Positions 1 to 38,240 of a stretch of DNA of 38,240 bases are shown here, piece by piece (the stretch's first letter is position 1; the number at the start of each line of letters is the position of its first letter). Source of the DNA: an uncultured Actinomycetes bacterium. GTDB taxonomy: Bacteria; Actinomycetota; Thermoleophilia; RBG-16-64-13. The notes below the pieces were generated by a model. That model did no database searches, had not been told where the DNA came from, and was given only the letters and a program-made list of their open reading frames with translations. The position numbers were made by a program, and so were the translations under genes. The DNA lies in contig CAIQPS010000084.1 in assembly GCA_903873715.1 (NCBI GenBank), forward strand, positions 1 to 38,240, written 5' to 3'.

Positions 1-15
1 CGGTCGGGGCGGCGC

Positions 16-116
16 GGGGCGCGTGCGCCGCCGGCGCCCGGGCGTTTGCCGTGCCCGGGCGGCGGTAACATTACGGCTGGTCTGAAAAGCCTGGCCGCGG
101 GCGGCGTTGCGCCGCC
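16..116. other. GC-rich hairpins upstream of tal
   Basis: The first 142 bases hold no supported gene. Two GC-rich inverted repeats are visible: one built from GCCCGGGC halves around 28-66, and a tight one (GGCGGCG, loop TTG, CGCCGCC) at about 97-113. Neither is followed by a T-run, so they may end an upstream transcript or simply reflect base composition. Confidence 0.3.
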
Positions 117-142
117 GGCCCAGCTGAAGCGGGGGAGACGTC

Positions 143-1216
143 ATGAGCGGTGCGACGAAAGCGCTGGCCCGAGTGGGGCAGAGCATCTGGCTGGACAACA
201 TCACGCGCGACCTGCTGACGACAGGCACACTCGCCCGCTACGTCGAGGAGTTGTCGGTCACCGGCCTCACCTCCAACCCTTCCATCTTCGAGAAGGCCAT
301 CACCAAGGGCTCCGCCTACGACGCCGAGATCGAGTCGCTCATGGCCGAAGGGAAGTCCGGGGACGAACTGCTCTTCGAGGTGATCCTCCACGATCTCACC
401 GCCGCCGCCGACATCCTGGCTTCGGTGCACCGCCGCACTGCGGGCGTCGACGGCTGGGTCTCCGTCGAGGTGGCGCCCGGTCTCGCCGACGACACTGCGG
501 GGACGGTCGCCCAGGCCGAATGGCTCTTCGAGAAGGCCCCGCGACCGAACGTCTTCGTCAAGATCCCGGGAACCGCGGCCGGCGTGCCCGCCATCGAGGA
601 GGCCACGTTCCGCGGGGTGCCGGTCAACGTCACCCTCTTGTTCTCGGCGGAACAGTACGTCGCTTCTGCCGAGGCGTACATCCGCGGTCTCGAGCGCCGG
701 GTGGAAGCCGGGCTCGACCCCGACGTGAGGTCGGTCGCTTCGGTGTTCCTGAGCCGCTGGGACAAGGCCACTGCGGACCAGGTGCCCGGTGACCTGCGCA
801 ACCGGTTGGGCGTCGCCATCGGCGGCCTGTGCTACGCGGCCTACCGTGGGCTCAAGGAGACCGACCGCTGGCAGCGCCTCGAGAACCTGGGCGCCCGGCC
901 GCAGAGACTCCTCTTCGCGAGCACCGGCACCAAGGACCCCGGCGCGTCCGACGTCCTCTACGTCGAGGGCCTGATAGCTCCCAACACCGTCGACACCGTC
1001 CCGGAGGACACACTCCTGGCGTTCGACGACCACGGCAAAGTGGGCGCGCTGCTGTCCCCGGACGCTGCGGATGCGGCGGCGGTGGTCCAGGCGTTCGGCC
1101 GCGCCGGCGTCGATGTGAAGACCCTGGCCGAGACGCTGCAGGTCGACGGGGCCAAAGCGTTCGTCGAGGCCTGGCAACGGCTCACGGATGCGGTGGAGGC
1201 CAAGAGGGCCGTCTGA
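143..1216 (+). CDS. tal: Transaldolase
   Basis: Transaldolase of the non-oxidative pentose phosphate pathway; it moves a dihydroxyacetone unit from sedoheptulose-7-phosphate to glyceraldehyde-3-phosphate in the cytosol. The 357-residue product has the N-terminal family signature GLTSNPSIFEKAI (about residues 41-53) and the Schiff-base lysine K140 in the motif NVFVKIPGT. The length fits the actinobacterial tal type (roughly 360-370 residues) rather than the short FSA-like enzymes. The ATG at 143 follows a GGGGGAG ribosome site with a normal gap. It is the first gene in the window and converges on ftsH, with only 52 bases between the stops. In many actinobacteria tal sits beside transketolase, which would lie outside the window. 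Assignment is firm. Confidence 0.95.
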   Translation: MSGATKALARVGQSIWLDNITRDLLTTGTLARYVEELSVTGLTSNPSIFEKAITKGSAYDAEIESLMAEGKSGDELLFEVILHDLTAAADILASVHRRTAGVDGWVSVEVAPGLADDTAGTVAQAEWLFEKAPRPNVFVKIPGTAAGVPAIEEATFRGVPVNVTLLFSAEQYVASAEAYIRGLERRVEAGLDPDVRSVASVFLSRWDKATADQVPGDLRNRLGVAIGGLCYAAYRGLKETDRWQRLENLGARPQRLLFASTGTKDPGASDVLYVEGLIAPNTVDTVPEDTLLAFDDHGKVGALLSPDAADAAAVVQAFGRAGVDVKTLAETLQVDGAKAFVEAWQRLTDAVEAKRAV

Positions 1217-1268
1217 GCCTGCCGGCAGCCGGAAGGCCGCGCCCGCGGGTGTCCGCCTGCTCCGGTTC

Positions 1269-3389
1269 TCAGCGTTCGCCGAGCGAGGCCGATTCGGAGG
1301 CCGCAGCCGGCGGCGAGCCGTCCTCAGCTACTGGTACCGCTTCCGACGCGAGCGCTTCGTCGGCGGCGGAACCGTCCACCGTCTCCGATGCGAGCAGCTT
1401 CTGAGCCAGATGTTCGAGCGCGGCGCGGTGCTCGCGGAGCAGCGACTGGGCCCGCTCGAGTTGGTCGGTCACCAGCCGCCGGACCTCGCTGTCGATGATC
1501 TCCTCGGTCTGCGGACTGAGCTGGCTGTTGTCCATCACCGGGTTGCCCAGGTACATCATCTGCTGGCCGGCATAGCGGACGGAGCCCAATCTCTCGCTCA
1601 TGCCGAACTCGGTGATCATCCGCCGGACCAGCTCCGTGGCCTTCTGGATGTCGTCGCTGGCGCCGGTGCTGAGCGAGTCGAAGACGGCCAGTTCGGCCGC
1701 CCGGCCGCCCAGCATGACGGCGATGCGGTCCTTGAGTTCGGCTTCGGTGAGGATGTATCGGTCCTCGGTGGGCATCTGCAGGGTGTAGCCGAGCGCTCCG
1801 CGGGCCCGGGGGATGATGCTGATCTTGGCCACGGGGTCCGCGTTGGGCAGCAGGGCGGCCACCAGGGCGTGTCCCGATTCGTGATAGGCGACCGTCTTGC
1901 GCTCCCGCTCGTTCATCACCCGGGTCTTCTTCTCCAGGCCGGCTATCACCCGTTCCATAGCGATCTCGAAATCGGTGATGTGGACCGCCTGCGCGTTCCG
2001 GCGGGCGGCGAGCAGGGCAGCCTCGTTCATGGCGTTGGCCAGGTCGGCGCCGCTGAAGCCTGGAGTGATGCGTGCTGCTCGCTCCACGTCGAAGTCGTGG
2101 GCCAGCTTGATGCCGCGGCTGTGGATCTTGAGGATCTGCACCCTGCCGATGAGGTCCGGGTTGCCCACCTCCACCTGCCGGTCGAACCTCCCGGCGCGCA
2201 GCAGGGCCTTGTCGAGCACTTCCGGCCGGTTGGTGGCCGCCATGATTATGACCGGCCGGTGGACGTCGGTGGAGAATCCGTCGATCTCGGCCAGCAACTG
2301 GTTGAGCGTCTGTTCGCGCTCGTCGTTGCCGCCACCCACGGTGAAGCCCGCGCCGCGCGACTGCCCTATGGCGTCGACCTCGTCGATGAACACGATGGCC
2401 GGCGCGGCCGCCCGCGCCTGCTCGAACAGGTCGCGCACCCGCGCCGCCCCGACGCCCACGAACATCTCGACGAACTCGGAACCGCTGCTCTCGAAGAAGG
2501 GCACCCCGGCTTCGCCGGCGGTGGCTTTGGCCAGTAGGGTCTTGCCGGTGCCGGGAGGGCCTATGAGGAGCACGCCTTTGGGGATGCGCCCTCCGAGCGT
2601 GGCGAACTGCTCGGGCGTCTTGAGGAACTGGATGATCTCCTGGAGCTCGGCGATGGCCTCGTCCGCCCCGCCCACATCGGCGAAGGTGACGCCTACCTGT
2701 TCCGCGGTCACCTTCTTGGCCCGGCTCCTGCCGACGCCGAAGATCCCGCCGCCCGCTCCGCCTGCTCCGGCGGCCATCCTCCTGTAGAGGAAGTACCAGA
2801 TGACGCCGATGATGAGGAACGGCAGCAGGCTGAGGAGGATGCTCCCGATGGCGCTTGAGGGCGCGGTGAAACTGTAGTCGACGTTCGCCGCCTGCAGGTC
2901 TTTGACCAGGTCGGGGTCTTCGCCGGTCTGGTAGTAGGTGTAGTAGCCGACGGTCCCGCCCTTGGCGGTGTCCGGGTTGGTCATGGTGCCGGTGATGCGG
3001 CTGCTGCCGATCTCGGCGGTCTTGATCTTCTTGGCCGCGACGTCGACCTTGAACTGGTTGTAGGTCAGCGCGGTGTTGGCCCCGCCGCTCAGCAGATAGT
3101 GCTGGAACAGGTAGAGGGCGATGAGGGCCACGATGATGTACGCGACCCCGTGCCACATCTGCCTTCCCCGGTTGGGGGTGGGGGCCGGCTGGCCTTGCGG
3201 CTGGTTGGGCCCCCTCTGCCCCGATCCGCCGGGCCCTTGGCCACCCGGCCGCGGCCCCTGCCCGGAGCCACCTGGGCGAGAGCCCGGCCTCGTCCCGCCC
3301 TGTCCCGGCGGTGTCCGGCGAGGCCCTTGCGCGGAGTCGCCTCGAGGCGTCGCGGCTTTCTGGGTCTGATCTGTGTCCTCAGCAGCCAT
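1269..3389 (-). CDS. ftsH: ATP-dependent zinc metalloprotease FtsH
   Basis: Membrane-anchored AAA+ protease that degrades misfolded membrane proteins and short-lived regulators. Counting from the ATG at 3389 (706 residues): a Gly/Pro/Arg-rich tail (about 1-75), TM1 (80-98), a short extracytoplasmic domain, TM2 (183-201), Walker A GPPGTGKT (277-284), Walker B VFIDEVD (333-339), an SRH arginine region near 400, and the zinc site HESGH (503-507). All catalytic elements are present. The start at 3389 is preferred because GGAGAGAAGG lies 8 bases upstream; an in-frame ATG at 3473 would add 28 residues but has no clear ribosome site. The long low-complexity N-terminal tail before TM1 is unusual, since most FtsH proteins begin almost directly with the membrane helix. 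The gene converges with tal. Confidence 0.96.
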
Positions 3390-3418
3390 ATCAGTCGCCT
3401 TCTCTCCGGGCTGTTCAC

Positions 3419-3448
3419 GTGACGTGCCCAGTTTCTCCCTTGCATAAT
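3419..3448 (+). promoter_or_regulatory. Candidate promoter for the small Cys-rich gene
   Basis: An extended -10 element TGCATAAT (3441-3448) is preceded at 18 bases by GTGACG (3419-3424; four of six matches to TTGACA). It lies in the divergent gap between ftsH and the gene at 3600. The same TGCATAAT octamer recurs at 3984-3991, ahead of the selenoprotein gene. No mapped transcript start is available. Confidence 0.35.
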
Positions 3449-3599
3449 CGTCCGCGCCGCGGGACCGGCTCATGCCTATCTATCGCGGAGCGTCGCGCCC
3501 GAGCGGCCCTCTCGCGCCCGTTTAGAGATCGGACCGTGTGGGAATGAACGAGCAAACCGTGGTCTCGGATCGTTCGTCCCCTGCCGCAAGGAGGCGTCC

Positions 3600-3821
3600 G
3601 TGCAAAAGGTACCAGACACCCGGGAGAACATGGGCCGCTGCATCTGCGGTGGATGCCCGTCGTACCCCGGCGAGGGGGGCTTCTACTGCGCCAAAGGCAA
3701 GAGCGACCTGCCCATCCGGCGGCGCGGCTGTGTGTGCGGCGATTGTGAGAACTTCAGGGCCTACGCGCTCCAGGAGGGCTACTACTGCATCGGTGGGATA
3801 GCGGGCGAGACCGCCCAGTGA
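3600..3821 (+). CDS. Small cysteine-rich protein (DUF2769-like)
   Basis: A 73-residue soluble protein with eight cysteines in a regular pattern: CICGGC near the N-terminus, YCAKGKS, CVCGDC and YYCIGG. Such C-x-C-x2-C repeats suggest zinc or Fe-S binding. From memory the layout resembles the DUF2769 family, which occurs in anaerobes and methanogens and has no established function. The GTG start at 3600 is supported by AAGGAGG five bases upstream, so translation is likely despite the small size. It has its own upstream region and is followed by hairpins before the selenoprotein gene, so it is probably monocistronic. The family name is tentative; the reality of the gene is well supported by the ribosome site and the patterned cysteines. 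Confidence 0.75.
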   Translation: MQKVPDTRENMGRCICGGCPSYPGEGGFYCAKGKSDLPIRRRGCVCGDCENFRAYALQEGYYCIGGIAGETAQ

Positions 3822-3830
3822 CGCGCCTTC

Positions 3831-3892
3831 GGGCTGATACAGCCCTCCAAGGCGGGGCGGCTCCGCTCCTCTTCCCGGCCGGCGGAGCCGCC
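3831..3892 (+). terminator. Two hairpins after the Cys-rich gene
   Basis: GGGCTG...CAGCCC (3831-3845) is a short stem-loop just after the stop codon at 3821. A second stem of 11 perfect base pairs follows (GGCGGCTCCGC at 3856-3866 with GCGGAGCCGCC at 3882-3892; 15-base loop). There is no clear T-run, so termination is plausible but not classic. Confidence 0.4.
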
Positions 3893-4011
3893 TACCGTAT
3901 CCCCCCGTTCCTCCGGTTCTGTCTTGCGCCCCTCCGGCGGTGGGCGGCGGAGTCATCCCGCTGGCGGTGCGGCCCCTTCTTCCTGCATAATGGCGGGAAG
4001 GAGGAGACAGA

Positions 4012-4494
4012 ATGGCCCGAGTCGCTCTCGACGTACCCGCTCCGGATTTTCAACTCGCGGACTTCCGCGGTGGTGACTTCCATCTCGCCGATCTGCGGGG
4101 TGCGAGCACCGTCCTGCTCGTGTTCAACCGGGGGTTCATGTGACCCTTCTGCCGCCGGCACATGGCGCAGTTGCGCCAGGACTACGAGAAGTTCGTCTCT
4201 CGTGGCGTCTCGGTCGTCGTGATCGGGCCTGAGGACGCCAAGGCCTTCGCCCGGTACTGGGAGGAGAACGATCTGCCCTTCGTGGGCCTGCCCGACCCCG
4301 AGCACCGAGTGCTCAAGCTGTACGGCCAGGAGATCAAACTCTTCAAGTTCGGCCGCATGCCGGCTCAGGTGCTGGTCGACGGTTCAGGCATCGCCCGGTT
4401 CGTCCATTACGGGCACGACATGAGCGACATCCCGAGCAACGAGGAGATCCTGGGACTCATCGACGGGCTGGACGCGGGCAAGGCCGGCGCATGA
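4012..4494 (+). CDS. Peroxiredoxin-like selenoprotein with in-frame UGA (Sec44)
   Basis: Thioredoxin-fold, AhpC/TSA-type redox protein, 160 residues, probably reducing peroxides or disulfides in the cytosol. The reading frame from ATG 4012 (AAGGAGG nearby) contains a TGA at 4141-4143 and then continues without interruption to 4494. Translating TGA as selenocysteine gives GFM-U-PFCRRHM, a UxxC redox site (U44, C47) exactly where redoxin relatives carry CxxC after the beta-strand STVLLVFNR. Homology runs through both sides of the TGA, and the expected cis-proline region (GRMPAQVLVDGSG) is present. A SECIS-like hairpin follows at 4163-4178. A conventional caller would start at ATG 4162, losing the active site and lacking a ribosome site. 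No selA, selB, selC or selD lies in this window. The alternative is a Cys-to-stop mutation or sequencing error. The stop overlaps the MFS start by 4 bases (ATGA). Confidence 0.85.
4163..4178 (+). promoter_or_regulatory. Putative bacterial SECIS element
   Basis: Six base pairs, U plus GGCGC pairing with GCGCC plus A (4163-4168 with 4173-4178), close a four-base apical loop AGUU. A G sits at loop position 2, followed by U. The loop begins 25 bases after the UGA. Bacterial SECIS elements recognised by SelB lie inside the coding region a few turns after the UGA and carry a conserved G early in the apical loop, which fits. A competing stem nearer the UGA (4149-4170) is possible. Confidence 0.65.
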
Positions 4495-5984
4495 GTGCGG
4501 CGTCCCTGCCGGGAGGGCCCGGCGCGGGGCATGCGGTAACCCCCATGACCGAACTGCAGCGCCGCCGCTGGTACGCGCTCGCGATCATGTCCATCGGGTC
4601 GTTCATGACCCCGTTCGACGCCACCATCGTCGCCGTGGCGCTCCCCAAGATGGGGAAGGCGCTCGCTCTCACCTATTCTGAGGCTCTCTGGGCCCAAGCG
4701 GCTTATCTTCTGGTGGCCAGCATCCTGCTGATCCCCATCGGGCGGTTGGCGGACACCAGGCGCCCCGTGGCATTCAACCTCACCGGCGCCGCGATCTTCG
4801 CAGTCGGCTCGGTGGTCGCCGGGCTGGCGACGAGCCCCGGGATGATGAGCGTCGGGCGATGCATCCAGGGCCTGGGAGGATCGTTCATGTTCTCCACGGC
4901 CAGCGGGATCATCACCGCGGCCTTCCCGCCTGCGGAGCGGGGGAAGGCTCTGGGTCTCAACGTGAGCGGCGTCTATCTGGGCCTCACGCTCGGGCCGGTC
5001 GTCGGCGGTGTCATCTCGAACGTCAGCGCGGGCAGTTGGCGCTGGATCTTCTTCATCAACGTGCCCATCGCGGTGATCACCATACTGGCCGGCTGGACGC
5101 TGCTCCGGGCCGAGGGCCGCGACCGCAGGGGCGTGCCGAAGTCGCCTGCGCACATCGACTGGGCGGGGGCCGCGCTCCTGGGCGCCGTCCTGGTCGCCCT
5201 GTTCGTCCCGCTCACGTTCTCACCGCTGTGGGGATGGGCGAGCGCCCGCACGCTCGTACCGCTGGCGCTCACCGTCGTGTTCCTGGCCGCCTTCGTGCTC
5301 GTGGAGCGTAAAGTGGAGCAGCCGGTGGTGCCGCTTGGGCTGGTCACCAAGAACCGGGCCTTCGCGGCAGGTAACTCCGCCGCCCTGCTCAACTATCTGG
5401 CCGTCTTCGCCGTGGCCACGCTGGTGGCCGTCTATCTCGAGGTCGTCGACGGCTATTCTCCCCAGCAGACCGGCCTCCTCCTGCTGATCCAACCCGTCAT
5501 CATGGCCGTGCTCTCGCCGCTGACGGGCAGGCTGTCGGACAAGGTGGGGTCCAGGGTGCTCGCGACCGCCGGGATGGTGCTGGTGGCGGCCGGCATGGCG
5601 CAACTCGCGTTCATCGGGGATTCGCTCGGGCGCGTACTCCCGGCCCTGGGTACCATCGGGATCGGGATGGCCATCTTCAGCGCGCCCAACATCTCCGCCG
5701 TCATGGGGTCCGTGGACAGGTCGCAACTCAACCTGGCTTCGGGCTTCCTCGCCACCATGCGGTTCGCCGGCCAGGGGCTGTCTATCGCCGTGCTCGGATC
5801 GATCGCGGCGTGGCGGCTCGGGGCGACGGGTGCGCGGGTCATCTTCTTCGGTGAGAAGGGCGACGCCGTGCACGTGCAGGCCTTCGCGGACGGTTTCCGG
5901 ACCGCCATGATCGTCGGGGCCTGTCTTGCCCTGGCGGGCGCCATCCTCTCCTGGTTGGCTCGGCTGGAGCGGCAACACCACTAG
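4491..5984 (+). CDS. MFS transporter, DHA2 (EmrB/QacA-like) family
   Basis: A 497-residue inner-membrane proton-driven exporter, probably of drugs or other amphipathic compounds. It shows about 14 hydrophobic helices, the DHA2 hallmark FDATIVAVALPKM in TM1, a motif-A-like loop (IGRLADTRRPV), the antiporter motif-C region LGPVVGGVIS, and the typical WRWIFFINVPI segment before TM6. The chosen ATG overlaps the selenoprotein stop (ATGA), implying translational coupling; an in-frame ATG at 4545 (MTELQRRR) is an alternative giving a tighter N-terminus. The substrate cannot be told from sequence. Coupling to a redox selenoprotein hints at a shared stress response, but this is inference. Confidence 0.88.
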   Translation: MSAASLPGGPGAGHAVTPMTELQRRRWYALAIMSIGSFMTPFDATIVAVALPKMGKALALTYSEALWAQAAYLLVASILLIPIGRLADTRRPVAFNLTGAAIFAVGSVVAGLATSPGMMSVGRCIQGLGGSFMFSTASGIITAAFPPAERGKALGLNVSGVYLGLTLGPVVGGVISNVSAGSWRWIFFINVPIAVITILAGWTLLRAEGRDRRGVPKSPAHIDWAGAALLGAVLVALFVPLTFSPLWGWASARTLVPLALTVVFLAAFVLVERKVEQPVVPLGLVTKNRAFAAGNSAALLNYLAVFAVATLVAVYLEVVDGYSPQQTGLLLLIQPVIMAVLSPLTGRLSDKVGSRVLATAGMVLVAAGMAQLAFIGDSLGRVLPALGTIGIGMAIFSAPNISAVMGSVDRSQLNLASGFLATMRFAGQGLSIAVLGSIAAWRLGATGARVIFFGEKGDAVHVQAFADGFRTAMIVGACLALAGAILSWLARLERQHH

Positions 5985-6017
5985 AAACGGAACTACGGAC
6001 CCAGGTAAGGAGCGACC

Positions 6018-7253
6018 ATGGCTTTCGGCAAGTACGCCGTCGATTTCGAGCAGCGGGTGGACTACCCCCGGCTACGGAAGGAGCGCGTGGAGCGGGTCAA
6101 GGCGCAGATGGAGGCGGAAGGCATAGGCGCCATCATCACCTGGGATCCCGACAACATCCGTTACATCGCCTCGTACTACGTCACCACGCCGATGAGAGCC
6201 TCGGAGATGCAGGCGGTCTTCATCGCCCGCAACGGCGAGCCGCACCTCATCGGCGGCGGCACCCCCTCCGAGACGGCCCGGCGCATGCCCTGGCTGGCCG
6301 GCGTCCAACCGTCGTACGGCATGCCCCGTCTGTCCGCCCGCGACTCCGGCGACCGGCTCATCGAGGCCTGGGTGAACGGCATCGCCAAGCTCATGGCCGA
6401 CTACGGGGTGGAGAAGGAGACCCTGGCCATCGACGGCACCACGCTGCAGGGCCTGTTCTTCGAGGCCTTCGGCCGCAAGGGCATCAAGACCGTCCACGGC
6501 CGCCCGGTCATGGACTACGCCCGCATGATCAAGACCGTCGACGAGATCGAGCTCATCAAGATCGCCTGCGCCAACTCCGAGAAGGCCCACGCGGCGGTCG
6601 CGGACGCCATCCGCCCCGGAGTCCGGGAGTGCGACCTGGTGGCGGCCGGCATCAAGGCCCTCTACGAGGAGGGCGCCGACCACACCGAGGACCTGGTGTG
6701 CATGAGCGGCGAGAACACCAACCCCTACGGCTGGACCTTCACCGACCGCATGATCCGCCCCGGCGACCTGGTGTACGTCGACGTGGACGGCGCCTCCTAC
6801 CAGGGCTACAAGACCTGCATCTACCGCACCTTCTGCTGCGGCAAGGCCACCCAGGAGCAGCACGAGCTGTTCGTCGAGGCCAAGGAGATGCTGCTCAAGG
6901 GTCTGAGCGTGGTCAAAGACGGCGCCACGGACCACGACGTCCTGGCCCAGTGGCCCGATTCGCCGTCGTACTGGGGCTACGAGACCTGGGGCGACGTCAA
7001 CCCGTACGCCTGCGGCCACGGCATCGGCCTCACGCTGCACGACCGCCCGATGATCTTCTACACCCACCGGGCCGTGGGCATCCCGCCGCATACGCTGAAA
7101 GCAGGCATGGTGATGGCCTTCGAGACCTACACGGGCAAGAAGGGCGGCCGCCACGGCGTGCGCATCGAGGACATGGTGCTCGTGACCGAGACCGGCTACG
7201 AACTGCTGTCCCTGTTCCCGCAGGAGCTGATCGAGTGCTGGATCCCGTACTAG
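6018..7253 (+). CDS. M24 family (creatinase/DddP-like) hydrolase or lyase
   Basis: A 411-residue pita-bread-fold protein with an N-terminal creatinase domain (about 15-165) and a C-terminal M24 domain (175-405). Of the usual metal ligands it keeps D255 or D257 in VYVDVDGA, H334 in CGHGIG, E369 in MAFETY and E384 in VRIEDMV, but the second aspartate of the YxxDxxRTF block is Cys267 (YKTCIYRTF). Aminopeptidase P and prolidase need that Asp; creatinase lacks it. The spacing of D255/D257/267 and of H334/E369/E384 matches, as I recall, the metal-site spacing of the DMSP lyase DddP, which is also an M24-fold enzyme. So it is more likely a C-N hydrolase or lyase than a peptidase. A clear AAGGAG precedes ATG 6018. 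Function remains open. Confidence 0.75.
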   Translation: MAFGKYAVDFEQRVDYPRLRKERVERVKAQMEAEGIGAIITWDPDNIRYIASYYVTTPMRASEMQAVFIARNGEPHLIGGGTPSETARRMPWLAGVQPSYGMPRLSARDSGDRLIEAWVNGIAKLMADYGVEKETLAIDGTTLQGLFFEAFGRKGIKTVHGRPVMDYARMIKTVDEIELIKIACANSEKAHAAVADAIRPGVRECDLVAAGIKALYEEGADHTEDLVCMSGENTNPYGWTFTDRMIRPGDLVYVDVDGASYQGYKTCIYRTFCCGKATQEQHELFVEAKEMLLKGLSVVKDGATDHDVLAQWPDSPSYWGYETWGDVNPYACGHGIGLTLHDRPMIFYTHRAVGIPPHTLKAGMVMAFETYTGKKGGRHGVRIEDMVLVTETGYELLSLFPQELIECWIPY

Positions 7254-7312
7254 AGGAGGGGGCTGGGGCGGCGCAGCCCGGCACAGCGCCGGCCGGTCCG
7301 GAAGAGGTCTCC

Positions 7313-8242
7313 ATGCCGCCTGTCCCGGAGGCTTCCGTCCCGCATGTCCGGCGGCGTTGGTGGCTCGCCTCGGGTGCGCTCATCCTGCTCGCCCTCATCT
7401 GGGGGTACACCTGGCCGCTCATGAAGTCGGTGCTCGACTACGCCGACCCGTTCGTCTACGCGGGGATGCGCACCTTCATGGGCGGCGTGCTCCTCATCAG
7501 CCTGCTCCCGGTGCTCCGCCGGCCTGTGCGCCCCAAGGCCTTCTGGTCGACCTTCCTGCTGGGCGTGCTGCAGACGGCGGGCTTCCTCGGGTTGATGACC
7601 TGGGCGCTGCAGGGTGAAGGCGCAGGCAAGACGGCCGTGCTCACCTACACCATGCCGTTCTGGCTGTTGCTCATGGCCTGGGTGTTCCTGGGCGAGCGGC
7701 TCAAGGGCTTCCAGTGGGTGGCGGTGGCCGTCGCGCTGGCGGGACTCATACTGGTGCTGTCGCCCTGGAAGATGACCGGGGGCTGGAGCCCGTTCATGGC
7801 CATCGGTGGGGCGATCTGCTGGGCGCTCAGCGCGGTGGTGGCCAAGTTGCTGCGCAGGCGGCACGAGGTGGACCTGCTTTCGCTCACGGCCTGGCAGCTC
7901 TTCCTGGGCTCGCTGCCTCTTGTGATCGTGGGGGCCGCGGTGTGGAAGCCGCCCGTGTGGTCGGGGACGTTCATCTACGGGTTGGCGTTCACGGTGCTTT
8001 TCGGCAACTGCCTGGCGTGGATCCTGTGGCTCTACATCCTGCATTCGCTTCCGGCGGGTACCGCCGGGCTGGGTATCCTGCTGACCCCGGTGATCGGCAT
8101 CACGGCTTCGTGGATAGCGCTGGGCGAGCGGCCGGGCGGGTTCGAGGGAGCAGGGATGCTGCTGATCGTGGGAGCGCTGCTCTTGACCGTCGCGGCGGAG
8201 ATCGTCAGAGGAAGAAGATCGCGGTCACGATCAGGAACGTAG
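7313..8242 (+). CDS. EamA/DMT-superfamily transporter
   Basis: A 309-residue integral membrane protein with two repeated EamA domains of five helices each (about residues 17-150 and 165-300), the typical ten-helix drug/metabolite transporter layout. Recognisable segments are LIWGYTWPLMK in helix 1, FMGGVLLISLLPVL in helix 2, the FWLLLMAWVFLGERL block ending the first domain, and ITASWIALGERPGG ending the second. The ATG at 7313 has a GAAGAGG site just upstream; 59 bases separate it from the M24 gene, so the two may be co-transcribed and may handle related substrates. The last 38 bases overlap the convergent antiporter gene. The substrate (amino acid, metabolite or drug) is unknown. Confidence 0.87.
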   Translation: MPPVPEASVPHVRRRWWLASGALILLALIWGYTWPLMKSVLDYADPFVYAGMRTFMGGVLLISLLPVLRRPVRPKAFWSTFLLGVLQTAGFLGLMTWALQGEGAGKTAVLTYTMPFWLLLMAWVFLGERLKGFQWVAVAVALAGLILVLSPWKMTGGWSPFMAIGGAICWALSAVVAKLLRRRHEVDLLSLTAWQLFLGSLPLVIVGAAVWKPPVWSGTFIYGLAFTVLFGNCLAWILWLYILHSLPAGTAGLGILLTPVIGITASWIALGERPGGFEGAGMLLIVGALLLTVAAEIVRGRRSRSRSGT

Positions 8243-9536
8243 GCATCAGCACCGCCAACGACCAGCCCATGTAGCCGAAGAACGACGGCATCTTGAGGCC
8301 GGAGTGCTCGGCGATGGCCTTCACCGCGAAGTTCGGGGCGTTGCCCACGTAGGTGACGGCTCCCATCATCACCGCCCCACAGGACACGGCGGCCAAGAGG
8401 GTGGCGGGAGCGAGACCGCCCACCAACTGGGTGGCTGTGAGCCCGCCGACGGTGGCGATGCCCATCTGCCCTTGGGCGAGCGACGTGAACACCAGGTAGG
8501 TGGGAGCGTTGTCGAGGAACGACGAAAGGGCCCCACTCGCCCAGAAATAGTGCCAGGGCTGCGTGACTCCGATGGACGCACCCTTGGCCTCGAGTAGCGC
8601 CAGGGCGGGGATCATGGTGGCGAAGATCCCGGCGAACAGGACTCCCACCTCGATGATAGGCGCCCAGTGGAAGTTGTTGGCCGCCCGCGGTCCCCGGGGC
8701 GCCAGAGTCACCGAAATCACCGCCAGGGCGACGTAGATCACTTCACGGACGAACGGGAAGTGGATGGCTTCGCCGGCGCGTTCGAGCGGGCTGGAGAAGA
8801 TGGTCGTGACGATGACCAGCGCCAGCAGTGCGATGTTCAAACCGCCCTTGAGGCGCATGGGAACGTAGTCCGCCTGGTCCATCCGCTTCGCCGCGGCCGG
8901 CTCCTTCCGGTAGTAGAAGAACTCGATGGCCGCGTACACGATCAGGATGAGTCCTACGACGAGGAGCCACTGGGGCCACAGGCGCAGAGTCCACGCGAAC
9001 GGTACCCCGCGGAGGAAACCCAGGAAGAGCGGGGGGTCTCCGAGCGGAGTGAGCAGACCCCCTCCGTTGCTCACCGCGAAGATGAAGAAGATGATGGTGT
9101 GCTTCACGCGGGTCCTCTCGGAGTTGGCGCGCAGCACCGGCCGGATGAGCACCATCGACGCCCCCATCGTGCCGATGAGGCTGGCGAGGATGGCGCCCGC
9201 AGCCAAGAACCCGAGGTTGTGCTTGGGCGTGGCCACCAGGTTGCCGGTCAGGTAGATGCCGCCGGAGATCGCGAACAGCGTGAACAACAGGGCTATGAAC
9301 GAGACATACTCGTGCCCGGTGGACACCGCGCGATCGAACCCCAGCCTGCCGAAGTCCGCGAACAGGTAGACGAGCGTGGGGACACCGAGGACCGCGGCCA
9401 CGATCGCCTTGTTACGGTTCTTGTCGAACCAGCGCCCTGCGACGAGCGGCAAGACGGCCACACACAGGAGCATGAGGGCGAAGGGGATGATCGCCCAGAA
9501 GCCCAGTTGCCTGCCCAGCTCCACGCTCTGGTCCAT
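8205..9536 (-). CDS. NhaD-type sodium:proton antiporter (CitMHS/ArsB fold)
   Basis: A 443-residue, roughly 12-helix transporter of the ion-transporter superfamily that includes NhaD, CitM and ArsB. Typical features are LITPLGDPP-like text (GGGLLTPLGDPPLFLGFLRG) in the first half, and ASGALSSFLDNAPTYLVF plus VMMGAVTYVGNAPN in the second half, two inverted hairpin regions with conserved Asp, Asn and Pro residues. It probably exchanges Na+ for H+ across the cell membrane. The start is set at ATG 9536, where GGAGGAG lies four bases upstream; the longer open frame to 9656 adds an Arg-rich stretch without a ribosome site. It is transcribed alone, and its 3' end overlaps the convergent EamA gene by 38 bases. 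An organic-anion substrate cannot be excluded. Confidence 0.87.
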   Translation of the reverse strand: MDQSVELGRQLGFWAIIPFALMLLCVAVLPLVAGRWFDKNRNKAIVAAVLGVPTLVYLFADFGRLGFDRAVSTGHEYVSFIALLFTLFAISGGIYLTGNLVATPKHNLGFLAAGAILASLIGTMGASMVLIRPVLRANSERTRVKHTIIFFIFAVSNGGGLLTPLGDPPLFLGFLRGVPFAWTLRLWPQWLLVVGLILIVYAAIEFFYYRKEPAAAKRMDQADYVPMRLKGGLNIALLALVIVTTIFSSPLERAGEAIHFPFVREVIYVALAVISVTLAPRGPRAANNFHWAPIIEVGVLFAGIFATMIPALALLEAKGASIGVTQPWHYFWASGALSSFLDNAPTYLVFTSLAQGQMGIATVGGLTATQLVGGLAPATLLAAVSCGAVMMGAVTYVGNAPNFAVKAIAEHSGLKMPSFFGYMGWSLAVLMPTFLIVTAIFFL

Positions 9537-9732
9537 GTGACTCCTCCGTGCAGTGCGCCCGGCGCGACGCGGCCCGTCTTGACCCAGCCTATCAACTTTG
9601 CCAGAAGGACACCTTCCCGGGTACCGCCGAACGTCGCCCAACCTACGTCGCGGCATCGTTCGTTGGTATAGGGGGATCTGCGGGGGTCGGACTTCGCCAC
9701 GCTCACGGCCGGTGTCCGGCTACCCTCGAGGG

Positions 9733-9817
9733 CTGAAAGAGTAGTGGCGCCTAGCCAAGCGGGCCGCACTCGGTGGAGGCGAGTGCGGGGATCCGCTTGG
9801 CTGAGCGCCACTTTCAG
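9733..9817. repeat. Long imperfect inverted repeat (85-base hairpin)
   Basis: Nearly the whole segment folds on itself: CTGAAAG/CTTTCAG (7 bp), TGGCGC/GCGCCA (6 bp), AGCCAAGCGG/CCGCTTGGCT (10 bp) and CCGCACTCG/CGAGTGCGG (9 bp), with small internal loops and a 7-base apical loop, about 32 pairs in all. It lies in the 395-base gap between the antiporter and DUF362 genes. No T-run follows on either strand and no clear target duplication flanks it. It could be a MITE-like remnant, a structured RNA or a processing site. A separate 10-base palindrome CCCTCGAGGG abuts it at 9723-9732. Confidence 0.7.
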
Positions 9818-9860
9818 GTACTAATACTATCCTACTATGCGAACCGGCATGCAATACCGT

Positions 9861-9915
9861 CCAGGCGCCGCGGGCCGCCCCGGCCCGGCCGCGGCTGTAT
9901 GACCGAGGCGCCTGG
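9861..9915 (-). terminator. GC-rich hairpin after the DUF362 gene
   Basis: CCAGGCGCC (9861-9869) pairs perfectly with GGCGCCTGG (9907-9915), with further internal pairing (CCGCGG with CCGCGG). It starts 16 bases beyond the DUF362 stop on the minus strand. No T-run follows, so it may be a weak or factor-dependent terminator. Apart from this and the 85-base hairpin, I see nothing gene-like in 9537-9931; an AT-rich patch lies at 9818-9840. Confidence 0.45.
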
Positions 9916-9931
9916 GCCGCCCGCCCGGCAC

Positions 9932-11197
9932 CTACTCGGTGTCGGCGTTCCGGTCGGCGCGCATCTTCTCGATGAACTCGACCCAAGGCTTCTCGTCTCG
10001 CGCCATCCGCTCGCGGAAGTCGGGCTCCATCTCGAAGTGGTCCTCGCGGTCGATGAACACCCAGAGGGGATGCGGTTCCAGCGGCGGGCAGCCGGCCGAC
10101 CAGTGGCCTACGCCTTTGCCCCTGAACCGCTTGACGCAGTCGCCGATGAGGATGACGTTGTTCGGATCGACCCCCTGCGGCATCTCGTCGTCGCGCTTGG
10201 AGCCAACGACCACGTGGCAGCCGGCGTTCTTGTCGTACTCGCCCAGGGCCTTGAGCTTCTCCATGGTGAAGGCCACGAGCGACTCGCAACTGGAGCAGGC
10301 GTTGCTGGCGTGGAAGGTGTACTCCGGCCAGGTCTCCCAACCGGCGAGGTAGGGGAACCAGAGGTCCTTGTGCACCTCTTCGACGGTCCGCCCGACCACC
10401 TCGATGTCCTCTTCCTTGAAGTTGCCGAGGTTCCGCTCGGCGGCCGCGCTGAAGTACTGCACGTTCTCGATGCCGAGGCCCACCATGCGGCAGGCGGTGG
10501 CGTCCAGGGCCACGGGGTCCTTGCTGGCGACCACGCAGCCGAAGTCCACCGGGATGGTGGTGTGTGGGCCGAAGCCCTCGGCCGGACGGATCATGTCGGC
10601 GATGGAGAGGTCGGCGCGCATGACCGACCACAGGTCCATCATGGCGGCGGCGAGGTCGGTCATGTGCATCTGCTGGTGGGTGAGGTCCTGCACCACGCCC
10701 TTCATGTTCTTGAGGGCGCAGGTGAAGACCATGCTCGCATGGCTCTTGAAGATGGGCAGGTTGAAGAGGTGCTCGGCCTCCAGCAGCCAGCGGGGAAGCT
10801 TGACCTTCTTGATGTCGGAGCGGGCGTCCCGGATGGGAAGGTTGATGAGGTCCTTTTCCTTCTTGATGTCGATGAGCCGGGCCCCTTCAGCCTCGGCCGC
10901 CGCTCCGATGCCGCTCACGTCGAGCACGTGCATGGAGTCGCAGCCGATGGCCGCGGCCTCCGCGACTATGATGTCCTTGGGCTTGGCCTTCTTGACCTCT
11001 CTGATGACGGCCGCGACGAACTCGGGGCTGGTGTTCACCGAGGTCTCGGCCGCGGCCGGGTGGCCGGCGTTCGGCTTGAGGACGACGGTGCTCTTGGGCC
11101 TGACGAGGTTCTCCACGCCCCCGAGGAGGGCGAAGACCTCGGCCACCATCTTGTCGGGGTCGTCCCCTTTGGAGATGGCCACTCTCGACTTGGGCAT
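9932..11197 (-). CDS. DUF362 domain protein with conserved Cys cluster
   Basis: A 421-residue soluble protein of the DUF362 family, whose biochemical role is not settled; relatives are often linked to Fe-S or redox functions. Visible blocks are VVLKPNAGHP (38-47), NLPIFKSHASMVFTCALKNMKGVV (the family core, about 146-169), and a C-terminal section with ordered cysteines C301-x2-C304, C327, C354 (IGDCVKRFRGKG) and C370 (AGCPP). Those five cysteines could hold an Fe-S cluster, but there is no classical ferredoxin domain. GGAGGT lies 8 bases before ATG 11197. It is the last gene of the thiolase-TetR-DUF362 operon, 17 bases after the regulator, so it probably serves the same catabolic pathway. Function unknown. 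Confidence 0.8.
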   Translation of the reverse strand: MPKSRVAISKGDDPDKMVAEVFALLGGVENLVRPKSTVVLKPNAGHPAAAETSVNTSPEFVAAVIREVKKAKPKDIIVAEAAAIGCDSMHVLDVSGIGAAAEAEGARLIDIKKEKDLINLPIRDARSDIKKVKLPRWLLEAEHLFNLPIFKSHASMVFTCALKNMKGVVQDLTHQQMHMTDLAAAMMDLWSVMRADLSIADMIRPAEGFGPHTTIPVDFGCVVASKDPVALDATACRMVGLGIENVQYFSAAAERNLGNFKEEDIEVVGRTVEEVHKDLWFPYLAGWETWPEYTFHASNACSSCESLVAFTMEKLKALGEYDKNAGCHVVVGSKRDDEMPQGVDPNNVILIGDCVKRFRGKGVGHWSAGCPPLEPHPLWVFIDREDHFEMEPDFRERMARDEKPWVEFIEKMRADRNADTE

Positions 11198-11214
11198 GTC
11201 CTATACCTCCGTGG

Positions 11215-11934
11215 TCAGTCGCTCGAAACAGTGGTGCCCGGCCGTTCGCCCGCGTCCGCCGGCTGGGTGCCGCCGGTCGCGGGGGAGATCCTGTCCAACA
11301 GCCGGGCGAACATGTTGGCGGATCCTTTGAGGGTCATTCCCGTATCCAGACCTTCCAGGTAGCTCAGGTCCTCCCACCAGATCCAGGCGAAGAGCTCGGC
11401 GACGATGAGGTCGGTCTCGATGTCGGAACGGATGGTGCCCTGGGTCTTGCCTTCTTCGACGAGGTCGGTGTACCAGCGCAGCATCTCCATCCGGCGCCGG
11501 ACCACGTGGTCGTGCACGCGATCCTTGGGGATCCAGGATATGAACTGGAACATGGGGGCGTTGAACCCCTCGATGTCCTTGGAGAAGATGGCGGCGTGCG
11601 AGTCGCCCATCTCGCGCAGGCGGTCCATGACGCTCGGCGCCCGCGATGAATTGAGCCAGGCGAAGATGCGGTCCATCAGCAGGTCGTGCGCCGCGATGAG
11701 GATGTCCTCGCGGCTGTCGAAGTGCCGGTAGAGCGCTGCGTTGGAGATGCCCACCGCTTCCGCGATGCGGGACATGCTCGCCCCCGCCAGCCCGTGCTCG
11801 GCGACCAGGCGCAGCGTCTCGTCGACGATCTGAGCCCGGCGCTCGGCGCCCGGGCGGCGGCCGTCGGCCATCACGCGGCCGGCATCCACGGCGCGGGCGC
11901 CGAAGGCGGCCGAGGTGTTCGAAGCAGGCTTCAC
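11215..11934 (-). CDS. TetR-family transcriptional regulator
   Basis: A 239-residue DNA-binding repressor. The helix-turn-helix is at about 51-79 ([21 protein letters not shown]), followed by an all-helical ligand domain. The GTG start at 11934 overlaps the thiolase stop (GTGA) with GAGG five bases upstream, indicating translational coupling; an ATG at 11871 is an alternative. It is clearly paralogous to the second TetR in the window (20316-21014): both share a MDRLRE-x-G-x-SH stretch after the HTH and a similar C-terminal half. The pair of 22-bp palindromes at 13144 and 13278 in the promoter region of its own operon are the obvious binding sites. The ligand is probably an acyl-CoA or pathway intermediate (inference). 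Confidence 0.9.
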
Positions 11935-13115
11935 AAAGCCTCGATGATAGTGGCCACGCCCTGGCCGCCCCCGATGCACATGGTGGCCAGGCCGTAGCGG
12001 CCGCCGGTGCGGAGAAGGCCGTGGAGCAGGGTGGTGATGATGCGGGCGCCGGAGGCGCCGATGGGGTGGCCGAGGGCTATGGCCCCGCCGGACAGGTTGG
12101 CCTTGTCCAAGTCGGCGTCGAGGAGGCGGGCGCAGGCCAAGGCCTGCGCCGCGAAGGCCTCGTTGAGTTCCAGGACGTCCATCTGGTCGAGGGTCATGCC
12201 CGTCTTCTCGAGCACCTTCTTGGTGGCGTAGTAGGGGCCCATGCCCATGTACGCGGGGTCGAGGGCCGCGGAGGCGTAACCCACGATGCGGGCCAACGGC
12301 TTGATGCCCCGCCTGGCGGCGAACTCACCTGAGGACAGCACCAGAGCGGCCGCCGCGTCGTTTACGCCGGAGGAGTTGCCGGCGGTCACAGTGCCGCCCT
12401 TCTTGAAGGCGGGAGCCAGCTTGGCCAGGCCTTCGAGGGTGGTGTCGGCGCGAGGATGCTCGTCGGTGTCCACCACCTTGTCGCCCTTCTTGGTGGAGAT
12501 GGTCACCGGGACAATCTCGTCCTTGAAGTGCCCGGCCGCTATGGCGGCCACCGCGCGGCGCTGGCTCTCCAGAGCCATCGCGTCCTGGTCTTCGCGGCTG
12601 ACGCCGTATTTCTCGGCGACGTTCTCCGCGGTGACGCCCATGTGGTACTGGTTCACCGTGCAGATGAGGGCGTCGCGCAGCATGTGGTCTTCCAGGAGGC
12701 CGTCGCCCATGCGGTAGCCGCTGCGCGCCTTGGCCAGGATGTAGGGGGCGAGCGACATGCTCTCCATGCCGGCCGCCACCATGACCTCGGCGTCGCCGCA
12801 GAGGATGGCCTGGGTGGCCATGTGGGTGGCTTTCATGCTGGAGCCGCAGAGCTTGTTGACAGTCACGGCCGGGACTTCGTCCGGCAGGCCCGCCGCCTGC
12901 ATCGCCAGGCGGCCGGGGTTGTGGCCCTGACCGGCCTGCAGCACGTTGCCGATGATGCCCTCGTCGATCTCGCTGGGCTCGACGCCCGCCCGCTTGACCG
13001 CTTCCGCGATCGCTATCCCCCCGAGTCTCACCGCCGGTACTTCCGACAGGGCGCCCAGGAAGCGGGCGACAGGGGTACGGCACGCGCTCAGTATCACGGT
13101 CTCGCGAGACAACAT
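11931..13115 (-). CDS. Acetyl-CoA C-acetyltransferase (thiolase)
   Basis: Thiolase II-type enzyme, 394 residues, interconverting acetoacetyl-CoA (or a longer 3-oxoacyl-CoA) and acetyl-CoA plus a shortened acyl-CoA in the cytosol. The catalytic triad is complete: nucleophile C90 in [11 protein letters not shown]350 in [10 protein letters not shown] and C380 in [14 protein letters not shown] lies five bases before ATG 13115. It is the first gene of a three-gene operon with a TetR regulator and DUF362, divergent from the cyclase/molybdoenzyme operon. In a polyphenol pathway ending in acetoacetyl-type products a thiolase would be the last step, which fits this placement, but the enzyme alone is not diagnostic and also serves fatty acid or ketone metabolism. 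Confidence 0.93.
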
Positions 13116-13143
13116 CGACTCCTTGTTAAGGGCCCTCAGGACC

Positions 13144-13165
13144 TTGGTTGGTTAACGACTACCAA
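13144..13165. promoter_or_regulatory. Operator 1 (22-bp palindrome), thiolase side
   Basis: The site begins TTGGTTGGTTA and ends CTACCAA. It matches the site at 13278-13299 at most positions (shared TTGGTT at the left, GTTA and CG in the middle, ACCAA at the right). It sits about 13 bases downstream of the predicted minus-strand -10, where a bound repressor would block transcription. Probable target of the TetR encoded at 11215-11934. Confidence 0.7.
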
Positions 13166-13178
13166 CATAGCTGGGTCC

Positions 13179-13207
13179 ACTATCTTCCCTCGTGCAGCGG
13201 TTGTCAA
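13179..13207 (-). promoter_or_regulatory. Promoter of the thiolase-TetR-DUF362 operon
   Basis: On the minus strand a perfect -35 TTGACA (13207-13202) is followed after 17 bases by GATAGT (13184-13179; four of six matches to TATAAT). Operator 1 lies just downstream. Confidence 0.6.
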
Positions 13208-13236
13208 GGGGACGGCGGTCCGCCGTGGAAGCGGGA

Positions 13237-13265
13237 TTGACAGGCCGGGCCGGGCGGCGCATAGT
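13237..13265 (+). promoter_or_regulatory. Promoter of the cyclase-molybdoenzyme operon
   Basis: A perfect TTGACA (13237-13242) and CATAGT (13260-13265) are separated by 17 bases. The layout mirrors the minus-strand promoter, including an operator at the same distance downstream. Confidence 0.6.
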
Positions 13266-13277
13266 GGCTACGTACCA

Positions 13278-13299
13278 TTGGTTAGTTATCGGTAACCAA
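13278..13299. promoter_or_regulatory. Operator 2 (22-bp palindrome), cyclase side
   Basis: Perfect arms TTGGTTA and TAACCAA flank an 8-base centre; the site closely resembles operator 1. It begins 12 bases after the plus-strand -10, close to the expected transcription start, and 35 bases before the cyclase ATG. Probable TetR binding site. Confidence 0.72.
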
Positions 13300-13333
13300 C
13301 GCCACGCAACCAGCACTTTCAAGGAGACCCTCC

Positions 13334-14347
13334 ATGGGCAACAAGGTATTTGTCGATCTGAGTCACCCGTTCAGCGCTGAGTGCCCGCGCTGGCCCTATT
13401 TCGACAAGCCGGAAGTCACGAGCGCTCATACGATGGCCAAGAGTGGTGTTCTGACCCAATGGATCAACGTGCCGCAGCACACCGGCACGCACTGCGATGC
13501 GCCGCGCCACGTCATGGAGTACGAATTCGACGGTCGCCGTGCCCGCTACACCCACGAGATGCCCATCGACGCCTACACCGGCAACGCCGTCTGCCTCAAG
13601 ATCGAGGTCGAGCCCTGGGGGCTCATCGGCCCGAGCGACCTGGAGGCCGGCTGCGCGAAAGCCGGCATCGACCCGGGTGAGTTGGCCGGCATGGTCCTGG
13701 TGCTCGACACCGGCATGCACAAGTATTACGACGATTCCAAGGCCTACTATCACTACGCCTGCGGCACGGGTGTGGAAGCCGGGCGCTGGTTCGTGAAGCA
13801 CAAGGTCAAGTGCGTGGCCATGGACGGGCAGGCCCTGGACCACCCGCTCCATACCGCTATGGGCCTCAACGGCGGCACGCGCCTCAACCTGCTCGGCCAC
13901 ACAGGCCAGCCCCTCACCGAGGAATACACGCAGCTCTTCGGGAAGGAAGCCTTCGCCGAATTCGACAAGTTCGAGTACATCAAGCTCCACGGCCAGGCCG
14001 CCTACGACGCGAAATACGGCGACCTTGAAGAGAACAGCGGCTGGGGCACCTGGGAGCCTTGCCACAAGCTGATGCTGGGGAACGGCATAGTGGGTGTCGA
14101 GAACCTGGGCGGCGACCTCGCGAAGGTGAGCGGCAAGCGCTTCAGGTTCTTCTGCTTCCCCATGCGCTGGTACATGGGCGACGGATCCATCGCGCGCTGC
14201 ATCTGTGAGATCGATGAGGACGATCTGAACGACGTCCCGACCAGGGACTATTTCTATGCCGGCACGGGCTACGCCGACGGGGCCCACGGCGGCGCCAACG
14301 GCGGCGAGTACATCAAGCGCCTGTTCGGCAGGAACAAGAGCAAGTAA
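13334..14347 (+). CDS. Cyclase-family metal-dependent hydrolase
   Basis: A 337-residue protein of the cyclase/kynurenine-formamidase/isatin-hydrolase family. The metal-binding signature HTGTHCDAPRH is at residues 49-59 (family motif HxGTHxDxPxH). Members hydrolyse amide or ring bonds next to carbonyls using Mn or Zn. AAGGAG precedes ATG 13334. It is the first gene of the operon with the transhydroxylase-like molybdoenzyme, 36 bases ahead of it, downstream of a TetR-type operator. In this setting a ring-opening hydrolase acting on a reduced or oxidised phenolic ring product is an attractive guess; the phloroglucinol route needs a dihydrophloroglucinol cyclohydrolase. The family assignment is firm, the substrate is inference. 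Confidence 0.88.
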   Translation: MGNKVFVDLSHPFSAECPRWPYFDKPEVTSAHTMAKSGVLTQWINVPQHTGTHCDAPRHVMEYEFDGRRARYTHEMPIDAYTGNAVCLKIEVEPWGLIGPSDLEAGCAKAGIDPGELAGMVLVLDTGMHKYYDDSKAYYHYACGTGVEAGRWFVKHKVKCVAMDGQALDHPLHTAMGLNGGTRLNLLGHTGQPLTEEYTQLFGKEAFAEFDKFEYIKLHGQAAYDAKYGDLEENSGWGTWEPCHKLMLGNGIVGVENLGGDLAKVSGKRFRFFCFPMRWYMGDGSIARCICEIDEDDLNDVPTRDYFYAGTGYADGAHGGANGGEYIKRLFGRNKSK

Positions 14348-14383
14348 CCCGGCCGCATCGGGACATCAAGGGGGAACGTCGGT

Positions 14384-17035
14384 ATGGGAGACGTGAAGAG
14401 GTACACCAACGGCACCACCGGGGGACCGGTGTTCGTGGACGTCAAGGACGGGAAGATCCTGCGCATCCTCCCGATGACGTTCGACGATTCGGACGCCCCG
14501 TCGTGGACCATCGATGCCCGCGGGCGGGCGTTCACGCCGCCGCGCAGGGCGGCAGTCTCGCCGTGGACGGTGGCTCACCGTTCCACCATCTACTCGCCCA
14601 AGCGGATCCTCACCCCGCTCAAGCGGGTGGACTTCGATCCCAAGGGCGCGCGGAACATCCAGAACCGCGGCGTGTCCGGGTATGAGCCCATCAGCTGGGA
14701 CGAGGCCTTCGAGATGGTGGCGGACGAGATCGTCCGCATCCACCGGGAGGTCGGCCCGGCAGGCGTGATGTCCACTCCGGGGTCCCACCACATGTGGGGC
14801 AACGTGGGCTATCGGCACAGCACCCTGTTCCGCTTCCTCAACCTCATCGGCTACACCTATGCCGAGCACAACCCGGACAGCTGGGAAGGCTGGCACTGGG
14901 GCGCCATGCACATGTGGGGCTTCAGCCACCGCCTGGGCATCCCCGAGCAGTACGGGCTCTTGGAGGACGCCCTCAAGAACACCGAGATGATCGTCTACTG
15001 GTCTGCGGACCCGGAGTCCAGCTGCACCGGCGTCTACGGCGGCAACGAGGGCAACATCCGCAGGCGGTGGCTCAAAGAGCTCGGCGTCAAGATGATCGTC
15101 ATCGACCCGTATCTCAACCACACCCAGGCGCTCATCGGCGACAAGTGGTTCTCGCCGCGCCTGGGCACCGACGTGGCCATGGGCCTGGCGATCGCCTACA
15201 CGTGGCTCACCGAGGGCACCTACGACAAGGAATACATCGCCACCAGGTCCACCGGCTTCGACGAGTGGAAGGACTACGTCCTGGGCAAGACGGACAACGT
15301 CCCGAAGTCTCCCGAGTGGGCGCAGCAGGAGAGTGGCATCCCCGCCCGCGAGATCAGGGCGCTGGCCCGCGAATGGGCTTCCAAGAAGACGATGCTGGCG
15401 GCCGGCGGGCCGGGCGGCATGGGCGGAGCCAGCCGGGCGGCCTCCGGGAACGAGTGGGCGCGCACCATGGTGGCCCTGGCCGCCATGCAGGGGCTGGGCA
15501 AGCCGGGCAGCAACATCTGGGGCACCACGAGCGGCGTCCCGCTCGACTGCGGCTTCATGTTCCCGGGCTACGCCGAAGGCGGCATCTCCGGCGACACGGC
15601 CAACTCGGCCGCCGGTTTCCGCTTCGTCAACCGGATGTTCCCCAACGGGGGCGGGATCACCAACCCGCACCACACCACCGAAGGCCAGACCGTCCCGCGC
15701 CTGCGCATCCCTGAGGCGATGCGCCACGAGACCGTCGAATGGCGGGGCAAGGGCTTCTGCGGCTCCCACATCGAGAGCCAGTTCCAGAAGTACGAGTATC
15801 CGGCGCAAGGCTATCCGCAGGTGGAGATGTACTACCGCTACGGTGGCTCCTTCTTCGGGACGATGACCGAGACCAACCGGTACGTCACCGCCTACCGCGA
15901 AGGCAAGGTGCCCTTCGTGGTGAACCAGGCCATCTGGTTCGAGGGGGAGACCAAGTTCGCCGACGTCATCCTGCCGGCCTGCACCAACTTCGAGCGCTAC
16001 GACATCAGCGAGGGGGCCAACTGCTCGGGCTACATCTCGGATTCGTATACGTTCGCCAATCACAGGGTCATCGTGTTCCAGCAGAAATGCATCGAACCGC
16101 TGGGCGATTCGAAGTCCGACTACGCGATCTTCGAGGGGTTGGCGGACCGGCTGGGTCTGTGGGGGCCGTTCACCATGGGCGGCAAGACCGAGCTCGACTG
16201 GGTCAAGGACTACTACAACGCCACGGACATGCCCAAGGTCATGCCGTGGGACGAGTTCGCCGAGAAGGGCTACTACGTGGTGCCTTCCCCGGCGCCGGAG
16301 GACCGGCCCAAGCCCGCGTTGCGCTGGTTCGCGGAGGACCGTCCCAAGGACACGCCCGACTGGGGCCCGGCCCCCTGGGACCAGGTAAAAGGCGCAGGCC
16401 TGCAGACCATGAGCGGCAAGATCGAGTTCGTCGCGTCCAGCCTGAAGCGCCTGGAAGCCACCGGCACGGTGGACCCCGAGCGCCCGGCGATGGGCCCGCA
16501 GTACTTCGAGAGCTGGGAGGGCCACCACACCGCCGATCTCTACGGCCGTTATCCGCTGCAACTGGTCTCGCCGCATCCCAAGTTCAGCTTCCACACCATG
16601 GGAGACGCCAAGGACTCGTGGATGAACGAGGTCAAGGACAACCGGGTGCTCGTCGATGGCCACTTCTACTGGATCATGCGGGTGAACGCCAAGGACGCGG
16701 CCGAGCGCGGCATCGCCGACGGCGACCTCGTGCGCGCGTTCAACGACCGCGGATCGGTGATCCTGTACGCGCAGGTGACTGAGCGCGTCCCACCGGGGAC
16801 GGTACATTCGTACGAATCCTCGGGCGACTACCAGGCCCTGGGCGAACCGGGCCACTCGCCCGACATAGCCGGGTGCGTGAACATCCTGACACCCAAGCGG
16901 TTCATCACGCCGACCTCCACCGCCATGGCGAACAACTCCTGCCTCATCGAGGTGGAGAAGTGGGGTGGCGCGGCAGGTAGCGCGGCAGCGGGCGGAGCCG
17001 GGAAGAACGGCGCCGTGAAAGAGGGGGTGGCCTGA
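14384..17035 (+). CDS. athL: Transhydroxylase-like molybdopterin oxidoreductase, large subunit
   Basis: An 883-residue DMSO-reductase-family molybdenum (or tungsten) enzyme. It lacks the N-terminal Cys motif for a 4Fe-4S cluster, as does the alpha subunit of pyrogallol-phloroglucinol transhydroxylase (about 875 residues). Active-site residues reported for that enzyme align in register: H135 (His144), Y143-R144 (Tyr152-Arg153), D165-S166 (Asp174 and the Mo ligand Ser175), W167 (Trp176) and Y396 in FPGYAEGG (Tyr404). There is no Tat signal, so it is cytosolic. A GGGGGAA site precedes ATG 14384. It is translationally coupled to the FeS subunit (TGATG). The reaction is likely hydroxyl transfer between, or dehydroxylation of, polyphenols. 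Catechol dehydroxylases and acetylene hydratase are relatives, so the exact substrate is uncertain. Confidence 0.85.
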   Translation: MGDVKRYTNGTTGGPVFVDVKDGKILRILPMTFDDSDAPSWTIDARGRAFTPPRRAAVSPWTVAHRSTIYSPKRILTPLKRVDFDPKGARNIQNRGVSGYEPISWDEAFEMVADEIVRIHREVGPAGVMSTPGSHHMWGNVGYRHSTLFRFLNLIGYTYAEHNPDSWEGWHWGAMHMWGFSHRLGIPEQYGLLEDALKNTEMIVYWSADPESSCTGVYGGNEGNIRRRWLKELGVKMIVIDPYLNHTQALIGDKWFSPRLGTDVAMGLAIAYTWLTEGTYDKEYIATRSTGFDEWKDYVLGKTDNVPKSPEWAQQESGIPAREIRALAREWASKKTMLAAGGPGGMGGASRAASGNEWARTMVALAAMQGLGKPGSNIWGTTSGVPLDCGFMFPGYAEGGISGDTANSAAGFRFVNRMFPNGGGITNPHHTTEGQTVPRLRIPEAMRHETVEWRGKGFCGSHIESQFQKYEYPAQGYPQVEMYYRYGGSFFGTMTETNRYVTAYREGKVPFVVNQAIWFEGETKFADVILPACTNFERYDISEGANCSGYISDSYTFANHRVIVFQQKCIEPLGDSKSDYAIFEGLADRLGLWGPFTMGGKTELDWVKDYYNATDMPKVMPWDEFAEKGYYVVPSPAPEDRPKPALRWFAEDRPKDTPDWGPAPWDQVKGAGLQTMSGKIEFVASSLKRLEATGTVDPERPAMGPQYFESWEGHHTADLYGRYPLQLVSPHPKFSFHTMGDAKDSWMNEVKDNRVLVDGHFYWIMRVNAKDAAERGIADGDLVRAFNDRGSVILYAQVTERVPPGTVHSYESSGDYQALGEPGHSPDIAGCVNILTPKRFITPTSTAMANNSCLIEVEKWGGAAGSAAAGGAGKNGAVKEGVA

Positions 17036-17883
17036 TGGCCAAGAAATGGAACCTCGTCATCGACGTGAGCCGCTGCATGGACTGCAATGACTGCTTCCTG
17101 GCCGACAAGGATGAGTTCACCGGCAACGACTTCCCGCCGTATTCGGTGGCCCAGCCGTGGAGCGGCCACCGCTGGATGAACATCATGCGCACCGAGCGGG
17201 GGCAGTACCCCCTGGTGCAGGTGGCCTACAGGCCGACGCCCTGCCTGCATTGCGACGACGCGCCGTGCATCGCCAAGTCGCCGGCCGGCACCGTGTTCAA
17301 GCGCGAAGACGGCTTGGTCATCATCGATCCGGTGAAGGCCAAGGGCCACCCGGAGATCGTGGCCACCTGCCCGTACGAGGTCATCTACTGGAACGAGGAA
17401 GCCCAGGTGGCGCAGAAGTGCACCGGCTGCGCCCACCTCATCGACGAGGGCTGGACCGACACCCGCTGCTCCCAGGTATGCCCGGCCGAGGCCATCAAGC
17501 TGGTGTTCGCCGACGACGCCGAGATGGCGGCAAAGGCCGCCGCGGAGGGGTTGGAGGTGCTGCGGCCGGAGTTGGGCGCGAAGCCGCGTGTGTATTACAA
17601 GGACCTGTATCTGTTCGACAAGGCCTTCATCGCCGCCAGCCTGGCGTTCGGGGACACGGACGAGTGCGCCGAGGGGGCGAGGGTGACCGTCAGCGAGACG
17701 TCCGGCGGAGCTGTGGTGGGCGAGGCTGTGGCCAGCAACTACGGTGATTTCTACGTGGACAAGCTCGTCCCCGGCAAGGAATACGGGGTCACGATAGAGG
17801 CGCCGGGCTACGCGCCGGCGACGCGCATCATCAACCTCGATAAGAGCGTGAACCTGGGGACGATCGTGCTCGGCCGGCCGTAG
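17035..17883 (+). CDS. athS: Transhydroxylase-like Fe-S subunit with C-terminal beta domain
   Basis: A 282-residue electron-transfer subunit (transhydroxylase beta subunit is about 274). The first 160 residues carry cysteines C14, C17, C20; C70, C73, C78; C112; C129, C132, C145 and C149, enough for nearly three 4Fe-4S clusters. The position expected for the fourth Cys of the second group is Ser82, leaving eleven. Residues about 195-282 form a carboxypeptidase-regulatory/Cna-B-like beta domain (NYGDFYVDKLVPGKEYGVTIEAPGY), the same unusual tail found on the transhydroxylase small subunit and absent from ordinary DmsB-type proteins. It overlaps the large-subunit stop by one base and is followed by a terminator, ending the operon. 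Confidence 0.85.
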   Translation: MAKKWNLVIDVSRCMDCNDCFLADKDEFTGNDFPPYSVAQPWSGHRWMNIMRTERGQYPLVQVAYRPTPCLHCDDAPCIAKSPAGTVFKREDGLVIIDPVKAKGHPEIVATCPYEVIYWNEEAQVAQKCTGCAHLIDEGWTDTRCSQVCPAEAIKLVFADDAEMAAKAAAEGLEVLRPELGAKPRVYYKDLYLFDKAFIAASLAFGDTDECAEGARVTVSETSGGAVVGEAVASNYGDFYVDKLVPGKEYGVTIEAPGYAPATRIINLDKSVNLGTIVLGRP

Positions 17884-17911
17884 GCTGGCCAGACAACACG
17901 TGGTCCGACTC

Positions 17912-17943
17912 GGGGCCCCGCGAGAGCGGGGTCCCTTTCATTT
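17912..17943 (+). terminator. Rho-independent terminator after the Fe-S subunit
   Basis: A 10-bp stem (GGGGCCCCGC at 17912-17921 with GCGGGGTCCC at 17926-17935, one G-T pair) closes a GAGA tetraloop and is followed by TTTCATTT. It separates the cyclase/transhydroxylase operon from the substrate-binding protein gene. Confidence 0.85.
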
Positions 17944-17960
17944 CGAGGGTGCTCACCTGG

Positions 17961-17988
17961 TTGACAGTCCCGCACAGTTCGTGATAAA
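17961..17988 (+). promoter_or_regulatory. Promoter of the substrate-binding protein/IclR operon
   Basis: A perfect TTGACA (17961-17966) is followed after 16 bases by GATAAA (17983-17988). The palindrome at 17994-18020 starts six bases later, covering the expected transcription start. Confidence 0.6.
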
Positions 17989-17993
17989 TGAAT

Positions 17994-18020
17994 CTACTAA
18001 CTCGTATTATGAGTTAGTAG
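17994..18020. promoter_or_regulatory. Perfect 27-bp palindromic operator
   Basis: Arms CTACTAACTC and GAGTTAGTAG (10 bp each, no mismatch) flank a 7-base AT-rich centre, directly after the -10 element. This is an ideal site for a dimeric repressor; the IclR gene in the same operon is one candidate, the neighbouring TetR proteins are others. A partial copy of its left half is seen at 34750-34765. Confidence 0.75.
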
Positions 18021-18049
18021 TATCACTAGTTGAGATGCGGGGGGATGAG

Positions 18050-19474
18050 ATGTACGAGAAGCCGGGCATGAGTCGCCGCCGGTTCCTTCAGATGGCAGGA
18101 GTGGCCGGGCTGACCGTGGGCGCCGGGACCGGCCTTGCCGGTCTGGTGACGGCCTGCGGGTCTGAGGAGGTCACGACGACCACCGCAGCGCCGGCGACGA
18201 CGACCACAGCCGCAGCGCCGAGCAGCAGTACGACAGCCGCCCAAGCCACCACGACGACTGTGAGCGCCGGCCCGGAGACGGGGCGCGAGATAAAGGTCGG
18301 GTACGTGACTCCGGTCACCGGGCCTTTGGCATCGTTCGGCGAGGCAGACGCCTACTGCGTGAAGAGCTGGCAGGAAGCCGTCGCAGGCGGGGTGCTGTGC
18401 GGCGACGGCAAGCTCCATCCCGTCAACATCATCGCGAGGGACTGCCAGTCCGACTCGAACCGCGCGGCCCAGGTGGCAGGGGATCTGATCAACAACGACA
18501 AGGTGGACGTGGTGATGGCCGCCTCCACCTCCGACACGACCATCCCGGTCTCGGACGTCTGCGAGGCCTCGGGCATGCCGTGCGTCTGCACCGACAGCCC
18601 GTGGCAGCCCTGGTTCTTCGGGCGCAAGGGCGACCCCAAGACCGGCTTCAAATGGACCTATCTGAGCTTCTGGGGCATCGAAGACGGCCTTATGAACTCG
18701 ATCCCCACCTGGGACCAGATCCCCACCAACAAGAAGGTGGGAGTGATGTGGTCGAACGGCGCGGATGGTCTGGCCTCCGCGGATCCGGTACAGGGATGGC
18801 CTCCCTTTATGACCAAGGCGGGGTACCAGATCGTCGATCCCGGCCGGTACCAGGAAGGGACCGAGGACTACACGGCCGCGATCTCCCTCTTCAAGAAGGA
18901 GGCGTGCGAGATCGTCGCCGGTACGATGTCGCCGCCCGACATGATCACGTTCCTGAAGCAGGCGACCCAGCAGGGTCTGGAGCCGAAGATCGCCACCATC
19001 GAGCGGGCCAGCCTGTTCCCGTCGGTGATGGAGGCCACAGGCTCCACCGGCTACGGCATCACGAACGGCTCGTGGTGGCATCCCACCTACCCCTTCAAGT
19101 CGTCTCTCACCGGGCAGACGTGCCAGCAGGTGGCCGACGACTACGAGGCGAAGACCGGCAAGCAGTGGACCCAGGCGCTGCTCCACTACCAGGTGTTCGA
19201 GATAGTGGCCGCGGCGCTCAAGGCCGCTACCGACATAGAGAGCAAAGACGCGATCATCGGAGCCGTCAAGGCAGGCGTGCTGGAGACGCTCGTAGGCCCG
19301 GTCGATTTTTCCAAGGGGCCCATGCCGAACATCTCGAAGACCCCGCTCACAGAAGGCCAATGGGTGCCGGGCACGAAATGGAAGTACGATCTCGTGATAG
19401 TGGGTAACGCGACTGCGCCTGCCGTCCCGCTCGGGGGCAAGGTGCAGCCGCTGAGTGCTTTCAACAGGACTTGA
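18050..19474 (+). CDS. ABC transporter substrate-binding lipoprotein (LivJ-like), Tat-exported
   Basis: A 474-residue periplasmic-binding-type I protein of the branched-chain amino acid/aromatic (HAAT) class. The N-terminus has a twin-arginine motif SRRRFLQ (8-14), a hydrophobic stretch and a lipobox LVTAC with C36 as the lipid anchor. A Thr/Ala/Ser-rich linker (about 42-78) precedes the binding domain (REIKVGYVTPVTGPLASFGE onward). ATG 18050 is chosen because GGGGGG lies just upstream and it places the Tat motif properly; a longer open frame begins at 17900. No permease or ATPase gene is adjacent, so it may share the LivGFHM system at 35.2 kb. Placement right after the transhydroxylase operon suggests uptake of an aromatic substrate (inference). 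Confidence 0.9.
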   Translation: MYEKPGMSRRRFLQMAGVAGLTVGAGTGLAGLVTACGSEEVTTTTAAPATTTTAAAPSSSTTAAQATTTTVSAGPETGREIKVGYVTPVTGPLASFGEADAYCVKSWQEAVAGGVLCGDGKLHPVNIIARDCQSDSNRAAQVAGDLINNDKVDVVMAASTSDTTIPVSDVCEASGMPCVCTDSPWQPWFFGRKGDPKTGFKWTYLSFWGIEDGLMNSIPTWDQIPTNKKVGVMWSNGADGLASADPVQGWPPFMTKAGYQIVDPGRYQEGTEDYTAAISLFKKEACEIVAGTMSPPDMITFLKQATQQGLEPKIATIERASLFPSVMEATGSTGYGITNGSWWHPTYPFKSSLTGQTCQQVADDYEAKTGKQWTQALLHYQVFEIVAAALKAATDIESKDAIIGAVKAGVLETLVGPVDFSKGPMPNISKTPLTEGQWVPGTKWKYDLVIVGNATAPAVPLGGKVQPLSAFNRT

Positions 19475-19488
19475 TGCGGGGGTGACAC

Positions 19489-20337
19489 GTGGCGGAGAGC
19501 GGATCGCGAGCGATAGGAAGGCCGCGTAGGGCAGCCGACGGCAGTTCCAGTGGGAAGACCGACCCAGGCGATCCGCTCGTAGTCCACTCCCTCAGAAAAG
19601 GGCTGCAGCTGCTCGACCTGTTCGACGTGGACCACCGGGAGTGGACCGTGGTCGAGATGGCGACGGCCATCGGGGTCCCCAAGGCGACCGCGTACCGCCT
19701 CGCCCGTACCCTGGAGGCCGCCGGCTATATCGTGCTCGACCCGCCGACGGCTCGTTACCATCTGGGGCCGTCGGCGGTCGCCCTCACCTATCTGTCGGGC
19801 AGCTATGCCGAACTCGTGCGGATGGCCCGCCCCTACCTGGAAGACTTGGCGAAGAGCACGGGCGAGACGGTCAACCTCGCTGTGGAACTCGACGGCAAGG
19901 CCATCCTGGTAGACGAGATACGCACCAAGAGGCCCTTCAAGTCGGAGATCCCGGTCGGACGCGTGATAGGAGACATCGCCAATACCAACGGGAAGCTGTT
20001 CGCCGCCTTCAAGACCCGCGAAGAGCGCGAACGCATAGCCATGCGACCGAATGAGAAGGCGACCCCCTACACGGTCACGGATCCCACCGCCCTGCTCGAG
20101 GAGTTCGAGGCGGTCAGAGCCGCCGGCCTGGCCTTCGACATGGAGGAACGCTCCCGCGGGGTGTGTGCGGTGGGGGCGGCGGTACGCGACCAGTCAGGCA
20201 GGCTGGTGGCGGCGATCTCGGTGGTCGCGCCCAAGAGCCGCTTCAGGCCCGATGAGCGGGAGGCACATGCCTCGGCGGTCAGAGAGGCCGCGGACAGGCT
20301 CTCCGCGTTCCTCGGCTATTCGCCTTCCGAGGCCTGA
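19489..20337 (+). CDS. IclR-family transcriptional regulator
   Basis: A 282-residue regulator. Residues about 32-90 form the winged helix-turn-helix (WTVVEMATAIGVPKATAYRL), and the rest is the IclR effector domain with its GRVIGDIANTNGKLFAAF region and a C-terminal RGVCAVGAAVRDQSG block. A GTG start at 19489 has GGGGGTG upstream and lies 14 bases after the substrate-binding protein stop, so both are in one operon. IclR regulators often control aromatic or organic-acid catabolism, matching the surrounding genes. The 27-bp palindrome at 17994 is a possible autoregulatory site. The final 22 bases overlap the convergent TetR gene. Confidence 0.92.
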   Translation: MAESGSRAIGRPRRAADGSSSGKTDPGDPLVVHSLRKGLQLLDLFDVDHREWTVVEMATAIGVPKATAYRLARTLEAAGYIVLDPPTARYHLGPSAVALTYLSGSYAELVRMARPYLEDLAKSTGETVNLAVELDGKAILVDEIRTKRPFKSEIPVGRVIGDIANTNGKLFAAFKTREERERIAMRPNEKATPYTVTDPTALLEEFEAVRAAGLAFDMEERSRGVCAVGAAVRDQSGRLVAAISVVAPKSRFRPDEREAHASAVREAADRLSAFLGYSPSEA

Positions 20338-21014
20338 GCATCCGCCGGCGCGGGTTCCCCGGCCACATCCGCGAGGATCAGCTCCAGCATCCTGCTGTGC
20401 GAGGTCCGGGAGAACGTCCCGTCCCGCAGGTCGGCAAGGCAGTGGATGTCCTCGGCCAGGAACCAGCTGACGAACTCGTGCATGAACACGAAGGGATCGA
20501 CGTCCGCGCGGATGCTGCCTTGGGCGATGCCTTCGCGTATGAGGGCCTCGATGGTGTCCTTCATCCGCAGGTTGTTGGCGATCACGTGCTGGTGCAGCGG
20601 TCCCTCGTCCTGGGTCATCGTGAGGAACTGCAGGTAAGGCGAGGTGAACATCTCCAAGTCCGCGGAGAGCATCTCCAGGTGGCTCTCACCGATCTCACGG
20701 AGCCGGTCCATGATCCAGGCGTTGGAGGAGGATCCCAGCCACGCGAGGATCCGCTCGATCACGTAGGTGTTCGCCTCCATCAGCAGTTCTTCCTTGCTGG
20801 TGAAGTGCCGGTACGCGGCCATCTCGGAGAGGCCCAACTCGGCCGAGATGCGCGACATGGTCGTGCCCCGGAGGCCGGAGTCGCCGATGAGCCGGACGGC
20901 CGCGTCGATCAACTGGCGGCGGCGCTCCTCGCGGCCGAGACGCTCGCGCTTGTGCGGCTTCGCGGTCGCAGTCGGGATAGGGAGGTCGGCACCGCCCCCC
21001 ATGCGGTCGTCCAC
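20316..21014 (-). CDS. TetR-family transcriptional regulator (paralogue)
   Basis: A 232-residue repressor with a helix-turn-helix at about 51-79 (TTMSRISAELGLSEMAAYRHF) and a helical ligand domain. It begins with GTG at 21014, six bases after AAGGAG. It resembles the TetR at 11215-11934 through much of the ligand domain (MDRLRE-x-GESH, then a GSIRADVDPF-type block), so the two are paralogues. It is divergent from the long E1/lipoyl/oxidoreductase operon and probably controls it; the intervening 178 bases contain the inverted repeats GAGAG-ATA-CTCTC and GTGTG-N6-CACAC. Its 3' end overlaps iclR by 22 bases, leaving no room for a terminator. Confidence 0.9.
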   Translation of the reverse strand: MDDRMGGGADLPIPTATAKPHKRERLGREERRRQLIDAAVRLIGDSGLRGTTMSRISAELGLSEMAAYRHFTSKEELLMEANTYVIERILAWLGSSSNAWIMDRLREIGESHLEMLSADLEMFTSPYLQFLTMTQDEGPLHQHVIANNLRMKDTIEALIREGIAQGSIRADVDPFVFMHEFVSWFLAEDIHCLADLRDGTFSRTSHSRMLELILADVAGEPAPADAQASEGE

Positions 21015-21038
21015 GCGTGCTCCTTAGGCCTGTGTGCG

Positions 21039-21059
21039 GAGAGATACTCTCGCATTATA
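21039..21059 (-). promoter_or_regulatory. Candidate TetR promoter -10 and small palindrome
   Basis: A perfect TATAAT on the minus strand (21059-21054) has no convincing -35. The repeat GAGAG-ATA-CTCTC (21039-21051) follows immediately, at the expected transcription start, consistent with autoregulation of the tetR gene. Confidence 0.45.
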
Positions 21060-21100
21060 GCGACGCGGACCGGTTTACAGAACGGTGTTCACGATTCTTA

Positions 21101-21116
21101 GTGTGGACAGACACAC
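21101..21116. promoter_or_regulatory. Inverted repeat upstream of the E1 operon
   Basis: GTGTG and CACAC arms flank a 6-base centre. The repeat overlaps TGGACA (21104-21109), a -35-like hexamer followed after 17 bases by the weak TAGTGT. A repressor site is plausible; support is limited. Confidence 0.35.
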
Positions 21117-21192
21117 AACAGCATGGTAGTGTGCGGCGCAGGCATCCGTCGGGGGCGGAAGCCACGTCCGCGGGCCCAAGGGAGGTTCCGAA

Positions 21193-22203
21193 GTGGGATC
21201 AGTGGGGGAGCAGGTCGGTAGCGCGGGTCTCATAGAGCTCTACCGCTGCATGGTGCGTATCCGCTCGTTCGAAGAACACGCACACAAGACCTTTCTCAAG
21301 GGGGGTATGCCGGGGTTCCTCCATCTCTACAGCGGTGAGGAAGCCATCGCCGCAGGCGTGATGGACGTCCTGGCTCCCGACGACTACATCGTCACCAGCC
21401 ACCGCGGCCATGGCCACCTGCTTGCCCGGGGCGGAGACCCCAAGCGGATGTTCGCGGAACTCTACGGGCGCGTCGACGGGTATTGCCGCGGCAAGGGCGG
21501 CTCCATGCACATCGCCGACATGGGCCATGGCATGCTCGGAGCCAACGGCATCGTCGGGGCGGCGGTCAACATCGGCACGGGGGCGGCCTTCGCCTGCAAA
21601 TACCGGGGTGACAGGCGGGTCTCGGTAGCCTTCTTCGGTGACGGCTCCACCAACCGCGGCACCTTCCACGAGGCGCTGAACCTGGCGGCCATATGGGAGC
21701 TGCCGGCCATCTATATCCTCGAGAACAACCACTACGGCGTGGCCAACCCGCAGTCGGACCACACCAAGCTGAAGGACCTGGCCGACCGGGCCGCCGCGTA
21801 CGGTTTCCCCGGCGTGGTGGTGGACGGCAACGACGTCCTGGCCGTGCGGGCCGCGGCGGCAGAGGCCGTGGAGCGGGCGCGCCAGGGCGGCGGCCCCACC
21901 CTCATTGAAGCCAAGACCTGGCGCCACTGGGGCCACTTCATCGGCGACAGCGCCAAGTACCGCGACCCGGTGGAGCATCAGTCCTGGTTGGACCGCGACC
22001 CCATCCCGGCGTTCGGCAAGGTGCTGGTGGCGAAAGGCGTGGCCACCGAGGCCGAGCTCCAGGCCATCGGGGAGGAAGTCGAGGCCGAGATGGACGCCGC
22101 CATCGAGTACGGGCGGCAGAGCCCCTTCCCGGACGTGTCCGAACTGACGATGGACGTCTACGTCGGTGATCCCCAAGGCACGAGCGCGGGAGGCCGGTCA
22201 TGA
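21193..22203 (+). CDS. acoA: Thiamine-dependent 2-oxoacid/acetoin dehydrogenase E1 alpha
   Basis: A 336-residue E1 alpha subunit that, with the beta subunit, decarboxylates pyruvate or cleaves acetoin using thiamine diphosphate and transfers the acyl unit to a lipoyl group. The TPP/Mg motif GDGSTNRGTFHEALNL starts at residue 149 and ends with ENNHYGV near 177-183. The loop YCRGKGGSMHIAD (98-109) is typical of the PdhA/AcoA family. The GTG start at 21193 has GGAGG seven bases upstream. It is the first gene of the long operon and overlaps the beta subunit (ATGA). Whether the substrate is acetoin, pyruvate or another 2-oxoacid cannot be decided; the length and beta subunit look more like the acetoin/TPP-DH type. 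Confidence 0.9.
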   Translation: MGSVGEQVGSAGLIELYRCMVRIRSFEEHAHKTFLKGGMPGFLHLYSGEEAIAAGVMDVLAPDDYIVTSHRGHGHLLARGGDPKRMFAELYGRVDGYCRGKGGSMHIADMGHGMLGANGIVGAAVNIGTGAAFACKYRGDRRVSVAFFGDGSTNRGTFHEALNLAAIWELPAIYILENNHYGVANPQSDHTKLKDLADRAAAYGFPGVVVDGNDVLAVRAAAAEAVERARQGGGPTLIEAKTWRHWGHFIGDSAKYRDPVEHQSWLDRDPIPAFGKVLVAKGVATEAELQAIGEEVEAEMDAAIEYGRQSPFPDVSELTMDVYVGDPQGTSAGGRS

Positions 22204-23192
22204 CGGATATCAAACCCAGGACCATCAACTACATGCAGGCCGTCGCCGAGGCCCTCATCCTGGAGATGCGCCGCGACCCGGACATCTACATCGCGGGAGA
22301 GGACGTCGGCAAGTTCGGCGGCAGCTTCGGGGTGACCGGCCCTGTCTATAAGGAGTTCGGCGCCACCCGGGTGCTGGACACGCCCATCTCCGAGACGGCC
22401 ATCATCGGTACGGCGGTAGGCGCTGCGGCCGCGGGGCTTCGCCCTGTCGTGGAGATCCTCTTCGTGGACTTCCTGCCCATCGCCGGGGACGAGCTGTTCA
22501 ACCAGGCCGCCAAGATCCATTACATGTTCGGCGGGCAGGTCGACTGCCCCATCGTGGTCCGGACGGCCATGGGAGCCGGCATCGGCGCGGCTGCGCACCA
22601 CTCCCAGAGTCTCGAGGCTCTTGTCTGCCACATCCCGGGGCTCATCACCATCGCCCCGGCCACGCCGTACGACGCGAAGGGCCTGCTCATCGCGGCCATC
22701 CGCGACAACAACCCGGTGGTGTTCCTGGAGCACAAGCTGCTCTACGCCGCCAAGGGCGAGGTGCCGGAGGGGGATTACGTCATCCCCATAGGGAAGGCGG
22801 ACGTCAAGCGCGAAGGTGCCGACGTGACCCTGATCTGCTATTCGGCCATGGTGCGGCAGTGCCTGGCTTCGGCGGAGGCGCTGGCAGCCGAAGGCATCAG
22901 CGCCGAGGTGCTCGACCTGCGGACCCTGGTGCCGCTCGACAAGGAGGCCATCCTGGCGTCGGTGCGCAAGACCGGCCGGGCGGTCATCGTGCACGAGGCC
23001 TGCCAGACCGGCGGCTTCGGCGGGGAGATCGCGGCCGTCATCGCCGACCAGGCGTTCGGGTCGCTCAAGGCGCCCGTCAAGCGCGTGGCCGGGCCCGACA
23101 CCCCGGTGCCGTTCTCACCGGCCCTCGAGGCCGAGTTCATCGTCAACGCGGAGAAGATCACGGCGGCGGTCAAGGCGCTGTTCGCCGAGTAA
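22200..23192 (+). CDS. acoB: 2-oxoacid/acetoin dehydrogenase E1 beta
   Basis: A 330-residue E1 beta subunit with the N-terminal pyrimidine-binding domain (AEALILEMRRDPDIYIAGEDVGKFGG near 15-42) and the C-terminal transketolase-like domain (DLRTLVPLDKEAILASVRKTGRAVIVHEA near 238-266). The segment ISETAIIGTAVGAAAAGLRPV carries the conserved Glu that activates thiamine diphosphate. The ATG overlaps the alpha stop, ensuring equal expression of the heterotetramer halves. It is followed after 61 bases by a free lipoyl domain rather than a full E2. Family is certain, substrate not. Confidence 0.92.
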   Translation: MTDIKPRTINYMQAVAEALILEMRRDPDIYIAGEDVGKFGGSFGVTGPVYKEFGATRVLDTPISETAIIGTAVGAAAAGLRPVVEILFVDFLPIAGDELFNQAAKIHYMFGGQVDCPIVVRTAMGAGIGAAAHHSQSLEALVCHIPGLITIAPATPYDAKGLLIAAIRDNNPVVFLEHKLLYAAKGEVPEGDYVIPIGKADVKREGADVTLICYSAMVRQCLASAEALAAEGISAEVLDLRTLVPLDKEAILASVRKTGRAVIVHEACQTGGFGGEIAAVIADQAFGSLKAPVKRVAGPDTPVPFSPALEAEFIVNAEKITAAVKALFAE

Positions 23193-23253
23193 GTGCTGGA
23201 TATGAGGTCGAGGCGCGCCGCCGCGGGCTGCGTGCCGCGCTAGGAGGAAGTGG

Positions 23254-23505
23254 ATGGCTGAAACGGTGACGATGCCCAAGCTGGGCCTGACCATGGAGAC
23301 CGGCGCCGTCGGCACCTGGCTCGTGGCCGAAGGTGACGAAGTCAAGGCCGGCCAGGTTATCGCCGAGGTCGTCACGGAGAAGATCACCTATGAGCTGGAG
23401 GCCGAAGGGGCGGGCACCGTCCTCAAGATCCTGCTCGAGGAGGACGTCGAAGTCCCCGTGGGTACCCCGATCGTCGTGATCGGGCAGCCGGGCGAAGCAG
23501 TCTAG
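23254..23505 (+). CDS. Stand-alone lipoyl-domain protein
   Basis: An 83-residue protein consisting of a single biotinyl/lipoyl domain. The modified lysine is K43 in the hairpin TEKITYELEA, and the start MPKLGLTMETG is typical of E2 lipoyl domains. There is no peripheral-subunit-binding or acyltransferase domain: the stop at 23505 follows the domain directly. AGGAGGAAG precedes ATG 23254. It is presumably lipoylated and accepts the acyl group from the adjacent E1, playing the role of the swinging arm. Its transferase partner is not encoded here; phosphotransacetylase is next. It could also be a truncated E2, but the 51-base gap and following gene show no remnant of one. Confidence 0.9.
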   Translation: MAETVTMPKLGLTMETGAVGTWLVAEGDEVKAGQVIAEVVTEKITYELEAEGAGTVLKILLEEDVEVPVGTPIVVIGQPGEAV

Positions 23506-23556
23506 GGCCGCCCACCCGCCCGCGGTCCACAGACCACCGCCGAGGACCAGTCTGCC

Positions 23557-24594
23557 GTGCAGAGACCGCACCTCATGGATGTGCTGGCTGCGCGTGCCCG
23601 CGTCGCTCCGCAGCGCGTGGTGCTGCCCGAATCCGACGACGAGACCATACTGCGCGCGGCCCGGGCGGCTCTCGACCAGGGGGTCGCGCTGCCTGTGCTG
23701 CTCGGGCGGCCGCCGGCCCTTCGCGAGGCGGCAGGATCGTATGGGATAGACCTCACCGGGGTCGACATCATCGACGACACGGACGCCGCCATCATGGCGG
23801 GACTCAAAGAGACCGCGCGGCGGCTCTACCCGGGCATGAGCGAGAAGCGCATCGACAGGCGGCTGCAGAACCCGCTGAGCGTCGCAGCCCTTCTCGTCGC
23901 GGCGGACCGCGCCGGCGCCATGGTCGCCGGCCTCCGGCACACCACCCAGGAGGTGATAGTCGCGGCGGCCGGCTTCATCCCGCTCCGCGCCGGGGTCACC
24001 AAGCCCTCCAGCCTGTTCCTCATGCGCATCCCCGGCTACGAGGGCCCCGAAGGTGAGACCCTGGTCTTCGCCGACTGCGGAGTGGCCATATCTCCCGACG
24101 CCTCCCAGTTGGCCGACATAGCCGTCATGGCTGCGGAGTTGGTCCGCAGGCTGTTCGAGTGGGAGCCGCGGGTGGCCCTGCTCTCGTTCTCCACCAAGGC
24201 CAGCGGTTACGACGAGTCGGTCAAGAAGGTCCGGGAGGCCGTGGTCCTCGCCCGGGAGCGGGAGCCCGGATTGACGATCGACGGGGAACTGCAGCTTGAC
24301 GCGGCCATCGTGCCGGCCGTGGCCGCCCGCAAGGTGCCGGGCGAAGAGACCGTGGCCGGACACGCGAACGTCCTCATCTTCCCCGACCTCAACGCCGGCA
24401 ATATCGCTTATAAGAGTGTGCAGCGGTTCGCCCGGGCGGATGCCTACGGGCCGTTCTTCCTGGGCTTCGAGAAGACCGCCAGCGACCTCTCCAGGGGCTC
24501 GTCCGTGGGCGACGTCGTCGGCGTGATGACCATGGCCTCCGTGGAGGCACAGATGAGGGGCGCCGGGGCCGCAGAGGCGGGCCGGCGTCCTTGA
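23557..24594 (+). CDS. pta: Phosphate acetyltransferase (or butyryltransferase)
   Basis: A 345-residue phosphotransacylase that converts acetyl-CoA and phosphate to acetyl phosphate and CoA. Family blocks include RVVLPESDDETILRAA near the N-terminus, the AGFIPLRAG stretch, ALLSFSTKASG, and VLIFPDLNAGNIAYK near the C-terminus. Its length matches the short Pta type without the N-terminal DRTGG domain. A GTG at 23557 is taken as start, with GAGGA somewhat far upstream; ATG 23575 is an alternative. Placement after E1 and a lipoyl domain suggests that acetyl groups are conserved as acetyl phosphate and then ATP, with acetate kinase outside the window. A propionyl or butyryl substrate is possible. 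Confidence 0.88.
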   Translation: MQRPHLMDVLAARARVAPQRVVLPESDDETILRAARAALDQGVALPVLLGRPPALREAAGSYGIDLTGVDIIDDTDAAIMAGLKETARRLYPGMSEKRIDRRLQNPLSVAALLVAADRAGAMVAGLRHTTQEVIVAAAGFIPLRAGVTKPSSLFLMRIPGYEGPEGETLVFADCGVAISPDASQLADIAVMAAELVRRLFEWEPRVALLSFSTKASGYDESVKKVREAVVLAREREPGLTIDGELQLDAAIVPAVAARKVPGEETVAGHANVLIFPDLNAGNIAYKSVQRFARADAYGPFFLGFEKTASDLSRGSSVGDVVGVMTMASVEAQMRGAGAAEAGRRP

Positions 24595-24608
24595 CATGCA
24601 GGGCTTTC

Positions 24609-24627
24609 TACCGGTTAATAGCCGGTA
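24609..24627. promoter_or_regulatory. Small palindrome before the LDH/MDH-like gene
   Basis: TACCGG (24609-24614) and CCGGTA (24622-24627) are perfect 6-bp arms around TTAATAG. It lies in the 49-base gap ahead of ATG 24644 and could be an internal regulatory site or RNA hairpin. Confidence 0.35.
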
Positions 24628-24643
24628 CACGTAAGGGGGGGAT

Positions 24644-25570
24644 ATGAAGGTATCTGTCATCGGTGCGGCCGGTTCGGTCGGCGCGCCTGCCGCGTTCCAC
24701 ATCGGCATGAGCGGTGTCGCCGACGAGCTCGTGCTCATCGACATGCGGCCCAATGTGGTGCAGCAACACGCCATGGACATGAGCACGGCCATGTGCGAAC
24801 TGGGGGTCAAGGTCACCGCGGGGACCCACGAGGACCTGGTTGGGTCGGACGTCGTCATCAACGCGGCCGGGGTCCCGCAGGGGCTCATCGCCGACCGCAT
24901 GGAGATGCTGCCCAAGAACATCCCGCTGGTGAGGGACGTGGCCCTGGCGGTCAAGAAGTACTGTCCGGACGCCTTCGTCATCACGGCTACGAATCCCATC
25001 GACCCGCTCAACTACTGCACCTGGAAGACCGGCGGTTTCGACCGCCACCAGGTGATCGGCTATTCCCGCAACGACTCCACCCGCTTCCGGGAGATCATTG
25101 CCCGGCTCAAGGGTGTCGCGACCGACCGGGTGCAGGCCACGGTGGTCGGCGAGCACGGGAGTACGCAGGTCCCGCTGTTCAGTTCGGCGCGCATCGACGG
25201 CGCGCCTCTCACCTTCACCGACGCCGAGAAGCAGTCGGTCCTCGCCGAGATACCCACCATCCTCAAGCGCTACGAGGAACTGCAGTCCGGCCGCACCGCG
25301 GGCTGGACCAGCGCGGTGGGGCTCGCAGTCCTGACCAGGGCCGTCCTGCAGGACACCAAGGAGGTCATCCCCTGCTCGGTGGTCCTCGACGGCGAGTATG
25401 GGCGCAGCGGCCTGAGCGTGTCGGTGCCGGTCCGCTTGGGCCGCGCGGGCGTGCTCGAGATACAAGAGTGGGATCTCGCGCCGGACGAGCAGCCCGGCTT
25501 CGAGAAGACGGTGGCGGCCATGGCGGCCGCCGCGCGCATCGTGGACGACAACCTCGGCGCAGCCGAGTAG
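24644..25570 (+). CDS. Lactate/malate dehydrogenase-like 2-hydroxyacid dehydrogenase
   Basis: A 308-residue NAD-dependent enzyme of the LDH/MDH superfamily. The N-terminal Rossmann motif is GAAGSVGAPAA (8-18), followed by acidic D33 in LIDM (NAD preference). The catalytic His lies in VVGEHGS, and the Asp-Arg pair is in NDSTRFRE. At the substrate-specificity loop the motif reads VPQGLIADR: the second Arg is kept, but the Arg that binds the distal carboxylate of malate/oxaloacetate is replaced by Gln. LDHs also have Gln there, so a monocarboxylic 2-oxoacid (pyruvate, or an aryl or branched 2-oxoacid) is more likely than oxaloacetate. AAGGGGGG precedes ATG 24644. It is in the middle of the long operon. 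Confidence 0.87.
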   Translation: MKVSVIGAAGSVGAPAAFHIGMSGVADELVLIDMRPNVVQQHAMDMSTAMCELGVKVTAGTHEDLVGSDVVINAAGVPQGLIADRMEMLPKNIPLVRDVALAVKKYCPDAFVITATNPIDPLNYCTWKTGGFDRHQVIGYSRNDSTRFREIIARLKGVATDRVQATVVGEHGSTQVPLFSSARIDGAPLTFTDAEKQSVLAEIPTILKRYEELQSGRTAGWTSAVGLAVLTRAVLQDTKEVIPCSVVLDGEYGRSGLSVSVPVRLGRAGVLEIQEWDLAPDEQPGFEKTVAAMAAAARIVDDNLGAAE

Positions 25571-25603
25571 CCGGTTCCAACGCAGCAGGATCAGGAGAAG
25601 CAG

Positions 25604-27724
25604 ATGACTCATCCGTTCGAGAGACTGTTCGAGCCCGGCCAGATCGGCCCGGTCACCACCCGCAACCGCATCATCAAGACGGCCAACGGCACCTCCTACG
25701 TCGACCCCGACCAGACCGTCGGCGAGCGCATGATCGCCTACTACGAGCGCCTGGCCCGCGGCGGTGTGGGCTTCCTCACGGTGGAGTCCTGCGGCACCGA
25801 GTACCCGCTGGGCATCCAGCACGTCCACTACGCCCCCGACGGCAGCTACTCGGGCGTCCAGCTCCACATGGACGACGACCGCCTCATCCCGGGCTTCCAG
25901 CGGCTCACCGACCGGGTGCACAAGCTGGGATGTCCCATCTCCATCCAGTTCCAGCACGCGGGTGCCTGGAACCCCACCGGCCTTTTGCCCCGGGACATGA
26001 GCATCCGTGACGTCAAATGCGCCTCCGCCATGACCGAGGAAGAACTGCCCGGTCCGGACTTCCTGCCCTGCCGGGCCATGACCCACCAGGAAGTGGAAGA
26101 CCAGATCGACATGTGGGCCGGCGCCGCCCACCGCGCCATGCGCTCCGGTTTCGACGCCTGCGAGATCAACCACGCCACGGCGCACCAGGGCAACACCTTC
26201 CTGTCGCGCATCTGGAACAAGCGCGAGGACGAGTACGGCGCCCAGAACTACGAGAACCGCACCCGCTTCATCCGCAACGTCATCCTCGAGGCCAAGCGCC
26301 GCTGTGGGCCCGGCTTCGCGGTCACGGCCATCATCAACGCCGCCGAGTACAACCATCCGCTGGCGACCACCCTGGAAGAGGGCGTGCAGATCTCCAAGAT
26401 GATCTGCGAGGTGGCCGACGGCCTCAACGTGCGCGGCGAGCGCTACGGGCACCGGGGCGGCGTCCTGCAGCCCGACCGGCTTATGTACCCCGAGCCCCCC
26501 TACGACCTGCCCAAGGACCTCGACTGGAGCCGCCGCGGCGACGGGGCCACCGTGCCGCTGTCGGCGGCCGTCAAGGCGACGGGGGTCACCGTGCCGGTCT
26601 GGACCGCCAGCCGCATCGACGCCCAGTGGGGCGAGAAGTACCTGCGCGAGGGCAAGCTCGACTTCGTGGGCATGACCCGCTACCTCTTGGCCGACCCGGA
26701 GTATCCCAACAAGGTGCGCGAAGGCCGCATGGACGAGGTCCGGCCCTGCCTGGGCTGCCTGCACTGCTTCGAGATGCGCAACCGCAACAAGAAGCTCGAA
26801 TGCCGGGTGAACGGCACCCTGGGCCGGGAGATCCTGCCCGAGTTCCAGGCGAAGCCGGTCGACACCAAGAAGAAGGTGTTCGTCATCGGCGGCGGCCCGG
26901 CCGGCATGGAAGCGGCGCGGGTGGCGGCCGAACGTGGCCATCAGGTCTCCCTCTACGAGAAGGACCCCCGCATGGGCGGCCTGGTCCCCCTGTCGGCCAT
27001 CGTGAAGGACTGCGAGACCGCCGAGCTCCAGGACTACGTCAAGTACGAGACCGGCCAGCTCAAGAAGGCGGGCGTGGCCGTCCACACCGGCACCGAGGTC
27101 ACCGCCGACCTGGTGCGCCGGGAGAAGCCGGACGCGGTCATCGTGGCCGCCGGGGCCGTGCATCCGCCGGTGGACCTGCCGGGTTACGAGCGGAGCAACG
27201 TCATCCGCACCGACTCGCTCTACAAGCAGCTCAACTTCTTCCTCAAGTTCTTCAAGCCCGAACACCTGCAGAAGCTCACCCATCTGTGGATGCCGGTGGG
27301 CAGGCGCGTGGTGATCATGGGCGGGACGTTGCACGGCTGTGAGCTCGGCGAGTTCCTGGTGAAGCGGCACCGTAAGGTCATCATCGCCCACGACGGCCCG
27401 GCGGCCGAACTGGGCGACGAGATGGGCCGCGACGACCTGGCCAATCTGTGGCCATGGTTCAAGCAGAAGTACGTCTCGCTCTGGCCGGACGCCAAGTACC
27501 AGGAAGTCACCGCGGACGGCCTCAAGGTGCAGCAGCCCGACAAACGGTCGTTCGTGCTGCCGGGCAAGAACATCATCAACACCCAGGACTGGGCGCCCAA
27601 CGACGCTCTGGTGGAGCAGATGAAGGCGCTGGTGCCCGAGGTGCTGGTGGCCGGGAGCGCGCGGGAGCCCGCCCTCATGGCGGACGCCACGCGTGAGGGT
27701 GTCCAGGCGGGTTGCGCGGTCTGA
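25604..27724 (+). CDS. FAD/FMN/4Fe-4S NADH:flavin oxidoreductase (2,4-dienoyl-CoA or enoate reductase-like)
   Basis: A 706-residue Old-Yellow-Enzyme-type reductase of the FadH/enoate-reductase/BaiCD class. Residues 1-375 form the FMN TIM barrel (starting LFEPGQIGPVTTRNRI), C382-x2-C385-x2-C388-x11-C400 bind a 4Fe-4S cluster, and residues about 424-700 form the FAD/NAD(P)H domain with Rossmann motif IGGGPAGMEAA (428-438) and a second one near VVIMGGTLHGCELGEF. Such enzymes reduce the C=C bond of enoates or (di)enoyl-CoAs with NAD(P)H, or demethylate amines. CAGGAGAAG precedes ATG 25604. The neighbouring acyl-CoA ligase suggests a CoA-activated unsaturated or aromatic-derived acid, but the substrate is unknown. 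Confidence 0.88.
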   Translation: MTHPFERLFEPGQIGPVTTRNRIIKTANGTSYVDPDQTVGERMIAYYERLARGGVGFLTVESCGTEYPLGIQHVHYAPDGSYSGVQLHMDDDRLIPGFQRLTDRVHKLGCPISIQFQHAGAWNPTGLLPRDMSIRDVKCASAMTEEELPGPDFLPCRAMTHQEVEDQIDMWAGAAHRAMRSGFDACEINHATAHQGNTFLSRIWNKREDEYGAQNYENRTRFIRNVILEAKRRCGPGFAVTAIINAAEYNHPLATTLEEGVQISKMICEVADGLNVRGERYGHRGGVLQPDRLMYPEPPYDLPKDLDWSRRGDGATVPLSAAVKATGVTVPVWTASRIDAQWGEKYLREGKLDFVGMTRYLLADPEYPNKVREGRMDEVRPCLGCLHCFEMRNRNKKLECRVNGTLGREILPEFQAKPVDTKKKVFVIGGGPAGMEAARVAAERGHQVSLYEKDPRMGGLVPLSAIVKDCETAELQDYVKYETGQLKKAGVAVHTGTEVTADLVRREKPDAVIVAAGAVHPPVDLPGYERSNVIRTDSLYKQLNFFLKFFKPEHLQKLTHLWMPVGRRVVIMGGTLHGCELGEFLVKRHRKVIIAHDGPAAELGDEMGRDDLANLWPWFKQKYVSLWPDAKYQEVTADGLKVQQPDKRSFVLPGKNIINTQDWAPNDALVEQMKALVPEVLVAGSAREPALMADATREGVQAGCAV

Positions 27725-27798
27725 AGTAGAGGGCATTGAAGTGCCGGCGGGCGGATGACCGCCCCCGGCCGGACCATACGAGCGAACGGGGGGCACGG

Positions 27799-29517
27799 AT
27801 GTTCGAGCTGTTGTCGGGCGCGCCGCCGTATCGGGAAGCCGATGCGGCCGATTACCTGCGCGGGAATTGGTGGACGGGGCTCAACTTCGGCGACCTGCTC
27901 GACCGGGCGGCCGCCATCCACCCGTTCAAGACGGCGTTCGTCGACCGCTGGAACAGGCTGACGTACGCCGAGGCCCAGGACCGGGCAGAGCGCATGGCCA
28001 TCGGGCTCATGGATCTGGGCATCAAACCCCTGGACAGGGTGATGATCCAGCTGCCCAACTGGACCGAGTTCGTGGTCGTCTACTTCGCCATCCAGAAGAT
28101 CGGCGCCATATCGGTGATGCTCATCGACCGGTACCGCCAGCACGAGATAGAGCACATGGCCGCCATCTCCGAGGCGGTCGCCTGGGTGGTGCCGCCGACC
28201 TACGGCAAGACCGACTTCATCCCCATCGTGGAAGACGTGCGGGCGGTGTATCCGGCCATCCGTAACGTCATCACTGTCAGGGGCGAGGTCGACAAGCCCG
28301 GCTACGTGAGCATGGACCGGCTTATAGCCGAGAACGAGCGCACACCGGAGAACCTGGCGAGGCTCAAGGAGCGCGCGCCGGACGCCCGGCAGGTGGCGCA
28401 CATGGGCCCCACCGGCGGGACCACCGGCATGCCCAAGATGGTGCCTCGCACCCACAACGCCCTCGGCTGCGCCGTGGAGTACTGCTCCAAGGCGTGGGGC
28501 CAGCACTGCGAGGACTACAACCTCATCGTCGGCTCCATCGGGCACGATCTGTCCTTCACCAAGGGCTTCCTGGGCAGCGTCATCACCATGGGGTCGCTCT
28601 TCATGCTCGACTCCACGGACGCGCAGACCATCTGCAGGATCGTCCAGGACGAGAAGATCACTTCGGTCATCTGGGTGCCGACGCTGGCTCAGCGGTTGCT
28701 GCAGTACGAGGACCTGGACAAGTACGACCTGTCCAGTCTCAAGAAGATGCACAGCGCCGGCGGGGCGGCGTTCCCCGAACTGGTGCGCGAGGTCTTCGAG
28801 CGTCTGAACATGCGTTTCCACAACGGCTACGGCGCCACCGAGGGCATGACCTGCATCACCACGGCGGAGGACAGCATCGACACGGTCTGCTGCACGGTCG
28901 GCCGGAAGACCTGCCCGCGCGACGAGTACAAGGTGGTTGACTTCGACGGCAACACCCTGCCGGTGGGCAAGCAGGGGGAACTCCTCCTCAAAGGGCCGTC
29001 CGTCTTCGCCGGATACTACAAGAACCTCGAGGAGAACGCGCTGGTGTTCGACAAGGACGGGTTCTTCAAGACCGGTGACCTGGCCGTGATCGACGAGAAC
29101 GGCTTCATCAAGCTCACCGGCCGCATCAAGGAGATGATCAACCGTGGCGGCGAGAGCATCAGCGCCACGATGATCGAGGGCTTCATAAACAAGCATCCCG
29201 ATGTGGCGATCGTGGCCGTCGTCCCGATGCCCGACCCGTTCATGGGGGAGAGGATCTGCGCCTATATCCAGCCGGTGGCCGGGTGCGCCCTCACCTTCGA
29301 GTCGGTCATCGCCTTCCTGAAACAGGAGAAGGCGTCGGTGCAGGCGCTGCCCGAGCGCATCGAGTTCGTGGATGCCATGCCGTACACCGCGGCTCAGAAG
29401 CTGGACAAGACGGCATTGAAGCAGGACATCCGCAAGAAGTTGGAAGCCGAAGGGGTGATCGCGCAGCCGGCCGATCAGGCCTGTGCCGGCAGCACCCTCG
29501 AGAACAAGGAGCGATAG
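27799..29517 (+). CDS. AMP-forming acyl/aryl-CoA ligase (EntE-like)
   Basis: A 572-residue ANL-superfamily enzyme that adenylates a carboxylic acid and usually transfers it to CoA. Core motifs are GPTGGTTGMPK (203-213), NGYGATEG, KTGDLAV, GRIKEMINRGGESIS and the C-terminal lysine in AQKLDKTALKQD. The N-terminal part (NWWTGLNFGDLLDRAAAIHP) resembles 2,3-dihydroxybenzoate-AMP ligases (EntE/DhbE), which favours an aromatic acid substrate. No carrier-protein or synthetase genes are near, so CoA is the likely acceptor. ATG 27799 lies behind GGGGGG; a longer open frame from 27736 lacks a ribosome site. Its stop overlaps the oxidoreductase gamma-subunit start (TAGTG). Confidence 0.9.
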   Translation: MFELLSGAPPYREADAADYLRGNWWTGLNFGDLLDRAAAIHPFKTAFVDRWNRLTYAEAQDRAERMAIGLMDLGIKPLDRVMIQLPNWTEFVVVYFAIQKIGAISVMLIDRYRQHEIEHMAAISEAVAWVVPPTYGKTDFIPIVEDVRAVYPAIRNVITVRGEVDKPGYVSMDRLIAENERTPENLARLKERAPDARQVAHMGPTGGTTGMPKMVPRTHNALGCAVEYCSKAWGQHCEDYNLIVGSIGHDLSFTKGFLGSVITMGSLFMLDSTDAQTICRIVQDEKITSVIWVPTLAQRLLQYEDLDKYDLSSLKKMHSAGGAAFPELVREVFERLNMRFHNGYGATEGMTCITTAEDSIDTVCCTVGRKTCPRDEYKVVDFDGNTLPVGKQGELLLKGPSVFAGYYKNLEENALVFDKDGFFKTGDLAVIDENGFIKLTGRIKEMINRGGESISATMIEGFINKHPDVAIVAVVPMPDPFMGERICAYIQPVAGCALTFESVIAFLKQEKASVQALPERIEFVDAMPYTAAQKLDKTALKQDIRKKLEAEGVIAQPADQACAGSTLENKER

Positions 29518-30071
29518 TGGCGGCGAAAGAGATACGATTCCACGGCCGGGGAGGCCAAGGGGCGGTGCTGGCCGCGAGGATGCTCGCCTCGGCCGCCGCC
29601 GCGGAGGGCAAGCATGTTGCCAGCTTCCCCATGTACGGCTTCGAACGCCGGGGGATGCCCGTGGTGGCGTTCACCCGGTTCTCCGATGAGCCCATCAGGG
29701 AGAAGACCCAGATCTACACCCCCGATTGCCTGGTGGTGATCGACCCGACCCTGCTCAACATCAAGACGCTGTTCGACGGCCTCAAGCCCGACGGCATCCT
29801 GATCCTGAACAGCCCCAAGGAGTTCCCGGAGCCCCCGCATCCGAGCGTGAAGCGGGCGGCCATCATCAACGCCACCCAGGTGGCGCTCTGCGAGATAGGC
29901 CGCGATATCCCGAACACCTGCCTCATCGGTTCGCTGGCCCGCGCGACGGGTTGGGTCTCGCTGGAGTCGGTGCTCAAAGGTCTGGCCGACCACTTGGACG
30001 GCGACCTTCTCAAGAAGAACATCCGTAACGCCGAGCGCGGCTACGAGGAAGTGCAGGTGATCTCATGGTAG
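29517..30071 (+). CDS. porG: 2-oxoacid:ferredoxin oxidoreductase, gamma subunit
   Basis: A 184-residue gamma subunit of a pyruvate/2-oxoacid:acceptor oxidoreductase. It begins with the CoA-binding-domain motif GRGGQGAV (10-17) and has FPMYGFERRGMPVVAFTRFSD typical of PorG/VorG. The GTG start at 29517 overlaps the previous stop and follows AAGGAG closely; the open frame extends further upstream inside the ligase gene, but that part is out of frame with the ligase and not coding. It is the first of four subunit genes in the order gamma-delta-alpha-beta, as in the Thermotoga/archaeal porGDAB arrangement. It overlaps the delta gene by 7 bases. Confidence 0.93.
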   Translation: MAAKEIRFHGRGGQGAVLAARMLASAAAAEGKHVASFPMYGFERRGMPVVAFTRFSDEPIREKTQIYTPDCLVVIDPTLLNIKTLFDGLKPDGILILNSPKEFPEPPHPSVKRAAIINATQVALCEIGRDIPNTCLIGSLARATGWVSLESVLKGLADHLDGDLLKKNIRNAERGYEEVQVISW

Positions 30072-30442
30072 AGCGCGGAAGCGGCGGGCCGGCCCATGGC
30101 GCCGGCGGCAAAGCCCCGGCCGGCCACAACCCGTCCGCTCAGGCGAAGCCCGCGGGCGAGATCTTCGAGACCGAGGCCTCCTGGTCGATATCGAGCGGCG
30201 AACTGCTCTGCCTGCACACCGGGGACTGGCGCACCGAGCGCCCGGTCTTCATCAAGGAAGAATGCAACGCCTGCGGCTTCTGCTACATCTTCTGCCCGAT
30301 ACAGTGCATCGTCGACGACGAGGACGGCATCCACTACGCGGCGGACATGGAGTACTGCAAAGGCTGCGGCGTGTGCGCGAAGGAGTGCCCGACGGGCGCC
30401 ATCAAGATGATGCCGGAGGGAGGCTTCGATGTGTGCAGTTGA
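30065..30442 (+). CDS. porD: 2-oxoacid:ferredoxin oxidoreductase, delta (ferredoxin) subunit
   Basis: A 125-residue 2x[4Fe-4S] ferredoxin subunit. The two cluster motifs are C67-x2-C70-x2-C73-x3-C77-P and C98-x2-C101-x2-C104-x3-C108-P. A 35-residue Gly/Pro/Ala-rich N-terminal tail precedes the conserved part, longer than in most PorD proteins. It passes electrons from the thiamine centre to external ferredoxin. It overlaps the gamma gene by 7 bases and the alpha gene by 14 bases, showing tight coupling of the four subunits. Confidence 0.93.
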   Translation: MVERGSGGPAHGAGGKAPAGHNPSAQAKPAGEIFETEASWSISSGELLCLHTGDWRTERPVFIKEECNACGFCYIFCPIQCIVDDEDGIHYAADMEYCKGCGVCAKECPTGAIKMMPEGGFDVCS

Positions 30443-31667
30443 GAAGGCCACCGCGCCTGCGGGGGCGCTGCCGGTGCCGGGCATAGTGGCCCAGCCGCAG
30501 ACCAGGGTCATCACCGGGAACGGGGCGGCCGCCTGGGCGGCCATGCTCTGCCGCCCCGACGTGGTGGCCGCGTATCCAATAACCCCGCAGAGCGAGGTCA
30601 TCGAGCAGTTGGCCAAGTTCCACGCCGACGGGGTGCTCGATTGCGAGTACGTGACGGTGGAGGGCGAGAACTCCGCGCAGAACGTCATCTGCGGGGCCAG
30701 CATGGCCGGGGGGCGGGCCTTCTCCGCCACGTCGTCCTACGGTCTGGTGTACATGTACGACGCCATGTTCAACACCGCGGGCTATCGCGCCCCGGCGGTC
30801 ATGATCAACGTCAACCGGGAGCCTCCGGGCATCCACGCCGTGTGCTCCGGCCAGCAGGACATGATCTCGGTCAGGGACACCGGCTGGGTGCAGCTCATCG
30901 TGGAGAACACCCAGGAGATCATGGACATGACCATCATGGCCTTCCGTCTGGCGGAGGACCACGACATCCAGCTGCCGGTAATCGTCAACTACGACGGCTA
31001 CTACCTGTCGTTCCTGGCGGAGTCGGTGGAGATCCCCAGCATCACCCAGGTGGACGACTACCTGGCGCCCCTCAAAGCTCAGCCGCCGCGGCCGCAGCTG
31101 CTCCCGGGGTCGAACCTGGGGTGCGGGAGCCACGGCATCGGCATGGGCTACGTGGAGCTGCGCAAGAAGCACATGGCGGCCATGGAGCGGGTCAAACCCA
31201 AACTCGAAGAAGTGGAGGCCGAGTTCTCGGCGGCCTTCGGCCGCAGCTACGGTGGCCAGATCGAGGAGTACCGCACGGAAGACGCGGACATCGTGCTGGT
31301 CACCAGCGGCAGCGCGGTGGGCACCGCCCGCACCGTGGTGGATGCCAAGCGGGCCGAGGGGGTCAAGGTCGGCCTGGTGAAACTGCGTCTGTACCGGCCC
31401 TTCCCCAAAGAGCGGATCGCCGAGGCGCTCGCCGGCAAGAAGGCCGTGGGAGTCCTGGACCGCAGCATCTGCTTCGGCTGGGACTGCGGCCCGCTCTACA
31501 TGGAGACCCGGGCGGCGACGGCCGGCGACGGCTCCGCCCCGATGCTCAGCTTCATCGACGGTCTCGCGAACATGGACATCACCCAGGACCATATCGCGGG
31601 CATGATCGACGACATCCAGGCGGCGGCCGAGGGCCGCGCCTACCAGCAAGTGACGTGGCTCCCGTGA
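30429..31667 (+). CDS. porA: 2-oxoacid:ferredoxin oxidoreductase, alpha subunit
   Basis: A 412-residue alpha subunit carrying the pyrimidine-binding domain (TGNGAAAWAAMLCRPDVVAAYPITPQSEVIEQLA, with YPITPQSE as the family signature) and the transketolase-C-like domain II (VLVTSGSAVGTARTVVDA, about 290-330). The core VEGENSAQNVICGASMAGGRAFSATSS region contains the conserved Glu for thiamine activation. GGAGGG lies just before ATG 30429. The complex oxidatively decarboxylates a 2-oxoacid to acyl-CoA, reducing ferredoxin; pyruvate, branched-chain or aryl (phenylglyoxylate-type) oxoacids are possible and cannot be separated from sequence here. Confidence 0.93.
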   Translation: MCAVEKATAPAGALPVPGIVAQPQTRVITGNGAAAWAAMLCRPDVVAAYPITPQSEVIEQLAKFHADGVLDCEYVTVEGENSAQNVICGASMAGGRAFSATSSYGLVYMYDAMFNTAGYRAPAVMINVNREPPGIHAVCSGQQDMISVRDTGWVQLIVENTQEIMDMTIMAFRLAEDHDIQLPVIVNYDGYYLSFLAESVEIPSITQVDDYLAPLKAQPPRPQLLPGSNLGCGSHGIGMGYVELRKKHMAAMERVKPKLEEVEAEFSAAFGRSYGGQIEEYRTEDADIVLVTSGSAVGTARTVVDAKRAEGVKVGLVKLRLYRPFPKERIAEALAGKKAVGVLDRSICFGWDCGPLYMETRAATAGDGSAPMLSFIDGLANMDITQDHIAGMIDDIQAAAEGRAYQQVTWLP

Positions 31668-31697
31668 CCGGCGCCGCGCGGCAAGCGAGGGTATGAC

Positions 31698-32645
31698 ATG
31701 GCAGACGTACGCAAGAGACAACCCAAGGTCTGCGACTACTACACCAGCGAGGACGGTTTCTCGCCGGGGGTCGCCTTCTGTTCCGGCTGTGTCCTTGAGC
31801 TCAACCTGAGGTTCATCTCCCGGGTGCTCGGTCCGGACATCATCTTCGTGGGGACACCGTCGTGCTCGGCCCCGGTGCTCCACGGCCAGAACACCATGGC
31901 CTGGCACAAGCACGCCTACTACGCGTGCACCATGACCGGGGTGGCCTCCAGCGCCACCGGACTTTCTCGCTATTACGAGAAGGCCGGCATCGACGCGACG
32001 GTCGTCTGCCACACCGGCGACGGCTGCGCCCAGGACGTGGGCTTCCAGACGCTCAGCGGGGCCGCGGAGCGCAACGAGAAGATGATCTACGTCTGCTACG
32101 ACAACGAAGGCTACATGAACACCGGCATCCAGCAGTCGAGTGCCACCCCGTTCGGCGCCTCGACGAGCACCACGCCCACCGGCCGGGCCAGCAAAGGCAA
32201 GACCACCGGCTCGAAGAACATGCCGATGGTGATGGCCATGCACGAGATCCCCTACGTGGCTACGGCCACCCTGAGCCACCTGGAGGACTACGCCAAGAAG
32301 CTGGTGAAGGCCAAGGAAGCGGCCAAACGGGGCTTCGTCTACCTGCACGTGTTCGCGCCGTGCGTCCCGGGCTGGAAGATCGCCACCGACGCCTCCATCC
32401 AGGTGTGCCGCGACGCGGTCAAGACCAACTACTTCCCGCTCTGGGAAGCCGAGGACGGCGTGTTCCGCATCACCCAGAAGGTCAAGGACGTGAAGCCGGT
32501 GGAGGCGCTCACTTCGACCGTGGGCAAGTTCAAGCACCTCAAACCCGAACAAGTGGCGATCCTGCAGGGCCAGGTGGATCAGCGCTTCCGGATGCTGCAG
32601 GCACTCTGTGCCGGGTCCGCCGCGGTGGAGGCGCCGGCCGAGTAG
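31698..32645 (+). CDS. porB: 2-oxoacid:ferredoxin oxidoreductase, beta subunit (TPP-binding)
   Basis: A 315-residue beta subunit. The thiamine diphosphate motif is GDGCAQDVGF (107-116), ending with DNEGYMN (135-141), and the proximal cluster cysteines are C28-x2-C31 (FCSGC), C56 and one near 222 (FAPCVPGW). The substrate loop STSTTPTGRASKGK after the TPP motif is like pyruvate and 2-ketoisovalerate enzymes. The ribosome site is weak (GAGGG at a normal distance). It is the last gene of the eleven-gene run beginning at 21193, and a strong terminator follows within 50 bases. Confidence 0.93.
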   Translation: MADVRKRQPKVCDYYTSEDGFSPGVAFCSGCVLELNLRFISRVLGPDIIFVGTPSCSAPVLHGQNTMAWHKHAYYACTMTGVASSATGLSRYYEKAGIDATVVCHTGDGCAQDVGFQTLSGAAERNEKMIYVCYDNEGYMNTGIQQSSATPFGASTSTTPTGRASKGKTTGSKNMPMVMAMHEIPYVATATLSHLEDYAKKLVKAKEAAKRGFVYLHVFAPCVPGWKIATDASIQVCRDAVKTNYFPLWEAEDGVFRITQKVKDVKPVEALTSTVGKFKHLKPEQVAILQGQVDQRFRMLQALCAGSAAVEAPAE

Positions 32646-32690
32646 GGCTGTGCCGGACAAGGCCGGCGGGGGAGGGACTGGGAAGACCTG

Positions 32691-32726
32691 GAAAGGGCGC
32701 GCCGCGTGGCGCGCCCTTTCTTCGTT
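32691..32726. terminator. Strong terminator between porB and the cupin gene
   Basis: A perfect 13-bp stem (GAAAGGGCGCGCC with GGCGCGCCCTTTC, 32691-32720) closes a GCGT tetraloop and is followed by TTCGTT on the plus strand. The A-rich left base gives T-rich pairing for the opposite direction, so it may also stop minus-strand transcription from the cupin gene. Confidence 0.85.
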
Positions 32727-32753
32727 CCGCGAGCCGTGTTCGGGCCGCGGCCC

Positions 32754-33203
32754 CTACTTGTCCTCTTCCCGGGTGTAGTCGGTGCCGTCCCCGGTGGTGA
32801 TGAACATGAACGGCCGGTCTACCCGGTGCACCACCAACGGGCAGTGAGGCACGCCTGCGGGCACGAAGACCGCGGTCGTCCGGGTGATCGTGCGTTTCTC
32901 GTCCCCCACCCACAGCTCCACCTCGCCGTGCAGGTCGAAGTGGTCGTCGGGGTCGGTGCCGAGGAACAGCAGGTACTCGCCGAAATCGTGGGTGTGCGGC
33001 ACCTGCAGATCGGGGGTGGAGCCCGTGCGGAGCATCATGCACGTCTCGAGGTAGTAGGCGCCGGGAACCTGCCCGTTCACCCCTCCTGAGACATAGAACG
33101 TGTCACACCAGGGGATGTCGCTGTCCCTGTCCCGGCTCTGGGGATGGTCCGGGTGCCGGGGCGTCTCGGTGATGAAGAACTTCCCGTAATCCGACTGTTC
33201 CAT
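32754..33203 (-). CDS. Cupin-domain protein
   Basis: A 149-residue small soluble protein. Cupin motif 1 is recognisable as H-T-H-D-F-G-E-Y near residues 69-76 with a Gly/Leu stretch, and motif 2 as PAGVPHCPL near 114-122, giving His/Glu metal ligands. Such proteins act as dioxygenases, isomerases, decarboxylases or ligand sensors. Its first 60 residues (SDIPWCDTFYVSGGVNGQ) match nothing I recognise. AGGAGGG precedes ATG 33203 by 8 bases. It is monocistronic, lying between two strong terminators next to a substrate-binding protein. A role in the neighbouring catabolism is possible but only by position. Confidence 0.8.
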   Translation of the reverse strand: MEQSDYGKFFITETPRHPDHPQSRDRDSDIPWCDTFYVSGGVNGQVPGAYYLETCMMLRTGSTPDLQVPHTHDFGEYLLFLGTDPDDHFDLHGEVELWVGDEKRTITRTTAVFVPAGVPHCPLVVHRVDRPFMFITTGDGTDYTREEDK

Positions 33204-33292
33204 CTGGAAGGCCCTCCTGGCCGCGGCCTGAACCGGGCCGGTGTCGCGCGCCGGAGGCCGGCGCCTTTCTCCCTGTGGCGACGAGTGCCGCC

Positions 33293-33332
33293 AAAAAAGA
33301 ACCCCACCCTCCCGTTGCCGGGAGGGTGGGGT
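33293..33332 (-). terminator. Rho-independent terminator after the substrate-binding protein gene
   Basis: On the minus strand a perfect 14-bp stem (33332-33319 with 33314-33301; arms ACCCCACCCTCCCG and CGGGAGGGTGGGGT) closes a 4-base loop GCAA and is followed by TC and six T residues (33298-33293). A textbook terminator. Confidence 0.95.
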
Positions 33333-33406
33333 CTGTGACTCATCCGATCATCGTGTCGACACCTTCAGCCGTCGCCGGCTGCCGGGTCGGCAGAGACCTC
33401 TGGTTA

Positions 33407-34738
33407 CTACCTAGCGTCCCAAGCCTTGAAGACCTGAGTCTGAGCTTCGGCGTATTCCTTCGGGGAGACGATGACGCGTTTGCCACCGATCCACTGCAGA
33501 CCGAGCAGCGGGATCTCGGCGATACCTTTTTCGTTGTACTTGACGTCACCCATGACGGTGCCGGGGAAGCTGCCGTTGAAGACTTTGTCACGCACGGCGG
33601 CCGGTTCGATGGAGCCGGCGGCTTCGATGGCACGGAAGAGGATGTCGGCGTCGGCGTAGGAGAGACCCACGCTCACAGAGGTAGCGCCGTCATGCTCAGC
33701 GGTGAAGGCGGCACCGAGTTCTTTGGCGCCTTTGAACGGCAGGTTCTCAGACCAGAAACCGTCGTGGCAGATGTAGTCGGAGTCAGCGCCGAGGCCTTTC
33801 ATGAACTCGACAGGCCAGAAGCCTTTGAAACCGAACATGAACTGCGGAGCCCAGTTCTGCTCTTTGAGCTGCTTGACGAAGGTAATACCGTCGGCCGGGG
33901 AGATGAGGACGATGATGCCCTCCACGCCGGACTGTTTCATCTTGAGGATGATCGAGGAGAAGTCTTTCTGACCTTCCACGAACTTCTCGTAGGAGACGAC
34001 CTGGTAGCCAGCAGCTTCAAGACCGGCTTTGGTGCCGTCGCCGAAGCCGACGCCGTCCGGGTTGTTCTCGGTCATGACGGCCAGTTTCTTGACCGGGGCA
34101 GCCATGTTCTCGACAGCGCCGGTAGCAGCCGCGCCGGCTTTGCTGGAGCGCACGAAGAGGTCGGTGGCCCACTTGAGGTTCATGCCCTCGATGAAGTCAA
34201 CCCAGCTGGTGCAGATGTGGTAGTACGCGCCGTACTGTTCGGCCACGGTAGCGGCGGCCTGGTTGTACGGGGTGGTGTTGGAGCTGAGGACGACTTTGAT
34301 GCCGTCAGTCTTGATCAGCTTCTCCATGGCGGCAGCGGCTTCGGTGTCGGAGCTCTTGTCGTCCACGTACTTGAGAACGATCTCGTGCATCTTGCCGTCG
34401 GCCAGCTTGATGCCGCCCTTGGCGTTCCAGTCCTTGACGGCCTTTTCCTGAGCCCATTTGTGCTCAGCGCCGGTGAGGGCGTTCACGCCGGACATGGAGT
34501 TGATGGCGCCGATGGTGATCGGGTCGCCCTTCTCAGCGGTGCCACCGGTGGTGGCCGTAGTGGCGGCGGTGGTATCGCTCGACGGAGCCGCGGTGGTGTC
34601 CGTGGACGGGGCCGCGGTGGTCGCCGTGGTGGCGCCGGTGGTGGTGGTGCTGGTGCCGCCGCACGCGGCCGCGAGGACCGCCACGAGGGCGATAGCCACC
34701 AATGCGATGATGATTACCGGCAGTTTCTTGCTTGTCAC
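33407..34738 (-). CDS. livK: Branched-chain-type ABC substrate-binding lipoprotein (LivJ/LivK-like)
   Basis: A 443-residue periplasmic-binding-type I lipoprotein. The signal peptide is hydrophobic (KKLPVIIIALVAIALVAVLAA) with lipobox LAAAC and lipidated C26; a Thr/Ala/Ser-rich linker runs to about residue 65, then the binding domain starts at DPITIGAINSMSG. It captures branched-chain amino acids, amides or aromatic acids for the LivGFHM system encoded divergently. The start is GTG 34738, with GGGGGG upstream; the longer frame from 34792 lacks a ribosome site and puts extra residues before the signal. Codon choice differs from neighbours, with many AAA, GGT, GCT and TCT codons, as often seen in very highly expressed genes. 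A strong terminator follows. Confidence 0.93.
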   Translation of the reverse strand: MTSKKLPVIIIALVAIALVAVLAAACGGTSTTTTGATTATTAAPSTDTTAAPSSDTTAATTATTGGTAEKGDPITIGAINSMSGVNALTGAEHKWAQEKAVKDWNAKGGIKLADGKMHEIVLKYVDDKSSDTEAAAAMEKLIKTDGIKVVLSSNTTPYNQAAATVAEQYGAYYHICTSWVDFIEGMNLKWATDLFVRSSKAGAAATGAVENMAAPVKKLAVMTENNPDGVGFGDGTKAGLEAAGYQVVSYEKFVEGQKDFSSIILKMKQSGVEGIIVLISPADGITFVKQLKEQNWAPQFMFGFKGFWPVEFMKGLGADSDYICHDGFWSENLPFKGAKELGAAFTAEHDGATSVSVGLSYADADILFRAIEAAGSIEPAAVRDKVFNGSFPGTVMGDVKYNEKGIAEIPLLGLQWIGGKRVIVSPKEYAEAQTQVFKAWDAR

Positions 34739-34989
34739 AATTACCCCCCTAACTCGTTTTACGACCGGATAGACCGGATGGGACCGAAACAAAGAACGTG
34801 GAATCGCGCAGACCAGCGTGTGTCTTCATATCATAGACCGACCCCCTCTCTTCCCCCCGGGCGGCGCCTCGGCATTTGCGTAGGCACCCCCTGCCTATGT
34901 GAAGCGGATACCTGGCAAACCCCTAGAACCGCCGCGGGTATCGAGACAATTGTATCCGCGTGCTCTGGCGGTCCGCAAGGGGTAAGAGC

Positions 34990-35015
34990 AAAGTGTGTTT
35001 GGGCAAACAAACTTT
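34990..35015. promoter_or_regulatory. 26-bp palindrome upstream of livG
   Basis: Arms AAAGTGTGTTTG (34990-35001) and CAAACAAACTTT (35004-35015) pair at 11 of 12 positions around GG. The near-zero spacer favours a protein-binding operator over an RNA hairpin. TT follows, then G-rich sequence, so it is not a convincing terminator. Confidence 0.55.
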
Positions 35016-35050
35016 TTGGGGAAAGGGCCTCCGGCATCTTCCCTAACCTT

Positions 35051-35072
35051 GGCGAACCTGATAAGGTTTGCC
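35051..35072. promoter_or_regulatory. 22-bp palindrome upstream of livG
   Basis: GGCGAACCT and AGGTTTGCC arms pair at 8 of 9 positions around GATA. It lies 160 bases before livG and differs from the TetR-type operators at 13.1-13.3 kb, so it is probably the target of a regulator not encoded in this window. Confidence 0.5.
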
Positions 35073-35231
35073 CGCGCTTTCAAGGAAGCGGCTTGCAGTG
35101 CGCGATCATCCGGGGGGGAAACTAGTTTGGGCGCACGACTCTCACATCTGGGGGACTTCCCCACTCACACATCCTCGTACGCTTCTGCGCGTCTTCTCCT
35201 CGGCACTTCCAGCGGACGATAGGCAGACTAT

Positions 35232-35966
35232 ATGGCAGCCGGTGACCCTCTTCTCGTTCTGAACAAAGTCGACAAGCACTTCGGCGGTCTCCACGTGATC
35301 ACCGACCTGGATTTCGAGGTCCGGGAGGAAGAGATCGTGGGACTCATCGGACCGAACGGTGCGGGCAAATCGACCGTGTTCAACCTCATCACGTCGATCT
35401 ACCCGATCGACAGCGGGAGCATCACGTTCAAAGGCAAGAACATCGCCGGGATCGCTCCCCACAAGATCTGTCATCTCGGGATCGCGAGGACCTATCAGTT
35501 GGTCCGCGCCTTCCTCAAGATGTCGGTCTTCGACAACGTCATGACCGCCGCAGTCTACGGAGGCAGGCATCCGATCAGCCCCAAACAGCGGGCGCTCGAA
35601 GCTCTCGACCTCGTGGAACTCGGCGGCAAGCGCGACCTCAAGGCGGGTCAGCTGACGCTGTCCGACCGCCGGCTTCTCGAGATCGCCATGGCTCTGGCCT
35701 CCATGCCCTCGCTCGTGCTTCTCGACGAGCCCATGGCCGGCCTGACGCCCGTGGAGATCGACCATCTTCTGGGTGTCATCCGTGCCACCCGTGACGAGCG
35801 GAAGTTCGCGATCCTCTGGATCGAACACCGGGTCGACGCCGTCCTCGACTTCTGCGACCGGGTCGGTGTCATCGACTACGGCGTGAAGATCGCAGACGGT
35901 TGCCCGGACGATGTAGCGTGTGATCCCAAAGTGATAGAGGCGTACCTTGGCGAACCCGTTGCTTGA
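35232..35966 (+). CDS. livG: Branched-chain-type ABC transporter ATPase LivG
   Basis: A 244-residue cytosolic ATPase. Walker A is GPNGAGKST (about 41-49), Walker B LVLLDEPMAGL (about 157-167) and the H-loop IEHRVD follows. The signature region reads LTLSDRRLLEIA where most LivG proteins have LSYGQQRRLEIA: the Ser, Gly and Gln of the LSGGQ-type motif become Thr, Ser and Asp. LivF has a canonical signature, so the heterodimer should have one standard and one altered ATP site. The ribosome site before ATG 35232 is weak. The end overlaps livF by 20 bases. Confidence 0.92.
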   Translation: MAAGDPLLVLNKVDKHFGGLHVITDLDFEVREEEIVGLIGPNGAGKSTVFNLITSIYPIDSGSITFKGKNIAGIAPHKICHLGIARTYQLVRAFLKMSVFDNVMTAAVYGGRHPISPKQRALEALDLVELGGKRDLKAGQLTLSDRRLLEIAMALASMPSLVLLDEPMAGLTPVEIDHLLGVIRATRDERKFAILWIEHRVDAVLDFCDRVGVIDYGVKIADGCPDDVACDPKVIEAYLGEPVA

Positions 35967-36681
35967 GGTAAAAGATCTGAGTGTCTCGTACGGGGACGTG
36001 CGGGCACTCACGGGTGTCTCCCTCGAGGTCGAGGAAGGCACCATCGTCGCACTGGTCGGCTCCAACGGGGCCGGCAAGTCCACCTTGCTCAAGGCGATAG
36101 CCGGGCTCAAGCAGGCCGGCTCTGGGCAGGTGCTCTTCGAGGGCGAGGACATCACTGCAGTGAGCACCAAGCACCATGTCGACCGCGGCATCGTGCTCGT
36201 GCCTGAAGGACGGCGCCTGTTCCAGACGCTGACAGTCCTCGAGAACCTGCGTCTCGGCGCCTACCTGCCGAAAGCGCGCACCACGTTCGAGGAATCGCTC
36301 GAGCGCGTGTTCGGGCTGTTCCCGGTCCTCAAGGAGAGGGCCAACGGCAAGGCCGGGCTTCTGAGCGGTGGCGAGCAGCAGATGCTGGCCATCGGGCGCG
36401 CCGTCATGGCCCACCCGAAGGTGGTCATGATCGACGAGGCGTCCCTGGGTCTCAGCCCGATCCTCACCCGGAGGATCTTCGAACTCATCGTTGCGCTCAA
36501 CCAGCAGGGCACCACGGTGCTCCTGGTCGAGCAGAACATCCACATGGCCCTCAACGTGTGCCACAAGGCGTACGTCATGAAGACGGGCCACATCATGATG
36601 AGCGGCACGGGGGAAGAGCTTCTGGCCAACCCCGACGTCCGCAAGGCGTACGTCGGCGAGCGGGGGAGCAAGCTGGTATGA
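35947..36681 (+). CDS. livF: Branched-chain-type ABC transporter ATPase LivF
   Basis: A 244-residue ATPase partner of LivG. Walker A is GSNGAGKST (about 37-45), the signature LSGGEQQMLAIGRA (about 138-151) and Walker B VVMIDEASLGL, with the H-loop replaced by LVEQNIH as usual for LivF. A TTG at 35947 is used as the start, with GAGG six bases upstream, giving MANPLLEVKDLSVSYGD; it overlaps livG by 20 bases. The stop overlaps livH (ATGA). It energises uptake through the LivH/LivM channel. Confidence 0.93.
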   Translation: MANPLLEVKDLSVSYGDVRALTGVSLEVEEGTIVALVGSNGAGKSTLLKAIAGLKQAGSGQVLFEGEDITAVSTKHHVDRGIVLVPEGRRLFQTLTVLENLRLGAYLPKARTTFEESLERVFGLFPVLKERANGKAGLLSGGEQQMLAIGRAVMAHPKVVMIDEASLGLSPILTRRIFELIVALNQQGTTVLLVEQNIHMALNVCHKAYVMKTGHIMMSGTGEELLANPDVRKAYVGERGSKLV

Positions 36682-37556
36682 CTTTCATCCAGGTCGTCAT
36701 CAATGGTCTGCTCCTGGGGTCGATGTACGGCATCGCGGCCGCCGGCCTCAGCCTCATCTTCGGCACCATGCGCATCATCTTCCTGGCGCAGGGCACTGTC
36801 ATCGTGTTCTTCGCGTTCGTCACCTACTGGCTCTTCGTCAAGGCGCATATCGACCCATATATATGTCTCTTGATCGTGGTGCCGTTCGCGTTCTTAGTGG
36901 GCTTAGGTCTCTTCTACGCCCTGTTCCGCAAGGCTGCGGCCTTAGAGGACAAGAACGTGTCGCTCCTCCTGGCAGTGGGTCTCATGTACCTCATCGAGAA
37001 CTCGATCCTCAAGGTCTGGTCGGCCAGTCCGCGGGGCTTGGACATCTCCTATTCGGGCATCAGCCTGGTGGGAGGCGGTCTGAGGGTATCGGTCCTGAGG
37101 CTCATCCTGCTGGTCCTGGCGCTCGTATCGGCCTTCGTCGTATACATGTTCCTCAAGAAGACGAGGCTGGGGACCGCGGTGCGCGCAGCTTCGGAGGACA
37201 TGGAAGCGACCACCCTCCAGGGGATCAACTCCGTCTGGGTGTGCGCCATCAGCTTCGCCATCGGCATCGGCCTCGCCGGTGTGGCCGGTGTGGGGATGGC
37301 GACGGTCTACTCGTTCGACTACCAGTTCGGGTTCAGTTTCGCCATCAAGGCCCTCGTCGCCCTTGCTCTGGGCGGTCTGGGTAACGTGTTCGGTGCTCTT
37401 GCGGGCGGTCTCATCCTGGGCATCATCGAGAACCTCACCGCTTTCTACGTAAGCATCAGCTGGATCGAGGCCGTCTCCTACGGCGTGTTCATCCTGGTGC
37501 TCATCTTCCTACCCCAGGGCCTCTTCGGTAGGCGCGGGGTCGTGAAGAAAGTCTGA
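36678..37556 (+). CDS. livH: Branched-chain-type ABC permease LivH
   Basis: A 292-residue inner-membrane permease with about eight helices. It starts FIQVVINGLLLGSMYGIAAAGLSLIFG, the standard LivH N-terminus, and contains the cytoplasmic coupling segment RAASEDMEATTLQGIN (about 172-187) followed by FAIGIGLAGVAGV and the C-terminal ALGGLGNVFGALAGGLILGI block. The ATG at 36678 overlaps the livF stop and the TGA overlaps the livM ATG (TGATG), so the transporter genes are tightly coupled. It forms the channel together with LivM. Confidence 0.94.
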   Translation: MTFIQVVINGLLLGSMYGIAAAGLSLIFGTMRIIFLAQGTVIVFFAFVTYWLFVKAHIDPYICLLIVVPFAFLVGLGLFYALFRKAAALEDKNVSLLLAVGLMYLIENSILKVWSASPRGLDISYSGISLVGGGLRVSVLRLILLVLALVSAFVVYMFLKKTRLGTAVRAASEDMEATTLQGINSVWVCAISFAIGIGLAGVAGVGMATVYSFDYQFGFSFAIKALVALALGGLGNVFGALAGGLILGIIENLTAFYVSISWIEAVSYGVFILVLIFLPQGLFGRRGVVKKV

Positions 37557-38240
37557 TGGCTGAGGGAATGGAAGAGAGAACCATGAGCTCCAACGACACA
37601 ATCGCCGTGGCCGCCGCAAAAGAAGGCATCGTCGCCTGGGTGGTCCGCATGAGCAAGAACAAGGTCGCGGGCCTTATCACGGCCATCGTCGCGGTCGTGT
37701 TCTTCGCGACCCTGCCCATGTACTACGACGTCCACAACGGCCAGCTGGGCATCTTCTTCTTCACGGTGTTCTGCTACGGCATCGTGGCCCAGGGCTGGAA
37801 CCTGGTTGCGGGCTACACCGGGCAGATCAGCCTGGGGCAGAACGCGTTCTTCGGCCTGGGTGCCTTCACCACCGCCCTGCTGTGGTTCTGGAACATCACC
37901 CACACCGGCTACTGGTTCGACCCGGTGCTCATGATCCTGAGCGCCATCGGGCCCATGATCCTGGCCGTCATTGTCGGGACGCCGCTGCTGTCCCGCCTCA
38001 AGGGTGACTACTTCTCCTTCGGGACGCTGGGCATGGGGATGATCATCTCGGTCATCTTCCTGAACGGCGGCCACATCACCGGGGGTAGCGAAGGCAAGTT
38101 GCTCATCAAGGTCATGCCCGAGGGCGTCACCTTCAACCTGAGGTCGCACTACTACGCCACGCTCGCGGTGGCCATCTTCGCCACGGCCGTCGTGTACTAC
38201 ATGAGCCACTCCCGTATCGGGCTGGCGCTCAAAGCCATTC
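37556..38240 (+). CDS. livM: Branched-chain-type ABC permease LivM (partial, cut by window end)
   Basis: The first 228 codons of a permease; the gene runs off the window. The ATG at 37556 overlaps the livH stop; internal ATGs at 37571 and 37583 are possible alternative starts, the last giving MSSNDTIAV. After an approximately 40-residue N-terminal extension come the hydrophobic helices and the LivM hallmark GWNLVAGYTGQISLGQNAFFGLGAF (read in two parts: GWNLVAGYTGQ and SLGQNAFFGLGAF), then GDYFSFGTLGMGMI. It completes the GFHM set; because the end is missing, a C-terminal fusion to an ATPase, seen in some LivM proteins, cannot be excluded. Confidence 0.92.
   Translation, partial: MAEGMEERTMSSNDTIAVAAAKEGIVAWVVRMSKNKVAGLITAIVAVVFFATLPMYYDVHNGQLGIFFFTVFCYGIVAQGWNLVAGYTGQISLGQNAFFGLGAFTTALLWFWNITHTGYWFDPVLMILSAIGPMILAVIVGTPLLSRLKGDYFSFGTLGMGMIISVIFLNGGHITGGSEGKLLIKVMPEGVTFNLRSHYYATLAVAIFATAVVYYMSHSRIGLALKAI

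Follow-up and report, generated by a model that had tools for sequence, protein, structure and literature searches.

Prx-like thiol:disulfide oxidoreductase selenoproteins with a UxxC motif and a PF00578 domain have been known since the mid-2000s (PMC1088965, PMC1794560, PMC2398784), and are included in a 2026 inventory (PMC13188914); the organisms reported to have them include Syntrophus aciditrophicus and Geobacter (PMC1794560). In Sec-containing peroxiredoxins, Sec occupies the other position of the motif, TxxU (PMC13188914). The published model of bacterial SECIS elements comprises a stem of 4-16 bp, a loop of 3-9 nt with a G in its first two positions, a distance of 16-37 nt from the UGA to the loop, and an energy of at most -7.5 (PMC13188914).

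Here, we analyzed a stretch of 38,240 nucleotides (hereafter, the window) from an uncultured Actinomycetes bacterium of the Thermoleophilia, in which a gene is predicted to encode a protein of this kind. It has in common with the described Prx-like selenoproteins the Prx-like fold, the UxxC motif, PF00578, and a downstream bacterial SECIS, and by these stated features the predicted Sec-containing Prx-fold UxxC oxidoreductase joins them; its likeness to published members (e.g., WP_010940744.1) is one of stated features and descriptions only. Syntrophaceae carry close relatives of the window protein, and published Prx-like members include that of Syntrophus aciditrophicus. The Pfam family and the fold are also common to the Sec-containing peroxiredoxins, but PxxxT is missing in the window protein.

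Among curated models, the best NCBIfam match is NF040769 (SelL-related redox protein; residues 9-105), which is also matched by 19 of 20 aligned members. However, this match scores 79.9 bits where the curated cut-off is 120 bits, and the window protein passes the cut-off of no NCBIfam model; its branch is possibly an unmodelled subfamily. SelL itself has UxxU, whereas the window protein has UxxC. With the ResA/TlpA thiol-disulfide oxidoreductases it has in common a CxxC-type site at the start of a helix, and sequence matches range from E ~5e-8 to 9e-4, but the structural match is poorer than that to BCP-type peroxiredoxins. ResA is membrane-anchored, whereas no N-terminal membrane anchor was seen in the window protein.

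Reading frame and candidate selenocysteine codon

The preliminary description of this DNA had proposed a frame from ATG 4012 with one TGA at the first position of a U-P-F-C site. Direct reading and translation confirmed this: the TGA of codon 44 is the single one in frame within 4012-4491, the read-through sequence runs ...NRGFMUPFCRR..., and U44 and C47 are, methionines aside, the sole chalcogen residues of the recoded protein (Table 1). The claimed AAGGAGG ahead of 4012 and the lack of a ribosome-binding site ahead of the internal ATG 4162 were both seen in the sequence, and redox-fold sequence does flank the UGA on either side, with an AhpC/TSA-redoxin match over residues 9-129.

Table 1 Features at the candidate selenoprotein locus, in window positions
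Feature	Position	Strand	Basis
Shine-Dalgarno sequence AAGGAGG	3998..4004	+	7 nt upstream of ATG 4012; read directly in sequence
Predicted selenoprotein CDS, 160 aa	4012..4494	+	Read-through translation; Pfam AhpC-TSA; family alignment; stop TGA 4492-4494
UGA codon, predicted Sec, residue 44, position 1 of U-P-F-C	4141..4143	+	TGA in 38/38 close-subfamily sequences with readable codon 44; Sec machinery
TGC codon, Cys47, putative resolving residue of UxxC	4150..4152	+	Cys at this codon in all 38 close-subfamily sequences
Candidate bacterial SECIS hairpin, stem TGGCGC (4163-4168)/GCGCCA (4173-4178), loop AGTT (4169-4172)	4163..4178	+	Fold; synonymous freeze at codons 52-54
MFS transporter gene	4491..5984	+	Pfam MFS_1, E 2.1e-54; ATG overlaps selenoprotein stop (ATGA)

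The gene very probably encodes a full-length redox protein that inserts selenocysteine at the UGA in its active site. Our main reading, to which we give a probability of about 0.96, is a Prx-fold oxidoreductase of 160 residues with Sec44 decoded through SelB and the hairpin at 4163-4178. When the ribosome reaches the UGA, SelB with Sec-tRNA-Sec would be bound to this hairpin of the mRNA and would deliver Sec there in place of termination. Together with established bacterial selenoprotein biology, the computed frame, the conserved UGA, the conserved hairpin, the Sec machinery, and the predicted fold point to actual Sec insertion.

Selenocysteine machinery in the genome

The preliminary description had called for a search for the Sec machinery, and held that a genome without it would contradict the proposal. 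Searched family by family, the assembly that contains the window (96.9% complete) was found to encode selA (545 bits), selB (303 bits, cut by the contig end), selD (379 bits), and tRNA-Sec (77.5 bits, anticodon TCA). The selD gene (L010, G000:C128:30662-31585) has its own in-frame TGA, in GSGUACK, and under the same rules a 7-bp hairpin with the G-first loop GGAC 20 nt downstream of that TGA, and it serves as an internal positive control. A search of the genome for a further copy of the window's selenoprotein gene found none.

Across the class, the full gene is present in 14 of 299 genomes, and 11 of these 14 have selA (kinship ignored). Among the carriers with at least 87% completeness, selA was found in 11 of 11, compared with 150 of the 299 genomes overall; the carriers without detected selA (G404, G413, and G445) are 76-86% complete.

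Conservation of the UGA codon among relatives

A scan of species genomes yielded 32 relatives at 57-74% identity, by short exact peptide patterns that can miss relatives, and more came from a family search. Codon 44 is TGA in all 37 relatives in which it is readable, which with the window sequence makes 38 of 38, or 35 loci after removal of evident duplicates, and Cys47 is invariant in the same set. Five further relatives, each with one TGA, came from the class search. The hosts of this close subfamily are Gaiellales-type Actinomycetota, Anaerolineae and other Chloroflexota, and deltaproteobacterial Syntrophaceae/Smithella, and no Cys form at residue 44 was present in the close subfamily among the searched sets. 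In more distant relatives, at 30-40% identity, the aligned codon is TGA in some and TGC/TGT in others. The question of what fills residue 44 in homologues, raised in the preliminary description, thus has a uniform answer: every recoded homologue has TGA or Cys. The tree requires three changes to explain the Cys state; well-supported branches force two or more of these, with long branches making the deep joins unsure.

With somewhat less than even odds, these proteins may form a distinct Prx-fold subfamily known only as a Sec form. Such a subfamily would span Actinomycetota, Chloroflexota, and deltaproteobacteria, would have a virtually invariant SECIS and no curated model, and for that reason would be truncated or overlooked in public annotation. 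With no Cys form found in the searched sets, the close subfamily lends itself to asking why certain enzymes appear to require selenium.

Some loci carry degraded or partial sequences. In L089 (1500-1680, reverse strand; G399:C97), the N-terminal start SKVELGMPAPDFTLE is fused in frame to the C-terminal part, and the entire active site, the UGA, and the SECIS are absent, through decay or an assembly artefact. A C-terminal fragment (residues 102-156) that lacks the N-terminal half, an apparent remnant, lies in a Thermoleophilia genome (L081, 4000-4177; L095). A second, truncated copy at L096 (986-1260; G389:C77) has UPYS, with Ser for the resolving Cys; its SECIS stem UGGCGC-AGUU-GCGCCA is intact and its protein similarity stops after about residue 75.

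The hairpin and its synonymous freeze

The hairpin downstream of the UGA has a 6-bp stem and an energy of -10.0 kcal/mol, with the stem starting 19 nt and the loop 25 nt past the UGA. All constraints of the published SECIS model hold for it, including that on the G, found here at position 2 of the loop AGUU. The 6-bp stem and the AGUU loop had been described correctly; the 25 bases given for the stem are in fact the distance to the loop, and the G does not open the loop as claimed, although its place is permitted by the published rule (PMC13188914).

In a single genome, the hairpin is unexceptional in stability for GC-rich DNA: one equally stable occurs at 4% of window positions and in 8.7% of synonymous recodings, and the 45-nt fold around it has z = -0.68 (single sequence). 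No SECIS match was obtained in Rfam at gathering or E-value thresholds. The hairpin exceeds chance because it is conserved across relatives. As raw conserved-codon counts first and codon-usage-corrected counts thereafter revealed, the codons of Ala52 (GCG), Gln53 (CAG), and Leu54 (TTG) have zero synonymous change among relatives. Synonymous heterozygosity is 0.00 at all three, against expected values of 0.72, 0.40, and 0.74 (z = -19, -6, and -17), and averages 0.58 across 130 other codons. TTG makes up 5% of the Leu codons in the window's genes, yet it is fixed at Leu54, and the frozen bases coincide exactly with the inner stem and loop. On this comparative evidence, we consider the conservation across relatives decisive for an RNA element.

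Pair changes in the nearly frozen hairpin of the close subfamily are one-sided only, with no double compensatory ones. A distant Sec subfamily has GUAUAUG-GGU-CAUAUAC at nearly the same place (loop at +21). One sequence of this subfamily has C-G in place of a paired U-A, and another has G-C in place of a paired A-U, with both bases of the pair changed each time. The hairpin of a third subfamily, AGCU-GGUC-AGCU, is shorter and scored weakly in the contiguous-stem scan. Among the six Cys relatives, a qualifying hairpin is missing from three and lies elsewhere in two, while one (L048) retains the AGCU form; the family hairpin is absent in five of the six. As a control, this pattern is suggestive, not strong.

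Predicted fold and putative activity

The Pfam AhpC-TSA match (E 5.3e-21) reaches 75.3 bits against a cut-off of 26. An AlphaFold model built with 46 sequences has a mean pLDDT of 87.2 and places residue 44 immediately ahead of helix 45-56, and the best PDB match is the BCP-type peroxiredoxin Bcp1 (3drn, TM 0.82). Both a PF00578 domain and a UxxC site (U44-P-F-C47) are present. The classical peroxiredoxin motif PxxxT/SxxC(U) is not: the protein reads R40-G-F-M-U44-P-F-C47, with Arg40 for Pro, Sec44 for Thr, and Cys47 at the position of the peroxidatic Cys. The earlier label "peroxiredoxin-like" is therefore apt for the fold but not for the active site, which has a thioredoxin-like UxxC instead of the peroxiredoxin motif.

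In the proposed mechanism, Sec44, ahead of the first active-site helix, would act as the nucleophile and Cys47 would resolve it as a selenenylsulfide; the resulting activity may be disulfide reduction, and possibly peroxide reduction. These roles and the substrate are suggested by sequence and model, and the UxxC motif points to a disulfide reductase. Within the Sec explanation, the protein could still be a true selenoprotein whose function is that of a peroxidase (peroxiredoxin) and not of a disulfide reductase. In structure it matches the peroxiredoxin fold best, AhpC-TSA is the best Pfam match, and the peroxidatic Cys position is kept as Cys47, but we consider this unlikely given the missing PxxxT/SxxC and the thioredoxin-like arrangement of UxxC.

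Alternative readings of the UGA

The TGA is one base from TGC or TGT, and degraded relatives exist (the internal deletion in L089, the fragments in L081/L095), so that a broken gene or a sequencing error, with TGA as a nonsense mutation of a Cys codon, could be imagined. Sequencing error cannot account for a TGA that recurs as the same codon in 37 other relatives from several phyla. Further, the downstream frame is conserved as protein and, this TGA apart, stays open up to the C-terminal end. A pseudogene or error was rejected, its probability being negligible, since the TGA is conserved with purifying selection on both sides. The ORF 4162-4494, which begins at M51, a residue that the close subfamily keeps, would also allow two products, a 43-aa peptide and a 110-aa protein from the internal ATG. 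This is highly improbable: in addition to the missing ribosome-binding site, T. roseum has CTG at that codon, the split would fall within a single thioredoxin fold and part a strand from the active-site helix, and the freeze at codons 52-54 suits an RNA element and is needless for a start site.

UGA is reassigned in some bacterial lineages, and the codon might accordingly be decoded as a residue other than Sec, such as Trp or Cys, or be passed by plain read-through. However, TGA is the normal stop of other genes in the window, of the selenoprotein gene itself, and of the small ORF upstream; the genome has a complete Sec apparatus; and aligned homologues have Cys, the residue that Sec replaces. 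We regard non-Sec decoding as exceedingly improbable and retain insertion of selenocysteine as the preferred reading.

Truncated annotation in Thermomicrobium roseum

The preliminary description had predicted that standard annotation would truncate such a protein, and this was seen directly in a RefSeq-derived entry of Thermomicrobium roseum. Its copy, the closest relative on an annotated plasmid record (NC_011961.1; L097, 1471-1599), is 45% identical, has UPYC, and carries the hairpin CUGGCGCAGUUGCGCCAG, the same as the family hairpin. At this place the annotation gives nothing but WP_012643006.1, a "hypothetical protein" of 42 residues with a CDS that stops at the UGA; this entry corresponds to the N-terminal part, cut off at that codon, of a selenoprotein of the same kind. 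Reading through the UGA recovers a real active-site protein where gene callers stop, and the family alignment and SECIS are now available as the basis for a curated model.

Genomic neighbourhood

The MFS transporter gene is probably cotranscribed with the selenoprotein gene. It lies outside any conserved unit, as the neighbours are not conserved among relatives: no gene cluster is common to more than 5 of 34 relatives, and thus no operon function can be inferred. A small Cys-rich ORF of 73 aa (3600-3821) lies just upstream of the selenoprotein gene. Elsewhere in the window, positions 13334-17883 consecutively encode a putative cyclase, a molybdopterin oxidoreductase with a pyrogallol hydroxytransferase-like domain, and a 4Fe-4S subunit.
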